The notes below the pieces were generated by a model. That model saw nothing but the letters and a program-made list of their open reading frames with translations, did not search any database and was not told the origin of the DNA. From the NCBI GenBank assembly GCA_028284905.1, contig JANQQU010000065.1:1-64000 (forward strand): a stretch of DNA of 64,000 nt. The letters run 5' to 3'. A program made the position numbers and the translations under genes. Of the stretch, positions 1 through 64,000 are shown one piece after another (position 1 is the first letter of the stretch; every line of letters starts with the position of its first letter). The stretch comes from Calditrichia bacterium (GTDB lineage Bacteria; Calditrichota; Calditrichia; RBG-13-44-9; J075).

Positions 1-12
1 TAAGCTTTCACT

Positions 13-69
13 ATACCTCCTTGACCATGACCTTAATTGATGAGTTCTTTTAATATGGCAAGGAGGTAT
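13..69. repeat. Inverted repeat covering a Shine-Dalgarno-like sequence
   Basis: Arms 13-28 and 55-69 are complementary over 15 bp with one bulged A at 24, enclosing a 26-base loop. Read on the minus strand, the 3' arm contains AAGGAGG followed after four bases by a GTG at 11-9, which could begin a gene leaving the window on the left (GTG AAA GCT ...). No U-run follows, so an intrinsic terminator is unlikely. Only three codons of the possible gene are visible. Confidence 0.5.
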
Positions 70-146
70 CTTTTTTTCAAATATAGTTACTTTGGGGCAA
101 TGACATTTCAGACAGCATTAACCATTTAACTCCATCAAAAATTTTT

Positions 147-2741
147 CTAGCGAACTAATTGCATCAGCTTACTAATTTGCTGCTTCCCGGTAGTGAGGCG
201 ATAGATATAGGTGCCCGATGCCACTGCCTGACCGGAATTATCCCGGCCATCCCAAACCACTTCATAGTTACCGGGAGACAGGTTCTCGCTCTTCAATGTA
301 GCAACTTCCCTGCCAAGAAGATCGTATACCTTGAGCGAAGTAAATCCGAAATCCGAAATCCGAAATCCGATATTAGTACTCGGGTTAAACGGATTTGGAT
401 AATTCTGTGCCAGGGCAAAAGTGTTTGCCAGCGGGGCTATATCATCAATCCCGGAAATTGTTTCGATCAGCGGGCGTTTGTAAGCGCCGTTGCCGTGGGT
501 CGCTACCCGCAATTCCCGGTTCAGCGGGGAAATGCTCAAGTCCATCACCAGTACCACATCGGGCAGCCCTTCTGTAAACAACTCCCAATTCTCACCACCG
601 TCGACAGAGGCGTAAACGCCGATGTCATTCCCGACATAAACGCGCTCGGAATAGAGCGGGTCAACGATGACTGCATTGGTGGGCAGATCCGGTAAGCCGT
701 TGGATACGCTCGTCCAGGTATTGCCATAATTTGTGGTTTTGAAGAGGTGATTGGTGTTAAATCCGGAGAAAGTGATATAGGCCGTCGCCGGATCGTTGGG
801 ATCGACGGTAACATCGGTGGGAAAGCGATTGGGCAGGCCGCTGCTGATATTCTGCCAGCTGCCACCACCATCGGTAGTGCGATACACTGCGCGGGGAAAA
901 TTAAACAAGGGCGCCAGGCCGGCATAAACCACATCATTATCAGTCGCAGAAACCGCCATGGAAAAAACCGGCGTACCGTCCGGGGAAACAGGGCTATTGC
1001 TATTGGTGCCCTGCCAGCTTAAACCGCCGTTGGTCGATTTGTAGATGACGTCTCTGCCTGCGTAGATAACATCCGGGTCATCCTCAGCGACAACAAAGGG
1101 TGCAATAAAAACACTGCCGCCGCCGGTGAAATTTGGCACGGCGATATTGAAAAAAGATTGCCCGTTGTTTGTTGATTTTAGAACATTTAGTCCCTGCCAG
1201 GAGCCATACATCGTGGCGCCATTGCGGGCATCAATGGCTGCCCAGCCACCATCACCGCCGATCAAGCGCACCCGCCAGGCAAGTTGTCCGTCATAGATCG
1301 CAGTGGAATTATCCTGAAAGCCGCCGATCGATAGCAAGGAGTCGCTGGCACTGCTTGCGAATCCATTATAAAACTGGCTGGTCTGATAACCGCCGTTGCA
1401 AGCCTCAAAAGAGGTACCACCGTTCGTGCTACGAAATACGCCACCGTCGTTGGCAAAATAGATGATGTTCGGATCAGTCGGATGATAGTGGACATCATGA
1501 TGATCGGGATGGGAATAGGTTGGCGGTCCCTCCGGTGCGCCAGGCTGCACTCGACCGGTAAAGCTGCCACCCGCTGATTTTTGCAGCAGGGTAGTACCAC
1601 CGTTCGTCGATTGATAAATGTGGATGCCAATGACGGTAACCTGCTCCGGATTGGTTGGGTGGACGGCGACATCATGAGCGAACCATCCTTGCCATTGCGA
1701 ATAATCGAGCGTTGATTTGATCGTCCAGGTAGCGCCGGCATCATCCGAGCGGCAGAGCCAGGAGGCGCCGTCGGAAAAGCCGAATCCATTCCCGAAACTG
1801 GCGTAAATGATATTTGGATCGGATGGCGCATTTCGGAGCATCGCCTTCCCGTTAAACACTAGTGGTACGCCCTGGGTGATTTTGCTCCAGGTTGCGCCGC
1901 TGTTTGTTGTGCGATAGAGGCCATTACCGCTAGTCGAGAAGTTTCCGTAAGTCGCAATAACGATATTGGTATCTGCAGCGTTAATTACCAGATCGTTGCC
2001 CATCACCACGGTATGCATTTGCGTCCAACTGCCGCCTGCATCGAGACTGCGATAGGTGCCTTCGGTAGTCGTCGCCCAGACGGTATTGGGGTTGAGCGGA
2101 TTGACCTTGATCGCCCAAACGCCACGCAGTTGATTGAAGGACCAGTCGAGACTTTTTTCCCAGGTATCACCACCATCGGTGGACTTCAGGATGCCGATGC
2201 CATAAGTGCCACGTTGGGAGCGATAAGCAGCACCGGTGCCGGCATTGCGATAATTATACACTTCCCCGGTGCCGATGTAAATAGTATTGGAATCGTTCGG
2301 CGCAAACTCAATTGCTCCAACGCCTAGCACCGGAAAACCGGTAGAAACATATTCCCAGGCATCGGTCCCGCGCCCGGCAGTGTAGCTGCGCCAGAGGCCG
2401 CCGCTGGCCGAACCGGCGTATATCGTATTGGGATTCTGCGGATTGAATGCTAGTGCCAGGGTTCTGCCACCGAGATTGTGCGGTCCCATGGTTTCCCAGG
2501 GATCAACCGTTTTGTTTGCGGCGGATTTATGAATGTTATTGCGCGCGGATGTATGGGCCTGCGCAAATCCGGCATCCGGCATAAATTTATCCGGATATGC
2601 CCGTTGCTCACTCCAAAGTCCGATCGCTTTGTAGGCGCCGGATATTTTCTTCTCCTTCGCTGGCTGCATCCACCAGTAAATAGCGGCCGCAGACGCAAGC
2701 AAGGCAAAGATGATAATAAAGCTTCTTTTCGAAAAACCCAT
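147..2741 (-). CDS. Exported BNR/sortilin-like beta-propeller protein with type IX-type sorting tail
   Basis: 864 residues from the ATG at 2741, chosen over an upstream in-frame ATG at 2774 because AAAGGAG precedes it by about seven bases. The N-terminus is an uncleaved-looking or long signal segment (KRSFIIIFALLASAAAIYWW). The body is made of repeated 'S-x-D-G-G-x-T-W' Asp-box units (for example KSTDGGDTWE, RTTNSGATWS, RTTDGGGSWQ), the hallmark of the sortilin/VPS10 and BNR beta-propeller superfamily. The last ~90 residues contain NYPNPFNPST and end in LMQLVR, matching the FlgD-like/T9SS type A sorting domain. Likely a cell-surface or secreted protein. Whether it is a sialidase-like enzyme cannot be said, because Asp boxes alone do not give activity. 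Not obviously in an operon. Confidence 0.85.
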   Translation of the reverse strand: MGFSKRSFIIIFALLASAAAIYWWMQPAKEKKISGAYKAIGLWSEQRAYPDKFMPDAGFAQAHTSARNNIHKSAANKTVDPWETMGPHNLGGRTLALAFNPQNPNTIYAGSASGGLWRSYTAGRGTDAWEYVSTGFPVLGVGAIEFAPNDSNTIYIGTGEVYNYRNAGTGAAYRSQRGTYGIGILKSTDGGDTWEKSLDWSFNQLRGVWAIKVNPLNPNTVWATTTEGTYRSLDAGGSWTQMHTVVMGNDLVINAADTNIVIATYGNFSTSGNGLYRTTNSGATWSKITQGVPLVFNGKAMLRNAPSDPNIIYASFGNGFGFSDGASWLCRSDDAGATWTIKSTLDYSQWQGWFAHDVAVHPTNPEQVTVIGIHIYQSTNGGTTLLQKSAGGSFTGRVQPGAPEGPPTYSHPDHHDVHYHPTDPNIIYFANDGGVFRSTNGGTSFEACNGGYQTSQFYNGFASSASDSLLSIGGFQDNSTAIYDGQLAWRVRLIGGDGGWAAIDARNGATMYGSWQGLNVLKSTNNGQSFFNIAVPNFTGGGSVFIAPFVVAEDDPDVIYAGRDVIYKSTNGGLSWQGTNSNSPVSPDGTPVFSMAVSATDNDVVYAGLAPLFNFPRAVYRTTDGGGSWQNISSGLPNRFPTDVTVDPNDPATAYITFSGFNTNHLFKTTNYGNTWTSVSNGLPDLPTNAVIVDPLYSERVYVGNDIGVYASVDGGENWELFTEGLPDVVLVMDLSISPLNRELRVATHGNGAYKRPLIETISGIDDIAPLANTFALAQNYPNPFNPSTNIGFRISDFGFTSLKVYDLLGREVATLKSENLSPGNYEVVWDGRDNSGQAVASGTYIYRLTTGKQQISKLMQLVR

Positions 2742-2954
2742 AATATCTCCTTTTGAATCAAACGACAGATCCATTGAATTAATTCCATAATAAAATTAGG
2801 TAGAATTTCGAAGAATATAAATAACCTAAATATGGGGTTTTCATCGGTGGGGGTTGTGGATAGGAACTTCAATCTTAGCCCACGAAACACGTCAAATACG
2901 CGAAATATAAAGAGTTGTAAATTAGTGTCAATGCTAATTTTGAAATTAATATTT

Positions 2955-3094
2955 CATTCATCCTGAGCCCGTCGAAGGGTGAATTACTTGCTGGCGTTTT
3001 AAAGAATAATGTAAGCTTAATTGTTATCTAAAACCTTGTGGTAAAACTAAATTCATTTTGTGGATTTCACCCTTCGACAAGCTCAGGATGAATG
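2955..3094. repeat. Interspersed palindrome, CCTGAGCCCGTCGAAGGG family
   Basis: Arms 2955-2983 and 3066-3094 are inverted copies, 27 of 29 bases complementary, separated by about 80 bases of AT-rich sequence. The arm sequence (TTCATCCTGAGC..GTCGAAGGGTGAA) is of a kind found widely in environmental bacterial genomes. The 2742-3129 gap otherwise holds no gene that I can support. Confidence 0.8.
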
Positions 3095-3129
3095 GAGGTT
3101 GTCGAAGGGAAACGAAATGTTGGGGAAGT

Positions 3130-3924
3130 TTATCGAAGCAAGATCATCTTCTCTGTTGCCTGGAAACTGGCGGTTTCCATAGTGTAGAAATACACGCCGG
3201 CTGCGACCGCTTGACCAAACTGATTGCGGGCATCCCAGCTAATTTCGTGAGTGCCGGCATTCAATGAAACATCCAGCAAGGTGCGGATCAAAGCGCCACT
3301 GCTATTGTAAATTCGCAGGGAAATTCTTTCACTTTCCGGCAGGTTAAATCGGATAGTCGTTGAGGGATTAAAGGGATTCGGATAGTTCTGTGACAGTGAA
3401 AAAGATTCCGGTGCTTCCTGATCGGGGCCTATTGCAGTCGGCGCCAGCAATGTTTGGATCATCGATTTGATCGCATTGATATTATTGGCGATATTCGCCG
3501 TGCCTTTATAGCGCAAAATGCCGTCCTGATCGATGACAAGTCCCCGATCATACGTGGTTTGATATTGCGTCGCTACACTACTGCCTCGTAAGCAAATTGG
3601 AAATGTAATGCCGGTGTTGTTCCGAAATACGGTGACCTGGCTGCTATTTCCATTCCAGGTATCCATACCAATTGCCTGGAATTCTTCGTCGAGAAAAGTC
3701 TGATTAATTGAAGACTCTACGGTTGGACCAACCGCTAAGCAAGTGCCTCAGCTATAGCCAAACAGGAAGAGAAAAACGACTTTTCCCTGAAAATCGGAAA
3801 GTGAGAGTGTATCGCCGTCTATTGTATTTAATGTAAAATCTGGTGCAGGATTACCTACAGATTGTCCGAAAAGCGGTAAGCTTAACATAGAAAACATTAA
3901 TAGCATTTTCGCAAATTTATTCAT
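3130..3924 (-). CDS. Candidate selenoprotein: exported thioredoxin-fold (redoxin) protein with UxxC motif and sorting tail
   Basis: 264 codons read as one frame from ATG 3924 through an in-frame TGA at 3750-3748 (codon 59) to the stop at 3130. Residues 1-22 form a signal peptide (MLLMFSMLSLPLFGQS). Residues 24-55 match the AhpC/TlpA redoxin start (GNPAPDFTL, DGDTLSLSDF, GKVVFLFLF). The TGA falls in GYS-U-G-T-C, exactly where the first cysteine of a redoxin CxxC motif sits, with the second cysteine (62) intact. The reading frame stays conserved after it, including a cis-Pro-type segment (GITFPICLR). The C-terminus (about 180-264) is a T9SS-type tail (NYPNPFNPST, ending EKMILLR). A SECIS-like hairpin begins just after the TGA. 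A Trp-to-stop mutation or sequencing error is the alternative. The precise Cys position and hairpin favour selenocysteine. No sel genes lie in the window. Confidence 0.72.
3719..3750 (-). promoter_or_regulatory. Candidate bacterial SECIS element after in-frame UGA
   Basis: On the minus strand the UGA (3750-3748) is followed by 19-20 bases and then a hairpin. CGGTT(G) at 3734-3729 pairs with (C)AACCG at 3725-3720, with an apical GGUC(C) loop and a possible further G-U pair below. As I recall the published bacterial SECIS consensus, it asks for a short stem, a G among the first two loop bases and about 16-37 bases from UGA to loop, and all three fit. GGUC also occurs in the E. coli fdhF loop. 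Covariation has not been tested. Confidence 0.6.
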
Positions 3925-4081
3925 CGCTCGCCCTTGGTTTATATTGTACGGTTAGTAAATCGCTTGCTTGTTTTGAATCTGAAGAATCATATAAATATGA
4001 TCTTATAAAGTGAAAAAGTCCTCACAAAAAAGTAACAATATGCGCTATTGAAGAAAAAAAATGCTTCCGGGAAGTTTTTTC

Positions 4082-4110
4082 TTGACTCTGGAATTCGGAG
4101 AAATTATTAT
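4082..4110 (+). promoter_or_regulatory. Probable trp operon promoter
   Basis: TTGACT (4082-4087) and TATTAT (4105-4110), each 5/6 matches to the -35 and -10 consensus, are separated by exactly 17 bases. A start site near 4117 would place the leader-peptide ATG about 23 bases downstream. It matches the sigma-70 pattern; the promoter preference of this lineage's housekeeping sigma is not known from the window. Confidence 0.65.
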
Positions 4111-4139
4111 TGCTGAGAATTTAACAACGAAAGAAAAAA

Positions 4140-4235
4140 ATGCTGACTTACAACCTTCTCACAAATTTCTGGCGTTTCTGGTGGTGGCATTCTGCGATAG
4201 GAGAAGGTGGCATTTCTGCGTCCGTTTATAGCTGA
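4140..4235 (+). CDS. trpL: trp leader peptide (attenuation control)
   Basis: A 31-residue open frame beginning ATG CTG ACT at 4140 and ending TGA at 4233-4235. It contains four Trp codons within six (residues 11, 14, 15, 16: W-R-F-W-W-W), a density that does not arise by chance and is diagnostic of trp leader peptides. It lies between a good promoter and a Rho-independent terminator, 95 bases upstream of trpE. The ribosome binding site is weak (GAAAG-like purines). The reading frame runs through RNA segment 2 of the attenuator, so ribosome position controls folding: stalling at the Trp codons when charged tRNA-Trp is scarce should favour read-through into trpE. Confidence 0.88.
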   Translation: MLTYNLLTNFWRFWWWHSAIGEGGISASVYS

Positions 4236-4294
4236 CGCCAGGTAAAATAAAAGACTTGAAATCGAAACCCGCCTTCTCCGAGGCGGGTTTTTTT
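4153..4294 (+). promoter_or_regulatory. trp attenuator with three mutually exclusive pairings
   Basis: Segment 1 (4153-4160, ACCTTCTC) is perfectly complementary to 4201-4208 of segment 2. Segment 2 (4200-4210) pairs over 11 bp, with one G-U, with segment 3 (4269-4279). Segment 3 overlaps the left arm and loop of the terminator (3:4). Stalling on the Trp codons (4170-4187) would hide segment 1 and free segment 2 for the anti-terminator 2:3. Free translation or no translation allows 1:2 and hence the terminator. These are the classic protector, anti-terminator and terminator states. Confidence 0.85.
4265..4294 (+). terminator. Rho-independent terminator of the trp leader
   Basis: A perfect 9-bp stem AAACCCGCC (4265-4273) / GGCGGGTTT (4282-4290), with an 8-base loop, runs into a T tract to 4294. 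It lies 36 bases upstream of the trpE start, so it can only act as an attenuator or an upstream insulator. Confidence 0.92.
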
Positions 4295-4330
4295 ATGTAC
4301 TGAACCAGGCAACCAGATTGAGGAAAAATT

Positions 4331-5806
4331 ATGCACCCGATTTCTTTTAACGAGTTCCAACAACAGGCCATGCATGGCAATGTCATTCCAATTGCTGCGT
4401 CGTTATTTGCAGATTTATTAACGCCGGTGTCGGCTTTCCTGAAATTGTGTGGTCATGATGATAATGGCTTTTTGCTGGAATCTGTTGAAGGGGGAGAAAA
4501 GGTTGGGCGATATTCTTTCCTGGGCAGATTTCCCCGGGAATATGTGCAGTCGGACGGAAAACAAATCAAAGTCACCAATGGGGATAAAACGGAGACGATC
4601 GCCGGGGATATATACGAATACATGCAGGAAAAATTTCGTCATTACAAGTTTGTCCACAACCCGGAACTGCCGCGTTTTTCTGGTGGGATGGTTGGATATT
4701 TCGGATATGACAGTGTGCGCCTGCTGGAGAAAATCCCCGAGAAAAATGATCCACTGCCACAATCCCCAATCGCTGCATTCGGTTTGTATGATACAGTCCT
4801 GGCCTTCGATCATCTGCGCCATCAAATTTTGATTATTACCAATGTTTTTCTGGAAGATGGCGTTAGCCTGCGGGAAAGCTATGATGCAGCGCTGGAGAGA
4901 ATAGACGCGATTCGCCAACGGCTCGATCGTCCCCTGCAGGTACATAAACATCAGGGAGGCACGCATGCAGATGTGTCTTCGAATTTTGCCAAACGAGATT
5001 TCTGCGAGGCGGTGCGCAAAGCGAAGGAATACATCCGCGCCGGGGATATTTTTCAGGTAGTACTTTCCCAAAAATTTTCCCGTCCGGTTACCGCCCCTCC
5101 CATCGATATCTATCGCGCATTACGTCAAATTAACCCTTCTCCTTACCTTTTCTATCTTCGAATGAATGATCAACACATTATTGGCTCCAGCCCGGAACTT
5201 TTGGTGCGGGTGGAAAACGATGAAGTATCGGTGCGTCCCATCGCCGGCACTCGTCCGCGCGGTAAAACTGCCACGGAAGATAATCGCCTGGCAGAAGAAC
5301 TGCTGGCGGATGAAAAAGAACGCGCCGAACACGTGATGCTGGTAGATTTGGGGCGGAATGATGTCGGCAGAGTGGCGGATTACGGTAGCGTTAATCTCAG
5401 CGAAAATATGATTGTGGAACGATACAGTCACGTCATGCACATCGTCTCGGAAGTGCGTGGCAATTTACGCCCGGAGCTCGATGCAGTCGATGCCTTTAAA
5501 GCCGGTTTTCCGGCGGGAACCGTTTCCGGTGCACCGAAAGTGCGGGCGATGGAAATTATCGAAGAGCTGGAACCGGAACGGCGCGGCCTTTATTCCGGCG
5601 CGCTCGGCTACCTGGATTTTTCCGGTAATCTCGATACCTGTATCGCCATCCGCACTATGGAAGTGATTGATGGCGTGGCGCATTTTCAGGCGGGCGCCGG
5701 CATTGTCGCAGACTCAGTGCCAGAAACCGAGTATGCGGAAACGGTGCATAAATCCAATGCATTGCGCACAGCAATCGCCATCGCCGAAGGCGGGGTGGAC
5801 CGGTGA
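4331..5806 (+). CDS. trpE: Anthranilate synthase component I
   Basis: 491 residues, normal for the family. It converts chorismate, with ammonia from TrpG, to anthranilate, the committed step of tryptophan synthesis. The N-terminal domain carries the LLES element (residues 48-51) linked to tryptophan feedback binding. The C-terminal chorismate-binding domain shows PIAGTRPRG, RYSHVMHIVSEV, FPAGTVSGAPK and a C-terminal GAGIVADS. The start at 4331 is preceded by TTGAGGA. First structural gene of the trp operon, directly after the attenuator. trpG follows 137 bases later, beyond a palindromic repeat. Confidence 0.97.
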   Translation: MHPISFNEFQQQAMHGNVIPIAASLFADLLTPVSAFLKLCGHDDNGFLLESVEGGEKVGRYSFLGRFPREYVQSDGKQIKVTNGDKTETIAGDIYEYMQEKFRHYKFVHNPELPRFSGGMVGYFGYDSVRLLEKIPEKNDPLPQSPIAAFGLYDTVLAFDHLRHQILIITNVFLEDGVSLRESYDAALERIDAIRQRLDRPLQVHKHQGGTHADVSSNFAKRDFCEAVRKAKEYIRAGDIFQVVLSQKFSRPVTAPPIDIYRALRQINPSPYLFYLRMNDQHIIGSSPELLVRVENDEVSVRPIAGTRPRGKTATEDNRLAEELLADEKERAEHVMLVDLGRNDVGRVADYGSVNLSENMIVERYSHVMHIVSEVRGNLRPELDAVDAFKAGFPAGTVSGAPKVRAMEIIEELEPERRGLYSGALGYLDFSGNLDTCIAIRTMEVIDGVAHFQAGAGIVADSVPETEYAETVHKSNALRTAIAIAEGGVDR

Positions 5807-5815
5807 TTTAAATTG

Positions 5816-5895
5816 GCCACTGATAAACACGGATGAACACTGATTCAATATATTTTTGATTTTTAAATCCGTGCTTATCTGTGTGAATCCGTGGC
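5816..5895. repeat. Interspersed palindrome, GCCACGGATnnACACGGAT family (copy 1)
   Basis: Begins GCCACTGATAAACACGGAT and ends as its inverse, ATCCGTGGC, with an AT-rich centre. It belongs to the same family as 8491-8578 and 12315-12422. It fills the trpE-trpG gap and would be transcribed as a long hairpin. Confidence 0.8.
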
Positions 5896-5943
5896 TGGAA
5901 AAATGAAAAAAGAATTCAAAAACCATATAAAATGAGGTTAGCA

Positions 5944-6555
5944 ATGGCACGGCTTTTTATGATTGATAATTATGACAGCTTCACTTACAACCTGGTGCAA
6001 TTTCTGGGAGAACTCGGTGCGGAGTTGACCGTCGCCCGGAACGATCAGGTGACGTTGAAGGAAATCCGCGAATTTAAGCCGGATGGTATCGTTATCTCGC
6101 CCGGACCGGGCACGCCGGATAGTGCCGGTATCACCCTTTCGGTTATCCGGGAATTTGCCGGGGAGTTTCCCATCCTTGGCGTCTGCCTGGGCCATCAGGC
6201 GATTGGCCAGGCCTTCGGCGGGAAAGTCGTTCGGGCGAAAGATTTGATGCACGGAAAAACTTCCCCGGTATTCCACGAAGACAGTGGACTTTTTGAAGGC
6301 TTGAGCAATCCTTTCACCGCCACGCGTTATCACTCCCTGATTGTTGCGGAAGATTCCCTGCCGGATTGCCTGACAGTAACCGCGCGCACCGAAGACGGCA
6401 CGATCATGGGCTTCGAACACCAGGAACATCCGGTTGTCGGCGTTCAATTTCATCCGGAATCTTTCATTACCGAATCGGGGAAATCGCTGTTGGATAATTT
6501 TCTGAAAAACTATGTCTATGGCAGCAAAAAACTACGGATTCAGGGTACAGCTTAA
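5944..6555 (+). CDS. trpG: Anthranilate synthase component II (glutamine amidotransferase)
   Basis: 203 residues from ATG 5944, chosen over ATG 5932 because TGAGG (5933-5937) is well spaced for it. A class I glutamine amidotransferase that supplies ammonia to TrpE. It shows the N-terminal [10 protein letters not shown], oxyanion region SPGPGTP, nucleophile Cys81 in [10 protein letters not shown], and the His-Glu of VQFHPES near 173-178. It may also serve PabA in folate synthesis, as in many bacteria with a single TrpG; the window does not decide this. Its stop is followed immediately by octamer repeat sequence. Confidence 0.96.
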
Positions 6556-6618
6556 TGCTGCAAATGGGCAAATGGGCAAATGAGCAGAGAAACAATGAAC
6601 AACGAACAACAATCAACG
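6556..6618. repeat. Octamer repeat (GCAAATGG)n plus GTTCGTTG-family fragment in trpG-trpD gap
   Basis: 6559-6586 is a run of the octamer GCAAATGG/GCAAATGA. It is followed at 6590-6618 by AATGAACAACGAACAACAATCAACG, a partial copy of the GTTCGTTGATGG family also seen near 58310 and 63222. An upstream in-frame ATG at 6555 would translate this repeat; it is not the trpD start. Confidence 0.75.
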
Positions 6619-6626
6619 AGGTAATC

Positions 6627-7661
6627 ATGATAAAGGCAGCCATAAAGAAAGCAATTGGTGGAGAACATCTTTCCCGGGAAGAAGCATTCGAAGCAATGGA
6701 TTTTATTATGAAAGGCGAAGCGAGCGATGCGCAAATTGGCGCCTTTCTGGTGGGATTCCGAATGAAGGGAGAACAGCCGCAAGAGATCGCCGGATTCGCG
6801 GAATCGATGCGAAAAAATGCCCGGATGGTACAAACTGCAGCAAACAGTGAACCGGTCGATTTAGTTGGCACCGGCGGCGATGGGAAACACACTTTCAATA
6901 TTTCTACAGTTGCATCTCTGGTGGTAGCCGGGGCCGGCGTGCCGGTGGCGAAGCATGGTAATCGCTCGGTATCCAGTAAGTGCGGCAGTGCGGATGTGCT
7001 GAAAACCCTCGGTGTGAATATTAAACTGGATTATCAGCAGATGAGCGATTGCCTGCAGCAAACCGGGATCTCATTCCTCTTCGCCCCGATGCTGCATCCG
7101 GCGATGAAATATGCGATTGGACCACGCCGGGAAATCGGTGTGCGCTCGGTATTTAACATTCTTGGTCCGATTACCAATCCTGCCGGTGTTAAGCGTCAAC
7201 TGATCGGGGTTTATGACCGGGAGTTGACCGAATTACTGGCTGAAGTGCTCCGTCAGTTAGGCTCCCGCCATGTGATGTTGGTGCACAGTGCGGAAGGAAT
7301 GGATGAGATTTCCATGGCCGGGGTCACCCATGTCGTAGAACTGAAAGATGGTGTAATCAATGAGTTTGATATTACCCCGGCATCTTTTGGGCTGGCAGCA
7401 TCAGACGCCGCTATTATCGGCGGTGATCCGGAAGAGAATGCCCAAATCGCACTGCGTATTCTAAATGGTGAAAAAGGCGTCGCACGGGATATCGTTCTCG
7501 CCAATGCGGCAGCGGGATTATATGTCGCCGGAGCGGCGGAAGATTTGGAAAGTGCCGCCGGGAAAGCTGCCGAAAGTATCGATAGCGGCGCAGCCATGGC
7601 CAAGCTGGATGCCTTGCGGGCATTTTCTGCGCAACTGGCAAACCAGGCGACGGGAGCATAA
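6627..7661 (+). CDS. trpD: Anthranilate phosphoribosyltransferase
   Basis: 344 residues from ATG 6627, with ACGAGG six bases upstream. An in-frame upstream extension to 6555 is only repeat DNA. It transfers phosphoribosyl from PRPP to anthranilate. The glycosyltransferase family 3 signature is clear: VGTGGDGKHTFNIST (PRPP/Mg binding), KHGNRSVSSKCGSADVL and GPITNPAG. Third structural gene of the trp operon. trpC begins two bases after its stop, indicating tight coupling. Confidence 0.97.
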   Translation: MIKAAIKKAIGGEHLSREEAFEAMDFIMKGEASDAQIGAFLVGFRMKGEQPQEIAGFAESMRKNARMVQTAANSEPVDLVGTGGDGKHTFNISTVASLVVAGAGVPVAKHGNRSVSSKCGSADVLKTLGVNIKLDYQQMSDCLQQTGISFLFAPMLHPAMKYAIGPRREIGVRSVFNILGPITNPAGVKRQLIGVYDRELTELLAEVLRQLGSRHVMLVHSAEGMDEISMAGVTHVVELKDGVINEFDITPASFGLAASDAAIIGGDPEENAQIALRILNGEKGVARDIVLANAAAGLYVAGAAEDLESAAGKAAESIDSGAAMAKLDALRAFSAQLANQATGA

Positions 7662-7663
7662 CA

Positions 7664-8467
7664 ATGGCAAATATTCTCCAGACTATATTACAACGGACAG
7701 CCGAGACAGTAGCGCAATTGAAACAGGAATCGAGCAGGCAGTCGCTGGAAAAAAGAATTCTCGAGCAAGCAACTCCCCGATCTCTTGCGGTCGCACTTCG
7801 CAATGCTTCTCCGCTGGGGGTAATTGCGGAGATTAAAAAAGCGTCGCCCTCTGCCGGGGTTATCCGCCCGGATTTTCAACCGGTCCCGATTGCCCGTTCC
7901 TACCGGGACAATGGCGCCAACGCGCTATCGGTGATTACTGATGGACCATTCTTCCAGGGCGATATTCAGTTTATTGCTGATATCCGCCCAGCCGTCGATT
8001 TACCAATTCTTCGAAAAGACTTTATTATTGATCCCATTCAAATTCTCGAGGCGCGCGCGTATGGTGCAGATGCTATTTTGCTGATTGTTGCCGCGCTGCC
8101 GCCGGCGAAGCTTGGAGAGCTATTGCATTTTACCCATTCTCTTGGGATGGAAGCTTTGGTAGAAACCCATCATGAAGGTGAGGTGGCGATTGCCCTGGAG
8201 CAGGGCGCGGAAATTATTGGGGTTAACAATCGTAATCTGGATAATTTTGTTGTCGACCTGGCGGTGACGGAGCGCCTCTCCCGGGAAATCCCTAAGGATA
8301 AAGTGCTGGTAGCAGAAAGTGGCATCGCGACCCCGGCGGATGTGCTGCGCATGCAGGCGACTGGTGCTAGCGGAATTTTAGTTGGCACTCACTTTATGCG
8401 CCAGCCGGACCCCGGCAAAGCGCTACATGCATTGATGCAACCGCTGGAGGATGCAGCGAAGGTTTAA
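7664..8467 (+). CDS. trpC: Indole-3-glycerol phosphate synthase
   Basis: 267 residues, a single-domain TrpC not fused to TrpF. It closes the indole ring of carboxyphenylaminodeoxyribulose phosphate with loss of CO2. Motifs include AEIKKASPSAG (catalytic Lys/substrate phosphate), TDGPFFQGD, RKDFIIDP, GVNNRNL and AESGI. GGGAG lies shortly upstream of the ATG, inside the end of trpD. Confidence 0.97.
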   Translation: MANILQTILQRTAETVAQLKQESSRQSLEKRILEQATPRSLAVALRNASPLGVIAEIKKASPSAGVIRPDFQPVPIARSYRDNGANALSVITDGPFFQGDIQFIADIRPAVDLPILRKDFIIDPIQILEARAYGADAILLIVAALPPAKLGELLHFTHSLGMEALVETHHEGEVAIALEQGAEIIGVNNRNLDNFVVDLAVTERLSREIPKDKVLVAESGIATPADVLRMQATGASGILVGTHFMRQPDPGKALHALMQPLEDAAKV

Positions 8468-8490
8468 TTATAAGTGATAATTTGTTCTTA

Positions 8491-8578
8491 GCCACAGATG
8501 AACACGAATAAACACGGATGACAACTATAACATAATTAAATAATTACTTATCCGTGTGAATCAGTGTAAATCCGTGGC
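8491..8578. repeat. Interspersed palindrome, GCCACGGATnnACACGGAT family (copy 2)
   Basis: Starts GCCACAGATGAACACGAAT and ends TCAGTGTAAATCCGTGGC, an imperfect inverted repeat with an AT-rich centre. It fills the 138-base gap between trpC and trpF. Confidence 0.8.
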
Positions 8579-8605
8579 TTAAAATCAATAAACAAGAAAG
8601 ATACA

Positions 8606-9268
8606 ATGCAAGTCAAGATATGCGGGATTACCCGCTTGGAAGATGCAGAAGTGGCCTGTCAACTGGGAGCGAATGCCCTCGGATTCATATTCTACCCGAA
8701 GAGTCCCCGGCATATCGATTATACCGCTGCGGGAAAAATTGCGAAGCATCTGCCGGATGATGTTGCCCGCGTTGCTGTGTTTGTGAATCCGGCAGAGAAA
8801 GATATCGCCAGCTGTAAAACGCATTTTCAACCGGACTTTTTGCAGATTCATGGTGAACATTCACCTCAATCGCTAGAAAGATTGGCCGGAGAAAAACTAT
8901 TGCCAGCTTTTCAGGTCGGGGCAGATTTTATTCCAACGATCCTTGCCGGCTATCCGGATAATTGCCGTGGTTTTTTGCTGGATGCGTATAAGCCTGGGAA
9001 GTATGGCGGCACCGGCAGCACATTCGACTGGCGGCTGGCAATCGAAGCAAAAAAATATGGCAATATAGTGTTGTCCGGCGGACTCAGCCCGGAAAATATT
9101 CGCGAGGCCATTACCCGGGTGCGCCCAACGGCCGTTGATGTTAATAGTGGCGTGGAGCAGTCCCCGGGGGTGAAAGATGCAGAAAAACTGAAACATCTAT
9201 TTGAAATTATAAAGGAAATCGAGAATGACGATGACAACGATGCAAAACGATTTTTATCATCCCGGTGA
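8606..9268 (+). CDS. trpF: Phosphoribosylanthranilate isomerase
   Basis: 220 residues, usual length. It performs the Amadori rearrangement of phosphoribosylanthranilate. Catalytic Cys6 in KICGIT and the Asp in LLDAYKPG are present, as are [10 protein letters not shown] and VDVNSGVE of the phosphate-binding end of the TIM barrel. The last 44 bases overlap the start of trpB in another frame, which leaves a C-terminal tail rich in Asp/Asn (ENDDDNDAK) that is probably non-functional. Confidence 0.96.
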
Positions 9269-10451
9269 ACAGGGGAAATTCGGTGATTTTGGCGGGAAGT
9301 TTGTACCGGAAATTCTCATGCCGGCGCTGGAAGAACTTCAGATTGCTTACGAGGAAGCCCGGCAGGATCCGGTATTTACGGAAACATTCCAGGCATATTT
9401 GCGCGAATATGTCGGGCGGGCAAATCCGTTGACACTTGCCGACCGCTTGAGTGAATTGCTGGGTGGAGCGAAGATTTATCTTAAAAGGGAAGATCTCAAC
9501 CATACCGGCGCGCATAAAATTAACAACGTAATCGGGCAATTGCTCCTCGCTCAAAAAATGGGAAAGAAACGGATTATCGCGGAAACCGGGGCCGGACAGC
9601 ATGGGGTTGCAACTGCGACCGTAGCAGCAAAATTCGGGATGCCCTGTTTCGTTTACATGGGGGAAACCGACATCGAACGCCAGCGCCTGAACGTTCTGCG
9701 AATGGAGTTGCTCGGGGCGACTGTCGTTCCGGTTAGCAGTGGCAGCCGAACGCTGAAAGATGCCATCAACGAAGCGATCCGTGACTGGGTGACAAACGTG
9801 GAAGATACTTTTTACTGTATTGGCTCGGTGGTAGGGCCACATCCATATCCGATGATAGTGCGTGATTTTCAGTCCGTGATTGGGCAGGAAACCCGTCAAC
9901 AATGTTTGGAGAAAGAAGGACGTCTGCCGGATGCGGTCGTCGCCTGTGTGGGGGGCGGCTCCAACGCGATGGGGATGTTTGCCCCGTTTGTCGCGGATGA
10001 ATCCGTGGAATTACACGGCGTGGAAGCCGGAGGTCGTGGCAATGCGCCCGGCGATCATTCCGCCACGTTGAGCTATGGCGCGCCAGGCATTTTACACGGA
10101 ATGAAAACTTACCTGCTGCAAACTAATGACGGTCAGGTGAGCGATGTGCACTCCGTTTCCGCCGGACTGGATTATCCCGGCGTTGGTCCGGAACACGCTT
10201 TCCTGAAAGATCGCGGCCGGGTATTCTACGATGCGGTTACTGACGATGAAGCGATGGAAGGGATGAAGTTACTGTCCCGCACGGAGGGTATTATTCCCGC
10301 CCTGGAAACTGCCCATGCGGTGATCTACACCGCGAATCTCGCGAAAAAAATGCGTCCGGATCAAAGCGTGGTAATTTGCCTTTCCGGCCGCGGCGACAAG
10401 GATATGATTACGGTGGCGGAGATTTTGGAAAAAGAAAATGGGAAAAGATGA
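9225..10451 (+). CDS. trpB: Tryptophan synthase beta chain
   Basis: 408 residues from ATG 9225, preceded by AAGGA eight bases upstream within trpF. PLP enzyme condensing indole with serine. The PLP lysine is Lys98 in HTGAHKINN, and the glycine-rich phosphate loop is [14 protein letters not shown] lies near the C-terminus. It is the TrpB1 type that pairs with TrpA. The start overlaps trpF by 44 bases, an unusually long overlap suggesting translational coupling, but trpA is separated by 166 bases holding a repeat. Confidence 0.97.
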
Positions 10452-10572
10452 ATGTCGAATTTTCAATGTAAAATGTCCAATTTTCAAGGGAAAAACAACT
10501 GACAATGAACCTCAAAAGAGCTTTATCTTTTATACTTCTACATTGGATATTGAATATTGGACATTCGACATT
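10451..10572. repeat. Interspersed palindrome, AATGTCCAAT-type family (trpB-trpA gap)
   Basis: Begins AATGTCGAATTTTCAATG and ends as its inverse, ATATTGGACATTCGACATT, with a variable centre. The same words (AATGTCCAATG, TTCAATGTTCAATG) recur at 30321-30352. Confidence 0.7.
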
Positions 10573-10617
10573 TCTTATAAAAATTGAAGAACACTCAAAA
10601 ATTACCCCGAGGTTTAA

Positions 10618-11409
10618 ATGACCCCTTTAAGAACATTTTTGGAAGAAAAACGCCGTCGGCAGGAAAAGATTCTATCCGTTTATCTTACCGCTGGGTTTCC
10701 TGATGCGGAAGCAACTTTGCCATTATTGGAGGCGATTGTTGAAGGAGGTGCGGATATGATAGAGCTGGGCATTCCCTTCAGCGATCCGCAGGCGGACGGA
10801 CCGACGATTCAGGCGGCCTCCCAAAAAGCACTGGCAGCCGGAATGACCACCTCCGGCGCTTTGAAGATTTTAGCCGAGTTTCGCCGCAAACATGATATAC
10901 CAATTTTGATGATGGGCTATGCCAATCCCTTCTACCAAATGGGTTGGGAGCAGTTGCTCAATGAAGCTGCTGCTGCCGGGAATGCCGGCTTCATTATTCC
11001 CGATATGCCCCCGGAAGAAAGTGCAACATTGGACAAAGCGATGGCCGCGCAAGGGATGTCACTAATCAATCTCGTTTCTCCAAATACACCGGAAAATCGC
11101 ATCGAAATGATCAACGAACGCACTAGTGGATTTATCTACGCCGTTTCGGTTACCGGCATTACTGGAGCACGATCCAGCCTGCCGGAACAAACCGCTCACT
11201 TCCTGAAAAATTTACGGCAGAAAACCGACCATCCGTTCCTGGTCGGATTTGGGGTTTCCAACGTGGAAACAGCCCGAGCCTTGTCGCAACTGAGTGATGG
11301 AGTGATTATCGGCAGTGCGGTGATTAACCGGATTGCCACGGCGGAAAATCTGGAAAGTGCCTGCCTATCCGTACGGGAATTTTTGCAGGAGATAAAGGCG
11401 GCGATTTAG
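10618..11409 (+). CDS. trpA: Tryptophan synthase alpha chain
   Basis: 263 residues, TIM barrel. It cleaves indole-3-glycerol phosphate to indole and glyceraldehyde 3-phosphate. The two catalytic acids sit at exactly the E. coli numbers: Glu49 in DMIELGIPFSDP and Asp60 in QADGPTIQ. VSVTGITGAR and GFGVSN complete the phosphate site. GAGGTTTAA precedes the ATG closely. Last gene of the trp operon; I see no clear intrinsic terminator after it. Confidence 0.96.
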   Translation: MTPLRTFLEEKRRRQEKILSVYLTAGFPDAEATLPLLEAIVEGGADMIELGIPFSDPQADGPTIQAASQKALAAGMTTSGALKILAEFRRKHDIPILMMGYANPFYQMGWEQLLNEAAAAGNAGFIIPDMPPEESATLDKAMAAQGMSLINLVSPNTPENRIEMINERTSGFIYAVSVTGITGARSSLPEQTAHFLKNLRQKTDHPFLVGFGVSNVETARALSQLSDGVIIGSAVINRIATAENLESACLSVREFLQEIKAAI

Positions 11410-11517
11410 GCGCATATAAACAAAGAAAATTCTCTGAAAAAAATGATAACAATTCTGCCTCTGATTGTTTATAAATTAAGCAGGCTAACCAACTAAGTGA
11501 TATTAGAGAGAATTGTT

Positions 11518-12300
11518 ATGATTGAACCAACGATCAGAAAAAAGATTGAAGGCCTTATTGCCGAAATTGAGGCTGAGAAAAATGTCAATATTTTTTACGC
11601 CTGCGAATCGGGCAGCCGTGCCTGGGGCTTTCCTTCCACGGACAGTGATTATGATGTACGTTTTCTTTATGTGCATCCGACTGACTGGTATCTTTCCATC
11701 AACGAGCGACGGGATGTGATCGAGCGGCCAATCGATGAGATGATGGATATTAGCGGTTGGGATTTACGAAAAGCGCTGGGACTTTATCGAAAGTCCAATC
11801 CACCCTTGATGGAGTGGCTGCAATCGCCAATAGTCTATAAAGACACGCATGGCATCGCAGACAAAATGCGCGACTTACTCCCGCAATTCTATTCCCCAAT
11901 AGCCTGTATGTATCATTATCTCAGCATGGCCGAGGGAAATGTAAAAGATTACGTTCGCGGCGGTGAGGTGCGCACCAAGAAATACTTCTACATTCTCCGT
12001 CCGGTGCTCGCTTGCCAATGGGTGGAAGCAGAGCTCGGTGCGGTGCCAACGGAGTTCGAAATTCTTGTTGATACGTTGGTGAAAGATGCCGCCCTGAAGA
12101 GAGCGATTGACGATTTACTTGCTCGGAAGAAGGCAGGGGAAGAATTGTCCCGCGGGCCGCGAATCCCGGTGATCAGCGAATTTGTAGAAAGTGAAATCGA
12201 AAGGCTACGCGCGCAGCAGTTCTATAACAAAAAGCCGAAAGCGGATATTGAATTACTCAATGTCGTTTTTCGGGATACCCTGAAAGAAGTTTGGGGTTGA
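11518..12300 (+). CDS. RlaP-like nucleotidyltransferase (PF10127 type)
   Basis: 260 residues from ATG 11518 (AGAGAG upstream), preferred to ATG 11497. The motif GSRAWGFPSTDSDYDVR at about 34-50 is the G-S...D-x-D nucleotidyltransferase signature in the form typical of the RlaP/YcgL-type 'predicted nucleotidyltransferase' family, which belongs to the DNA polymerase beta superfamily and has been linked to RNA repair contexts. The rest is helical (REYFYILRPVL-like core here as KYFYILRPVLACQW). No ligase or partner gene lies adjacent, and the role is unknown. It stands alone after trpA with its own leader. Confidence 0.75.
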   Translation: MIEPTIRKKIEGLIAEIEAEKNVNIFYACESGSRAWGFPSTDSDYDVRFLYVHPTDWYLSINERRDVIERPIDEMMDISGWDLRKALGLYRKSNPPLMEWLQSPIVYKDTHGIADKMRDLLPQFYSPIACMYHYLSMAEGNVKDYVRGGEVRTKKYFYILRPVLACQWVEAELGAVPTEFEILVDTLVKDAALKRAIDDLLARKKAGEELSRGPRIPVISEFVESEIERLRAQQFYNKKPKADIELLNVVFRDTLKEVWG

Positions 12301-12314
12301 AGTGATTGTTTTTT

Positions 12315-12422
12315 GCCACGGATGCGCACGGAGCTACACGGATTTAAAAGGATAAAACTTATCACTAAATGTTTAATACTAATTAGTTTAAAAATCCGTG
12401 AAGATCCGTGCGCATCCGTGGC
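12315..12422. repeat. Interspersed palindrome, GCCACGGATnnACACGGAT family (copy 3)
   Basis: Best-preserved copy: 31-base terminal arms with 29 complementary positions (GCCACGGATGCGCACGGA... / ...GCGCATCCGTGGC) around an AT-rich centre. It lies between convergent genes, so it may also work as a terminator. Confidence 0.85.
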
Positions 12423-12446
12423 GATTTTTTCTTTAAGTCTTTAGAA

Positions 12447-13046
12447 TTATATCTCTTCCTTTAACAAACGCATTTTTTCAGCAAACTCTGCTTCCAATGG
12501 GAGGAACTCTTCCTGCAAGCTCTTCTGATTGAGATGGTTAAGAATGCCACCTAATAAACCAAGGATAGCGAGGATAACCAAACTCCGCCAGCCGAATCCG
12601 TCTAACAAACTATTAAATAGCAAGAAAACGCCACTCAGTCCGCTGCAGAGATACCACTTGAATTGATGCAGGAACCGAATGCGCTTTTTCAGGCTCTCTG
12701 CCTCATTCTCTAGAAACTGCATCAAGGAAATCGATAGCTCATTTGTTGTTCTTTTAACTCGAAAACTATTGAAGTGGTAGGCGAGAAAAGTGCCGAGAAA
12801 TAATATTAGCCCAAACTTTCCGGTCAAGGGAAGTTCACTCCAAAAAACGGGATTGAGGTAGTGAAATAATCCCAGAATAAACATCAACACAAAGCCGCCG
12901 AAGAGGTCGGCAAATTCATAAGCCCGGCGAATTTGTTCCAGGCTTTTTGCCCGGTTAAGAGACGATAATAATTGGGCCGGCTCGATAGCAACTTCATTTC
13001 CGGACATCCCCTGTTGCCAAAGACGGGTGAATTGATCATTCTTCAT
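12447..13046 (-). CDS. Four-helix membrane protein, probable partner of the ECF sigma factor
   Basis: 199 residues. After about 45 soluble residues there are four predicted membrane helices (FADLFGGFVLMFILG; FGLILFLGTFLAY; YLCSGLSGVFLLFNSLL; SLVILAILGLLGGIL), with a charged segment between helices two and three and a charged helical C-terminus. Its start overlaps the end of the sigma gene by 11 bases, so the two are co-translated. By position it is likely an anti-sigma or sigma-regulating protein. It lacks a zinc-binding HxxxCxxC anti-sigma motif, so this is inference from context only. Confidence 0.6.
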   Translation of the reverse strand: MKNDQFTRLWQQGMSGNEVAIEPAQLLSSLNRAKSLEQIRRAYEFADLFGGFVLMFILGLFHYLNPVFWSELPLTGKFGLILFLGTFLAYHFNSFRVKRTTNELSISLMQFLENEAESLKKRIRFLHQFKWYLCSGLSGVFLLFNSLLDGFGWRSLVILAILGLLGGILNHLNQKSLQEEFLPLEAEFAEKMRLLKEEI

Positions 13047-13557
13047 CTGTGCGCTCCTTTATGCAATTGGATAATTTCAGTTTTAGCCGTTTCATTTTCA
13101 CGGCGACAAGATTTTCGGATATGCCAAGTATGTCACTGATGTCTCGGTAGGGAAGATCTTCCAGATATAGTGCCACGATTAGTCTCTCCATATCATTCAG
13201 GGTTGAGATGCATCCTCGTAGATGTTGCAGAATTTCTTGCTGCTCAACGCCTGCTTGTGATTCTTCCTGATTAATAAATTCCTGCTGAATGCCGTGAAGC
13301 GTTACCTGCGGCTGGCGCCGTTTTCTGTTGTTGGTGGAAAAACGAATGGCCACTCGCAAAGCGATTTTGTATATCCAGGAAGATACTGCCGAATTTCCCT
13401 TAAAGGATGGCCAGGATTTCCAGAGTTGGAAAATTATCTCCTGGAACAAGTCTTCCCGGTCTTCCGCAGCGTGGGCGTAAATATGCGAGAAACGAAGAAT
13501 TCGCCGCTTTTCAGCAGAGAGCATTGCAATAAATTTATCTTCACCTTTTTGGGGCAT
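13036..13557 (-). CDS. ECF-family RNA polymerase sigma factor
   Basis: 173 residues, usual ECF length. Region 2 is visible as DREDLFQEIIFQLWKSWPSF with SSWIYKIALRVAI (region 2.3/2.4). Region 4 is the helix-turn-helix LPYRDISDILGISENLVAVKMKRLK. Regions 1.1 and 3 are absent, as expected. Followed with an 11-base overlap by a membrane protein that probably controls it. It would direct a stress or envelope regulon, but no targets can be identified here. Confidence 0.9.
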   Translation of the reverse strand: MPQKGEDKFIAMLSAEKRRILRFSHIYAHAAEDREDLFQEIIFQLWKSWPSFKGNSAVSSWIYKIALRVAIRFSTNNRKRRQPQVTLHGIQQEFINQEESQAGVEQQEILQHLRGCISTLNDMERLIVALYLEDLPYRDISDILGISENLVAVKMKRLKLKLSNCIKERTDEE

Positions 13558-13745
13558 AGCGAACCCGTTTTTTTCCGGTTACTTTTATATAGGTTAGTGG
13601 CAATAAATTTTTTAATATGACAAAAAATGTTGTTTTATTGAAATAATTCGCCTTTCGTCTGTTATGGAAAAATATTCTCTATCTGTCCCCAATGCTACAA
13701 TCCACTCGTTATAGGTGTGTAAATCGATTTTGAAAAGGAGAAGAA

Positions 13746-14261
13746 ATGATACGGTTAATCAAGCAATTGTTGATGTTACTTTTACTAATGCCGGTAATGT
13801 TAACTGCCCAGGAAGAATTTGCCAATACCATATCTTTTAAAGAAGGAGAGACATCTCCTAAAGCTGATTTATCTGCAATTGAATGGGTGGCCGGTGCCTG
13901 GCGGGGAGAGGCATTCGGCGGCATTACCGAAGAGGTGTGGACGCCGCCGTTGGGTGGATCAATGATGTGCGTCTTTAAACTAGTGGTAAACGAGCAGGTG
14001 CGATTCTACGAAATCGTAACGATCTCCGAAGAAAACGAAACCCTGATTCTCCGGCTAAAGCATTTTAATGCCGACCTCACCGGCTGGGAAGAGAAAAATG
14101 TTACCGTCGATTTTAAATTGGTGAAAGTTAGCGATAACAAGGTTTTCTTCGATGGATTTACATTTGAGAAAATCAGCGAAGATGAAATCAATATCTATGT
14201 GGTCGTTGATAATCAGGGGAAACGATCGGAAGTGAAATTTAATTACCACCGGGTGAAGTGA
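13746..14261 (+). CDS. Exported DUF6265-like protein
   Basis: 171 residues with signal peptide (LLMLLLLMPVMLTAQ) and a strong AAGGAG ribosome site. The remainder is a beta-rich lipocalin-sized domain: WVAGAWRGE near the start, EEVWTPPLGGSMM and FYEIVTI, a pattern I recognise from the DUF6265 family of periplasmic proteins of unknown function. Comparable in layout to the DUF1579-like protein at 19730-20260. Monocistronic, followed by a palindromic repeat. Confidence 0.7.
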   Translation: MIRLIKQLLMLLLLMPVMLTAQEEFANTISFKEGETSPKADLSAIEWVAGAWRGEAFGGITEEVWTPPLGGSMMCVFKLVVNEQVRFYEIVTISEENETLILRLKHFNADLTGWEEKNVTVDFKLVKVSDNKVFFDGFTFEKISEDEINIYVVVDNQGKRSEVKFNYHRVK

Positions 14262-14272
14262 TTTATCAAATT

Positions 14273-14384
14273 GTCATTGCGAGGAGTGAAGCGACGAAGC
14301 AATCTCATCTTTTAAGGGAGAAAATTGCTTCGTCGGGCCAAAAACGCCCTTCTTGTCCCATAGGGATCCCTGCGGGGCAATGAC
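14273..14384. repeat. Interspersed palindrome, GTCATTGCGAGGAG..GAAGCAATC family (copy 1)
   Basis: Begins GTCATTGCGAGGAGTGAAGC and closes with ATTGCTTCGTCGG and GGGGCAATGAC. This repeat is well known from many environmental genomes. It lies between convergent genes. A second copy is at 25331-25423. Confidence 0.8.
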
Positions 14385-14398
14385 TATCTTTAGATAAC

Positions 14399-16780
14399 CT
14401 ACTCGTACCGCAAAGCCTCCACCGGATTCTTACTACCTGCTTTCAAAGCCTGATAGCCAACCGTCAGCAATGCGATCGCCATCGCTGCTGCCGCTGCCAG
14501 AATGAAGACCCAGACGGTCAGATCGATCCGATAGGCAAAATCCGCGAGCCAGCCACCCATGAAGTAATAGGCAAGCGGGATGGCAACGATACTGGCGATC
14601 ACCACCAGCTGCACAAACTCTTTCGAAAGCATCAGGATGATGTTGCCGATACTTGCTCCCAGCACCTTCCGCACACCAATCTCTTTAGTTCGCTGTTCCA
14701 TGGTAAATGCCGCCAGGCCGAAAAGTCCCAGACAGGCGATGAAAATTGCCAGTGAGGCAAAATTGAACATCAAACCGGCAAAATTCTCTTCGCTACGATA
14801 GAGTTGATCGAATTCTTCATCGAGAAAGGTGTAGGTGAAAGGATGGTTCGGATTGATCTCCGCCCAGGTTGTTTTAATGAAATCCATCGTCTCGACGATA
14901 TTACCGGGTTTGAGGCGAATTGAGAAAGTGCCGTTCGCGCCGGGTTGATAAACCATAATTAACGGCTCAATTTTATGACGCATGTTGGTGAAATGGAAAT
15001 TTTTCACCACACCGACAACATTGCGGGTATTCGGGCCCAGTTGAATGGTTTTACTGAGCGGGTCTTCCCAGCCAAGCGCTTCCGCAGCGGCTTCGTTGAT
15101 GAGAATTGATTGCTGCTGATCACCGGGAAATTCCTGCGAGTAGTTTCTGCCTTTCGCCATTTCCATTTTCATAGAGGGAAGATAGTGTTCATCAAAAGAC
15201 ATAATGCTGACGATCCAGACATCGTTTTCAGCATAGCCTTCCGGCTGAATGCCGGTACGGCCGAATCCCCGTCCGGGCATGGTGGAGGAAGTGGCAGTGC
15301 CAAGAACAGAAGAATTTTGTGAAAGCGCATTCTGAAAAGCTTCAAGGTTGTTTCGCAGATCCTGATCGGTTAAACTGACGGTGAGAATTTGTTCACGGTC
15401 GAATCCAATGTTTTTTCCGCGAATATATTGGAGTTGCTGAAAAACGACCATCGTGCCAATAATCATAATAATCGATGCGGTAAACTGCACTGTTACCAAC
15501 ACCCGCCGCAGCCAAATGCCGCTGTTGCTGGTGCGAAAAGCGCCTTTCAAAACAGCAATCGGCTTAAAACCGGAAAGCACCAGTGCCGGGTAACTACCGG
15601 CGAAAAGTCCCAATAGTAAAGTGCCGCAAAGGATGCTGCCGGCAAAAAGCGGATCACTAAAAACATGAAAGATGATGCTACCCTCAATCGGTAAATTCAG
15701 CATGCTGCCGAAGGCTTCTACCAATATTAAGGCTGCCACCAATGATACAAGGCAGAGAATGACCGATTCTCCCAGGTATTGCGCAATCAATTGACCGCGA
15801 CGAGCGCCAATTACTTTGCGCATACCCACTTCCCGGGCGCGATTAATTGAACGGGCCGTTGAGAGATTCATAAAGTTGAATGCGGCAATCAGGATGACAA
15901 AGATGGCAACGGCAAGAAGGGAGTAAACATAGTTCAGGTCTCCTTTCCGCTGATTGTGATTATCAAATAGGATATCGCTGGAAGCAAGGTGCGCATCATG
16001 TAAAGGCTGCAGGGTGACGTTAAAATTTTCGCCAACATTGTTTTCCCGAATGAGTGGTTCCAGGCGGGATTCTACCGCTGCTTCCGAGGCGGCATCGTCC
16101 AGTTGCACATAGGTTACCATGCTGATGGAGCTCCAGGAATCAAGATATTGCGCCAAATTGGTATCCTGCGCACTCGGTTGCATGGCGAGGAGGATTTCCA
16201 GTTGCAGATGTGAGTTCTCCGGAATCTCATCCATAATACCGACGACTTCCCAGTCGGAATCATTATCGACGTTTATTGTTTTACCAATTGGATCTTCGTC
16301 GCCAAATACCCGGCGTGCCGTTTCTTCGCTAAGTACCGCGGTAAAAGGGGTTTGCAGAACCGTGGCGGTATCGCCAACCTGTAGTGGGAAGTTAAACACT
16401 TTGAAGATCGACGGTTCGGCATACATAACGTCTTCGGCATAAATTGAACGATCTTCGAAGCGGATCAGGCTTCGGCCATTGCCATTGAGCCGCACGGACT
16501 CAACGACTTCCGGAATCGTTTCTTTCATTGCCGGACCCATACGGGGCATGGTAATGCCGACCATGCTGCTACTGATGCCTAACGCTTTATCGATGGTCAG
16601 TACCCGGAAAGTGCGTTCCGAATTTGGGTGAAAACGGTCATAGGAAACTTCATGGTGAATAAAGAGGACAATCATAATACAGCAGGCCATACCAATGGCA
16701 AGACCGGTAATGTTGATAAAGGCAGTTGCCTTACTTTTTAAAAGGTTACGAAAGGCGCTGATAATGTAATTCCGGAACAT
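14399..16780 (-). CDS. MacB-like/FtsX-domain permease without ATPase partner
   Basis: 793 residues from ATG 16780 (GGAGA upstream), preferred to ATG 16792. Typical duplicated layout: an N-terminal helix (AFINITGLAIGMACCIMIVLF), a MacB periplasmic core (about 50-250), three helices of an FtsX domain (about 285-440, with REVGMRKVIGARRG), a second periplasmic core, and a C-terminal FtsX domain (KEIGVRKVLGASIG) ending in PVEALRYE. The family takes part in efflux or lipoprotein/peptide export in the FCB group. No ABC ATPase gene is next to it, so it must borrow one or work as a stand-alone member of this expanded family. Confidence 0.9.
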   Translation of the reverse strand: MFRNYIISAFRNLLKSKATAFINITGLAIGMACCIMIVLFIHHEVSYDRFHPNSERTFRVLTIDKALGISSSMVGITMPRMGPAMKETIPEVVESVRLNGNGRSLIRFEDRSIYAEDVMYAEPSIFKVFNFPLQVGDTATVLQTPFTAVLSEETARRVFGDEDPIGKTINVDNDSDWEVVGIMDEIPENSHLQLEILLAMQPSAQDTNLAQYLDSWSSISMVTYVQLDDAASEAAVESRLEPLIRENNVGENFNVTLQPLHDAHLASSDILFDNHNQRKGDLNYVYSLLAVAIFVILIAAFNFMNLSTARSINRAREVGMRKVIGARRGQLIAQYLGESVILCLVSLVAALILVEAFGSMLNLPIEGSIIFHVFSDPLFAGSILCGTLLLGLFAGSYPALVLSGFKPIAVLKGAFRTSNSGIWLRRVLVTVQFTASIIMIIGTMVVFQQLQYIRGKNIGFDREQILTVSLTDQDLRNNLEAFQNALSQNSSVLGTATSSTMPGRGFGRTGIQPEGYAENDVWIVSIMSFDEHYLPSMKMEMAKGRNYSQEFPGDQQQSILINEAAAEALGWEDPLSKTIQLGPNTRNVVGVVKNFHFTNMRHKIEPLIMVYQPGANGTFSIRLKPGNIVETMDFIKTTWAEINPNHPFTYTFLDEEFDQLYRSEENFAGLMFNFASLAIFIACLGLFGLAAFTMEQRTKEIGVRKVLGASIGNIILMLSKEFVQLVVIASIVAIPLAYYFMGGWLADFAYRIDLTVWVFILAAAAAMAIALLTVGYQALKAGSKNPVEALRYE

Positions 16781-17004
16781 GGGCTTCTCCATCTGGTGAG
16801 TATTCTCTCAAATACAGTTAAGACTGGATTTATAAAAAAAAGGTTTAGAAAAAATAATATTTCGAAAAAATGTTGGTTAATGAATACCTAACATACTGTT
16901 TGAAATGAACATACCGCAAATATATTGAAAAAAGTAAAAAAGTTCATTTCATAATTTCTTTCCATATGATATTTTGAAGTAATATTTCTCAGGAGAGAAG
17001 ATCT

Positions 17005-17487
17005 ATGAGTAAAGTACAAATTCGCCCCCGCTTCCGCATTACTGTGCCAATCGCCAGCGAAGAAATTCTCAATCGTTTGCGTGCTTACCTCGATAAACCA
17101 AATGCTGATTGTTCTGGAACGATCCTCAGTGATTTTGCAATATTGCGAATACCTGAGGAAAAGCAGCATTTTTGGTCGCCCCGCTTAACTGTTGCATTCG
17201 AAAAAGAAGCAGAAGGCACATTATTGCGCGGACTATTTGGGCCTCGTCCGGCAGTCTGGACGATGTTCGCCAGCTTCTATGCTTTTACTGTATTTGCAGC
17301 ATTGGTTGGCGCTATCTACGGACTTTCCCAGTGGCAATTGGGCATGGATGCCTGGGCATTATGGATCGTTCCGGCCGCATTAATATTGCTGGTCGTTGCT
17401 TACGTAATTGCGTATACCGGGCAAAAATTAGGTCATGATGAGATGCGAATGCTGCGTAAAATTTTGGATGATTGTTTGGAGAAGTAG
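17005..17487 (+). CDS. Hypothetical membrane protein with two C-terminal helices
   Basis: 160 residues with a good AGGAG site. An N-terminal soluble domain (RFRITVPIASEEILNRL ... HFWSPRLTVAFEKE) is followed by GLFGPRPAVWTMFASFYAF, two transmembrane helices (about 85-110 and 118-140) and a short charged tail. I do not assign a family. The order, a beta-rich domain ahead of two helices, is seen in small FCB membrane proteins. No operon partner. Confidence 0.7.
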   Translation: MSKVQIRPRFRITVPIASEEILNRLRAYLDKPNADCSGTILSDFAILRIPEEKQHFWSPRLTVAFEKEAEGTLLRGLFGPRPAVWTMFASFYAFTVFAALVGAIYGLSQWQLGMDAWALWIVPAALILLVVAYVIAYTGQKLGHDEMRMLRKILDDCLEK

Positions 17488-17543
17488 TGGTGACGATTGA
17501 TTGGGAGGGGTGTTGAACTTTGAGAGTTGACCTGGTTTTCAAT

Positions 17544-17700
17544 GGTTCCGCTCCCAAAGGTCGCTAAGGTTCCGTTCCCGTTGGTCACTAATGGCTCCGC
17601 TCCCTATGGTCGCTAATGGTTAAAAGTTTTTCCTGCCGAAGGCCAACCATCAACGAACGCAGTGAGTGGAGCCATGAGCGAACACCGTGAGCGGAACCAT
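17544..17700. repeat. Interspersed repeat, GGTTCCGCTCCCTATGGTCGCTAAT family (copy 1)
   Basis: Several degenerate units of GGTTCCGCTCCCnnnGGTCGCTAAT run forward (17544-17620). They then reappear inverted near 17655-17700 (GTGAGCGGAACCAT), making a large stem-loop. A second array of the same units is at 31748-31979. The 17488-17769 gap holds no other feature. Confidence 0.75.
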
Positions 17701-17769
17701 GCTCTCCTAATTGCCTGCGAGCTCAACACTGAAAACGATTTGAAATTTCAAACGGAAAATCCCTACACT

Positions 17770-18516
17770 TTACATTAGTTTTTCCTTAATCATCTTCGCC
17801 CCCGACTTACTCGTCTCAATTTCCTTGCCGTTCTTCAATACCAGTAAATAGCGTCCGCTGCTCCAGGGGTGGATTTCCTTTACCCAATCGAGATTTACAA
17901 TGGCGGACCGGTGAATACGTAAGAATCGCTCCGGGTCCAGTTGGCGGGACATTTCGCCCAATCCCTGGGACATGAGGTAAGTAGTCTTTTCGGTATGAAT
18001 GCGCACATAATCCTCTAATGCTTCCAACCAGAGAATTTCAGCGGTTTGCACAAGAATTAGATGGTCGTCTTTACGCACTGCTAATCTGTTCGGTAACTGG
18101 CGAGGATGCTGTTGCAAGTAGGACAGAAGCTCGTTTAATTCCGGTTGCGGCTGCGACTGGGAGAAATGTTGGCGGGCTTTTTCCACTGCCTGATCGAAGC
18201 GGCTTTGGCTAAATGGCTTTAAGAGATAATCGACTGCATTAGCTTCAAAAGCTTTAATGGCGTGTTCGTCATAAGCCGTGGAAAAAATAACCACCGGAGG
18301 ATTGCTTAGTTGCCGCAATAATTCGAAGCCAGTCATTTCCGGCATGTGGATGTCGAGAAAAAGCAGTTGCGGGGGATGGTTTTCCAGTTGGGTGAATGCG
18401 CTGCGCGGATTGCCCTCATCAATCGTGATGGTAATATCAGTATGCTGCTGCAGGTATTCCCGAATCAGCTGGCGACCGAGGGCTTCGTCATCGACGATGG
18501 CGCAGGTAATACTCAT
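17770..18516 (-). CDS. LytTR-family response regulator
   Basis: 248 residues. Receiver domain 1-120 with the acidic pair (IVDDE), phospho-acceptor Asp in LFLDIHMPEMTG, and the switch residues in FSTAYDEHAIKAF and LLKPFS. LytTR DNA-binding domain from about 145, with LWLEALEDYVRIHT and RFLRIHRSAIVNLDWV. It overlaps its kinase gene (18513-19592) by four bases (ATGA), so the two form a translationally coupled LytS/LytR-type two-component system. Targets cannot be read from the sequence. Confidence 0.93.
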   Translation of the reverse strand: MSITCAIVDDEALGRQLIREYLQQHTDITITIDEGNPRSAFTQLENHPPQLLFLDIHMPEMTGFELLRQLSNPPVVIFSTAYDEHAIKAFEANAVDYLLKPFSQSRFDQAVEKARQHFSQSQPQPELNELLSYLQQHPRQLPNRLAVRKDDHLILVQTAEILWLEALEDYVRIHTEKTTYLMSQGLGEMSRQLDPERFLRIHRSAIVNLDWVKEIHPWSSGRYLLVLKNGKEIETSKSGAKMIKEKLM

Positions 18517-19592
18517 TTAGCACCTCCGTTTACCGGAAAATGAAACTGAACCCGAAATGCTTTGTCGGCTGGAGAGGGTTGCGCGGAGAACTGCACATTC
18601 TCGCCATAGAGTAAAGCCAGGCGTTGTTGCAAGTTTTTCAGGCCGGTCGAGGATTGATTCTCTCCCTTACGACGATTGGCGGTTGCCGCTTCGAAGCTGT
18701 TTTCTACCACACCAACGATATTGCCTGCTTCCTTCTGGATATTCAAGCGTACCCAGCCACCTTTGTTAACATTGCTAATGCCATGTTTGATCGCATTTTC
18801 CATCAGCGGCTGTAACATCATTACCGGTACCGGGTAGGACAGCAAGGCCGGATCGACATTCTCTTCATAACTAAGGCGATTCTGTAAACGGATTTTTTCC
18901 AGATCGAGATAGCGATGAACAAAGGCCAATTCTTCCTCCAACGTCACTGTTTGGGTCGGATTCTCGGAAAGAATCCTCCGAAGTAATTCGGAGAGATGGA
19001 CGATCATTTCCCGGGCTTTTCCCGGGCTGCTGGTAATTAAGGCGCTGATTGAATTCAAGGCATTAAAAAGGAAGTGCGGATTTAATTGTGCCTTCAATGC
19101 TTTCCACTCGGTTTCCCGTAAAGACAGGCGTAGTTGCGATTCCTGTATTTCCCGCTCGGCGATTTCCCGGTTGAAAATAATTGAATAGTAGAATCCACAA
19201 ATTACCATGTATTTCAGGACGCCCTGCGGATATTGCCAGCCGGCGAGGGAATCTACGTTCATAATGTGGTAAAGCAGATTATCCAACACGAGGTAATATG
19301 AACCAAATTGTAGGATCAACCAGAGTGTGGAAAAAAGATTGGCAAAGAAAAAATGCAGGGTGAAAAATAATACCGGCGGAAAAGATCCCCAGGGAATGTT
19401 CCGGCAAAGCGGCCAGAGCGCCAGGCTAAGAAAAAATAGCGGGAAGGTAACAAAGAAAGAGCTCATGAAAGCGATAGCGAAATGATCGATGCCTTCAATT
19501 TGTCGCTGGATAATAAAAGAATAAAAGTGCAGCCAGCCACTCCAGAAGATGAGATTGATTTTCAGGATTTTTTGAAAGGATATTTTTTGCAT
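18513..19592 (-). CDS. LytS/YehU-type sensor histidine kinase
   Basis: 359 residues. The N-terminal ~160 residues hold about four membrane helices (INLIFWSGWLHFYSFII; AFMSSFFVTFPLFFLSLALW; VLFFTLHFFFANLF). The His_kinase (PF06580) domain has the phospho-accepting His in LNPHFLFNALNSI, followed by HATPase N-box LMENAIKHGIS. No periplasmic sensor domain is apparent, so the signal is probably sensed in or at the membrane. Pairs with the regulator at 17770-18516. The upstream genes are separated by a terminator hairpin. Confidence 0.92.
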   Translation of the reverse strand: MQKISFQKILKINLIFWSGWLHFYSFIIQRQIEGIDHFAIAFMSSFFVTFPLFFLSLALWPLCRNIPWGSFPPVLFFTLHFFFANLFSTLWLILQFGSYYLVLDNLLYHIMNVDSLAGWQYPQGVLKYMVICGFYYSIIFNREIAEREIQESQLRLSLRETEWKALKAQLNPHFLFNALNSISALITSSPGKAREMIVHLSELLRRILSENPTQTVTLEEELAFVHRYLDLEKIRLQNRLSYEENVDPALLSYPVPVMMLQPLMENAIKHGISNVNKGGWVRLNIQKEAGNIVGVVENSFEAATANRRKGENQSSTGLKNLQQRLALLYGENVQFSAQPSPADKAFRVQFHFPVNGGAK

Positions 19593-19696
19593 AAAAACGC
19601 CGCTTAATTGTTAACTCCCCAGGTGAGGCACAAAATAAGTAGACATTGCCACTGAATGCAAGTGTTTAAAAAACAATGTTTAAAGTATGGGAAAAT

Positions 19697-19724
19697 CGGC
19701 TGCCCGAAAGATATCGGGCAGCCG
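19697..19724 (-). terminator. Rho-independent terminator after the DUF1579-like gene
   Basis: A perfect 11-bp stem CGGCTGCCCGA / TCGGGCAGCCG with a 6-base loop, followed on the minus strand by ATTTTCCC. It separates the receptor/TPR/DUF1579 block from the downstream kinase gene. Confidence 0.7.
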
Positions 19725-19729
19725 GATAA

Positions 19730-20260
19730 TTATTCAACTTTTTTTAGGGTCATTTCAAAGAATTGCCGCCAGTTTTCACCATCGGCAGAATATTCTCCGA
19801 TTTCCTTCCATTGATCATTCGCAAAGTCAATCGAATATCGGATGGTACCGCCACGATTATCGTCAAACCACCACTTAAATGCCTCGTTATCTTTTACAAC
19901 TTCAAAATTTGCAACAGTGGACAAGCCATCAGAGAGATAAGCGTTAAATACATACTTTTCCGTAAAAGGATTGTAGGAAATGATCCCGACGGCATTATGA
20001 ACGACTTCTCCATTGTCATCTTTGCCAACACCTTCGATAAATAACAAAGTGCCATCCAGTTTAAAAGTCAGCTCTTCATGAACGTTACTGGTCTCTCGCT
20101 CTCCGTCAGGGCTCATTCGCCAGCCGCTACCTTCCCAGGTGCCACCCATAACGGAAATACGTTTCATCGCCTCAACTACTTTCGGTTTTACATTTGGCCG
20201 TTGCGCTAAGGCAGGAATGGTAAAGATGACTAGGATTAATATTGCTAAAAACTTTTTCAT
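19730..20260 (-). CDS. Exported DUF1579-like (lipocalin-type) protein
   Basis: 176 residues from ATG 20260 (GGAGA upstream). The in-frame ATG at 20296 adds an unlikely leader. Signal peptide MKKFLAILILVIFTIPALAQ. Mature part: GGTWEGSGWRM, LDGTLLFIEGVG, VGIISYNPFTEKYVF and WKEIGEYSADGENWRQFFEM, a conserved order for DUF1579/YybR-like calycin proteins. Function unknown; related domains bind small hydrophobic ligands. Last gene of a block headed by a TonB-dependent receptor. Confidence 0.7.
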   Translation of the reverse strand: MKKFLAILILVIFTIPALAQRPNVKPKVVEAMKRISVMGGTWEGSGWRMSPDGERETSNVHEELTFKLDGTLLFIEGVGKDDNGEVVHNAVGIISYNPFTEKYVFNAYLSDGLSTVANFEVVKDNEAFKWWFDDNRGGTIRYSIDFANDQWKEIGEYSADGENWRQFFEMTLKKVE

Positions 20261-20293
20261 TGTTGTCTCCATTGATAGGTTGTTTAAAAGGTT

Positions 20294-20350
20294 CAAATGG
20301 GCAAATGGGCAAATTTGCAGGATTGCTCATCTGCTCACTTGCTCATTTGT
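20294..20350. repeat. Octamer palindromic repeat GCAAATGG (copy 2)
   Basis: AAATGGGCAAATGGGCAAATTTGC is followed by an inverse run GCTCATCTGCTCACTTGCTCATTTG. It overlaps the 3' end of the TPR gene, whose last residues (NEQVSR) and stop are encoded by the repeat. Confidence 0.8.
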
Positions 20351-21112
20351 TCTGCTTTTATTGAGCTTTGGCAGTAATACGTACTTAACCAGTCCATGAT
20401 TTGGTTTAATCGCCAATGCATCTTCGAAATGTTGTTGGGCATCATCCCAGCGTTCTTCCTGCATGGCGATTCTGCCGAGCCAAACATGTGGACCTTCATA
20501 ACCCCAATCGGGTAGAAGTGCAGAAGCGGGCTTAAAACTTTGGTATAATTCCACGGCCTTTTCCAGAGATGGCTTTGCTTTGTCGATCCCGCCGCCAAAC
20601 ATCCTGGGAGAATGATATTTCCCAATGCCATCAATTAAATGGATGCGCGGATTATCCGGCGCCAGACTCAGTGCTTTGCTGATAGCAACACCGGAGCGAG
20701 GGCCGAGGTAAATGCTTTTAATCGGCATAAAGTTGATTTTTAAGCCATAACAGGTGGATAGCAGGGCAAAACCTTCAGCAAATTTTGTATCAATATCGAT
20801 GGCCTTCATTAGATGCTCTACGGCGTCGTCGATAAACTTTTCTGCCTCTTCCGATTTTTGTTGGGAGATCAGGTTTAGGCCAAGATTATAATCGGCATAA
20901 GCGATGTAATAATGTGCCAGCCAGGGTTTGTCGGTGAGCGGTAAAATACGTTCGAATGTTGCCCGCACATTGCGCATATCGGCCTCATTCCAATTGTCCA
21001 CTGCGGCATCCAGTGCCAGGCGCTGCTGGATGATTAAGGAATCGGTATTGGTTTGGGCGATAGCCGGGAGTGTTGTAATGAGGATTATTAATATTGTTAA
21101 AAATGTTCGCAT
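20327..21112 (-). CDS. Exported TPR-repeat protein
   Basis: 261 residues with signal peptide MRTFLTILIILITTLPAIAQ. The body is helical with TPR-like units, for example around 60-115 (AYADYNLGLNLISQQKSEEAEKF) and the C-terminal unit (GRIAMQEERWDDAQQHFEDALAIKP). This type of periplasmic TPR protein often accompanies TonB receptors in the FCB group, and the receptor gene lies 105 bases upstream on the same strand. The final ten residues are encoded by an interspersed octamer repeat, so the natural stop has probably been replaced by repeat invasion. Confidence 0.8.
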   Translation of the reverse strand: MRTFLTILIILITTLPAIAQTNTDSLIIQQRLALDAAVDNWNEADMRNVRATFERILPLTDKPWLAHYYIAYADYNLGLNLISQQKSEEAEKFIDDAVEHLMKAIDIDTKFAEGFALLSTCYGLKINFMPIKSIYLGPRSGVAISKALSLAPDNPRIHLIDGIGKYHSPRMFGGGIDKAKPSLEKAVELYQSFKPASALLPDWGYEGPHVWLGRIAMQEERWDDAQQHFEDALAIKPNHGLVKYVLLPKLNKSRTNEQVSR

Positions 21113-21165
21113 GTTTTTCCCTTTCGGTTTGTTTTCTTTTCTCGCCGGTTTTTCGCCGGAGGACG

Positions 21166-21207
21166 CCTTTGGCGTTCTCTAGCTAGTGGTGTGGAATGCC
21201 TTCGGCA
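21166..21207. other. Two short hairpins between receptor and TPR genes
   Basis: ACGCC TTT GGCGT (near 21163-21176) and ATGCC TTC GGCAT (near 21196-21208) form compact stem-loops in the 105-base spacer, with a nearby direct repeat CGCCGG. Possible mRNA-stabilising or processing hairpins inside an operon. Confidence 0.4.
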
Positions 21208-21217
21208 TATGTAATAA

Positions 21218-23359
21218 TTAGAAATTGATTGAGACGCCGAAGTAGATGCTGCGACGCATGGATGATTTTACGGCGACGCGGCGTTGGAAGTCTTCGGAAT
21301 AGGTGTAATCAAAGATGTTTTCCCGCCCCAGTAAATTGGATGCTGCCAGGTAAAATACGGTCATATTATTGCCGAAGAAGCTGCGCACATAGGATAGATT
21401 CGCATCTACTTTGTGATAATCAGGTGTGCGTGCGTTGTGATAAACCGTTGGTCCATCGGTATACGGCTTACCGGTGGCATAGCGATAGCTGATCCCCATT
21501 CGCCAGCGTAGTGCAAAGGAAAGTTCTCCCACGGCAGTAAGATTATGGGTAATATCGAATCGGGGAGAGGCAGCGTATGGTGCATCTTGCCAAAAGCGTT
21601 CGGCATCGAGATAACTGTAAGATATCCAGCCGAGAAAAGCTTTCCAGTTTCGCTTGTAAAACACATCAAGTCCTTTTGCGAAACCGAATCCATTGTTAGT
21701 GTAGTTGCGCTGTGCATCCTCCAGTAATAAGCGATCGTAATCCTTCCGATAGGCTTCAATCCGGAAAATTTCCCGCGGGGTTTGCCGCACAATGCCGGCG
21801 ATGTAATGATTCGCGCTCATTGCCTGCAGGCTGGGATTTCCGATATAGGGATCGTAATAATCCGGGCGGGGAAATTGATGATAAGCGCCGGCAGATAACA
21901 CTGCATTCCAGTCGTTCCCCAGGCCATAGGAAAGCGCTGTTCGTCCGTTCCAGAGGCGCTGCTGGCTCTGCGAATCTCGTTCGAAGCGGCTGCCAAGGGT
22001 CAGTTTAAGATTGCCATCCAGCATCCAGATTTCCGATTGAAGAAAAGCAGCGATGCGGTTGGATAAATAATCGGTATCCACCCGTAAGGGGAGGGCACTG
22101 GTGGAGATATCGTCGCGATCTTCCGGCACCTGCCCTTCGATGAGCACCTGATTGCGAAATGCTTCAACACCGACTCGAGCGGTCAATCTATCATTCGGGC
22201 GGTGTTCGGCGATGAAGCGCGCCTGGTAGAGACGTTCATCCGTGGTAAGGTCCAGCACGCCCAGATTTTGGTTCTGAGCAAAATTGCTAAAGGCCAGGTT
22301 CGCCGTAAAATACCACTTTTCCGAAGGGATATGCCGCCAGCGCAAATTGGCAAGATTATTCAGGCCATCACCACGATAGAACTGATTTTCATCGGGATTC
22401 TGTAATTCGATCCCGACCTTATCCGATTCGCGAAAAAGAAAGAGCTTGAAAGATCCTTTGGGAGAATAGCGATAGACGCCATTAAAATTAAGGTCATAGG
22501 CTTGCGGATAACGGGAAAATTCCCGCTGATGTCCGTTGAACTTGAACATCCGTTCGGTGTCGCTGTAGTTGCCGGAGAGGGAAAATCCCAGTTTCTCGGA
22601 GATGACCGGCAGGCTAACGGAACCGGACGCTGCTGCCAATCCCAACCCGATGGTTGTTTGTCTTTGCAGGGGAAGGTCCACACTTTCCATAATTAATGCC
22701 CCGGAAAGCGCATTGCCGTACTCCGCGGAAAAACCTCCACTGGAAAAGAAGGTTTCCTGTAGCAGAAATGGCGTAATGGTGCCGAAGTAGCCGCCATTGG
22801 GCGATTCATAACGGTAGGGATGATTGAGATAGGCGCCATCGATGATCACTGCTGTTTCGGTGACATCACCGCCGCGCACAAATAATCCGGCTCCTTCATC
22901 TACCTGCTGCAATCCGGGAAATGTTTTAATCGCCCAGAAAATATCCGCTGCTGCACCCGGTGTAGTTACGACCTCCAATGGGGTAAGCGTAACACCTTCT
23001 TTTTCGCCGCTGCTGAATACGCTGGCATTAACCGTTACTGCTTTTCCGGCAATACTGCTTTCTTTCAAGGTGATAACCAAACGGATCGTATCGCCGGGAT
23101 TAAGATGAATTTCCTGCTGAAAAGATTGATAACCAAGATAATCGCAGATTAAAGTTTTCTTGCCGCGGCTGTTGCTGTTAAAAAGAAAATAACCGTCATT
23201 ATCGCTCACTGCGCCATCAATAGTGCCTTCCAGGTAAATATTGCAAGCGGGGAGGGGATTGGACTTTTTGTCCTGAACAACGCCGCTGATAATCGTTGCG
23301 GACGATTGCGCCAGAATGACGCTGGAAAGTAATAGAAGTAAAAGAGTTTTCAATTTCAT
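21218..23359 (-). CDS. TonB-dependent outer-membrane receptor
   Basis: 713 residues. Signal peptide (LLLLLLSSVILAQSSA), then a carboxypeptidase-regulatory-like domain (about 25-105: ISGVVQDKKSNPLPACNIYLEGT, DGYFLF), a plug domain (about 120-250: PGLQQVDEGAGLFVRGGDVTETAVIIDGAYL) and a beta barrel ending in SMRRSIYFGVSINF with terminal Phe. The N-terminal extension lacks an obvious TonB box. The transported substrate is unknown; no siderophore, B12 or sugar genes lie adjacent. It heads the receptor/TPR/DUF1579 block. Relatively short for the family. Confidence 0.92.
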   Translation of the reverse strand: MKLKTLLLLLLSSVILAQSSATIISGVVQDKKSNPLPACNIYLEGTIDGAVSDNDGYFLFNSNSRGKKTLICDYLGYQSFQQEIHLNPGDTIRLVITLKESSIAGKAVTVNASVFSSGEKEGVTLTPLEVVTTPGAAADIFWAIKTFPGLQQVDEGAGLFVRGGDVTETAVIIDGAYLNHPYRYESPNGGYFGTITPFLLQETFFSSGGFSAEYGNALSGALIMESVDLPLQRQTTIGLGLAAASGSVSLPVISEKLGFSLSGNYSDTERMFKFNGHQREFSRYPQAYDLNFNGVYRYSPKGSFKLFLFRESDKVGIELQNPDENQFYRGDGLNNLANLRWRHIPSEKWYFTANLAFSNFAQNQNLGVLDLTTDERLYQARFIAEHRPNDRLTARVGVEAFRNQVLIEGQVPEDRDDISTSALPLRVDTDYLSNRIAAFLQSEIWMLDGNLKLTLGSRFERDSQSQQRLWNGRTALSYGLGNDWNAVLSAGAYHQFPRPDYYDPYIGNPSLQAMSANHYIAGIVRQTPREIFRIEAYRKDYDRLLLEDAQRNYTNNGFGFAKGLDVFYKRNWKAFLGWISYSYLDAERFWQDAPYAASPRFDITHNLTAVGELSFALRWRMGISYRYATGKPYTDGPTVYHNARTPDYHKVDANLSYVRSFFGNNMTVFYLAASNLLGRENIFDYTYSEDFQRRVAVKSSMRRSIYFGVSINF

Positions 23360-23481
23360 AATTGCCTCAGCTTATTTTCAATCTAAATATATTGCAGAAG
23401 CTGAGGCTTTGTTGGGGATATTCGATGAATGGCAGCTCTTATCGATGAATGGCTAAAAACTTGCCATGAATGGATCGGAAG

Positions 23482-24009
23482 CTATTGCGCATTGGCGAGA
23501 AGTTGGCGGAGACTGTTGATAATCTGCTTCAGCTTGTCTGGCGCCAGGACGGTGCCAGCGCTCTGATGAATTAATTGCCGCTGTTTGTCAAAAATGAGGA
23601 TATTGCAATGGTCTTTCTTAAACTGATACGCCTTGGGAAAACGGCCTTTCCAATCCATTAAAACCCAGTTTGCGGGATCTTTCGGGAATTTCCCCCGCAC
23701 AAATCCTTTTAGAAAAAACGGCACGCCGCGCAAATCGGATAGTCCGACAAACTTTACTCGCTCAAAACCCGGTTCATTTTTTAAAGAATCTTTGATGGCG
23801 CCGCTCCAGGTGCCGCTAAATTCACTGCCTTTACGATCGCTGCCAATAATAACAATGATGCTATCCGGCCAACTGTTCTCTGTATAGACCCGATCAAATT
23901 GATCTTTAATCTTAAAGTCTATCAGGGTGCTGTCCTGAGAGAATACCGCTGCCGGTAGCAGACAGATCAGAAATCCAAGAGTATATGGAGATAGTTGTTT
24001 ACACATCAT
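23482..24009 (-). CDS. Exported thioredoxin-fold protein without CxxC
   Basis: 175 residues with signal peptide (LGFLICLLPAAVFSQ). The pattern IDFKIKDQFDRVYTENSWPDSIIVIIGSDRKGSE, later VLMDWKGRFPKAYQF and ILIFDKQRQLIHQSAGTV, follows the beta-alpha-beta order of redoxins. The usual active-site cysteines are replaced by S-D-R-K-G-S, so it is unlikely to be a disulfide oxidoreductase. It overlaps the end of the DUF4282 gene by 11 bases and ends a four-gene cluster. Confidence 0.7.
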   Translation of the reverse strand: MMCKQLSPYTLGFLICLLPAAVFSQDSTLIDFKIKDQFDRVYTENSWPDSIIVIIGSDRKGSEFSGTWSGAIKDSLKNEPGFERVKFVGLSDLRGVPFFLKGFVRGKFPKDPANWVLMDWKGRFPKAYQFKKDHCNILIFDKQRQLIHQSAGTVLAPDKLKQIINSLRQLLANAQ

Positions 24010-24256
24010 GAGAAGGTCTATCCTGCAAGGATTGATTTAGTGCCGATAACTTTTCGTTGATAGAAAAAAACAGAAGTAAACCTTCGAATAAAACCCGCAC
24101 GAACAATGAACCGACAATCAGCGGCACCCAGCCAATCGGGTTTCCTGCGATAATCAGCCAGGCGCTATAGTAAATGCAGGCAAATAATGCTGGCCAGAAA
24201 AGGATCTTTAAGATTGTCGGTGCAATCATTTTTCTGAATAATAAATAATCTGCCAT
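23999..24256 (-). CDS. DUF4282-like small membrane protein
   Basis: 85 residues. FRKMIAPTILKILFWPALFACIYY, then VPLIVGSLFVRVLFEGLLLFFSINEKL: two transmembrane helices, with the conserved Arg-x-x-x-Glu in the second and a cytosolic tail, as in DUF4282. Function unknown. It sits between the VanZ-like gene (21-base gap) and the thioredoxin-fold gene (overlap). Confidence 0.72.
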   Translation of the reverse strand: MADYLLFRKMIAPTILKILFWPALFACIYYSAWLIIAGNPIGWVPLIVGSLFVRVLFEGLLLFFSINEKLSALNQSLQDRPSHDV

Positions 24257-24277
24257 TATTCTTTTGTCTCCAGAATT

Positions 24278-24712
24278 TTAGTTATCATGCTTGCCGGAGT
24301 TCATCTGCCGTCCGATAAATCTTGCTGAAACATCACCCAAAAATATACCGAGATAACTGGAAAAAAGATCTGCTAAATCGAAAGTCCGGTTGTCGATAAA
24401 AATCTGGCTAAATTCTTCAACGGAGATAAGAACAAAGATTAGGAGGCTGCCTACCAGTAAATGGTGTTGAGCAACTTGAATACTTTTCAGGCGAAGCAGC
24501 CAATTACTAAAGAATGTCAGTAAAGCGAGCAAAACGATATGGCCCACTTTATCGCCACCGGAAAACATATAAATCCGGCGAATAAATAGTGGCAAATTGC
24601 CCTGGTTGGCAGCGTAAAGAACATAAATGAAGAAGAGAATAAATAAAAATCCGGCAATTAATAAACCGCGGTTGATCATCGATTGTCGCCGGGGATCACT
24701 CCATTTTGCCAT
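24278..24712 (-). CDS. VanZ-like membrane protein
   Basis: 144 residues from ATG 24712, which overlaps the SUKH gene by 17 bases. An ATG at 24679 is an alternative. The much longer upstream frame (to 24880) is only an antisense-like shadow of the SUKH gene. About four helices, with SGGDKVGHIVLLALLTFF and ISVEEFSQIFIDNRTFDLADLFSSYLG, the D-K-x-x-H and E-x-x-Q ... D-x-x-D pattern of the VanZ family. The family is associated with glycopeptide/antibiotic tolerance in some Gram-positives but is broadly of unknown function. Confidence 0.8.
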   Translation of the reverse strand: MAKWSDPRRQSMINRGLLIAGFLFILFFIYVLYAANQGNLPLFIRRIYMFSGGDKVGHIVLLALLTFFSNWLLRLKSIQVAQHHLLVGSLLIFVLISVEEFSQIFIDNRTFDLADLFSSYLGIFLGDVSARFIGRQMNSGKHDN

Positions 24713-25232
24713 AGATCTTTTCCCAGAGATTTTCCCCGTTCGCCCAACTCTCCAAAAAAGATTCAAGAGAAGGCATATGGGGAATGAAAGCCGCCTGCAC
24801 GTCATCTGGCAGCATATGCGGGTCAAAAAGAATAACCGGATGCGGCGCTGCCTTGCAATCGATGCAACTGTAAATATCACAGCCCCAGTGGCAGATTGGT
24901 AGCAACTTTTCCGGCCAGGCCCAGTCGTCTATGTTGGGGGCCGGTTCACGATATTTGCTGTATATATCGATCGAATCCAGACCGCTTTCATCGCGAGCGC
25001 CGCTGAAGAGACCGAGAAAACCATACCCCGGGCCATAGCCGCCATTTCCTACTTCTGATAATACTTTTCCCCAAAGTTCAGGAACTCTAAAGCCGAGCAG
25101 GTGCTCGGAAAAAAGGAGATCTGTAAATGTAATGGGTAGTGGATAAAGCATTTTTTGTTCATCCGCGATACCATACTCGGCGACTTCGGCCTCGACGCGG
25201 GAAGCTATTTTTTTAATAAGAATGTCAGACAT
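24696..25232 (-). CDS. SUKH (SMI1/KNR4) family protein
   Basis: 178 residues. Conserved SUKH order: YPLPITFTDLLFSEHLLGFRVPELWGKVLSEVGNGGYGPGYGFLGLF, then W-WPEKLLPICHWGCDIYSCIDC and VILFDPH. Many SUKH proteins are immunity proteins for polymorphic or nuclease toxins, but others are general adaptor-like proteins. No toxin gene lies next to it, so an immunity role cannot be claimed. First gene of the cluster SUKH, VanZ-like, DUF4282, thioredoxin-fold. Confidence 0.8.
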   Translation of the reverse strand: MSDILIKKIASRVEAEVAEYGIADEQKMLYPLPITFTDLLFSEHLLGFRVPELWGKVLSEVGNGGYGPGYGFLGLFSGARDESGLDSIDIYSKYREPAPNIDDWAWPEKLLPICHWGCDIYSCIDCKAAPHPVILFDPHMLPDDVQAAFIPHMPSLESFLESWANGENLWEKIYGKME

Positions 25233-25330
25233 GCAGCAATAATAGAATACTGCTGGTATAAAGACAATAAATAAATTGTGAAGTTAGAAATTGGTAGTGT
25301 TAAGATGTAATGCTGAAAATTGTCCTTGTT

Positions 25331-25423
25331 GTCATAGCGATCCCGGTTTGCCGGGAGAAGCGATCCCTTCGTTGCATGCACCTTTGGAGATTGCTTCTCC
25401 CGGCAAACCGGGATCGCAATGAC
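25331..25423. repeat. Interspersed palindrome, GTCATTGCGAT..GAAGCAATC family (copy 2)
   Basis: 35-base terminal arms (25331-25365 and 25389-25423) are complementary at 33 positions around a 23-base centre. Each arm carries a further inner inverted word, CCCGGTTTGCCGGG. It lies in the 25233-25554 gap, which also has a terminator-like hairpin at 25497-25522 and nothing else. Confidence 0.88.
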
Positions 25424-25489
25424 AGAGCTGATAGCATTACTCCTTTAATACTGCTTTAATATTTTGCCTGGGTGTGTTAACAATAATTG

Positions 25490-25522
25490 AAAACGCGCCG
25501 ATTCCATATTATTGGAACCGGC
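25490..25522 (-). terminator. Probable terminator of the YCF48-repeat gene
   Basis: GCCGATTCCA / TGGAACCGGC forms a 10-bp stem (one G-U on the minus-strand RNA) with a 6-base loop. It is followed on the minus strand by GCGTTTTCAATTATT. Confidence 0.5.
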
Positions 25523-25554
25523 ACGAAGATGTGTTCATAATCAGGTGCATTTAT

Positions 25555-26781
25555 TTATTTCAACAGCACCATCCGTTTGGTTGCGACAAAAGCGCCAGCC
25601 TGAATTCTGTAAAAATAGATACCGCCGGGCAAGTTTCCCGCATGCCAATCCACTTGATAGCTGCCGGCTGGGACGGTCTGATCGTGGAGTAGGGCGACCT
25701 CTTTGCCCAGTAAGTCATAAACGGTCAGGCGCACTTCTTCGCTTTTCGGTATCGCAAATGTTATTGTCGTGTTTGGATTGAAAGGATTGGGAAAATTCTG
25801 AGCAAGCGCATAGCTTTGCGGCACTTCTTCGGATATGGGCTCGATATCCGTGCTAACTCCGAAATTGAGGATGGTGCCATTATTTCCTACTGCCCAGCCA
25901 TTATTCATATCGCTGAAAAATACCCCGAACAAATATTCTGTCGTGCCGCTGCTTTGCGGTTGCCAGGTTGCACCTCCATCGCTGGTATGAAGAATGATCC
26001 CATTTGCACCGACAATCCAGCCATTATTGGCATCGACGAAATTGATCGCAAACAAATCTTCGGTCGTCCCGCTGGCCCGCGAATACCAGTTGCTGCCGCC
26101 ATTGGTGGTGTACTTAATAAGACCGAATCGCCCGACAATCCAGGCGGTGGAAGCATTAACGGCACACACTGAAAAAAAGAAATCGGTAGTGCCGGCAAAC
26201 TGAAATTCCCAGTTATTGCCGCCATCGCTGGTATGGAAAATAATTCCGCCGCTGCCGACCGTCCAGCCATTATTGGGATCGACAAAGTGGATCGACCGGA
26301 TGTATTCCGAGCCGATTGTGGTTTGCTGCTGCCAGTTGCTGCCGCCATCGCTGGTGTGGATAATGGCCGCAGCATCTCCCCCTGCCCAACCATTATTGAC
26401 ATCGGTGAAATAGATCGCTTTCATTTGCTGCCCGGCGGGATTGGTTTGCGTCGTCCAGCTATTGCCACCGTCGTTGGAATGAAAAATATTACCACCGTCG
26501 CCGGTAAACCAGCCGTTGTTGGCATCGACAAAACATGTCGATCGAATGGTCTGGGTCATCACGCTGCTTTGGAGATTCCAGGTTGTTCCGCCGTCATTCG
26601 TGTGCAGGATAGTACCGTTACCGCCAACCGTCCAGCCGGTATTGGCATTAATAAAATGGATCGAATACAACGAGGCCGTTGTCCCACTGGTTTGGGCATG
26701 CCAGCCTGTCTGCGCATAGAGCGTATTGCAAAACATAAATAAGAGAAACAGCAAGGTGAAGTTGAAACTACGTGCATACAT
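25555..26781 (-). CDS. Exported YCF48/BNR-repeat protein with type IX-type sorting tail
   Basis: 408 residues with signal peptide (FTLLFLLFMFCNTLYAQ). At least seven ~42-residue repeats of the form 'S-I-x-F-x-(D/N)-x-N-x-G-W-x-V-G-x-x-G-x-I-x-H-T-(S/N)-D-G-G-x-x-W' (about 25-310) fold as a beta-propeller like the photosystem II assembly factor YCF48. The C-terminal ~80 residues contain NFPNPFNPNT and end KRMVLLK, the T9SS-type tail. Likely surface-exposed; ligand unknown. Downstream of, and possibly co-transcribed with, the PKD/IPT protein, 46 bases apart. Confidence 0.88.
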   Translation of the reverse strand: MYARSFNFTLLFLLFMFCNTLYAQTGWHAQTSGTTASLYSIHFINANTGWTVGGNGTILHTNDGGTTWNLQSSVMTQTIRSTCFVDANNGWFTGDGGNIFHSNDGGNSWTTQTNPAGQQMKAIYFTDVNNGWAGGDAAAIIHTSDGGSNWQQQTTIGSEYIRSIHFVDPNNGWTVGSGGIIFHTSDGGNNWEFQFAGTTDFFFSVCAVNASTAWIVGRFGLIKYTTNGGSNWYSRASGTTEDLFAINFVDANNGWIVGANGIILHTSDGGATWQPQSSGTTEYLFGVFFSDMNNGWAVGNNGTILNFGVSTDIEPISEEVPQSYALAQNFPNPFNPNTTITFAIPKSEEVRLTVYDLLGKEVALLHDQTVPAGSYQVDWHAGNLPGGIYFYRIQAGAFVATKRMVLLK

Positions 26782-26827
26782 GAGGTTTCCTCCTGTTAGG
26801 ATTTATATTTAATAGTTATTGGTTCCG

Positions 26828-28318
26828 CTAGTTGCTACCGGGGCCCGGGCCAACCTTAAAATCGATCGTGGTCGAATAGCTTTCTCCGGTTTCCAGAACG
26901 ACTATCTTAATCGGACCGGTGGTGGCGCCGGCGGGCACTTTCCAGATTAAGCCATCAGATGTTGAATTCGGACCCTGCGCCTGCGCCTGGACGTCGTTAA
27001 AATAAAGCATATTGCCGTTCACATCTAAACTGAGGTTCCAGCCGATGATGTCTATCAAATCTCCCACTGCCGCGGAATCCGGCGTAAAGGAGATAATCTC
27101 CGGCGGGAGTGAGGTTATCATCATAGTATCGCGGTCGGTTTCATCCTGACTCTCTTCCACATATACAAAGAGTTCAATCAGGTATAATCCTGGCTCACGT
27201 GCCTGAAATGAGCCGGTAGGATCAGTAAAACCTCCGCCGAGGGCCGGATGTGCGTAGGTCGGGAATTGGGCGGCACTCCAGGTATAGCGCAACTCCCGAC
27301 CCAAAGGGTCGTAGGAGGCGCTGCCATCCAGGGTGTAACGGAAATTCGGATCAATGGGAAAACTGAGGACTGTATCCCGCCCGGCGTCAGCTACCGGTCC
27401 GAGAACAATAAAATCATCGGCAGCGGTGGCGATCTCTCCGGTTTCCGCCAGGATAACAGTGATAGGCCCGCTGCTTGCGCCTCCGGGAACTTCCGCTTGC
27501 AGTTCGTCGCTGGCAGCGCTCATCAGCGTTGCCGCTACCCCGTTAAATCGTACTGTATTGCCATTACCGACGAGATCGCTGCTGTAATTTTTGCCGCTAA
27601 TGGTGACGATGGTCCCCGCCAAACCGGTATCCGGTTGAACATCGTTTATTTCCGGTGGTCTGGTAGTGATTTGCGTGGTATCGGCATCCTGATTAATGCC
27701 GGCGGTAACTCTCAGCTCTATCTGGTAAATTCCCGGCTCATCGACCTGTAAATTCGCCAGTAGATCGGTTCTGTTATTGATTGCTGCAGAAGTGAGTATC
27801 GAACGGAGCGGTTTGCTAATGATGCTCCATTCGTATTGTATATCCGAAAGGCCAAGAGTACCGCTGGCATCCAGATACACTGTTTCACCGACATCTGCGT
27901 ACTGATCGGACCCGGCATGGGAAATTTGAGAAATGACCTCGATTGATTTTATAACATCGTCGGTTTCGTTCTCCTCGTCTGTAACCGTAAGTGAGACCGT
28001 ATAAAATCCCGGAAGGTCCGGCGTAAATTTACAAATTTCTTGATTCGTCGGTGAAAGAGTCGCAGCGCTGCCGGAGGGTTTACCCTGGAGAAGAAAACGC
28101 CACGAATAAATAACAATAGGACCTCCATCGGGATTTGACGAAACGGAGGCGTCAAGGGTTACTTCCCGATTAATGTAAACCGGGTTCCCCGGGGTTATTG
28201 TAAACTCGGCAACAGGGGCAAGAGTGCTCGTTGGTCCTGAGCAGCTTTGATAGATGGACAGGCAAGAAAAAAATATTGCGGCAAGAAGTAGTGTTGCGGT
28301 ATTGATCTTACGTGGCAT
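26828..28318 (-). CDS. Surface lipoprotein with PKD and IPT/TIG domains
   Basis: 496 residues from ATG 28318 (AAGGAG upstream), preferred to ATG 28357. The N-terminus is a lipoprotein-like signal (LLLAAIFFSCLSIYQSC). Alternating domains follow: PKD-like (about 35-125 and 127-215: DASVSSNPDGG, VSLTVTDEEN; SGTLGLSDIQYEWSI), IPT/TIG (about 218-300: VQPDTGLAGTIVTISGKNY), PKD (about 305-400: DGSASYDPLGRELRYTWS) and a second IPT (about 402-490: PDSAAVGDLIDIIGWN). All are adhesion or scaffold folds; no catalytic domain is visible. Confidence 0.82.
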   Translation of the reverse strand: MPRKINTATLLLAAIFFSCLSIYQSCSGPTSTLAPVAEFTITPGNPVYINREVTLDASVSSNPDGGPIVIYSWRFLLQGKPSGSAATLSPTNQEICKFTPDLPGFYTVSLTVTDEENETDDVIKSIEVISQISHAGSDQYADVGETVYLDASGTLGLSDIQYEWSIISKPLRSILTSAAINNRTDLLANLQVDEPGIYQIELRVTAGINQDADTTQITTRPPEINDVQPDTGLAGTIVTISGKNYSSDLVGNGNTVRFNGVAATLMSAASDELQAEVPGGASSGPITVILAETGEIATAADDFIVLGPVADAGRDTVLSFPIDPNFRYTLDGSASYDPLGRELRYTWSAAQFPTYAHPALGGGFTDPTGSFQAREPGLYLIELFVYVEESQDETDRDTMMITSLPPEIISFTPDSAAVGDLIDIIGWNLSLDVNGNMLYFNDVQAQAQGPNSTSDGLIWKVPAGATTGPIKIVVLETGESYSTTIDFKVGPGPGSN

Positions 28319-28865
28319 GCTAGTCTCCTTCTTTTCATTAGTGAGAAAAGTTTTCAACAGAAATCTTCTGTAATGGGATCAGCGAGGCAACGCGTCTGCA
28401 GAAACGACAATATTTTGTTACCCGCCCGATCGAAGGAGAACATACCGCGTTTTTATTCTTCCCTGCAAAATCGATATTGCTGAGAGAAATGAGGAGCGAC
28501 TGAGTCTTCTGGAAGGGACCGCTAGGCGTTTGGGGAAAGAATGTTAATTGCTATACAACCGGAATTCAATTCGTATTACCGGCACTGACGTTCAGGGCAA
28601 ATCAGATGTTTAACCTTTTTGTGCAATACTCAGGTTTTCAATTTTTTGGGGAAATAATTTTATCAAAGTTATCGATACGTTCTCCGAAAATTTAGTAAAT
28701 GAAGGCTTTATAAACACAAGCTGATTAATTTCAGAGAAACCTGTTTAATACCCTTTTTGAATGTACGAAATGGCGGCTGGCTTGTCAGTAAGTAAAAAAT
28801 ATATTGCCGCACCGGGCGCCTAATAATGCGCTACCCGGATAGTGGAATCTTCTTAACATAGTCAT
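28319..28865. other. Gene-free 0.55-kb stretch
   Basis: I find no convincing reading frame, known RNA family or member of the interspersed palindrome families here. It separates the upstream ends of the PKD/IPT gene and the end of the DUF1203 gene, and probably holds the PKD/IPT gene's promoter. A weak CCGGG...CCCGG pair lies just after the DUF1203 stop. Confidence 0.5.
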
Positions 28866-29339
28866 TTAGACACGCTGCACCGCGCAGTTATAGCACCCCG
28901 GACCGGCATTGTGAATATGTAAATAATCAACTTCCGCATCCGTAAAACAATCCTGGATGACCTCCTTCAGTTTATGCCCATCAGTTACCCGGGAAGAAAT
29001 CATTATTGCGCCTGCATTATAAGCGCGCACGGAAAGCTGGCGATGTAGCAGCATAGAGGGGATCTCGTTAATCGCCAGTTTGGCGGTCTCAGCATTTTTC
29101 CGTATATAAACCGGACCGCTGGATTGATATGGGGAAGCAACAGCGTGGTGGGCAAATGTTGTCAGGATTACTTCTTCTCCGGCTGCAGCATCTTGTAAAC
29201 TGACGCGACAGGGATAGCCGGGATGTTGATCTGCGATCTTACGAATCGCACCTAATTTTGCCAGTTCTTCTGAAGTGAGATTGAATAGCTGTTCGAAATT
29301 GTTTTTATCTGCAGCGATAATTTGAAAATCTGTTGTCAT
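28866..29339 (-). CDS. DUF1203 family protein
   Basis: 157 residues. The pattern ADQHPGYPCRVSLQDAAAGEEVILTTF, YQSSGPVYIRKNA, LSVRAYNAGAIMISSRV and the C-terminal cysteine pair in GPGCYNCAV match DUF1203. The family is soluble and of unknown function; the paired Cys may bind metal or form a disulfide. Transcribed alone. Confidence 0.8.
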   Translation of the reverse strand: MTTDFQIIAADKNNFEQLFNLTSEELAKLGAIRKIADQHPGYPCRVSLQDAAAGEEVILTTFAHHAVASPYQSSGPVYIRKNAETAKLAINEIPSMLLHRQLSVRAYNAGAIMISSRVTDGHKLKEVIQDCFTDAEVDYLHIHNAGPGCYNCAVQRV

Positions 29340-29529
29340 CGGGAAAGTTCTCCATCTTGTGATAATGTTTGTTTTTAGATAAGGAAGCCATTCCCCGGTA
29401 TCATTTCCACCCGATAATTGCGGTCTTAAAGAGAGAAAGTGAATTGAGCACTCGCAAGACGAGAGAAGATTTTATTAGAACCTTTCTGTAAAAACAGGGT
29501 ATCTTTCTAAAAATGGAAGCGAAAGGCTG

Positions 29530-30321
29530 ATGAGCGAGAAACTGCGAATTTTGATTGTCGATGACGAACGTCCCGCCCGGGAACGCATCCGCGAATTACT
29601 AGCCGCCACTGATGTCGAGGTAGTGGCTGAATGCAAAAATGGAGCGGAGGCGCTGGAAAAAATCCGGGAAATGAAACCGGCATTGGTTTTTCTGGACATC
29701 CAAATGCCGGGAATGGATGGTTTTGCAGTGTTGCAAGCGCTGAATCCCGCAGAGTTACCGGTGATTGTTTTCGTGACAGCATTCGACCAGTATGCCATCC
29801 GTGCGTTTGACGTCAATGCAATTGATTATCTATTGAAGCCGTTTAGCGATGAGCGGTTTGATGCAGCATTGATAAAAGCGCGCCGGCAATGTGAACAAAA
29901 TGACCGGGAAGATAACGATCAGCAACGCCTGCTCGATCTACTCGATGGCTTGCAATCCAGCGGAGAAGCGGGGCAGCAGGCGTCACCACTGGACCGGCTC
30001 GCGGTAAAAACGACTGATCGAATCTTACTGCTTAAAACCGAAGAGATTGACTGGATTGAAGCAGCCGGTGTTTATGTCAATCTGCATGTCGGGCGGCGCA
30101 GCTATCTTTATCGCGAAACGATCGGTGCGCTTGCTGTTCAGCTCGATGCCCGCCAGTTTATTCGCATCCATCGTTCAACTATTGTCAACATCGATCGCAT
30201 CCGCGAGCTACAGCCGCGCTCTCCCGGGGAATACTACGTCATTCTTCAGGATAATGCTGCCCTCAAGCTGAGCCGCGGCTATCGGTCTAATCTTCAGAAA
30301 CGGCTCGGAAAACCGTTTTAA
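29530..30321 (+). CDS. LytTR-family response regulator (orphan)
   Basis: 263 residues. Receiver 1-120: LIVDDERPARERI, phospho-Asp in VFLDIQMPGMDG, TAFDQYAIRAF and LLKPFS. A longer-than-usual acidic linker (NDREDNDQQRLLDLL) leads to LytTR from about 160 (EIDWIEAAGVYVNLH, QFIRIHRSTIVNIDRI). No kinase gene adjoins. The nearest LytS-type kinase on the same strand (34023-35108) lies 3.7 kb downstream, beyond three surface or lipoprotein genes, and may be its partner. Confidence 0.92.
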   Translation: MSEKLRILIVDDERPARERIRELLAATDVEVVAECKNGAEALEKIREMKPALVFLDIQMPGMDGFAVLQALNPAELPVIVFVTAFDQYAIRAFDVNAIDYLLKPFSDERFDAALIKARRQCEQNDREDNDQQRLLDLLDGLQSSGEAGQQASPLDRLAVKTTDRILLLKTEEIDWIEAAGVYVNLHVGRRSYLYRETIGALAVQLDARQFIRIHRSTIVNIDRIRELQPRSPGEYYVILQDNAALKLSRGYRSNLQKRLGKPF

Positions 30322-30400
30322 ATGTCCAATGATTAATATTCAATGTTCAATGTAAAAGTATCGATAACTCTGAACTTTGAACCCTGAACTTTGAACTTCA
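30321..30400. repeat. Interspersed repeats of AATGTCCAATG and GAACTTTGAAC words
   Basis: 30321-30352 is built of AATGTCCAATG/TTCAATGTTCAATG words. 30369-30400 is CTGAACTTTGAACCCTGAACTTTGAACTTC, the word family also at 37216-37315 and near 58285 and 60001. Confidence 0.65.
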
Positions 30401-30526
30401 TACCAAATTTCTCTCCATTTAACCCGGCATATCGCTATTCGTAACATCCTAATTGTGGATTGTCTCCCCGGTATTATTTTAGCTGGACTTACTGACGCAA
30501 CTTTCTTGATAACTGTGGAGATTCTT

Positions 30527-31687
30527 ATGAAGATAAAACAAACCTGCCGGATTTATGCTTTCCTGATACTGTTTATGATTAGCTGGCCAATGATGGCTCA
30601 GGAAATTTTTTTTGATGATTTTTCCAATGGCCTGGATAAATGGATTGTCGGTACGAAAGATTACTTTCGGATCGTTGATACCGGGGATCGCAATTATGGA
30701 GAAGCACTGAAGATGTTTCCCGGCACTCCCTTCCCGTACGCATTAATAAAAAACTCTGAAAACTGGCAGCGCTACGAAGTACGTGGCGATGTGCTTTTCC
30801 CGGACAGCGGGCATAGTTATATGGCCTTGATCTATCACTATGTGGAAGACGGAGAGCGGGCAGATATGGGAAGCATCTACATCAAGGGAAATGGTAGTTA
30901 CATTCGCGTAAATCCCCGGTTTGACCGCAATCCGCTGCGCACGCTCTATGAAGAATTTAAAACGCCACTTACCGGAAAGGCTGCGGTAAAAATAGGGGAG
31001 TGGCAACGATTTAAGGCGGAAATATTTGACAATATCTGCCATTTCTATGTCGGCGATATGGAAACGCCGCAGGTTACTTTCGATGCATTTCCCTTTAGCA
31101 GAGGCATGTTTGGATTTAAACCTCGCGTCGTCGGGGCGCCGGCGGTTATCGACAATATCAAAGTGCGGGGGATTGAGCAGCTTAGCTACCAGGGGGCTCC
31201 CCGTCCGAATATTGCTTACGCACCGGAAAACCTGACCACTGATTGGGAGGTGATCGGGCCATTTGATGGGGCACAGCTGGCGATTGAAACGGGGGAAATC
31301 TCCGGCGAAGAAAGATATTACAAAGATGGCAATGCCTATCGCTGGGAGAAATTTTCTACCGATAAACGCGGGTGCCTGGTAACGGCAAAAATTACCGGAT
31401 TTACCCAGGGAGAGACAGTCGCGTATTTCCGAACTATAATCGAGGCCGATGAACCGCGGGAAATGACCCTGGATTTTAGTACCCGGGAAGATCTGGCACT
31501 TTGGCTGAACGGCGAATTTCTGGGATACGCTTACACCGACCGCTACGCCTGGTACGATTTTCGAACAAATCCTGAACATAACAGTGGTGCCTCAACCCAT
31601 CAGATTCCTAAAGGAAAAAGTGAGCTGATTATTCGGGTACGTGGTGGAGAATATGCCGGGGGAGGGTTTTTTATTTATGTGGAGTGA
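30527..31687 (+). CDS. Exported two-domain beta-sandwich protein (DUF1080/LamG-like plus carbohydrate-binding-like)
   Basis: 386 residues from ATG 30527 (GGAG upstream), preferred to ATG 30455. Signal peptide IYAFLILFMISWPMMAQ. Residues 22-215 start EIFFDDFSNGLDKWIVG and include NWQRYEVRGDVLF and GEWQRFKAEIFDN, VIDNIKVRG, as in 3-keto-disaccharide hydrolase/LamG-type jelly rolls. Residues 235-386 (DWEVIGPFDG, FRTIIEADEPREMTLDFSTREDLALWLNGEFLG) resemble a galactose-binding-like domain. Probably binds or acts on polysaccharide; no catalytic residues can be named. The next gene, also plus strand, is a beta-helix protein. Confidence 0.7.
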   Translation: MKIKQTCRIYAFLILFMISWPMMAQEIFFDDFSNGLDKWIVGTKDYFRIVDTGDRNYGEALKMFPGTPFPYALIKNSENWQRYEVRGDVLFPDSGHSYMALIYHYVEDGERADMGSIYIKGNGSYIRVNPRFDRNPLRTLYEEFKTPLTGKAAVKIGEWQRFKAEIFDNICHFYVGDMETPQVTFDAFPFSRGMFGFKPRVVGAPAVIDNIKVRGIEQLSYQGAPRPNIAYAPENLTTDWEVIGPFDGAQLAIETGEISGEERYYKDGNAYRWEKFSTDKRGCLVTAKITGFTQGETVAYFRTIIEADEPREMTLDFSTREDLALWLNGEFLGYAYTDRYAWYDFRTNPEHNSGASTHQIPKGKSELIIRVRGGEYAGGGFFIYVE

Positions 31688-31747
31688 GATGGTGGAAGGA
31701 CGGAATCTTATGTAGAGAATATAGTTTTGAGAGTTAATGATATTTGG

Positions 31748-31979
31748 ATGGTTCCGCTCCTTTCAGTCGCTCATGGCTCCGCTCTCTGCGTTCGCTAATT
31801 GTTCCGCTCCCGCTGGTCGCTAATGGCCTAATGAAAGTGTCTCTACTGCTTTTTCCATCAGCGACCAACGGGAGCGAAACCTCACGACCGAAGGGAGTGC
31901 AACCATCAGCGACCATAGGGAGCGGAACCATCAGTGACCGCAGGGAACGAAACCTAACGACCGCAGGGAGTGCAACCAT
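31748..31979. repeat. Interspersed repeat, GGTTCCGCTCCCTATGGTCGCTAAT family (copy 2)
   Basis: About four forward units (GGTTCCGCTCC..GTCGCTcATGGCTCCGCTC) to about 31828 are mirrored by about five inverted units (AGCGACCAACGGGAGCGAAACC ...) to 31979. Together they form a 230-base compound palindrome that fills the 31688-32000 gap. Confidence 0.8.
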
Positions 31980-32000
31980 AAACCAAAAAAGGAGCAACCA

Positions 32001-33074
32001 ATGAACCCATTTATCCCTAAAATTTTCGGCTGTTTAATGATGTTTTTATTCTATTTATCCTTAAACGCAGAAATCATTTATCTCGACAGCCGGAACGGCG
32101 ATGATGCTAATCCGGGCAGTAAAGAACAGCCGGTAAAAACGTTCCTGAAAGCCGCGGAATTGGTTAACCATGGCACTGATGAAGGTGGCACAACTGTCAT
32201 CGTTGCACCGGGTGTTTATCCACTTCCGGAGCGGGTGCTGATTGAAAACGAGCGTCCTTTTACAAAAGCAGATCGCCTAACCATCCGGGCAGCCATTTTA
32301 CCGGGAGATGCCGACTGGAAACCGGGCATGATGCCGGTGTTGATCTCCACCCAGGAACGCGGCACCCCGGATATTACCAGGGATCGCGGCACCTCGATGT
32401 ATGGTTTGCAGGTGGAAGTAAGTCATGTTACTATTCAGGGATTGAAATTCCTCGGTAACGCCGCGCCGCATAATCGTTATTACCCGATTCGTCGGAATGG
32501 TAAAAATTTACGGGATCTGGAGGTGACGCAATGTCTGTTTGTCGGTGACCGCCATGCTTTGCCGATTCATGTTGCAATAATCGCCCATGGTCATGAGCTG
32601 GTTGTCGAGCATAGCGTTTTTTATAATTGTAAGAACCCTGTGGTTTTCTGGAATGTGGATGAAGGAAAAAGTTATGGCAATGCCATGCGAAATTGTATTG
32701 TCGAGGGCGCCTATCGCACGGGCGTTTGGGTCGTTGCTACCGCTGATGATTTTGATTTTAGCTATAATGTCTTTAATAACTGCGAGTATTTTTTCGTCCG
32801 TAACGATATTAATCAGGAAACCTTTCATCTAAAGAATTCGATTGTTACCAACTATAAATACTATTCCGGTTATGGCACGGCTGGTGGCCCAAAAAGTGAA
32901 ACCGGCCCGGAAATTTCCTACCGGGAAGAAAACATCCAGAAAGGTGTTGTTGTTGAGCTGGAAACCGGCGATGTTCAGCCTGCGGAGCTAAGCCTGATGA
33001 CGCCAAATAATTACCTGCACCCGGCAGCGAATAGTGCGGCCGCTAAACTCGGGGCAGGATTGTTTAAAAAATAG
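32001..33074 (+). CDS. Exported right-handed parallel beta-helix protein
   Basis: 357 residues with signal peptide (IFGCLMMFLFYLSLNA) and AAAGGAG site. Begins EIIYLDSRNGDDANPGSKEQPVKTFLKAAELV, the opening of DUF1565/pectate-lyase-like beta-helix proteins, then VIVAPGVY and repeated rungs (VTIQGLKFLGN; LEVTQCLFVGD; LVVEHSVFYNC; AMRNCIVEGA; DFSYNVFNNC; LKNSIVTNY). Likely binds or cleaves a polysaccharide outside the cell; active site not identified. Adjacent to the beta-sandwich protein at 30527, suggesting a common polysaccharide role. Confidence 0.78.
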   Translation: MNPFIPKIFGCLMMFLFYLSLNAEIIYLDSRNGDDANPGSKEQPVKTFLKAAELVNHGTDEGGTTVIVAPGVYPLPERVLIENERPFTKADRLTIRAAILPGDADWKPGMMPVLISTQERGTPDITRDRGTSMYGLQVEVSHVTIQGLKFLGNAAPHNRYYPIRRNGKNLRDLEVTQCLFVGDRHALPIHVAIIAHGHELVVEHSVFYNCKNPVVFWNVDEGKSYGNAMRNCIVEGAYRTGVWVVATADDFDFSYNVFNNCEYFFVRNDINQETFHLKNSIVTNYKYYSGYGTAGGPKSETGPEISYREENIQKGVVVELETGDVQPAELSLMTPNNYLHPAANSAAAKLGAGLFKK

Positions 33075-33218
33075 TGATTTTCTTGATAAACCCGATATTA
33101 CTTTTATCTGCTGAAATTACTTTGTGGAATACATGGGTTTAAACTTTATACTATCACAGCCGTATTCAGGTTATCGAATTCAGTAAATAGTGATAATTTA
33201 AAGTGAAATGGAGAGCCG

Positions 33219-34013
33219 ATGAAAATGAAACAGTTCTTATGGGTAATCGGGTTTGTATTGTCTGTTTGTTTATCTGGATGTGTAGAAAGCAAGGATGCCA
33301 CCACGGAAAGCGCTAACGCTAAAGAAGTTAACTTTGTAACAGCCGATAGTATTCAAATTATTGCCGATTTATATGAAAGCAACAAAACAGCGCCGACCAT
33401 TTTACTTTTTCATCAGGGCGGGTCGAATGCCAGAGCTGAGTATGGAACGATCATCCCCCGTTTAATGGAAAAAGGGTATAACATAATCGCTGTCGACCAA
33501 AGACGGGGTGGGCAGCGCTATGGCAGTTATAACCGAACCATTGCCCGGATGCCGGAAAGCAATTTCAGTTACTGTGATGCTTATGCGGACCTTGAGAGTA
33601 CGCTTGATTATCTGATTAAATCAGGATTTTCCGGAAGCAAAATATTGTGGGGAAGCAGTTATAGCGCCGCCCTGGCGATTAAGCTGGCAAACGATCGTCC
33701 TGAAGCGGTGGACGCTGTTTTAGCTTTCTCTCCGGCTTCGGGTGGCCCCATGGAGGGATGCCAGCCTAATGAGTATTTTGAAACCCTGCAAGTCCCCCTG
33801 CTTTTATTAAGGCCGGCACGGGAAATGGAAATAGCGAGTGTACAGGCACAATTTGATTTAGCCCGGGAAAACAATCATCAGGTTTATGTTGCTGAAAATG
33901 GGGTGCATGGTTCGTCAATGCTTGTCGCCAAGCGGGTTAAAGCTGACGTTGCTGAAAATTGGCAAATTGTCGAATCCTTTATTTCCGGTGTCCTTGATGC
34001 GCGCGAAAAATAA
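33219..34013 (+). CDS. Alpha/beta hydrolase lipoprotein
   Basis: 264 residues with lipoprotein signal (LWVIGFVLSVCLSGC, lipobox LSGC). Alpha/beta-hydrolase features: TILLFHQGGSNARAEYG (oxyanion region), GYNIIAVDQRRGG, nucleophile elbow WGSSYSAALA (G-x-S-x-S), PLLLLRPAREME (acid region) and the catalytic His in ENGVHGSSM. Substrate unknown (dienelactone hydrolase-like). The kinase gene starts nine bases downstream, so the two are probably co-transcribed. Confidence 0.82.
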   Translation: MKMKQFLWVIGFVLSVCLSGCVESKDATTESANAKEVNFVTADSIQIIADLYESNKTAPTILLFHQGGSNARAEYGTIIPRLMEKGYNIIAVDQRRGGQRYGSYNRTIARMPESNFSYCDAYADLESTLDYLIKSGFSGSKILWGSSYSAALAIKLANDRPEAVDAVLAFSPASGGPMEGCQPNEYFETLQVPLLLLRPAREMEIASVQAQFDLARENNHQVYVAENGVHGSSMLVAKRVKADVAENWQIVESFISGVLDAREK

Positions 34014-34022
34014 ATTAAGACT

Positions 34023-35108
34023 ATGAACAACCATTGGATATTTCGCTCGATCTGGCATAAACTGGCAGCCGGATTTGTTTTTTGGTCGCTGGTCGGATTA
34101 TTTTTTTCCACCTACGCCTATTTCTATTTTTCCTATCATCAGCCCGGCTACACGTTTGTTGATGCACTAAAAGGCACGCTGCCGCAATGGTATGTCTGGG
34201 GTGGATTAGCGCCGTTGATTGTTCGTCTGGATAAAATTGCCGCCGGTGGAAAAGATCGGATTTTCCGGCGGGCGTTAATGCATATTCCCTTTAGTATTAT
34301 GCTTGCTGCATTGTATGTTTTTATCGAATCCGTTTCGGATAAGTTTGTTTACGGGGAGATGCCAGTGTTGACATTGGGGCATTTCGCCGGAGAAATACAA
34401 TGGAATTTACCGAACTATTGGGTGATTTTTGCCAGCTATGTCATTTACGAATATTACAACAAATATCGCGATAAGGAGTTGGCGGCAATTCGCCTGGAAG
34501 CGGAATTGGCGAAGGCGCATTTGCAGTCTTTGAAAGCGCAGCTGCATCCTCATTTTCTCTTCAACGCCCTGAATACGATTTCCGCGACGATGGAAAAAAA
34601 TCCCCGCTCTGCTCGCCGGATGACCGCGCAGCTTGCAGACATTCTCCGCTTTCTGCTCGAAATGTCCGACCGGCAGGAGATTACCCTCGCAGAAGAAATT
34701 TCTTTTCTGAAGAATTACCTGGAGATTCAACAAGCCCGTTTTGAAGAACGGTTGCAGACGCATATCGATGTTCCTATGGATTTGGGAAAAGCAATGGTGC
34801 CAGTGCTGATTATTCAACCATTGGTGGAAAATGCCATCAAGCATGGCATCTCGCCGCAAACCGAAGGGGGTAAAGTGATCGTTCGCGCTTTTTGCCAGGA
34901 TGAGCAATTACAAATCCGGGTCTGTGATAATGGTGTTGGTCTGCCAAAAAACTGGCGGCTCTCCCGGAATAAAGGCATCGGATTAGCAAATACACTCAGT
35001 CGCTTGCAGCAACTATACAGTGGGCAATATAATTTTAGTATTGAAGAGAATACGGAAAAGGGAGGAGGCACAATTGTTCGGATAACGCTTCCTTTACGAG
35101 GAATTTAA
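34023..35108 (+). CDS. LytS-type sensor histidine kinase
   Basis: 361 residues. Four N-terminal membrane helices (LAAGFVFWSLVGLFF; WYVWGGLAPLIVRL; LMHIPFSIMLAALYVFI; YWVIFASYVIYEYY), a coiled-coil linker (YRDKELAAIRLEAEL), the phospho-His in LHPHFLFNALNTIS and HATPase motifs LVENAIKHGIS and DNGVGLP. The four-helix sensor closely resembles the one fused to LytTR at 46209-47057. No regulator follows; the orphan LytTR regulator at 29530 is the best candidate on this strand. Confidence 0.92.
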   Translation: MNNHWIFRSIWHKLAAGFVFWSLVGLFFSTYAYFYFSYHQPGYTFVDALKGTLPQWYVWGGLAPLIVRLDKIAAGGKDRIFRRALMHIPFSIMLAALYVFIESVSDKFVYGEMPVLTLGHFAGEIQWNLPNYWVIFASYVIYEYYNKYRDKELAAIRLEAELAKAHLQSLKAQLHPHFLFNALNTISATMEKNPRSARRMTAQLADILRFLLEMSDRQEITLAEEISFLKNYLEIQQARFEERLQTHIDVPMDLGKAMVPVLIIQPLVENAIKHGISPQTEGGKVIVRAFCQDEQLQIRVCDNGVGLPKNWRLSRNKGIGLANTLSRLQQLYSGQYNFSIEENTEKGGGTIVRITLPLRGI

Positions 35109-35194
35109 TTACTCATGTTACGTGTCGCAAAACGATGCTTTCGATGGTCCTTTATCCGCCCTGCCCCGGACTAGCGTCCTGGGCTAATTTGGGT

Positions 35195-35213
35195 GGCCCT
35201 TGGCGGGCCTTTT
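35195..35213 (+). terminator. Probable terminator after the LytS-type kinase gene
   Basis: GGCCC / GGGCC 5-bp stem with a 5-base loop is followed by TTTT. A larger imperfect stem (GGAC TAGC GTCC region near 35168-35182) precedes it. It lies between convergent genes. Confidence 0.4.
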
Positions 35214-35252
35214 CGTGTCGCATTGGGAAAGGTACGAGGCTATTCCTTTATG

Positions 35253-37199
35253 CTAATTCCCGCCAGCAAACGCCAGCTCATATTTAACCGGAAAGCGTTG
35301 CAGAGACTGATCGATTGCTTCCCGCAGCTGCTGCCGAATGGCCTCCGGTGCCTCTATGCGAATCTTGACCAAAATGCCATGAACAACGTCCGAACCAGCA
35401 TTAATCTGAACATTCTCCGCCATATCCAACGCTTCAATTTCCCGCTGATAAACATACTCAATTTCCCGGCGAACCAATGCCGGCTTGAATATCTTGCCAA
35501 CCGCAGTTAGCGGCATCTCAGGAATGATGTGTATCTCTTTCGGGACAGCAGCCCGCTCCGGTATGTTTGCTTCGGCATATGCCATTAGTTCTGCATCGCT
35601 GGTATCCGCACCTTCAGTTAGCTGGATGTAAACCACTGGCAGTTCACCCACGGATACATCCGGTCTGCCAACCGCAGCAACCAGCTGTACAGCTTCGTGC
35701 TGATACAGCGGCTCTTCAATCATCTTTGGATCGATATTGTGTCCCCCGCGAATAATGACCTCTTTTTGCCGGCCGGTAATCCAGAGGCGTAAATCGGCGT
35801 CCTGCCGGCCGAGATCGCCGGTATTTAGCCAGGGAGCACCGCCATCGCCGATATCGATCCAGATACCTTCATTGTGGGATTCGGTGCGATAACCTGGAAA
35901 TACATGGGGGCCGCGAACGATAATCGTACCGGTTTCATCCGCCTGACAATCCCGCAGATATTTCCCGCCGGCATCCAGCTGAACGACTTTTATTTCCGTA
36001 TAGGGCAGGCGGAAACCGATCGAGCCAACTTTTCGTTCCCCTGCGGGAAGGTTCGCGCAACAAACACTGGTCGCCTCGGTGAGGCCATATCCCTCAAGAA
36101 TTTTTATCCCGGTGCGCGACTCAAAGCGGTGAAAAGTTTCTACCGGCATTGCTGAGGCGCCGCAAACCCCAAAATCAAGGTGCTCAAAATTGGCGTCTCC
36201 CACCGGCACTTCCGCCAGTTTGCCATATACTGCCGGGACAGCTGCAAAGACATTGATCTGATAATGCTCGAGAATTTTCCAGAAATTCGCATACATGCCA
36301 TCACCGCGAAAACCGGCCGGCGTGCCAATGACAACCGTTGCACCAACACTCAACGGCATTAAGCAGCAAACCATAAATCCGCTGACATGAAAAAGCGGCA
36401 GTCCGCAGAAAATCGTTTTATCGCGAAAATTTTCAATGAGAATGGAAAGACTCCAGCTGCTGTATACCTCATTGGCATGAGTGTGTGCCGTTAATTTCGG
36501 CGCACTGGTAGTGCCACCGGTGTGAAAAAGTGCGGCCAGATCTTCGGGGGCGATTTTCCGCTCGGCAGTTAGTGCATCGCCGGGATACTTGTTTGCAGTT
36601 GCATCAAAATTGATCACCGGAACGCCGGAATCACCGGCTTTTCGTGAAAAGTGGGAGGCATAGAGATCGATTGCCCATCGAACCGGGCCGGGCAGATAGT
36701 CTTCCATCGTCACTTGCACAATCGTTTCGAGAGTGGGCACTTGTTGGGCAATTTCCACGGTTTTCTGCCAGATGTCGGTCTTCGGTAATGGCGCCAGAGA
36801 AACAAGCACTTTACTGCCCGCGGCCTTCATGATGTCTGCAATGATTTTAGGTTCCAGGAGCGGATTGATCGGGTTGACGACACCTACCGCTTCGGCACCG
36901 AGAATGAGAAAAAAAGTCTGAGGTAAGTTCGGTAAAAGAAATGAAATGACATCATCTTTCCCGATGCCGAGGTCGCTAAACATATTGGCGACCTGATGCA
37001 CCCGAAAAAGCGTGTCCCGATAGTTGTACTCGTATGACTTACTAAATTTAGGCGCCCGGAGAAAAAAGCGTAAGGCCGGCTTATCAGGATTATATGCGGC
37101 TCCCTGGCAAATCGCTGCATAGGTGCTTTCCGGGAAATTGCGGTCTTCATATGAAACTTGTTCCATTGCTTCAATATCTGCTAATGAGGCAATACTCAT
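35253..37199 (-). CDS. Acyl-CoA synthetase (AMP-forming)
   Basis: 648 residues from ATG 37199 (AGGAG upstream), preferred to ATG 37223. ANL-superfamily adenylating enzyme: P-loop-like LFHTGGTTSAPK (the usual YTSGTTG is altered to HTGGTTS), GLPLFHVSGF, EGYGLTEATSVCCAN (A5), NTGDLGRQDADLRLWITGRQKEVIIRGGHNI (A7/A8), and the C-terminal lysine region TAVGKIFKPAL. It activates a carboxylate, probably a fatty or aromatic acid, to its CoA ester. The C-terminus has an extra ~60-residue extension (ENVQINAGSDVVHGILV...). Transcribed alone; flanked upstream by a repeat. Confidence 0.92.
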   Translation of the reverse strand: MSIASLADIEAMEQVSYEDRNFPESTYAAICQGAAYNPDKPALRFFLRAPKFSKSYEYNYRDTLFRVHQVANMFSDLGIGKDDVISFLLPNLPQTFFLILGAEAVGVVNPINPLLEPKIIADIMKAAGSKVLVSLAPLPKTDIWQKTVEIAQQVPTLETIVQVTMEDYLPGPVRWAIDLYASHFSRKAGDSGVPVINFDATANKYPGDALTAERKIAPEDLAALFHTGGTTSAPKLTAHTHANEVYSSWSLSILIENFRDKTIFCGLPLFHVSGFMVCCLMPLSVGATVVIGTPAGFRGDGMYANFWKILEHYQINVFAAVPAVYGKLAEVPVGDANFEHLDFGVCGASAMPVETFHRFESRTGIKILEGYGLTEATSVCCANLPAGERKVGSIGFRLPYTEIKVVQLDAGGKYLRDCQADETGTIIVRGPHVFPGYRTESHNEGIWIDIGDGGAPWLNTGDLGRQDADLRLWITGRQKEVIIRGGHNIDPKMIEEPLYQHEAVQLVAAVGRPDVSVGELPVVYIQLTEGADTSDAELMAYAEANIPERAAVPKEIHIIPEMPLTAVGKIFKPALVRREIEYVYQREIEALDMAENVQINAGSDVVHGILVKIRIEAPEAIRQQLREAIDQSLQRFPVKYELAFAGGN

Positions 37200-37215
37200 C
37201 TTTCGCTCCTGGGGG

Positions 37216-37315
37216 AAGTTCAAAGTTCAGCGTTCAAAGTTCAGAGTTGCCCTGTTTGAGTTTTCAAAACGCCCAACCCAAATTTGAACTTTGAACCCGG
37301 CACTCTGAACTTTCG
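37216..37315. repeat. Interspersed palindrome of GTTCAAAGTTCAGAGTTC words
   Basis: GTTCAAAGTTCAGCGTTCAAAGTTCAGAGTT is followed by the inverse AACTTTGAACCCGGCACTCTGAACTTTC, making a stem-loop between divergent genes. Same word family as 30369-30400. Confidence 0.75.
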
Positions 37316-37470
37316 TTAAGATACCGTTTTTTGACTAGAAATTCAAAAATTGCTATCTTCCAGTAGCAATAATAATTGCACGGACAATTCCGGAAATTTC
37401 GCGGCAAATTTTCATTGAATTAAAAGTTGTAAATCAAACGCAATAACCATTTCAAAATACAGGACGCTCC

Positions 37471-38373
37471 ATGAGTAACCCAATTCTTGATATCCGTATT
37501 GGCACTTTAGTTAGTGGCAGTAATAATCCCGCCGAATATATCCGTCAAATTTTACCCCATGGTTTCGAGAGCTTCCAGCTCACCTTTTGGCAAACATTGG
37601 GGGACACCAATCTCGCTCGCCTTGCCGATAAAGTGAATGCTGTACTGGAAGGCAGCGGAGCGAAAATAAGCTCCGTGGGAATGTATGGTAATCCACTGGA
37701 AAGTGCGGACATCGACCGGGAAACGATTCGCGGTTGGGAAGCCTTAATCGATAATGCGCATTTATTCGGGACGGATATCGTATGTGGATTCAGCGGACGT
37801 TTGCGTGATCAGTCGATTCCCGATTCTATTCCCCGTTTTCGCGAAGTTTTTCATCCTTTGACGGAAAGAGCTGCGGCAAAAAATGTCCGCATTGCTTTCG
37901 AGAACTGCGATATGGGTGGCGATTGGCAGCGTGGCGATTGGAATATCGCCCTGTTTCCGGAAGCTTGGGAATTGATGTTTGATGCAGTGCCATTAGCTAA
38001 TATCGGGCTGGAATGGGAACCTTGTCATCAGATGGTGAGCCTGATCGACCCGATGCCGCAATTGCGGGAATGGGTGCATAGAATTTTCCATGTACATGGC
38101 AAGTGCTGCACGATTAAATGGGATGTGGTGAAAAAATATGGCATTCACGGGAAGCAACAATTTGCTTTCCATCGAACCCCGGGGTTTGGTGATTGTAACT
38201 GGACGGATATCATCAGTGAACTGCGTGAGGGTGGATTTAAAGGATCGATCGATATCGAAGGATGGCACGATCCGGTTTATAAGGATGCACTGGAAATGAG
38301 CGGGCAGGTGCGCAGCCTGAACTATCTAAAGGACTGCCGCGGCGGAGATTTTGTGCCCAATCCGGAAGTCTGA
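37471..38373 (+). CDS. Sugar phosphate isomerase/epimerase-like TIM-barrel protein
   Basis: 300 residues, xylose-isomerase-like TIM barrel (AP endonuclease 2 superfamily): SSVGMYGNPLE, FGTDIVCGFSGR, VRIAFENCDMG, NIGLEWEPCHQM, IFHVHGKC and SIDIEGWHDPVY give the metal-binding Glu/His/Asp positions at barrel strand ends. Likely isomerises or epimerises a sugar or inositol derivative. Paired with the Gfo/Idh/MocA dehydrogenase 115 bases downstream, a common combination in sugar catabolism. Confidence 0.85.
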   Translation: MSNPILDIRIGTLVSGSNNPAEYIRQILPHGFESFQLTFWQTLGDTNLARLADKVNAVLEGSGAKISSVGMYGNPLESADIDRETIRGWEALIDNAHLFGTDIVCGFSGRLRDQSIPDSIPRFREVFHPLTERAAAKNVRIAFENCDMGGDWQRGDWNIALFPEAWELMFDAVPLANIGLEWEPCHQMVSLIDPMPQLREWVHRIFHVHGKCCTIKWDVVKKYGIHGKQQFAFHRTPGFGDCNWTDIISELREGGFKGSIDIEGWHDPVYKDALEMSGQVRSLNYLKDCRGGDFVPNPEV

Positions 38374-38488
38374 AAAATATCTTAAGCGAAACGAAACCAT
38401 ACACCCGAATAGCGCCGACAATAAAGTCCTGGCGTAACAAATGAATTGTTCGTACGAAAATTCGAATTTCACCAATCCCGGAGCAGTA

Positions 38489-39502
38489 ATGAATTCAGCA
38501 AATAAAACCACTCAACTCGCCTTAATCGGCACCGGCAGCATCGCCCGGCATCATTTGGAAACAATCCTCCCTCACTTTCCCGATACAATAATTCCCGTGG
38601 TTTGCGAGCCCTCAGAAAAACAGTTTGATCTAACGCGGGAATTGTTCGGAAAACATCAACGCCCAATACCGGTTAACATTACTGACCTGGATAAATTATT
38701 GGAAACTTACGCCGGCAAGTTGGATGCAGCATTTATTAATACGCCCCATGTTTTTCATTTTGCCCAGGCAAAAGCATGTCTGGAGGCGGGAGTGGATGTA
38801 CTCCTGGAAAAGCCAATGGTGATGAACGGGGATGAAGCGCAGCAGTTAATCGATGTCCGGGATGCTACCGGTCGACTGCTGGTGGTCGCTTTCCAGGGAA
38901 GCCTCTCACCGCAAATACGCCAGGCAGCGAAGTTACTACGGAGTGGAGAGATGGGGAAGATACAGAATATCAGCGCGACTATTTGGCAGGACTGGCAAGA
39001 TATTGCTGACGGCACCTGGCGGGCGAACCCTGCAATTTCCGGCGGTGGATTTTTGTTCGACAGCGGTGCCCATATGCTGAATACCGTGGCGGATTTGGCC
39101 GGAGAAGAATTCCAGGAAGTGGCGGCCTGGCTGGATAAACGAAATTTTGAAGTGGAACTTAATGGTGTTGTTATCGGACGTCTTGCTTCCGGAGCCCTGG
39201 TGACACTTAATGGATGTGGATTGACAATTGAAACTTGCGCCTCGGACATTCGAATATTTGGTAGTGAAGGTATTATTCGCACCAGCGCCTGGGGGCGTTT
39301 TCTGGAAATACAACGGCAGGGAGAAATAGAATTCAAAAAGATAACAGTGCCGGAAGCGAAAGGTGTATGGGAACAGTTTCTGGCGGTGCGTTCCGGGAAG
39401 TTAGAAAATCCCAGTCCACCGGAAGTCGGACTGCGTATGGCACGTCTCTGGGATGCAATAAACAAATCCGCCGCGCAGGGAGGGCGCCCGGTAGCAGTTT
39501 AG
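38489..39502 (+). CDS. Gfo/Idh/MocA-family oxidoreductase
   Basis: 337 residues from ATG 38489 (GGAG upstream), preferred to ATG 38441. N-terminal Rossmann fold with LALIGTGSIARHHLE and FINTPHVFHFAQAKACLEAGVDVLLEKPM (the EKP motif with catalytic Lys). The C-terminal domain includes GGGFLFDSGAHMLNTV, matching the usual GG-x-x-x-D-x-G-x-H signature. NAD(P)-dependent sugar or polyol dehydrogenase of unknown substrate, probably working with the preceding isomerase/epimerase. Confidence 0.92.
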   Translation: MNSANKTTQLALIGTGSIARHHLETILPHFPDTIIPVVCEPSEKQFDLTRELFGKHQRPIPVNITDLDKLLETYAGKLDAAFINTPHVFHFAQAKACLEAGVDVLLEKPMVMNGDEAQQLIDVRDATGRLLVVAFQGSLSPQIRQAAKLLRSGEMGKIQNISATIWQDWQDIADGTWRANPAISGGGFLFDSGAHMLNTVADLAGEEFQEVAAWLDKRNFEVELNGVVIGRLASGALVTLNGCGLTIETCASDIRIFGSEGIIRTSAWGRFLEIQRQGEIEFKKITVPEAKGVWEQFLAVRSGKLENPSPPEVGLRMARLWDAINKSAAQGGRPVAV

Positions 39503-39538
39503 TAAAAAACAGTAACTGATGACTAACAAAGAAAAAGC

Positions 39539-40324
39539 GTGAAAATTCCAATCCGTAAAATTATCACCTGGAGCGCTATAATCCTGACCGTCTTCATCTT
39601 TTACAAGTTGGCTGGTGTGCGTTCGCTTATTTATCCTTATTCTCAATTTCCACATCAAAAAGCTTTCCCACATTTTACCGTTTATTCCGATGAACCGCTA
39701 CCTGTGAGCATCACTGCTTTAATGGATACTGTTCGGCAGCAAGTTCATGCCCTGGAGGCCTACGATCCTGACGCATCTTTTAATATCTTCTTCTGTAATT
39801 CTCCAACTCTTTATGGTGAGATCGTCCAACAGATCGGCCGCGGCGTTAACTCCCAGGGAATTTATATCGCCCCGCTGGGTAATGTTTTTATTAACCTTGG
39901 CTTTATCGAAAGAATTCGTCAGCGATATGGCCCGGACTATCGTCATACAATGCTGGAGGGGCGGGTGATTCATATTGTTGTTCACGAACTGGCCCATGGG
40001 TATATCGCCCGGAAAGTAGGGTTTTGGCAATATCGACGTTTACCGTTCTGGAAGCAGGAAGGATATGCTGAGTATGCTGCCGCTTTCGCTGAAACTGCTG
40101 ATTTCGATAAAAGAGATTTTCTTAAACGGGTCAGCAAGCTTGTCGATAGTACTTACCTGACAGATGTGCCAATCCGGAGAGCCTATTTTCGCTCCCAATT
40201 ATTAGTCGAGTTCTTCCTGACGCATCAGGGAAATAATCTAAATGATTTACTGGATGCGTCCACCCGGGAAGACGCTGTAGAAAAAGAATTAATGCAGTGG
40301 TTTCAGGAAAATTCCGATAAATAA
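39539..40324 (+). CDS. Membrane-anchored HExxH metallopeptidase-like protein
   Basis: 261 residues with a GTG start at 39539, 36 bases after the dehydrogenase stop; no ATG alternative keeps the signal anchor. N-terminal helix (IITWSAIILTVFIFYKLAG), then an extracytoplasmic domain with the zinc motif VHELAHGYIARK (HExxH near 141-145) and downstream KQEGYAEYAA supplying a possible third ligand (Glu), as in gluzincins. Family not assigned; substrate unknown. Confidence 0.75.
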   Translation: MKIPIRKIITWSAIILTVFIFYKLAGVRSLIYPYSQFPHQKAFPHFTVYSDEPLPVSITALMDTVRQQVHALEAYDPDASFNIFFCNSPTLYGEIVQQIGRGVNSQGIYIAPLGNVFINLGFIERIRQRYGPDYRHTMLEGRVIHIVVHELAHGYIARKVGFWQYRRLPFWKQEGYAEYAAAFAETADFDKRDFLKRVSKLVDSTYLTDVPIRRAYFRSQLLVEFFLTHQGNNLNDLLDASTREDAVEKELMQWFQENSDK

Positions 40325-40446
40325 CCACTAATCTCGAAAAATTTGCATAAATTCAAATTTCCATATTGTATAAACGTGACATATCCTGATCCATTTTTTT
40401 TACCGGGATGTACATTACCGGCACAAATGGTTGAGGAGCTTGATAG

Positions 40447-42594
40447 ATGTCCGATAGTAGTTTAAAGCCGATATTCTATCCGAAAAAAATCGCTGTCATT
40501 GGGGCCTCCAGCAGCCCGGATAGTTTTGGTCATAAACTGATCGCCAATTTGATGGCCGCTGGTTTCGAAGGCATCATATTTCCAGTTAATCCCCGCTTAC
40601 AACACGTCCATAGCTTAAAATGTTATTCATCCGTATTGGATATTCCCGAAGCGGTAGATCTGGCGATTATCACCGTGCCGGTGGATATCGTGTTGGACAT
40701 CATCGAGCAATGCGGCCAGAAAGAGGTAAAGGGCATTATCCTAATTTCTGCTGGATTCCGGGAAGAAACCGACTCCGAGACCGGTATCAAGAAGGCGGCA
40801 ATTCTCCGAACATTATTACGCATTTACAATATGCGCCTGATTGGCCCAACAAGTATGGGCGTTTTCAACAACGATCCGGAAGTGCGTTTGAATGCATCAT
40901 TGGCGCCGGATATCCCTATGGATGGCAATGTCGGATTCATTTCCCAAAGTAGCGCCTTGGGGATGGTCGTGATGGAAATGGCGAAAAAACTGAACCTTGG
41001 CATGGCGATGTTTGCCAGCCTGGGACGGAAGGCGGATATCTCCACTAACGACTTGCTGGAGCTTTATGAAACTCACGATGCTGTTAAGCTCATCGTTATG
41101 TATATCGAAAGCCTTGGGAATCCCCATAAGTTTTTTCAGATTGCTCGCCGAATCACCCGGAAAAAACCGATAATTATTGTAAAACCGGCGCAGAATAGCC
41201 CCACATCCCGCCAGGCGTTGCCTTCATCTCATACCAGCGTTTTGGCGGAAACCGAACTTGCGATAAACGATCTATTCAATCAATCCGGGGTAATTCGGGT
41301 CTCAACCATTGAAACGATGTTTAAGCTGGCGACAGCTTTTGCGCATCAACCGATTCCGAAAAACGACCGGGTCATTGTTTTAACCAATGCGGAAATGCCC
41401 GGCATTCTTACAGCAGAAGCACTGGTCGCACGCGGATTAACCCTGGCGAGCATTGACCCGCGGACGGAAAAATTGCTGAGGAATCAATTTCCTGAATTAC
41501 CGGCCAATACCAATCCGGTAATACTGCCAATGAAAACCAATGCCGAAGAGTACAGCGACGCATTTGAAGCATTGCTCTATGACGATAACGTCGATGCAGT
41601 CATTCCTATTTTCGTTAAACATCTTACCGGGAAATCGATTGATATTGCCCGACGTATCTCGGAAGTCAGCAGTAAATTTCCGGATAAAACCATCCTCTCT
41701 ACCCTGATGGGCTACGAAGGGATTTATTCCAGCCAGGATAAGGGTTTCAGCGATACAAAAATCCCGGTGTATCGTTTTCCGGAATCAGCTGTTCAGGCGC
41801 TGGCAGCGATGAAAAAATTCCGCGATCATCGGGATAAAAAGACCGGGAAATTTCGCGAATTTGAAGTGGATAAAGACGCCGCTAGAAAATTGCTTCGGAA
41901 AGTGCGCCAACAGGAGCGCACGCTGCTTACTCATGAAGAAACCATCCAAATTTTGCAGGCGTATGGTTTTCAAATGGCGGCTTCCCAGGTTGTTTACAAT
42001 GCGCAGGACGCAATTCAATTTGCTCGCAACTTAAATAAATCGATCGTTTTGAAACTGCTTTCCAAAGATATTTCCCGCAAAACAGATGCTGGCGGTGTGA
42101 AAATCGATTTGCGTAACCAGCAGGAAGTAAAAGCGGCTTTTGAGGAAATTCTTCGCAATGTAGAGAAGCGCTATCCGCTGGCACAAATTAATGGTTTTAT
42201 GGCGCAGGAGATGATCAAGGGGGGCAAGGAAATTGTTCTCGGAATGAATCAGCATCCACGCTTTGGACCGGTTATTATGATTGGCCTGGGAGGCATTAAC
42301 GTGGAAGTTTTACGAGATGTCAGCTTTCGTGCCGCACCATTGAGTGATGCCGATGCCCTGGAAATGATCAACTCTCTAAAAAGCTCACCGCTGTTAAAGG
42401 GCGTCGATGGTAGTATTCCGGTAAATATCGGATTTGTTATCGAAAATTTGCAGCGGCTATCCCAATTAATAACCGACTTTCCGGTAATCAAGGAAGTGGA
42501 TATCAACCCCTTTATTGTTAATCATCAACCGAAAGAGTGTAAAATTGCTGATGCGCGCATCCTCTTGAAAAAGGGGGACTTTCATTCGATTTAG
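40447..42594 (+). CDS. ADP-forming acyl/acetyl-CoA synthetase (fused alpha-beta)
   Basis: 715 residues. CoA-binding domain (about 8-105: KKIAVIGASSSPDSFG), succinyl-CoA-ligase-like domains (MRLIGPTSMGVFN; VGFISQSSALG; active-site His262 in PSSHTSVLAE), then an ATP-grasp half (from about 485: LLTHEETIQILQAYGF, IVLKLLSKDISRKTDAGGV, MIGLGGINVEV, DINPFIV). It makes acyl-CoA from acid with ATP, or ATP from acyl-CoA, in one chain. The His is followed by T-S where the family mostly has T-G. No GNAT domain is fused, so it is not a Pat-type acetyltransferase. Confidence 0.92.
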   Translation: MSDSSLKPIFYPKKIAVIGASSSPDSFGHKLIANLMAAGFEGIIFPVNPRLQHVHSLKCYSSVLDIPEAVDLAIITVPVDIVLDIIEQCGQKEVKGIILISAGFREETDSETGIKKAAILRTLLRIYNMRLIGPTSMGVFNNDPEVRLNASLAPDIPMDGNVGFISQSSALGMVVMEMAKKLNLGMAMFASLGRKADISTNDLLELYETHDAVKLIVMYIESLGNPHKFFQIARRITRKKPIIIVKPAQNSPTSRQALPSSHTSVLAETELAINDLFNQSGVIRVSTIETMFKLATAFAHQPIPKNDRVIVLTNAEMPGILTAEALVARGLTLASIDPRTEKLLRNQFPELPANTNPVILPMKTNAEEYSDAFEALLYDDNVDAVIPIFVKHLTGKSIDIARRISEVSSKFPDKTILSTLMGYEGIYSSQDKGFSDTKIPVYRFPESAVQALAAMKKFRDHRDKKTGKFREFEVDKDAARKLLRKVRQQERTLLTHEETIQILQAYGFQMAASQVVYNAQDAIQFARNLNKSIVLKLLSKDISRKTDAGGVKIDLRNQQEVKAAFEEILRNVEKRYPLAQINGFMAQEMIKGGKEIVLGMNQHPRFGPVIMIGLGGINVEVLRDVSFRAAPLSDADALEMINSLKSSPLLKGVDGSIPVNIGFVIENLQRLSQLITDFPVIKEVDINPFIVNHQPKECKIADARILLKKGDFHSI

Positions 42595-42600
42595 TAAATG

Positions 42601-42642
42601 GTCAAATTAGCAGATGGTCAAATGAGCAAATTTGCCCATTTG
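42601..42642. repeat. Octamer palindromic repeat GCCCATTT (copy 3, left part, interrupted by the IS)
   Basis: GTCAAATTAGCAGATGGTCAAATGAGCAAATTTGCCCATTTG leads up to the left end of the insertion sequence. The repeat resumes at 44096-44120 (CCATTTGCCCATTTGCCC). Confidence 0.8.
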
Positions 42643-44095
42643 CTCGACTTTGTCACTTTTTGAATAAAAAATAGAAAGGTAGAGATAGTAAGCCTAATTT
42701 TGTAAGGACGAACAAACAATAAGAGGCTTTGTTATGCTATCTCTACCTGAACACATTATGATAATATTTCATCCATTTTCGCAACTGTTTTCTAAACGAG
42801 TTTGGCCCCATACACTTCAGCTATGGATCGGGGCGATTTTATGTCGAAAGCAACACACAGTGAGCGCTATACTTCGTGTGCTCGGTCTGTCTAAAGCCAC
42901 AGATTTTGCGAAATACCACCGCGTGTTGAACAAAAACAAGTGGTCACCGCTTGCCGCTTCCCGGCTTTTATTAGACAGCCTGATAGGACATCTACATAAC
43001 ACTCGTCCACTGTTTATCGGTATTGATGACACCCTGGAGCGCCGGTTTGGTAAACGCATTTCTTTCAAAGGACTCTACCATGATACCTCACGCAGTATTC
43101 CTGAACGTAAAGCCTATAGCATCGGTTTACAATGGCTGAGTATGATGTTCATCTGCCCACTGCCATTTAGTAAGCGTCGTTGGGCATTGCCTTTTATGAC
43201 AGTGCTGGCACCTTCAAAACGAAGCAATGAACGGGCAGGCAAGCGTCATAAAACGATTATCGACTGGTCAACTCAGATGGTGCTGCAAGTGCATCGCTGG
43301 CTTTCAGACAAGTCAGTGTATTTATTAGCAGATGGTGCCTTTGCCGGTGTTGGATTCGCGCAGACCTGCCGGCGGTGCAACTGGCACCTGGTCTGCCGCT
43401 TGCGCCTGGATGCCAGGCTTTATGACTTTGCACCATCTCACTGGAGAAAACCGGGAAGAAAGCCGAACAAAGGCGCCCGACTCACTTCTTTGAAAGAACG
43501 CAGTGAAGATCCGAGTATCTGTTGGCAGCCACTAACTATCAACTGGTATCAAAAAGGGCACAGAACCATTTCCTGCCAGAGCGGCACTTGTCTGTGGTAT
43601 CGCAGTGGCTTACAGCCAATCGCTATCCGATGGGTGATGACCAGGGACCTGCGCAGAGACAAAAGAGCCGAGGTCTTCTTCTCTACTGATGTTGACTTGA
43701 GTCCCCAAACCCTCATCGAATATTACTTCCAACGATGGAATGTAGAAGTTACTTTCGAAGAGGCCCGGCAGCATCTGGGATTCAATACCCAGCGACAGTG
43801 GGCTGATAAAGCCATCAAGCGCGCTACGCCGGCGCTACTAGCGCTTTATTCGATGATTGCGATTACCGGTAACAACCTCTCTAAGCAGCAAAATATTACG
43901 CCGAACAATACGGCATGGTATCATAAATCTGAACTGACATTCTCCGATCTATTGACATATATTCGAATGCAAATATGGATGCATTCTTATTTCAAAACGT
44001 CTGACAATTACCCAGACTTGCTCAATTATCACATCAACCTTAATCAAATGCTGATTAATCAGCTGGCAAGGGCTGCTTAAAGTGACAAAGTCGAG
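42643..44095 (+). mobile_element. Intact insertion sequence (IS4/IS701-like), about 1453 bp
   Basis: Terminal inverted repeats CTCGACTTTGTCACTTT (42643-42659) and AAAGTGACAAAGTCGAG (44079-44095) are perfect over 17 bases; the flanking G/C pair may make it 18. One transposase gene fills the interior. CCATTTG flanks both ends (42636-42642 and 44096-44102), a likely 7-base target duplication. Removing one copy restores an uninterrupted octamer repeat. The last TIR bases overlap the transposase stop codon. Confidence 0.92.
42734..44080 (+). CDS. DDE transposase, IS4/IS701-like
   Basis: 448 residues with an AGAGG site. N-terminal helical domain, first acid in FIGIDDTLERRFGKR, second in YLLADGAFAGVGF, and the C-terminal catalytic segment YYFQRWNVEVTFEEARQHLG, with the Y-x-x-R-W-x-x-E-x-x-F-x-E order of the IS4-like/DDE_5 clan. 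Full length with no frameshift, so it is probably active or recently active. It lies inside matched terminal repeats. Confidence 0.92.
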   Translation: MLSLPEHIMIIFHPFSQLFSKRVWPHTLQLWIGAILCRKQHTVSAILRVLGLSKATDFAKYHRVLNKNKWSPLAASRLLLDSLIGHLHNTRPLFIGIDDTLERRFGKRISFKGLYHDTSRSIPERKAYSIGLQWLSMMFICPLPFSKRRWALPFMTVLAPSKRSNERAGKRHKTIIDWSTQMVLQVHRWLSDKSVYLLADGAFAGVGFAQTCRRCNWHLVCRLRLDARLYDFAPSHWRKPGRKPNKGARLTSLKERSEDPSICWQPLTINWYQKGHRTISCQSGTCLWYRSGLQPIAIRWVMTRDLRRDKRAEVFFSTDVDLSPQTLIEYYFQRWNVEVTFEEARQHLGFNTQRQWADKAIKRATPALLALYSMIAITGNNLSKQQNITPNNTAWYHKSELTFSDLLTYIRMQIWMHSYFKTSDNYPDLLNYHINLNQMLINQLARAA

Positions 44096-44120
44096 CCATT
44101 TGCCCATTTGCCCATTTGCT
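44096..44120. repeat. Octamer palindromic repeat GCCCATTT (copy 3, right part)
   Basis: CCATTTGCCCATTTGCCCATTTGCT continues the octamer array interrupted by the IS; the first seven bases are the putative target duplication. Confidence 0.8.
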
Positions 44121-44179
44121 TCTAGATCTTCTACCGATATTCCGCTTGCAAAAAAATCCCCAATTTGCTATCCTTTCAA

Positions 44180-45154
44180 ATGAAGAAAAACGTTCGCCAT
44201 TCGATGAGGCTTTGCCTCCTTTTATTAATTAGTTGCACATTAAGTGTTTGTGCAGTGCCGGAAAAGGAAATCTCCCGGGAAACAAATCAACCATTCCTGA
44301 CAGTACTCGGTATTGCTCAAGATGCCGGTTATCCCCAGGCAGCCTGCAGTAAAACTTGCTGTGTAGATGTTTGGGCCGGGAAACATGCACGGAAGATGGT
44401 TAGCTGTCTTGCCCTGGTTGATCCGGAAAGCGGGCAACGCTGGGTTTTTGATGCGACTCCGGACTTCAAAGATCAATTGCGAAAGCTGGATGAAATTGCG
44501 CCAGTGTCCAAAGGGGCCCCGGGATTAGACGGCATCTTCCTGACCCATGCGCATATCGGTCATTATACCGGGCTAATGCATTTAGGACGGGAAGTGATCG
44601 GAGCAAAAGGTGTTCCTGTATATGTGATGCCTCGGATGAAAAGCTATCTGACGAACAATGGTCCCTGGGAGCAGTTGGTCAAGCTGGAGAATATTAAGCT
44701 GGCAGCAATGATCGCCGATAGTGCAGTACAGGTAAATTCACACTTACGGGTAACGCCTTTTCTGGTACCTCACCGCGATGAGTATAGCGAAACCGTTGGA
44801 TACCGGATTGATGGGCCCCGGAAGTCGGCGATATTTATCCCCGATATCGACAAGTGGGAAAAATGGGAACGGCCCATCGAAGCGATGATCTCTGCGGTTG
44901 ACGTGGCATATCTGGACGGCACTTTTTTCGCCAATGGCGAGATTCCCGGCAGAGATATGGCGCAAATTCCCCATCCATTTATTCAGGAAAGTATTGCCCG
45001 TTTTAGTAAGCTGCCGGACAGTGAGAAGGCAAAGATCGTTTTCATCCATCTCAATCATACCAATCCTGCTTTACAGCAGGGAAGCGCTGCCCGTCAGGAA
45101 ATTGAGCGCGCCGGATTTCGGGTGGCGGAAGAAGGTGAGATAATAGGACTTTAG
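44180..45154 (+). CDS. Exported PqqB-like metallo-beta-lactamase-fold protein
   Basis: 324 residues from ATG 44180; no ribosome site is evident, and a TTG at 44165 is the only upstream option. Signal segment LCLLLLISCTLSVC, possibly a lipoprotein. Body: LTVLGIAQDAGYPQAACSKTCC, IFLTHAHIGHYTGL (MBL metal motif T-H-A-H-x-x-H), HRDEYSETVGYRI, FIPDIDKWEKW and FIHLNHTNP. This order follows PqqB/coenzyme PQQ biosynthesis-type MBL proteins, but no other pqq genes are nearby, so a PQQ role is unlikely. The cysteine-rich N-terminal patch resembles those in PqqB relatives. Confidence 0.82.
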   Translation: MKKNVRHSMRLCLLLLISCTLSVCAVPEKEISRETNQPFLTVLGIAQDAGYPQAACSKTCCVDVWAGKHARKMVSCLALVDPESGQRWVFDATPDFKDQLRKLDEIAPVSKGAPGLDGIFLTHAHIGHYTGLMHLGREVIGAKGVPVYVMPRMKSYLTNNGPWEQLVKLENIKLAAMIADSAVQVNSHLRVTPFLVPHRDEYSETVGYRIDGPRKSAIFIPDIDKWEKWERPIEAMISAVDVAYLDGTFFANGEIPGRDMAQIPHPFIQESIARFSKLPDSEKAKIVFIHLNHTNPALQQGSAARQEIERAGFRVAEEGEIIGL

Positions 45155-45155
45155 T

Positions 45156-45202
45156 AAATGGGCAAATGAGCAAATCTGCCCATTTGCCCATTTGCCCATT
45201 TG
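45156..45202. repeat. Octamer palindromic repeat (copy 4)
   Basis: AAATGGGCAAATGAGCAAATCTGCCCATTTGCCCATTTGCCCATTTG forms an almost perfect palindrome between convergent genes. Confidence 0.85.
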
Positions 45203-45210
45203 ATAATCTG

Positions 45211-45588
45211 CTACACTAACGCCGGACGTTGCTGCTGGCGAAATTTTGCACCTGCAACAAATGCCGGTACAGTAATCAAAAAAGTAACTACTTTATACCA
45301 GAGCGGCAGCGGTGAAACGGCGATTAACTCTCCTCCAAAGCTTAAAACCAGCATAATAATGCCCACTGCGCTTGCCAGGGCGACTTCTTTCTGACCAGCG
45401 ATCCAGGCGGTGATGTATCCTCCCACCACGCTAAATATTGTATTGTAGATGACGCTGATAAGCATTTCGGAAACCGGATAGGGCGGTCCACTACTGCCAC
45501 TAAAATTATTGATTAATGTAGTGGTAATACCGGAGAGAAGAATCGTGCTGATTAATCCGGCAATGACGGCGAGACAGTTTCTGATCAT
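45211..45588 (-). CDS. Small four-helix membrane protein
   Basis: 125 residues with AAGGAG site. Four membrane helices (CLAVIAGLISTILLSGI; LISVIYNTIFSVVGGYITAWI; VALASAVGIIMLVLSFGG; LWYKVVTFLITVPAFVAGAKF). Unassigned; similar small polytopic proteins are frequent in environmental FCB genomes. No visible partner. Confidence 0.7.
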   Translation of the reverse strand: MIRNCLAVIAGLISTILLSGITTTLINNFSGSSGPPYPVSEMLISVIYNTIFSVVGGYITAWIAGQKEVALASAVGIIMLVLSFGGELIAVSPLPLWYKVVTFLITVPAFVAGAKFRQQQRPALV

Positions 45589-45771
45589 GGAAAACTCCTT
45601 CGTTTATGAACCCGGGCAAAATGGCAATATTTGCCTGGATTCAAACCCTTTTGCAGGGAAACTGCGCCATGATGCAGTGAAAGTGTTGCAAATTGCCGGG
45701 AAGAAAAATAAATAATGTTAGGTCAGGAGTTAAAAGTTCATTTTGGATGATCTGAAAAGTACAGGAAATGG

Positions 45772-46098
45772 TTACTTTTCACTTTCAAAATCAACATCGA
45801 CACCACCAAACATCGGTGCAAAAAGATTATAGAGCACAGCGCCGATCAAACCGGCGACAAGCCCGAACGCCGCGAATATTAGCGGCATCCCGATCAATGC
45901 GCCAAATGCAAGCACTGTCCCGTAACTTAAGCCTGGCGTACCGGCAGCTACCGGATCCAGCACTTCAAGTGTGACCAATATATCGATGAGCAGTCCGCCG
46001 AAGGAATACAAGATACCGGCGATGAATCCGGCAATTGTCATGATGATAGTGATTAATTTAGTGAAGGAAAATAAACCGACTTTTTTAATGCGGGCCAT
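45772..46098 (-). CDS. Small membrane protein, DUF3566-like layout
   Basis: 108 residues from ATG 46098 (GAGGTG upstream), preferred to ATG 46116. A short basic N-terminus (MARIKKVGLFSFTKLITIIM) and two long helices, the second glycine-rich (FAALGLVAGLIGAVLYNLF-like: LIFAAFGLVAGLIGAVLYN), then an acidic tail (GVDVDFESEK). The layout resembles DUF3566 membrane proteins, but this is a weak match. Confidence 0.65.
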   Translation of the reverse strand: MARIKKVGLFSFTKLITIIMTIAGFIAGILYSFGGLLIDILVTLEVLDPVAAGTPGLSYGTVLAFGALIGMPLIFAAFGLVAGLIGAVLYNLFAPMFGGVDVDFESEK

Positions 46099-46208
46099 AT
46101 GCGTCACCTCTTTCATTCATTGAAATTGGTTGCTTTATCATCAATATAGCAACCGTTTCTCCATATGAAAGGGCGAATTTGGCCTCTTAGAGCCAGCGAT
46201 AGGTTTCT

Positions 46209-47057
46209 CTAAAGAGCGGCCTTCAGAAGAGACTGCAGTTTTTCCCGGCGATTGCGGCTAAGACGGAGGGCAGTGCCATCCTGCATGGTTACGGCATAGG
46301 CGCCATTATACAGTGGCTCCATTTCCCGCAAATAGTCGATGTTAATAATCGTAGAACGATGAATACGGATAAATTGCTGCGGATTCAATTGCTGTTCCAG
46401 GTTATTCAGCGATTGGCGAACCAAATGGGAGTGTTCAGCGGTATGTACCCGGGCATAGTAGTCGGCAGCAGCTATCCAGCGAATATCTGTCGTTTTTACG
46501 ATAAGTGAACGGTTGGCAGATTTGATTAGCAAGCGGGAAATATAGCTTTCCTGTGGATCACTTTTTCCGTTCTTATTGGGAATTTCTTCACTGTTCAGCA
46601 ATGTTTTCCCGCCAGCACGGTAATAATGAATTGCCCGGTCAGCAAAAAGTATGAGAAAATAAATGGCGACATTAAAATGTATTTGCATCATCAGGATGGC
46701 AAAGTAATTCTCCCAAAAGGAGATATTGCTGGTAGAAGATTCGAAGAGAAAAAGCAGGCCGTTCATCATCAGCAAATAAACTGAAGAAACCAGCAGCGCG
46801 GCGATAAAATGAATGCCGGATGCAGCAAGCCAGCGTTTATCAATTAAAGGAAATTGCCTGCCCAAATAGACAATCAATGGTGTGAAAAGTGCCCAGAGAT
46901 ACCAGGCGGCCAGTTGCCATTGAAAGATTAGCCAGAAGCGCTCCGGATTATCCTGAAACGCCCTCAACCAGTAGATTTGCAGGGAGATAATTAGCGCCAC
47001 TCCGCTGAAAATAAGAAATGCCGTAATATACTGGCGCGGTAATTTACTTCCAAACAT
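46209..47057 (-). CDS. Membrane-anchored LytTR transcriptional regulator
   Basis: 282 residues. Four N-terminal helices (ITAFLIFSGVALIISL; LAAWYLWALFTPLIVYLG; WLAASGIHFIAALLVSSVYL; MMQIHFNVAIYFLILFA), a linker (150-185), then a complete LytTR domain (RSLIVKTTDIRWIAAADYYARVHT, QFIRIHRSTIINIDYLREM, RLSRNRREKL). There is no receiver and no kinase: sensing and DNA binding are in one chain. The helical part resembles the sensor of the LytS-type kinase at 34023. It follows the UbiB-type kinase gene by three bases, so the two are co-transcribed. Confidence 0.88.
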   Translation of the reverse strand: MFGSKLPRQYITAFLIFSGVALIISLQIYWLRAFQDNPERFWLIFQWQLAAWYLWALFTPLIVYLGRQFPLIDKRWLAASGIHFIAALLVSSVYLLMMNGLLFLFESSTSNISFWENYFAILMMQIHFNVAIYFLILFADRAIHYYRAGGKTLLNSEEIPNKNGKSDPQESYISRLLIKSANRSLIVKTTDIRWIAAADYYARVHTAEHSHLVRQSLNNLEQQLNPQQFIRIHRSTIINIDYLREMEPLYNGAYAVTMQDGTALRLSRNRREKLQSLLKAAL

Positions 47058-47060
47058 GGG

Positions 47061-48815
47061 TTACCGCCGACTCATGGTTTTACGACGGAATCGCCGGGCA
47101 GACCATAACGACCCGCCCAGGCAGCACATGAAAAATACCGCTGTTCCTAACAGCCCCTGGGAAATCATATCCTCGGCACGAATATGTGCGACATAGGAAA
47201 GTCCGCCAGCCGCCAGCGCAAAAACACCATAGAGGAATTGATGCCCCAGTGCGTAAAATAGCTGAGTGCTCTCCTGCAACCCTTTGATGTTCAGGGATAG
47301 TTCGTCATTGTTCGCTTTCTGCAGGAACTTCTTTAGCGATTCCGGAATCGTTAATGCACTCAAGGCCATGTCCTTAACGACATTACTGGCCATCTTCACC
47401 CAATCGCGATCGCGGCCAAGTACGAACTCCTCTAAGTAAGGGCGAATCGTTTTCATTGGGTTCATGGTCGGGCTCAGATGAGTGCAAAGGCCCATCAGGA
47501 GTAGTATCGTGCGCTCCAGCAATACCCAGTCCTTGGGCAAATGGAAGGAACCGGCCAGCTCCCGCAGAGAAATATTCATGCGTCGCAAATCTCCCCATAC
47601 TTCCAGGCGGGTGCGGAAATCGACCTGAATATCCTGTAGATTCCAGGAATCCAATGTCATGTCTTCCAGGAAGCGGCTGTAGAAATATTCGATGATGCGC
47701 TCGGCATTGTAAGAATCTTCGTTGCGGGGAATAAAGCCCATCATTGTCAGCGCCTTCATGATTTGCTCGGTATTGCGACGCAACAATCCCTCCAGAAATT
47801 GTGGAATGCCCTCCAACATCTTTGCGGAAAGCGAGGCGACGGCACCGAAATCGATAAAAACCACGCTGCCATCCGGCCGGACGAGAATATTTCCCGGATG
47901 CGGATCGGCATGGTAAAAGCCATCGCTAAAGATCATCTGACAATAAGCGGTGAGCACGCGTTCCGCTAAATCCTGACGATCGATACCCAGCTCGGCAATG
48001 GCAGCGAGATTGGAGATTTTAACGCCTTCAATAAATTCGGTGGTTAACACTCTTTCGCTGGAAAGCGCTGCAACAACCTGCGGAAAAGATACTTGCGTAT
48101 CCCCGGCAAAATTCTCGCGGATGGTATTGATATGATCCGCTTCTTTCCGGAAATCCAGTTCGTCGTGGATCATCTCTTCTATTTGGGAAAAGTTATCATC
48201 CATGCCGCGAACCCGGAAAATAAAGCTGACGATGCGGATGAGTCGTCGAATGGTTATAAGATCCATTCGGGCAATTTCCTCGATTTCCGGATATTGCACT
48301 TTAACGGCAACAATGCGGCCATCCGGCAAGGTTGCCCGATGCACCTGGGCGAGAGACGCACTGGCGATTGGTGCCTCGGAAAATTCCTGAAAGAGCGCTT
48401 CCGGAGGTTGACCGAATTCCTGCTGAATACGCGTGCGAATTTCCGCAAAGGGGCGGGAGGGGATGCGATCCTGTAATTCCTCCAATTCACTGCGAAAATC
48501 TTCCGGTAGAAAATTACTGAGGATACTAACCATTTGGCCGGCCTTAATAAACAGGCCTTTCAGCACCAAAATCGTTTCTTTGAGCCGCCGGGCATTGGCG
48601 CCGTAAACATCGGGCATTTTTCGTGCTTTCCACTCCGGACCTAAAAATTTCCCTTTAAATTCAAACCAGCCCAGGCTTATCAACAGGCGAAAGACAACCT
48701 GATATGCCCGTAACAGACGAAAGCGCCGGGCAGTTAAACGGGATGTTGGTTGCGGGGATGGTTGATCTTGAGGACTGGCAGATTGCGTTTTCTGGGGCGC
48801 TTTTGTTGCGGGCAT
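47061..48815 (-). CDS. UbiB/ABC1 (AarF)-family atypical kinase
   Basis: 584 residues. The family-specific KxGQ motif is in FIKAGQMVSILSNFLP. The A-rich nucleotide loop is ASASLAQVHRA (in place of the P-loop), the ATP Lys is in VAVKVQYPEI, the catalytic region is FYHADPHPGNIL and the metal-binding Asp is in VFIDFGAV. C-terminal pair of membrane helices (FLYGVFALAAGGLSYV; GLLGTAVFFMCCLGG). Homologues support isoprenoid lipid (ubiquinone/menaquinone) biosynthesis or handling in the membrane. The N-terminus is Pro/Ser/Gln-rich. Co-transcribed with a membrane LytTR regulator. Confidence 0.93.
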   Translation of the reverse strand: MPATKAPQKTQSASPQDQPSPQPTSRLTARRFRLLRAYQVVFRLLISLGWFEFKGKFLGPEWKARKMPDVYGANARRLKETILVLKGLFIKAGQMVSILSNFLPEDFRSELEELQDRIPSRPFAEIRTRIQQEFGQPPEALFQEFSEAPIASASLAQVHRATLPDGRIVAVKVQYPEIEEIARMDLITIRRLIRIVSFIFRVRGMDDNFSQIEEMIHDELDFRKEADHINTIRENFAGDTQVSFPQVVAALSSERVLTTEFIEGVKISNLAAIAELGIDRQDLAERVLTAYCQMIFSDGFYHADPHPGNILVRPDGSVVFIDFGAVASLSAKMLEGIPQFLEGLLRRNTEQIMKALTMMGFIPRNEDSYNAERIIEYFYSRFLEDMTLDSWNLQDIQVDFRTRLEVWGDLRRMNISLRELAGSFHLPKDWVLLERTILLLMGLCTHLSPTMNPMKTIRPYLEEFVLGRDRDWVKMASNVVKDMALSALTIPESLKKFLQKANNDELSLNIKGLQESTQLFYALGHQFLYGVFALAAGGLSYVAHIRAEDMISQGLLGTAVFFMCCLGGSLWSARRFRRKTMSRR

Positions 48816-48918
48816 AATAATTCCCGATCTCTCTTCTTAATAAAAATAATACCAATTCTTTTCAATGTATTTATGGTATTAAGGAAAGAAAAGTTCTCAT
48901 TTAAAATCGGGCAATCGA

Positions 48919-49626
48919 TTATTCTGAGTTTCGTAGAAATTTTTGCAGGCGATCGGGATAGTCGGTAAAAATACCATCGACGCCGAGGGCTGCCATCCGG
49001 GCAAAATCTTCCGCTTCATTTACCGTATAAACGAAGACTTTTAGCTGACGCTTATGTGCATCTTCGACAAATGCCTTGGTGATAAAACTCATGCCCATGT
49101 TAACAGAAAAAGCGGTTAGTTCGCTGGCGGCAGCGGCATAATCCAAAGGGAGGGCATAAAGGAGAACGCCACGGGGAATATCCGGATCGATTTCCTTGAT
49201 ATGCTGCAGGGAATGATGATTAAAAGAGGAAACCAGAAATTGGCTATTCTGCCACCCTTCTCTGCGGGCATCGTGAATCAGGGCTGCGACGGCCTCGGCA
49301 GTATCAGGGCCTTTCAATTCAATGTTGATGCCGGCTCTGCGATCTACCAGAGTTAGCACTTCCTGCAGGGTGGGTATTTGTTCGCCATCCCCGGCATCCA
49401 GGGAGCGCAGGTAGGTAAAGGATTTTTCCAAAACATATCCGGAACCGTTGGTAGTGCGTTCCAGGCGATCATCGTGAATAACCAGTAATTCCCCATCGAT
49501 ATGATAGACATCGACCTCAATCCAGTCCACACCATAATCGAGCGCTCTTTGAACCGACTTTAAGGTATTTTCCGGTGCCAATCCCGCAGCACCGCGATGA
49601 CCGATGTTAAGTATCTTATTCGACAA
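48919..49626 (-). CDS. Glycerophosphodiester phosphodiesterase
   Basis: 235 residues from TTG 49626, which has AGGAG five bases upstream. The longer ATG frame (49710) merely translates octamer repeat DNA. GDPD barrel: ILNIGHRGAAGLAPENT (catalytic His-Arg and Glu), DWIEVDVYHIDGELLVIHDDRLERTTNG (metal Glu/Asp and second His), GINIELKGP, VSSFNHHSL and GVDGIFTDYP. It lacks a signal peptide, so it is cytoplasmic, and it hydrolyses glycerophosphodiesters to glycerol 3-phosphate and an alcohol. Confidence 0.92.
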   Translation of the reverse strand: MSNKILNIGHRGAAGLAPENTLKSVQRALDYGVDWIEVDVYHIDGELLVIHDDRLERTTNGSGYVLEKSFTYLRSLDAGDGEQIPTLQEVLTLVDRRAGINIELKGPDTAEAVAALIHDARREGWQNSQFLVSSFNHHSLQHIKEIDPDIPRGVLLYALPLDYAAAASELTAFSVNMGMSFITKAFVEDAHKRQLKVFVYTVNEAEDFARMAALGVDGIFTDYPDRLQKFLRNSE

Positions 49627-49650
49627 AAATTCTCCTGGAAGTAAGACTGT

Positions 49651-49735
49651 AAATCTGCAAATGGGCAGATGAGCAAATGGGCAAATGAACAGACAAGTAT
49701 TTTTGCCCATTTGCTCATCTGCTCATTTGCTCATC
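49651..49735. repeat. Octamer palindromic repeat (copy 5)
   Basis: GCAAATGGGCAGATGAGCAAATGGGCAAATGA, a short centre, then the inverse TTTGCCCATTTGCTCATCTGCTCATTTGCTCA. The two arms form an approximately 32-base stem. Confidence 0.88.
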
Positions 49736-49744
49736 TTTTCTGGC

Positions 49745-50383
49745 TTACTCCCCTTCTCCAAAAAGAAATCCGAGCATAATTTTAATACTGCTGGTTTTCC
49801 GGGTTAGGCCATTTTCCGCAGCAACGGAATCATCGATATTGATGACGCCCAAACCGAATTGTGCCTGGATAAACAGCGTGCCGCTATTCAGAGGAGCACC
49901 AATGCCGGTGGTAAAGTTCAACCCGATATCCATGCTTTTCAGGTCGGATTTTATATCGGTTTTTACACCATCCGGGGCTTCATGATTTGCACTCAGCAGA
50001 AATCCGATGTTGGGTCCTGCAGCAAAAAATGGCCCGATATTATCAGTAATTTTATTATAGCGAATCATCACGGGAACGTTCAAGTAACCTAACTGAAAGT
50101 TGCCACTTTCCTGCCCATTGACGGTATACTTGCTGCCTTGCATCAAGTAGCCGGGTTCTACCTGCAGTTCCAAAGTACCGGGTAAATTGAGCAGCATAAC
50201 ACCACCGATGCCGAATGCTGTTCGGCCGGGATGTTCAACACCTTCCAGATTGTTACCATCCTGTTTTACACTGAGTCCGGCAAGGTTTAAACCGCCAAGA
50301 ACGCCCACGCGAATCTGGGCAAACATGCCGCTGGTTGCAATAAGCAAACTTACCAAGAGTAGCTTTAACGAAAAAAGTTTCAT
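49745..50383 (-). CDS. Outer-membrane beta-barrel protein (PorT/OmpW-like)
   Basis: 212 residues from ATG 50383 (AAGGAG upstream). Signal peptide LKLLLVSLLIATSGMFAQ. RVGVLGGLNLAGLSV, then alternating hydrophobic strands (LQVEPGYLMQGSKYTV; LGYLNVPVMIRY; GPFFAAGPNIGFLL; MDIGLNFTTGIGAPL) ending IKIMLGFLFGEGE: an eight-stranded barrel of the 'outer membrane protein beta-barrel' type common in the FCB group. Role unknown. It overlaps nothing but lies immediately downstream of the decarboxylase gene on the same strand. Confidence 0.82.
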   Translation of the reverse strand: MKLFSLKLLLVSLLIATSGMFAQIRVGVLGGLNLAGLSVKQDGNNLEGVEHPGRTAFGIGGVMLLNLPGTLELQVEPGYLMQGSKYTVNGQESGNFQLGYLNVPVMIRYNKITDNIGPFFAAGPNIGFLLSANHEAPDGVKTDIKSDLKSMDIGLNFTTGIGAPLNSGTLFIQAQFGLGVINIDDSVAAENGLTRKTSSIKIMLGFLFGEGE

Positions 50384-50394
50384 ATCAATCTCCT

Positions 50395-51828
50395 TCACTC
50401 ATTAAGGGATGCCAATAGGCGATCGGCTTCCGTAGCAATCAACGACCTGGCTGCATCGACATGCCGTTGTTCAACATTGGTTTGCCCAATAACTATCCGA
50501 ATCGTATAGATACCGTTCAGTCGGGTCTGGGTCAGGTATATTTTACCGCTATTATTCAAATTTTCGAGCAACTGCTCGTTTAAATTGTCAACTGCCTCTG
50601 CAGGCATACTATCCGAAGGGATCAAACGGAAACAGACAGTGTTGAAATTGACCAGAGCGAGTAATTCAAAATTCGGGGATGCGGTGATCCACTCGCCAAA
50701 TTCCTGTGCCATGGTAATATGTTTACGAATGGCTTTCTGTAAACCCTCCACGCCATAAGTGCGGATAACGAACCAAAGCTTCAGGGCACGAAATCGCCGG
50801 CCAAGGGGAATACCCCAGTCGCGATAGTCGTTAACCTGGCTACCTTCTTTGGTTTTTAGATATTCCGGTAGAATCTCAAACGTGCGCACCAGCATTGCCG
50901 GGTCTTTTACAAAATAGGCGGAACAATCAAAATTGGTGAACATCCATTTATGCGGATTAAAAACGAAGCTGTCAATATATTTAAAGCCTTCGGTGTAATG
51001 TTTCATTTCCGGGAGGATAAGGGCGGTGCCGGCAAAAGCTGCATCAACGTGAAGCCAGATATTATGTGCCCGGCAAATTTCTGCGATGGGAACCACCGGA
51101 TCGCAGGCGGTTGAGCTGGTGGTGCCAATTGTTGCGATGACGCAAAGCGGGTGATAACCGGCAGCAATATCATCTGCGACAGCTTTTGCGAGTGCCTCCG
51201 GAATGAGCGCGAAGTTTTCATCTGTGGCAATTTTGCGAAGGTGCTCTTTCCCGAAACCGGCTATTTTTACCCCTTTCTCAATCGAGGAATGGGTTTGCTC
51301 CGAACAGTAAATGGTGTATGTCGGTTCTTTGTAGAAGCCTTGCTGATTAACGCGAAAGTCCGAGGCTTTTTCCCGGGCGGTCAGCATTGCGCAAAGCGTT
51401 GCAGTGGAAGCTGTATCCTGAATAACCCCGGTAAACCCGGCAGGAAGACCGAGCATTTCGCGCAGCCAGTTCATCATCTGTTCTTCCAGTTCCGCCGCTG
51501 CCGGAGACGTTTGCCAGATCATGCATTGTGCGCCAAGGGTTGCAGTCAGCATTTCTGCCAGTAGAGATGGGGGACTGGCATTGCCGGGAAAATAAGCGTG
51601 AAATGATGGGTGTTGCCAGTGCGTCATCCCGGGCATTATAATCCTTTCAAAGTCAGCGAAAATTTCCGGGAATGATTCGCTGACTGCCGGTGGTGCTTCC
51701 GGCAATTGTTTAATAATATCTTTCGGTTCTACCTGGGAACGCACCGGATAAGATTCTACATTTTCCAGAAAATCCGCCATCCAGTCCACCAGTTCGTGGG
51801 CATATTTTCGAAATTCCTTGTTGTCCAT
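50395..51828 (-). CDS. PLP-dependent aromatic-L-amino-acid-type decarboxylase (group II)
   Basis: 477 residues from ATG 51828 (51840 is an alternative). Group II decarboxylase order: MTHWQHPSFHAYFPGN, GVIQDTASTATLCAMLTARE, CSEQTHSSIEKGVKIAGFG, VIATIGTTSSTACDPV, WLHVDAAFAGTALI (PLP Asp-x-Ala) and FNPHKWMFTNFDCSA (PLP Lys), with RRFRALKLWFV. Animal and plant homologues decarboxylate DOPA, 5-HTP, tryptophan or tyrosine. Which aromatic substrate is used here is not readable. The HWQHPSFHAYFP segment and a Trp/Tyr-binding architecture are conserved. Confidence 0.9.
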   Translation of the reverse strand: MDNKEFRKYAHELVDWMADFLENVESYPVRSQVEPKDIIKQLPEAPPAVSESFPEIFADFERIIMPGMTHWQHPSFHAYFPGNASPPSLLAEMLTATLGAQCMIWQTSPAAAELEEQMMNWLREMLGLPAGFTGVIQDTASTATLCAMLTAREKASDFRVNQQGFYKEPTYTIYCSEQTHSSIEKGVKIAGFGKEHLRKIATDENFALIPEALAKAVADDIAAGYHPLCVIATIGTTSSTACDPVVPIAEICRAHNIWLHVDAAFAGTALILPEMKHYTEGFKYIDSFVFNPHKWMFTNFDCSAYFVKDPAMLVRTFEILPEYLKTKEGSQVNDYRDWGIPLGRRFRALKLWFVIRTYGVEGLQKAIRKHITMAQEFGEWITASPNFELLALVNFNTVCFRLIPSDSMPAEAVDNLNEQLLENLNNSGKIYLTQTRLNGIYTIRIVIGQTNVEQRHVDAARSLIATEADRLLASLNE

Positions 51829-51942
51829 CGCCACTCTCATTCATCGTTGTACAAGATGGTAAGGAAAAAAAATATTGAATCATAATCAAATAGAATTTAA
51901 CGGAAAAAGGAGATCGGGAGGAATGATGCAAGCAATTTTTTC

Positions 51943-52677
51943 TTAGTGCCGCAAACGGGCGCGATGCCATTGGTAAAGCATAAAGAAGAAAATCGCAAGC
52001 GCTAAAATCAGCTCAATTATTTCACTAAATTCGGAAATAGCAAAACGATATTTATCCGGCCGTGGAAGCACTGTGCGATAGAAACGCCAGGAGAAAAATG
52101 CTGCAAAATAGGTGGTTAAACATAATGGTGGAATCGTCCAGGCGAAACTGACCGGAATTCTTTCAGCAATATTTGTGTATTTGTAAATCGGGGCAAGTAG
52201 CAGGGCAAAGGCGCCAATCAGAATTTGCAGCCAATTGAGCACCGTTTCGATACCATACATATTATGAAAGTTGGTTTCATTCTGCCTGTTTAGTTCGGAC
52301 ATATCCTTGGAGGTTTCCCAGCCGAAAATGCGTTGCCCCCAGCTGATTTCTTCGCCGATTAAGAGAAATAATCCAACTGCAATGATCAAATAAAGGGCAG
52401 CAATTCCCGGATTCCCAAAACTGAGCAGGCGACGGATTACCAGAAGGGATAAAATTAATCCGGCAGCAAAAAACAATAATTGCAACGACTCTCCTAAGCG
52501 ATCTTCACCGGTAACTAATTTATAAAGCTCTTTATCAATAAGTCCGGATAATACACCTAAAAAGAGAACAATAAATGGTAAGACCCAGACTGCTTTGACG
52601 AAGGTCTCTGAAAAATGCCATTCCTCCAAACTATCACTAAAGAATTGATCTAAAAAGCTGTTGTGTCGTTTCCGCAT
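51943..52677 (-). CDS. Polytopic membrane protein with conserved EEISWGQR motif
   Basis: 244 residues from ATG 52677; an alternative TTG at 52716 would add 13 residues, and neither has a strong ribosome site. About six helices (AVWVLPFIVLFLGVLSGL; LLFFAAGLILSLLVI; IAALYLIIAVGLFLLIG; ...). A conserved block sits at the membrane edge, GEEISWGQRIFGWET followed by ELNRQNETNFHNM, seen in a family of uncharacterised bacterial membrane proteins. The paired Glu, Trp, Gln and Asn-His residues suggest an active or binding site. Function unknown. Confidence 0.75.
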   Translation of the reverse strand: MRKRHNSFLDQFFSDSLEEWHFSETFVKAVWVLPFIVLFLGVLSGLIDKELYKLVTGEDRLGESLQLLFFAAGLILSLLVIRRLLSFGNPGIAALYLIIAVGLFLLIGEEISWGQRIFGWETSKDMSELNRQNETNFHNMYGIETVLNWLQILIGAFALLLAPIYKYTNIAERIPVSFAWTIPPLCLTTYFAAFFSWRFYRTVLPRPDKYRFAISEFSEIIELILALAIFFFMLYQWHRARLRH

Positions 52678-52875
52678 AGTATCCAGAATATCCAGTTCAG
52701 TTGAGTGCTTTTCCAATAAGCTTTAGACAGGTGAATGACATCTGCACTGATATTGTACTTTTATTGCAATTGGCTTGTAACATATTCACAACTAACTGGA
52801 AATGCGTGATCTACGCGTGGAATTGAAAAATTATTTCGCGAATTTTAGATGAAAAGGGTGTTAGGGAAAGATGGC

Positions 52876-53838
52876 TTAATAGACGGTATATTTATTTTCA
52901 GATTGGCGCTCATACTGCAATCCTGAAGAAAGGCAAACGATTTCCAGAGAAGTGGCTAAATCATTCCTGGCGAGTTTTCCGGTGAATGTTAGCTGGGAAA
53001 CATCTTTCTGCAGCGATATTGAGATGTCAAATTGGCGGGTGATTTCAGCAAATACTTCATTTAGCGGTGTGCGGTTAAAATATGTATCTCCGTTAATCCA
53101 GGCATTCGCATGCGCTGTATTGAAGCTTTCTGCACGGCCCGGTGTCTCGCTCTCAAGTGTGGAATTACTTTGCAAACCGGCAGTAAGAATAACCGAACTA
53201 TCTCCGCCGGCGGATACTCGCACTTTACCAGTGTAACAGGATACAATGACGTTTTTTTGCCGGGCGCGAAAGTTAAAACTGGTGCCGAGCACACGACTAC
53301 TGATGTTTTCGTTGGTTACAGTAAACGGCGACCCGGGAGCAACCCGAAAGAATCCTTCTCCCTGGAAATTAATGTCGCGTTTTTCTGCCCAGTCCCTTTT
53401 CGAATAACTTAGAGTAGAAGCCGCATTCAAAATAACTTCCGACCCATCGGGGAGGGAATGGGTAATAATTTCTCCATTCTTACTTTGGACAGTGATGATT
53501 CCGGATAAACTCCACCAATAAAACGTCGCCAGTAACAATATCGCTGCGGCCACAGTAGCAATTTGTGTCACTGTCCGACGATACATTGGAATAGAATTTG
53601 AGCGATTTTTGCCGATATTCAGCCGGCGTTGGATCGCCTGCCAGCGTTGCTCTGCAGAAAGGCTGCTTGGAAGTACATTCGCAGATGTCCAAATTTTACG
53701 AATATCTTCAAAAAATGAACGTTCTTCGGGATGTGAGAGGAGCCAATTCTCGAAATCGGATAATTCCTGATCGGATAATTCCCCGCTAACCCAGCGGCCG
53801 AGAAAACCATCTTCCCGATAATTTTGATATTCGTTCAT
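52876..53838 (-). CDS. FecR-type anti-sigma factor/iron-signal transducer
   Basis: 320 residues. N-terminal cytosolic sigma-binding region (GFLGRWVSGELSDQELSDFENWL), one membrane helix (IATVAAAILLLATFYWW, about 91-108), FecR domain (SKNGEIITHSLPDGSEVILNAASTLSYS, LGTSFNFRARQKNVIVSCYTGKVRV) and a C-terminal DUF4974/STN-like domain (TPLNEVFAEITRQFDISISL, GLQYERQSENKYTVY). This is the usual FCB layout. Unusually, neither an ECF sigma gene nor a TonB receptor adjoins; the only sigma in the window is at 13036 with its own partner. Confidence 0.9.
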   Translation of the reverse strand: MNEYQNYREDGFLGRWVSGELSDQELSDFENWLLSHPEERSFFEDIRKIWTSANVLPSSLSAEQRWQAIQRRLNIGKNRSNSIPMYRRTVTQIATVAAAILLLATFYWWSLSGIITVQSKNGEIITHSLPDGSEVILNAASTLSYSKRDWAEKRDINFQGEGFFRVAPGSPFTVTNENISSRVLGTSFNFRARQKNVIVSCYTGKVRVSAGGDSSVILTAGLQSNSTLESETPGRAESFNTAHANAWINGDTYFNRTPLNEVFAEITRQFDISISLQKDVSQLTFTGKLARNDLATSLEIVCLSSGLQYERQSENKYTVY

Positions 53839-54045
53839 TTATCCATCCTCTGATTACCTTTTTTACACATCAGTTGGCATAAACCCTGACGCGTCCGGCG
53901 ATTTTTTTGAAAATCCCGCTATTTGTAAAAATTTTTCTCAATTCTTTTCAAGAATATACGCTAAAACGCATTTTTTCCAGCCTTTTTTAGCTGGCATCAT
54001 TTTCGCTAGTTATCGATCAGGAAAAACAAGAGGGATTCTAATATT

Positions 54046-56613
54046 ATGCTTATTCGATGGTTATTTTTTGTGATATTCATTTATTCCGGCGCTGCACTGG
54101 CGCAAACCGGCAGCTTAAATATTCTCTGGGACGCTAACAGCGAGCCGGATATGCAAAGCTACCGGGTGCAGCGATCGGTCAATTCAGCATCTTTTACGGA
54201 TTTGGCGACTGTTAGCCATCCGCAAACAGAAGTTACCGACACGGATGTTTCTCCAGGCAACCTCTATACTTACCGGGTATCCGCAATCGATGACGAAGGA
54301 AATTCGAGTGCGTTCTCCTCACCGGTTGCTGCCGGCCTGCCCCAGGTGTTGACGGCGGGCGTAGTGTTGTCGAGTGGCACCAGCCATACTGTCTCTTTAG
54401 CAACATTTTTAGTTGATCCGGATGATGATCTGAGCAACTTAAACTTGACGATTAGTCAGGAAAACAACCTCACTGCGTCAGTACAAGGCGGTGATATTAT
54501 CATCACGCCCAATCCGCTCACCTTTACCGGTAACGCTTCTTTTCGCCTGCGGGCAGAAGACCCGAGCGGCTTTTTTGATGAGCAAACTGTCTCAGTCAGT
54601 TTTAGCGATCAGGTGGTGTTTACTGTCAGCATTCCTGGCGTGGATTTTGATGAAGATGGCAATACCGTTTTGCAAATGGATAATTTTGTAACGCATACCG
54701 GATTTAATGCGAACGAGATTAGCTGGAGCTTTTCCGGCGGTGATGATCTGGATTTGAACTATAATTCAGGTAATCGCACCCTGACGATAGAAAGCGATCA
54801 GGCAAACTGGTTTGGAGAAAACAGCGTCAGTGCAACCGCAACCGACCCGGACCAGGCAACGGCATCCGGCAATTTCAGCGTTACGGTGAACAGTGTGAAT
54901 GATGCACCGGTCGCCAATGTGCCGGCGTTGAACGTTACCAGTGATCCGGATAATAATGTCTTCGACCTAAAACCATTCGCCAGCGACGTGGATCATTCTA
55001 CAGCAGAGCTGGATTGGGAATTTTTCGGGTTTAGTGATTTTGATTTCCAGTGGGTCAACCAGTCCGATAAAATTCTGCGGATCGTCGCCTTATCAACACC
55101 CGCTGCAGAGCAGGGATTCTTCCGGGTTTTTGATACAGAAAATGGCGCAGATACCGTGGCGGTAGCGCTCAATGTCGCCAACGATCCTGACCTGGTGTTG
55201 GAAATATCGATCAACGATATCTCTTTTGATGAAGATGACAGCCGGACCCTGGACCTGGCAGATGCGATTGTAAACTCCGACTACTCATTCAATGATCTGG
55301 ACTGGACATTTACCGAAGGTGCAAACCTTGGATTCAGCTTCGATCCGGACGATCGGGAACTGACAATATTTGCTGATGATGCAGACTGGTTTGGGGAGAG
55401 CTTCTTTACGGTAACCGCTATTGCCCCGGATCAGAATAGTGCCAGCACTACTTTTAATGTTGTTATCGATCCGGTAAACGATGCACCGGTATCTGTTGCG
55501 GAAACATTCTATGTGAGTGCCGCCAGTAATAATCTCTATGATATGAAACTGTATGCCACTGATGTCGACAATTCTGCCTTTGAACTCGATTGGAGCTTCC
55601 AGGGATTCTCAGAGTTCACTTTTACCTGGCAGGATGAGAGCAATAAAATTCTGCGGATTGAGCCGATCGGGAATCCATCATCGGAAAGCGGCACTTTTAG
55701 GGTAACGGACCCGCAGGGTGCTTCTGATAACAGCTCGGTGAATATCGTTTATTCCCAAAGCAATACCAATACCCCGCCGCACTTGACCTTGCCGGGAAGC
55801 TTCAGCACCGGCGAAGACAGTAGCCTGGTTGTCGATTTGGTGAATTATGTTGTGGACTCGACGAATACCACCAGCGAGCTTAGTTGGGAGTTTACCCTCG
55901 GTGGAAATTTGAATGGCAGTTTTAACGAGAGTAATTACACCTATACGATTACCCCGGAAAGAGATTGGCATGGAAATTCCACCGTTGCTTTTATCGTGCG
56001 GGATCCGGGTGGACTAACAGATGTTCAGCAAGTAGATATCTCTGTGGAAAGCCGTAACGATATCCGCAGTCTGGCGTTTCGTAGCCAGGGCGCCGGAGAG
56101 TTGACGGTGAACTTTAGCACAGATGTTCCGTCAGTTGTCGACTTCCATTACTGGCGGACGTTGAACGAAGTGCTGACCGTTGGTAGCACGACTTTTCGCC
56201 AGGATCATTCTTTCACCCTGCTGAATCTGGCCGATACGACCTATCATTTCACTATGATGGTATTGGATGAAGACGGCCGCTCACTGTCTATTACAGATTC
56301 AGTTTTTCAGTCGTCCGGAAGCGTTACGGGAGGCGAAATAACTGAGCTGGTCGTTTATCCGAATCCGATTAAACCGAGCCAGGGAGACCGGGAAATGATC
56401 TTCACTAATTTACCGGAAAACAGCAGCACGGTGGGATTATACACACTTTATGGACAAAGAATTTACGAAACATCGCTGGGAGCATCGACGCAGGAATATC
56501 GTCTCAATATTACCGATAGCAGCAGTGAGCTTGCCAGTGGGCTCTACATTTACATGGTGCGGGACGAAAACGCGCGATTGCTGAGCAGTGGTAAAGTTGT
56601 TGTTATACGCTAG
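54046..56613 (+). CDS. Large surface protein with Fn3, cadherin-like repeats and type IX-type sorting tail
   Basis: 855 residues, signal peptide (WLFFVIFIYSGAALAQ). Residues 22-105 are Fn3-like (WDANSEPDMQSYRVQRS). Three ~195-residue periods follow, starting near 198, 393 and 587. Each opens with 'DEDxxxxLxLxxxV' and an 'LxWxF...W(F/H)GxxxxxxxAxDP' block; the first two close with VNDAPV and a second 'ASDVDxSxxELDWxFxGFS' half. The last ~90 residues (VVYPNPIKPS, LYTLYGQRIYE, GKVVVIR) are a T9SS-type tail. Probably an adhesin or matrix protein; Asp/Glu-rich loops suggest calcium binding. Confidence 0.86.
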   Translation: MLIRWLFFVIFIYSGAALAQTGSLNILWDANSEPDMQSYRVQRSVNSASFTDLATVSHPQTEVTDTDVSPGNLYTYRVSAIDDEGNSSAFSSPVAAGLPQVLTAGVVLSSGTSHTVSLATFLVDPDDDLSNLNLTISQENNLTASVQGGDIIITPNPLTFTGNASFRLRAEDPSGFFDEQTVSVSFSDQVVFTVSIPGVDFDEDGNTVLQMDNFVTHTGFNANEISWSFSGGDDLDLNYNSGNRTLTIESDQANWFGENSVSATATDPDQATASGNFSVTVNSVNDAPVANVPALNVTSDPDNNVFDLKPFASDVDHSTAELDWEFFGFSDFDFQWVNQSDKILRIVALSTPAAEQGFFRVFDTENGADTVAVALNVANDPDLVLEISINDISFDEDDSRTLDLADAIVNSDYSFNDLDWTFTEGANLGFSFDPDDRELTIFADDADWFGESFFTVTAIAPDQNSASTTFNVVIDPVNDAPVSVAETFYVSAASNNLYDMKLYATDVDNSAFELDWSFQGFSEFTFTWQDESNKILRIEPIGNPSSESGTFRVTDPQGASDNSSVNIVYSQSNTNTPPHLTLPGSFSTGEDSSLVVDLVNYVVDSTNTTSELSWEFTLGGNLNGSFNESNYTYTITPERDWHGNSTVAFIVRDPGGLTDVQQVDISVESRNDIRSLAFRSQGAGELTVNFSTDVPSVVDFHYWRTLNEVLTVGSTTFRQDHSFTLLNLADTTYHFTMMVLDEDGRSLSITDSVFQSSGSVTGGEITELVVYPNPIKPSQGDREMIFTNLPENSSTVGLYTLYGQRIYETSLGASTQEYRLNITDSSSELASGLYIYMVRDENARLLSSGKVVVIR

Positions 56614-56636
56614 TAATATCTTCTCGTTCTTAATAC

Positions 56637-56673
56637 AAAAGCCCGTGCTTGTCTATCAGGCACGGGCTTTTTT
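56637..56673. terminator. Bidirectional Rho-independent terminator
   Basis: AAAAGCCCGTGC / GCACGGGCTTTTTT: an 8-bp GC-rich stem, extended by A-T pairs, with an 11-base loop and T runs on both strands. It lies between the convergent surface-protein gene and the ABC auxiliary lipoprotein gene. Confidence 0.9.
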
Positions 56674-56699
56674 AATGCGTATAAAATTATGTGGAGGTT

Positions 56700-57299
56700 T
56701 TATTTCCGCAATTCCTTGTCGATCGTTTCAATCGCTTCCTGGATAACCACTTTTAAACTTTCACTGATCGACGCTACAACGGCGACCGGTTCTTTGGATG
56801 CTGCCGGTTTTTTGTGGGAAATTTCCTGCTGCCAAACGACGGTATTATTATCGCTGTCCAGCAGTTCAAAAAAGACAGTGACCTGACCAAACCAGGATTC
56901 TGCTTCATCCCACTCTTCAAACGCTTTCAACCGTCCTTTTAGCACATAATCCCTGTTTTCCGGCGCCCCGGCGTTAATCACTCTCCGGAACAAGTCGGCA
57001 TTGCGGAATTGATCCAATGCGGCATTCTCTACCAATTTGCGCGGTGGCGCAATCCAGCGGCGATAATGATAGTATTGCACCTCGTATGGGGAGTTGCGGT
57101 AAACAATGCGTTCCCCCTCGTAAATAATGTCCGTTTCGAAGCGGTCAATAGCCAGGGTGGCCGGTAACGCTTCCCCCGGTTGCGGAGAAGGCATCTGATA
57201 ATCGACGCGATAATAATAAGTGGAAGGAACACTGCCACAGTTGCTTAGCAGCGCAATCGTCAAAATTGTGAATAGCAAGGTAACTAATTTAGCAGTCAA
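56700..57299 (-). CDS. ABC-type transport auxiliary lipoprotein (PqiC-like)
   Basis: 199 residues with lipobox LLSNC. ABC_trans_aux pattern: TYYYRVDY near the N-terminus, LAIDRFETDIIYEGERIVYRNSPYEVQYYHYRRW, ENAALDQFRNADLFRRV and DYVLKGRLKAFEEWDEAESW. These outer-membrane lipoproteins accompany MCE-type lipid transporters (PqiC in the Pqi system). Last gene of the Mla-type locus, 71 bases after mlaD. Confidence 0.87.
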   Translation of the reverse strand: MTAKLVTLLFTILTIALLSNCGSVPSTYYYRVDYQMPSPQPGEALPATLAIDRFETDIIYEGERIVYRNSPYEVQYYHYRRWIAPPRKLVENAALDQFRNADLFRRVINAGAPENRDYVLKGRLKAFEEWDEAESWFGQVTVFFELLDSDNNTVVWQQEISHKKPAASKEPVAVVASISESLKVVIQEAIETIDKELRK

Positions 57300-57370
57300 A
57301 AGAGCCTCTCTAATAAAGTTGTCTCATTTCAATCGATAGTTAAGTAAATGCCGCTTGATAGCAGTTCCAC

Positions 57371-58267
57371 TTACTTAATTTTACGTTCCGGCGGAGCGGA
57401 TTTCCGGACCAGCAACCAGGGCTGCTCCTTGATTATCCGGGTAAACTCTTCCATGTTTTTCGATACTACCTGAAAATTTTCCATCATTTCCCGAACACTG
57501 GTGTGGTTCGCATTTACCAGCGTCTGCAGACCCGCCATGGTTTCTCCCATCTGCGCAGTCAGCTGCTGGGCATTTGTGGTGGCTTTTTCCAGGTTAGTTA
57601 ATATTTGCTGCAGATTGCTGTCGGAAGTATCGGTCAGCATGGCGACATTTTTACCGATTTCGGCAATCTCGGCTGTCGCAGTTTTCAGATTCCTGGCTGT
57701 TTCCAGCAGCGGTGCACTTCCGTCGCTAACCAGCGAATTGGCATTGGCCATAATAGAAGCAATATGAGCGCGATTTTCTTCATTGAGCAGATCACTAACC
57801 CGGGCAATCAAAACCTGGGTGTTTTCGCTGAGCTCTCCCATCGCTTCCGCCATTTGGGCGAAGCTCATCACTTCTTTACTGGGAATGTCACTACCTGGTG
57901 GCAAAATTCCGGCGGTAGGAGTGCCCGGCGAAATTTCCAGATGTTGCTCGGACATAATCCCGATAGAAGTAACAAATGCCCGTGCATCGGTTTTTACCGG
58001 CGTATCAGCTTCCAGCTCCAGTAATAAACCAATACGTGGATCTTCCGGTGTCGGCAGCTGAATTTCACTGACCTGACCGACGTCAAATCCCCGGAATTTA
58101 ACCAGTGAACCTTCTGTTAAACCGCCAACATATTCCAAATGAGTGGTATAGGCAACTGTTTCTTTGCCAAAATTCACGCCGAAAATGGCAAACAGGAATG
58201 CTGCCAGAAAGATGAGACTGACGATCACCATTATACCGACTTTTACTTCATTGCTTTTCGATGCCAT
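57371..58267 (-). CDS. mlaD: MlaD/MCE-domain lipid transport protein
   Basis: 298 residues, one N-terminal membrane anchor (VGIMVIVSLIFLAAFLFAIFG). MCE domain about 38-120 (YTTHLEYVGGLTEGSLVKFRGFDVGQVSEI; ARAFVTSIGIMSEQHLEISPG). A long helical C-terminal region (120-285) rich in coiled-coil heptads follows, as in MCE proteins that extend toward the outer membrane. Expected to form a hexameric lipid-conducting ring on the periplasmic side of the MlaEF transporter encoded just upstream. Confidence 0.93.
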   Translation of the reverse strand: MASKSNEVKVGIMVIVSLIFLAAFLFAIFGVNFGKETVAYTTHLEYVGGLTEGSLVKFRGFDVGQVSEIQLPTPEDPRIGLLLELEADTPVKTDARAFVTSIGIMSEQHLEISPGTPTAGILPPGSDIPSKEVMSFAQMAEAMGELSENTQVLIARVSDLLNEENRAHIASIMANANSLVSDGSAPLLETARNLKTATAEIAEIGKNVAMLTDTSDSNLQQILTNLEKATTNAQQLTAQMGETMAGLQTLVNANHTSVREMMENFQVVSKNMEEFTRIIKEQPWLLVRKSAPPERKIK

Positions 58268-58377
58268 TGCTGTTCTCGTTTATATGTTCAAAGTTTAAAG
58301 TTCTATTCGCTATTCGTTGACCGTTGTTCGTTCTTCGAAGAACGATCAACGACATTTTGTAACTGCTACTGTATTTA
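58268..58377. repeat. Interspersed repeat in mlaD-mlaF gap
   Basis: GTTCAAAGTTTAAAGTTC at 58287-58304 is followed by CGTTGACCGTTGTTCGTTCTTCGAAGAACGATCAACG (to about 58353), which folds on CGTTCTTCGAAGAACG. It combines words of two interspersed families. Confidence 0.7.
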
Positions 58378-59169
58378 TTAAGAACCAAGTATCGTCTTCA
58401 AATACTGATCCCGATCGATTTCTTCCTTGTCCGGTTCGCGGTTCAGGAATTGTTGCACAATCGGATCAGAACTGTTTTTCAACTCCTCGGGCGTGCCGAC
58501 GGCGAGGATTTTCCCAAGGTGCATCATGGCAATGCGATCGGCAAAAGTGAATACCGATTCCATTTCATGCGTCACCACTACGATGGTCATTTTAAAGGCT
58601 TTTTTAAGTTTTAAGATTAGATTGTCCAATCCTGCAGCAACCACCGGATCCAGCCCTGCCGAGGGCTCGTCGCAAAAAAGGACTTCCGGATCCATCGATA
58701 TTGCCCGGGCCAGTCCCGCCCGTTTTTTCATGCCGCCGGACAGCTGTGCCGGTTTAAAATCATCGAAACCGGTGAGGCCGACCATATCCAGTTTCATCTT
58801 CGTCATAATCTGGATGGTGCTTTCTTCCAGCGAAGTATGCTCCCGCAGGGGAAAGGAGACGTTGTCGCCAACCGTCATAGAATTAAACAAGGCGGCCGAC
58901 TGGAAGAGCATGCCAATTTTCTTAAACAGCTCCACTTTCCCATCTTCATTAAGGCTGTTGATCTCCTGCCCTTTAATAGTAACCGTGCCGGATTTTGGCT
59001 TTGCCAGGCCAATCATATGCCTTAACAAGGTACTTTTACCACAGCCGGATCGCCCCAATATCGCGATAGATTCGCCGGGATAAATATCGAGATCCACGCC
59101 TTTCAGAACGGTGAGATCTCCGTAGGCGGCTACTAAATTGCGCACTTTTACAATAGGTTCTTTTTCCAT
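58378..59169 (-). CDS. mlaF: MlaF-type ABC transporter ATPase
   Basis: 263 residues. Walker A GRSGCGKST, Q-loop MLFQSAALF, signature LSGGMKKRAGLARAI, Walker B VLFCDEPSAGLDP and H-loop VVTHEMESV. The AGLARA and DEPSAGLDP forms are typical of the MCE/Mla ATPases. It energises phospholipid transport between inner and outer membranes with MlaE and MlaD. It overlaps mlaE by one base, so the two are translationally coupled. Confidence 0.96.
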   Translation of the reverse strand: MEKEPIVKVRNLVAAYGDLTVLKGVDLDIYPGESIAILGRSGCGKSTLLRHMIGLAKPKSGTVTIKGQEINSLNEDGKVELFKKIGMLFQSAALFNSMTVGDNVSFPLREHTSLEESTIQIMTKMKLDMVGLTGFDDFKPAQLSGGMKKRAGLARAISMDPEVLFCDEPSAGLDPVVAAGLDNLILKLKKAFKMTIVVVTHEMESVFTFADRIAMMHLGKILAVGTPEELKNSSDPIVQQFLNREPDKEEIDRDQYLKTILGS

Positions 59170-59975
59170 TAGAAACTCGAAAAGAATAATGCGGTGAAAA
59201 ATACGTCTGCCATAATTATCAGAAAGATGGAAACAACCACCGAACGTGTGGTCGATTTACCCACACCTTCCGCGCCACCGCGCACAATCAGTCCCTGGTA
59301 GCAACCAATGCCGGCGATGATCAGGGCGAAGATAACGCTTTTGGTTAATCCGCTGAACAAATCCCGAAAAGTTAAGGCAGAAATAGTTTGATTGATATAA
59401 TGCATGCTGGTTAATTCCAGCGTCATCATCGAAATGACGTAGCCCCCGAAAATACCCACCATATTGCTGATGACCGTCAGGCAGGGCACCATGACAACCA
59501 TGGCGATAGTACGGGGAACAACCAGAAATTTGACCGGATTGAGTCCCATAATCTGCAGGGCATCCAGCTCTTCGCTAACCTTCATGGTGCCGATTTCCGC
59601 GGTAATTGCCGAGCCATTCCGCCCGGTAATAATAATAGCCGTCAGCAGGGGAGAGAGCTCGCGGATAATGGAGACCGCGGTTAAATTCGCGGTATAAATA
59701 GTGGCACCAAATTGCTTTAGTTGATAGGAAGACTGCATCGCGATGATCAAGCCGACGAAAAATGCGATCAGGCAAACAATCGGTAAAGATTCAAAGCCGA
59801 TCTTAACCATTTGGGTAAATGTGTTCCGCCACTGAATCCCCTTTCCACGCAGGGGAGCGATAAGCATACAGTAGAGCGTTTCGCTTAGGAGTTGCCCGAC
59901 TTCGCGAATCTGCTCGAATAAATCCAGCGTGCGACGGCCGATGCTGCCAATTGCTTTTGTTGCGGTTTCAATCAT
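59169..59975 (-). CDS. mlaE: MlaE-type ABC transporter permease
   Basis: 268 residues with five to six helices. Conserved MlaE motifs: FTQMVKIGFESLPIVCLIAFFVGLIIAMQSSYQLKQFGA, RELSPLLTAIIITGRNGSAITAEIGTMKVSEELDAL and PRTIAMVVMVPCLTVISN. First gene of the Mla-type set; a STAS protein gene lies 118 bases upstream on the same strand, in the place MlaB often occupies. Confidence 0.96.
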   Translation of the reverse strand: MIETATKAIGSIGRRTLDLFEQIREVGQLLSETLYCMLIAPLRGKGIQWRNTFTQMVKIGFESLPIVCLIAFFVGLIIAMQSSYQLKQFGATIYTANLTAVSIIRELSPLLTAIIITGRNGSAITAEIGTMKVSEELDALQIMGLNPVKFLVVPRTIAMVVMVPCLTVISNMVGIFGGYVISMMTLELTSMHYINQTISALTFRDLFSGLTKSVIFALIIAGIGCYQGLIVRGGAEGVGKSTTRSVVVSIFLIIMADVFFTALFFSSF

Positions 59976-60000
59976 TCTCGTTTTTCAAGACCTCGTTAAG

Positions 60001-60090
60001 CAGTTCAACGTTCAGTATTCGTCGTTCAGGGTTGATTGTATTTGTAATATTTTTGCTATTCTAATCCCAAACTTTAAACGTCGAACAAAC
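60001..60090. repeat. Degenerate interspersed repeat of GTTCAACGTTCAG words
   Basis: GTTCAACGTTCAGTATTCGTCGTTCAGGGTTGA is followed about 40 bases later by AACTTTAAACGTCGAAC, a loose inverted arrangement of the same words as 37216-37315. It occupies the gap between the STAS gene and mlaE. Confidence 0.5.
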
Positions 60091-60093
60091 TAT

Positions 60094-60429
60094 TTACAAA
60101 CTTTCAATTGCTGCTTCCGGAGTTGGAAAGATTTCAAATACTTTATCCAGATGGCTTAATTCAAAGACATCCCGAACCTCTGTTCGCAGGCTGCAAAGGA
60201 GAAATTTACCCTCATATTGGCCGGTTTCCTGCAATCCCTCTACCAGCGTCGCCAATCCGGAACTATCCATGTAAGTTACCTCACCAAGGTTCAGGACAAT
60301 TGCCGGTTGTTTGGATTTTGTCAAAGATAAAATCGTTTTGCGGACTTCCGGGGAGGAGTACAAATCCACTTCACCCTCGATGGCAACAACAGCAGCAGTC
60401 GGCTGTTGATCGATATTAATTTTCAGCAT
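60094..60429 (-). CDS. STAS-domain anti-sigma factor antagonist (RsbV/SpoIIAA-like or MlaB-like)
   Basis: 111 residues, a single STAS domain. VVAIEGEVDLYSSPEVRKTIL, IVLNLGEVTYMDSSGLATLVEGLQ (phospho-acceptor serine in DSSG) and LDKVFEIFPTPEAAIESL. The serine and the preceding RsbW-like kinase gene (14-base overlap) mark it as a partner-switch antagonist. Its place just before mlaEFD also fits an MlaB-like subunit; the DSSG serine is standard for the former. It may serve both, which the sequence cannot settle. Confidence 0.9.
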   Translation of the reverse strand: MLKINIDQQPTAAVVAIEGEVDLYSSPEVRKTILSLTKSKQPAIVLNLGEVTYMDSSGLATLVEGLQETGQYEGKFLLCSLRTEVRDVFELSHLDKVFEIFPTPEAAIESL

Positions 60430-60850
60430 CCGGTTTTCCTTTTCCAGATAAATTTTTTCTCATGGTTAACTGATTACCGTTTTCCGGTGATGATTTGTAA
60501 TCGACAGTATCCATAATCGTTTTCATAAAATGAACGCCCAGTCCCCCGGGGCGAACCTGATCCAGCGGTCGCGATTGCATTTGCGATGCGTCAGCTGATG
60601 TACCATTATCCTTAAGAATTATTTCCAGCCCATCGTCCTGCAAATGGCAGATCGCTGTAATTACCTGGGTAGCATCGCCCTGGTAAGCGTGACGTATAAT
60701 GTTCGTAACCGCCTCATCGACCGCGAGGGTGATTGCCTGACATTCCGAGTCTGTAAAACCCACTACCTGGGCACTATGCTGAATCCCGCAACGGATAATC
60801 TTGGCGAATTTTGGATCGCTGGGAATCTTGATTTCGAATGCATTACTCAA
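60416..60850 (-). CDS. RsbW-like serine protein kinase/anti-sigma factor
   Basis: 144 residues, a GHKL ATPase of the SpoIIAB/RsbW type: AITLAVDEAVTNIIRHAYQG (N-box), IILKDNGTSAD (G1) and RPGGLGVHFMKTIMDTVDY (G2). Expected to phosphorylate the DSSG serine of the STAS protein next door and to bind a target (a sigma factor or another effector) when unphosphorylated STAS is scarce. No cognate SigB-type sigma gene is nearby. Confidence 0.92.
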   Translation of the reverse strand: MSNAFEIKIPSDPKFAKIIRCGIQHSAQVVGFTDSECQAITLAVDEAVTNIIRHAYQGDATQVITAICHLQDDGLEIILKDNGTSADASQMQSRPLDQVRPGGLGVHFMKTIMDTVDYKSSPENGNQLTMRKNLSGKGKPDAEN

Positions 60851-60905
60851 AGCAGTCGTCTCCGAACCGGGGTAAACGAATACGGGATTTTGTGCTCCTA
60901 ATATA

Positions 60906-62240
60906 TCATTGCCACTTCAATACTACAATAGTGATATCATCATGTTGGGATGCATCTTTGGAAAACTTCTGTAAATCATCAATGATGGCATCAAGGATGC
61001 CTTCGCAGGTTTTCGTTTTAGCAGTGATGATGGTTTTCTTCAGGCGCTCGAAAGAATAGGCTTCTCCCTCGCTGTTTTTCGCTTCAACAACACCATCTGT
61101 AACCATAATCAGGCAATCATCGGGATAAAGCTGCAGCGTTTGCTGGCTAAAAGAAGCTACCGGAGAAATGCCCAGGGGAATGCCGGGACCGGCTTCGGGA
61201 ATATCGATCGTGTCGCTACCGGGGCTAAAGCGAATCAAAGGCAGGTGGCCGGCACTGGCATATTGAAACAAGCCTGCCTCCGCATCGAGAACGCCATAAG
61301 TAAACGTAATGAACATCCCCCGCCGACTGCGTTCGGCAATTGCCTTGTTCAGGGTTGTCAGCAGTTTTTCCGGTGCCGGATAGATTTGGCTGTAAAGGCG
61401 AAAATCGCTAACCAGGCGAGCCATAAACAGCGCTGCCGGAATGCCTTTCCCGGAAACATCACCAACAGAAATTCCCAGCGTATCATCATCAAAGGTGACG
61501 AAATCGTAAATGTCTCCACCAACGGAAGCTGCGGGCATGCTCTTCGCTGCGACACTGAATTTCTTTTCAGCAGATACCGGAAATGATTCCGGCAGAAAAC
61601 TTTCCTGGATAAATTTCGCCGCTTCCAGCTGTTGTTCTAACCGCTGTTGTTCCAGCTCCAATTCATGGATGCGGGCATTTTCGATGGCCAGTGCCACCTG
61701 CCGGCAAAAAGCGAGGAAGAGATCGAGATCTTCTTCATTAAACGGCTTACCGTCTGTGCGGTTGATGACCTCGGCAACGCCAATGAGTTTATCCCGGACC
61801 ATCAGTGGTGCGGCGAGAATCGAACGGGTGACGAAGCCGGTTTCTTTATCTACGGAAGGGTTGAAGCGAGGATCTTTGTAAGCATCGGGAATAATCTGCG
61901 GTTGGCCATGTTTGGCAACCCAGCCGGCGATACCGGCGTCCATGGGAATTTCAATCGTCTTAAATTTTTCGCTGGCCTCGCCCAGTGCGACGGGAATTTG
62001 AAATACTTTTTTCGTTTCATTAATAATCAAAATCGAACAAGCTTCCGCACCCATTACTTTGTGGGCTTTCTGCATAACGAGGCGAAGCACTTCGTCCAGC
62101 CGGCGGGCAGAGCTGATAATCATGCCCACTTCGATCAGGCTGGAAAGGGCAGCGACCCGCGCGGTTAGTTCATCCATTTCCCGGCGCAGATTGTCAAGTG
62201 CGTCGTCGGAAGATGGCGTATTTTTCATCTTTTCTATCAT
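60906..62240 (-). CDS. GAF-PP2C (RsbU/SpoIIE-type) serine phosphatase
   Basis: 444 residues. N-terminal coiled coil (DNLRREMDELTARVAALSSL), GAF domain about 40-195 (GAEACSILIINE, AGIAGWVAKHGQP, ILAAPLMVRDKLIGV), a helical linker, and a SpoIIE/PP2C domain about 240-444 with metal motifs SVGGDIYDFV, SVGDVSGKGIPAALFMA, GVLDAEAGLFQYASAGHLP, VTDGVVEAKN and DDITIVVLK. It should dephosphorylate the STAS protein in response to a GAF-sensed signal. First gene of the partner-switch module upstream of the Mla set. Confidence 0.95.
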   Translation of the reverse strand: MIEKMKNTPSSDDALDNLRREMDELTARVAALSSLIEVGMIISSARRLDEVLRLVMQKAHKVMGAEACSILIINETKKVFQIPVALGEASEKFKTIEIPMDAGIAGWVAKHGQPQIIPDAYKDPRFNPSVDKETGFVTRSILAAPLMVRDKLIGVAEVINRTDGKPFNEEDLDLFLAFCRQVALAIENARIHELELEQQRLEQQLEAAKFIQESFLPESFPVSAEKKFSVAAKSMPAASVGGDIYDFVTFDDDTLGISVGDVSGKGIPAALFMARLVSDFRLYSQIYPAPEKLLTTLNKAIAERSRRGMFITFTYGVLDAEAGLFQYASAGHLPLIRFSPGSDTIDIPEAGPGIPLGISPVASFSQQTLQLYPDDCLIMVTDGVVEAKNSEGEAYSFERLKKTIITAKTKTCEGILDAIIDDLQKFSKDASQHDDITIVVLKWQ

Positions 62241-62440
62241 TGCTCGATTTTGTCTCTGGCAGCTTTATTCCGGGGATAAAGTAACTATTGATAATTCTTC
62301 GAATACAACATGGCGCAAAAAAAGAAGATAAGCATCCTTAATTCCATTCGCAAACCTCAAAATAAGCGGAGTTAAAGAAAATCAAAAAAGCAGGCAAAAT
62401 ATTGATGCAACATCGAAATCGCTGACCTTTCTCTGTACGC

Positions 62441-62475
62441 TTTGCCCATTTGTAAATTTGCAAATGGGCAAGGGC
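62441..62475. repeat. Octamer palindromic repeat (copy 6)
   Basis: GCCCATTTGTAAATTTGCAAATGGGC, a near-perfect palindrome, in the 62241-62614 gap between divergent genes. I see no gene in the rest of that gap. Confidence 0.8.
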
Positions 62476-62614
62476 TCCTGAGTTCACAGCGCTGATCCTT
62501 TCAGTCCTAACCCTTACCAATCTCCGTATATCTCAAATAGCAATTTTGTTTTTTTCGATACACCCCGATATATTTAAGAAAAATTTGAACAGGTCATTTG
62601 AATTAGGAATACGG

Positions 62615-63214
62615 ATGAAACTAATAGCGAAACTACTCTTCATAATTCTCTTGTTTTGCCTTACGACTTCTTGCGAGAAAACCTATCCGCAATTTATCTT
62701 CGAAACCGAGCTGGGCGAAATTACGGTTGAAGTATATCCTGATAAAGCACCGATTACTGCCGGCAATTTCTTGCGTTATGTTCATGAAGAACGGTTGCAG
62801 GGCGCTACTTTTTACCGAACGGTTCGCGCCGATAATCAGCCTGATAATGATGTTAAAATAGCCGTAATTCAGGGAGGCACTTTCGATGACGATCATCCCC
62901 TGCGCCTGGCACCGATAATTCATGAGTCTACCAAGAAAACCGGGATACTGCACAAAGATGGGGTTATTTCCATGGCCCGTATGGGACCGGGAACGGCCAC
63001 CTGCGAATTTTTCATCTGTGTGGGCGACCAACCGGCGTTGGATTATGGCGGTAAGCGCAATCCGGATGGGCAAGGATTTGCAACTTTTGGCAAAGTAGTA
63101 GAAGGGATGCATGTTGTTCGGGAAATTCATCAGCAACCAGCCGCTGGAGGTCAATACCTGGAACCACGGATAAAGATTCTTTCTGTGCGGATGAAGAACC
63201 AGGCTGATCATTAG
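62615..63214 (+). CDS. Lipoprotein peptidyl-prolyl cis-trans isomerase (cyclophilin type)
   Basis: 199 residues from ATG 62615 (AGGA upstream), preferred to 62546. Lipobox LTTSC. Cyclophilin domain: FETELGEITVEVYPDKAPITAGNFLRYV, ATFYRTVR, IQGGTF (the conserved Q-G-G), GVISMARMGPGTATCEFFIC (here M-A-R-x, T-x-x-x-E-F-F) and FATFGKVVEGMHVV. Catalyses proline isomerisation during folding of exported proteins, anchored to a membrane leaflet in the periplasm. The usual active-site Arg is at FYRTV. Confidence 0.92.
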   Translation: MKLIAKLLFIILLFCLTTSCEKTYPQFIFETELGEITVEVYPDKAPITAGNFLRYVHEERLQGATFYRTVRADNQPDNDVKIAVIQGGTFDDDHPLRLAPIIHESTKKTGILHKDGVISMARMGPGTATCEFFICVGDQPALDYGGKRNPDGQGFATFGKVVEGMHVVREIHQQPAAGGQYLEPRIKILSVRMKNQADH

Positions 63215-63221
63215 ATAGCTG

Positions 63222-63288
63222 TTCGTTGATGGTTGTTCGTTGATCATTTACACTGCCATTGCAGTCAATTGTCCACCAACGAACACCA
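63222..63288. repeat. Interspersed palindrome, GTTCGTTGATGGTTG family
   Basis: GTTCGTTGATGGTTGTTCGTTGATC is followed after a 35-base centre by CCACCAACGAACACC. Same words as 6590-6618 and 58312-58353. It lies just after the cyclophilin gene and may end its transcript. Confidence 0.75.
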
Positions 63289-63414
63289 ATGTTTTAAAAA
63301 CGGGTACTTTTTGCAAACCTCTTCGATTATTTCCAATAAAAACAGCATCCTAAAGCTGGCATGTTTTTTGAATATCTCTGGTTGTTAGATGAAATTATCC
63401 TTGAGGAGATGTGC

Positions 63415-64000
63415 ATGCTAAAGAACTATTTCCTGGTTTTCATTAGAAACTATCGTAACAAATTTTCTTATACCATTCTGAACATTGCCGGACTGGCGGT
63501 GGGCATTGCCTGCTGTTTGTTAATTCTCTTTTGGGTGCGTGATGAATTGAGCTACGATCGCTTTCACGAAAACAGCGCAAATATTTATCGTGCGAATCTC
63601 GTATATAGCTGGGGAGAGGATGCCGGGAAAGGGCCAACATCACCGCCGCCGTTGGCCGAAACGCTGCTGAGTGAATTTCCACAGTTAATCGATGCAACCC
63701 GGATTTATCCCCCTGGTGAGCTGATCATTGGTCGAAATAATCAATTTTTTAATGAATCTGAAATTCTCGCCGTAGAAAAAAACTTCTTCTCATTTTTTAG
63801 CTTGAAGCTAATTGCCGGGGATCCGGCGACTTGCCTGGATGGCCCGTACAAATTGGTGCTGAGTCGATCTACCGCGGAAAAGTATTTTAAGAACGAAGCG
63901 CCTATCGGCAAAACCTTACTGGTCGGTGATGAGCAGACTGCTTTCTCCGTAACCGGGATTGTCGAAGACGCGCCACGCAATTCTCACTTTCAATATGAGA
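63415..64000 (+). CDS. MacB-like/FtsX-domain permease, N-terminal part (runs off the window)
   Basis: 195 codons visible from ATG 63415 (GAGGAG six bases upstream), no stop before the end. MLKNYFLVFIRNYRNKFSYTILNIAGLAVGIACC is followed by LILFWVRDELSYDRFHENSANIYRANLVY and the start of a MacB periplasmic core (LKLIAGDPATCLDGPYKLVLSRSTAEKYF, IGKTLLVGD, VTGIVEDAPRNSHF). Same family as 14399-16780, but a different paralogue (SYTILNIAGLAVGIACC against AFINITGLAIGMACC). Function as for that entry; no ATPase is visible here. Confidence 0.9.
   Translation, partial: MLKNYFLVFIRNYRNKFSYTILNIAGLAVGIACCLLILFWVRDELSYDRFHENSANIYRANLVYSWGEDAGKGPTSPPPLAETLLSEFPQLIDATRIYPPGELIIGRNNQFFNESEILAVEKNFFSFFSLKLIAGDPATCLDGPYKLVLSRSTAEKYFKNEAPIGKTLLVGDEQTAFSVTGIVEDAPRNSHFQYE

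What the first reader, a model, noticed from the sequence alone, without database searches (positions are those of the whole stretch)
4082..4330. Complete ribosome-mediated trp attenuator with leader peptide WRFWWW
Seen: promoter, a 31-codon leader with four Trp codons, terminator and two competing helices (8 bp and 11 bp) all overlap as required. Known: leader-peptide attenuation is best described in Proteobacteria and Actinobacteria, while Gram-positives use TRAP or T-box. Inferred: this FCB-like lineage uses the proteobacterial-type mechanism. Segments 1 and 3 share the same CCTTCTC word, so both compete for segment 2. The stop codon lies beyond segment 2, unlike the E. coli arrangement, so the leader ribosome must pass through segment 2.
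Basis: partly seen in the sequence, partly recalled or inferred. Interest (0 to 1): 0.78.

Follow-up and report, generated by a model that had tools for sequence, protein, structure and literature searches.

The report
Tryptophan leader-peptide attenuator in Calditrichota
Upstream of the tryptophan-making genes of a little-studied bacterium (phylum Calditrichota) lies a short tryptophan-rich reading frame and an RNA switch of the E. coli trp type, and related species carry the same design for tryptophan and histidine genes, which extends a textbook mechanism to a phylum where I found no report of it.

Summary
A sigma-70-like promoter (4082-4110), a 31-codon leader ORF with Trp at codons 11 and 14-16 (4140-4235), an intrinsic terminator (4264-4291) and an 11-bp antiterminator (4200-4210 with 4269-4279) precede trpE of a complete trpEGDCFBA operon. 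The host is a Calditrichota bacterium. Relatives in four families carry Trp-rich leaders with a terminator: both occur together in 10 trpE loci and both are missing in 9. The antiterminator sequence differs between families, but in 8 of 8 leaders where it is clear it starts 14-18 nt after the last Trp codon of the run, just outside a stalled ribosome; a masked-folding calculation reproduces the switch. T-box and TRAP were not detected; TrpR was not detected in the host's order. Correction: segment 1 (the 8-bp 1:2 helix) is weakly supported and not conserved; the conserved core is ribosome position against 2:3/3:4. A stop codon beyond segment 2 is lineage-typical. The same genome has two tandem His leader-peptide attenuators before a second tRNA-His gene and hisG, and His leaders are common in the phylum. 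New member of a known kind; expression evidence is lacking.

The parts
4082..4110 (+). sigma-70-like promoter, TTGACT-17-TATTAT; start of transcription inferred near 4117
   Evidence: in G002 (L005) TTGACA-17-TAATAT lies at the same 29-nt distance from the leader ATG
4140..4235 (+). leader-peptide ORF of 31 codons, Trp at codons 11, 14, 15, 16, TGA stop
   Evidence: Trp-rich leaders upstream of trpE in relatives
4170..4187 (+). regulatory Trp codons (WRFWWW)
4153..4160 (+). segment 1 (ACCTTCTC), possible anti-antiterminator arm; weakly supported, not conserved
4200..4210 (+). segment 2 (GGAGAAGGTGG), 5' arm of the antiterminator; starts 15 nt after the first base of the last Trp codon
4269..4279 (+). 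segment 3 (CCGCCTTCTCC), shared by antiterminator and terminator
4264..4291 (+). intrinsic terminator hairpin (segments 3:4) followed by a T-run
4331..5806 (+). trpE, anthranilate synthase component I
   Evidence: NCBIfam TIGR00564 573 bits
5932..6555 (+). trpG
   Evidence: TIGR00566
6555..7661 (+). trpD
   Evidence: TIGR01245
7664..8467 (+). trpC
   Evidence: NF001377
8606..9268 (+). trpF
   Evidence: NF002298
9225..10451 (+). trpB
   Evidence: TIGR00263
10618..11409 (+). trpA
   Evidence: TIGR00262

Best explanation
Ribosome-mediated transcription attenuation of the trpEGDCFBA operon. RNA polymerase starts near 4117 and a ribosome translates the leader peptide. If charged tRNA-Trp is scarce, the ribosome stalls at Trp codons 11 or 14-16; its leading edge then ends just before 4200, segment 2 stays free, pairs with segment 3 as soon as that is made, and prevents the terminator, so trpE is transcribed. 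If tRNA-Trp is charged, the ribosome runs over segment 2 and on to the stop codon between segments 2 and 3, 2:3 cannot form, and 3:4 terminates near 4291-4297. After ribosome release segment 1 may hold segment 2, in this species at least. Shown: the sequence elements, their conservation, their spacing and their mutual exclusivity in folding calculations. Inferred: transcription, translation, stalling and the response to tryptophan.
For: Leader, terminator and promoter at the right places in front of a full trp operon. Trp-rich leaders with terminators in G002, G007, G009, G013, G016, G017, G019, G029 and probably G025; 10 of 10 trpE loci with a strong terminator have a Trp-rich ORF, 0 of 9 without one (Fisher p about 1e-5, own arithmetic). 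Eight leaders with clear 2:3 helices of different sequence start segment 2 at +15, 18, 17, 15, 15, 15, 14, 17 nt from the last Trp codon of the run. Masked folding: antiterminator probability 0.97-1.00 with the ribosome at every Trp codon of the run, falling to about 0 within two to four codons. No T-box or TRAP in 40 phylum genomes, no TrpR in the host's order. Same design for his, including two attenuators in the same genome.
Against: No expression data. The nearest trpE by identity, G003 (71%), has neither leader nor strong terminator. The E. coli-type 1:2 helix is marginal and not conserved; without a ribosome the equilibrium fold before segment 4 favours 2:3, so the outcome on an untranslated transcript depends on kinetics. 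The Rfam Trp_leader model hits only below threshold (20.7 of 41 bits).
Confidence: 0.93

Rival explanations
1. Classical four-segment E. coli copy: the 1:2 helix is essential as protector and the stalled ribosome works by masking segment 1.
For: An 8-bp ACCTTCTC:GAGAAGGT helix exists in the window (-10.8 kcal/mol).
Against: 26/1000 shuffles reach it; no comparable helix in six relatives, including the closest leader, G002; a ribosome at codons 14-16 does not cover segment 1.
Confidence: 0.2
2. Leader-peptide control at translation rather than transcription, or reinitiation coupling of a small ORF to trpE.
For: A leader ORF precedes trpE; reinitiation after short leader ORFs is proposed as widespread (PMC4833913).
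Against: 95 nt and a strong terminator with T-run separate leader stop and trpE start; the antiterminator overlaps the terminator, not the trpE ribosome-binding site.
Confidence: 0.03
3. Control by TRAP, a T-box or another factor, with the Trp-rich ORF incidental.
For: Such factors control trp genes in Firmicutes.
Against: No T-box or TRAP in 40 phylum genomes, while control genomes gave the expected hits; the Trp-rich ORF is unique in the window and conserved.
Confidence: 0.02
4. Not regulatory: chance ORF next to the terminator of an upstream gene.
For: Short ORFs and terminators are common.
Against: No + strand gene upstream that would need the terminator; 0/5000 shuffles; conservation and spacing.
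Confidence: 0.01

Closest known systems
E. coli trp leader (trpL, Rfam RF00513)
   Same: Trp-codon run in a short leader ORF, intrinsic terminator, competing antiterminator that starts about 18 nt after the last Trp codon; trpE downstream (sequence checked, control)
   Different: Longer leader, stop codon beyond segment 2, segment 1 weak and not conserved, no evident sequence similarity, RF00513 below threshold, no TrpR partner detected in the host
Actinobacterial trp leader-peptide attenuators (Seliverstov et al. 2005, PMC1262725; listed, not read in full)
   Same: Trp leader peptide and alternative RNA structures upstream of trp genes in a non-proteobacterial phylum
   Different: Different phylum; sequence similarity was not tested
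Bacillus his leader peptide at hisZ/hisS (Naville and Gautheret 2010, PMC2965389)
   Same: Amino-acid leader peptide outside Proteobacteria and Actinobacteria; the authors considered repeated origin possible
   Different: Different amino acid, phylum and genes
Flavobacterium psychrophilum predicted leader-peptide attenuators (PMC9723704)
   Same: Predicted leader-peptide attenuation of amino-acid operons in another phylum outside Proteobacteria
   Different: Bacteroidota; the main text does not mention trp

Membership tests
Ribosome-mediated (leader-peptide) transcription attenuator | Short translatable ORF rich in codons for the product amino acid, upstream of the matching operon | tested here: met
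   conserved in relatives
Ribosome-mediated (leader-peptide) transcription attenuator | Intrinsic terminator between leader ORF and first structural gene | tested here: met
   (4264-4291)
Ribosome-mediated (leader-peptide) transcription attenuator | Antiterminator that excludes the terminator and is free only when the ribosome stalls at or before the regulatory codons | tested here: met
   (folding with a masked ribosome; a calculation, not an experiment)
Ribosome-mediated (leader-peptide) transcription attenuator | Protector 1:2 helix (E. coli type) | tested here: inconclusive
   present in the window, 26/1000 shuffles, absent in relatives
Ribosome-mediated (leader-peptide) transcription attenuator | Trp-dependent termination in vivo, coupling of translation and transcription | not testable with these tools
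   no expression data
Rfam Trp_leader RF00513 | Score at or above the gathering threshold | tested here: not met
   20.7 bits against 41
T-box | Covariance model match RF00230 | tested here: not met
   0 of 40 genomes
TRAP-controlled trp leader | Genome encodes TRAP (PF02081) | tested here: not met
   0 of 40 genomes

The most novel reading that the evidence does not exclude
Calditrichota use, as a general rule, a reduced three-segment leader-peptide attenuator for trp and his, in which the ribosome itself, not a protector helix, decides between antiterminator and terminator, with segment 2 placed about 14-18 nt after the last regulatory codon, arisen independently of the proteobacterial ones; in the host genome two such His attenuators in series also gate a tRNA-His gene.
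Probability: 0.4. Interest if true: 0.62.

Novelty: new member of a known kind. Interest (0 to 1): 0.48.

Why it matters
It extends a textbook mechanism to a phylum where the held literature has no report of it, and suggests a simple rule: sequence changes freely while the ribosome-footprint distance between regulatory codons and antiterminator is kept. That offers a way to find leader-peptide attenuators in poorly studied phyla where covariance models fail, and makes the question of repeated origin of such attenuators testable.

Tried and rejected
Rfam models: only sub-threshold attenuator hits. A covariance model of the leader was not built, because the sequences differ between families. Phe leaders upstream of pheA-type genes: 1 F-rich ORF in 30 loci, no excess. 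T-box, TRAP: none. The automatic antiterminator choice failed for L012 (G019) and L016 (G025), and L023 (G016) is weak on shuffles (133/1000); L012 and L016 are counted as Trp-leader loci but not as support for the spacing rule. Of 80 trpE loci, nearly all of other phyla, only about three to five have convincing Trp-run leaders, mainly Deltaproteobacteria (L081, L083, L084).

Full report
What is there. The region 4082-4330 holds a sigma-70-like promoter (TTGACT, 17 nt, TATTAT), a 31-codon ORF at 4140-4235 (MLTYNLLTNFWRFWWWHSAIGEGGISASVYS), and an intrinsic terminator at 4264-4291, 39 nt before trpE. Downstream follow trpE, G, D, C, F, B and A in one direction. No other place in any frame of the 64-kb window has four Trp in six codons, and 0 of 5000 shuffles of the region produce such an ORF.

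Where it comes from. The window lies in an 8.55-Mb assembly; the best named TrpE relative is Calditrichaeota bacterium HKST-UBA06 (70%). The phylum set held has 40 genomes.

Conservation. I read the upstream DNA of trpE in all relatives with a usable locus. Trp-rich leaders occur in G000 and G002 (family f1), G007, G009, G013 (f2), G016, G019 (f4), G017 and G029 (f5), and a looser one in G025 (f5). These ten loci are also the ten with a strong terminator; nine others (G003, G028, G032, G026, G021, G031, G034, G024, G018) have neither. The joint presence and absence (10 and 9, no mixed cases; Fisher p about 1e-5, my arithmetic, ignoring relatedness) argues that leader and terminator are one device. 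G002 keeps WWW, the EGG codons that form segment 2, and a promoter with the same 17-nt spacer and 29-nt distance to the ATG. G003, the nearest by TrpE identity, has lost or never had it.

Geometry. The best helix between the leader and the terminator's 5' arm was chosen by score alone, over the whole leader. In the window it is GGAGAAGGTGG:CCGCCTTCTCC, in f2 AGTGGGTGG:CCACCCACT (with TCACCCACT and CCGCCCACT variants on the 3' side), in the G017/G029 genus GGGTTCAGT:ACTGGGCCC or ACTGAACCC. Sequences differ, yet segment 2 starts 15, 18, 17, 15, 15, 15, 14 and 17 nt after the first base of the last Trp codon of the run. A ribosome with that codon in the A site reaches about 12-13 nt further (established toeprint distance, from my own knowledge), so segment 2 begins just outside it. 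In E. coli trpL, read from the sequence verified, the distance is about 18. These eight loci are not all independent (three are f2, two one genus).

Folding with a masked ribosome. I folded the nascent RNA up to the terminator loop with 31 nt masked and no pairing across the ribosome. In all eight leaders the antiterminator probability is 0.97-1.00 with any Trp codon of the run in the A site and falls to about zero within two to four codons. With a ribosome at the stop codon it is zero, partly by construction because that ribosome stands on segment 2 or between segments 2 and 3. The E. coli control behaves likewise, with lower absolute values. This is a consistency test, not proof.

Segment 1. 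The 1:2 helix exists in the window (8 bp, -10.8 kcal/mol; 2:3 is -19.6, 3:4 is -17.1) but is reached by 26 of 1000 shuffles and has no counterpart in six relatives. I therefore hold the ribosome itself to be the main switch element and segment 1 an optional, species-specific aid. In the window the stop codon lies 22 nt beyond segment 2, so a terminating ribosome no longer covers segment 2 itself; there segment 1 could be useful after release. In f2 the stop is 6 nt beyond; in the G017/G029 genus it abuts segment 2.

Alternatives for trp control. T-box 0/40 and TRAP 0/40, with working controls. TrpR is present in 19 of 40, none in the host's order (families f1-f3); G016, G017, G029 and G025 have TrpR and a Trp-rich leader, a combination also found in E. 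coli.

Beyond trp. Upstream of hisG, 16 of 26 loci have a short ORF with at least four His in six codons; the next amino acid reaches 4 of 26. Many show terminators and 2:3 helices (up to 13 bp) starting 12-30 nt after the last His codon of the cluster, most at 14-20. In the host genome two such units stand in series (MIQMNAHIHHYHAHSNQTERWAE and MRTLHRHHHIHHHFPPG, each with its own terminator, spacing 14 and 15), followed by a tRNA-His(GTG) gene and hisG.

Novelty. Naville and Gautheret (PMC2965389) stated in 2010 that to their knowledge leader-peptide systems had been shown only in Proteobacteria and Actinobacteria, before adding Bacillus; Flavobacterium has predicted ones (PMC9723704). I found no paper on attenuation in Calditrichota in the held library, which lacks most subscription journals, so the absence of a report is not established. 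The kind is known; the phylum, the spacing rule across unrelated sequences and the tandem his arrangement are the new parts.

Noticed in passing
L142 (G000:C25), about 960-1350: Two tandem His-rich leader ORFs, each with its own terminator and antiterminator, followed by a tRNA-His(GTG) gene at 1240-1313 and then hisG: the attenuators would gate a tRNA for the amino acid they sense. This tRNA appears to have A at position 73 rather than the usual C; a second, canonical-looking tRNA-His lies in a Pro-Arg-His cluster on C32.
   Followed up: partly
hisG loci L117-L142: His-rich short leaders upstream of hisG in 16 of 26 Calditrichota loci, often with terminator and antiterminator.
   Followed up: partly
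window 3130-3924, minus strand: Candidate selenoprotein: AhpC-TSA domain plus type IX secretion tail, with one in-frame TGA in the motif FGYSUGTC; homologues have UxxC (one TGA) or CxxC at the same site, and the genome has a tRNA-Sec gene at 73 bits.
   Followed up: partly
window 5815-5900 and 8500-8580: Related inverted repeats (ACACGGATGAACACTGAT-like) in the trpE-trpG and trpC-trpF gaps of the operon; the first gives a sub-threshold Rfam hit to mir-1954. Looks like a small dispersed repeat.
   Followed up: partly
G000:C32:30154-30327 (L216): Two adjacent tRNA-like genes that ARAGORN reads with a four-base anticodon (cttg).
   Followed up: no
Calditrichota genomes G000-G039: TrpR is present in 19 of 40 genomes but in none of the host's order (families f1-f3), where Trp leaders occur in five of the six trpE loci with upstream sequence.
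   Followed up: partly
L081, L083, L084: Trp-run leaders (WSWWW, WWWW, WWW) upstream of trpE in three Deltaproteobacteria/Desulfobacteria genomes.
   Followed up: no
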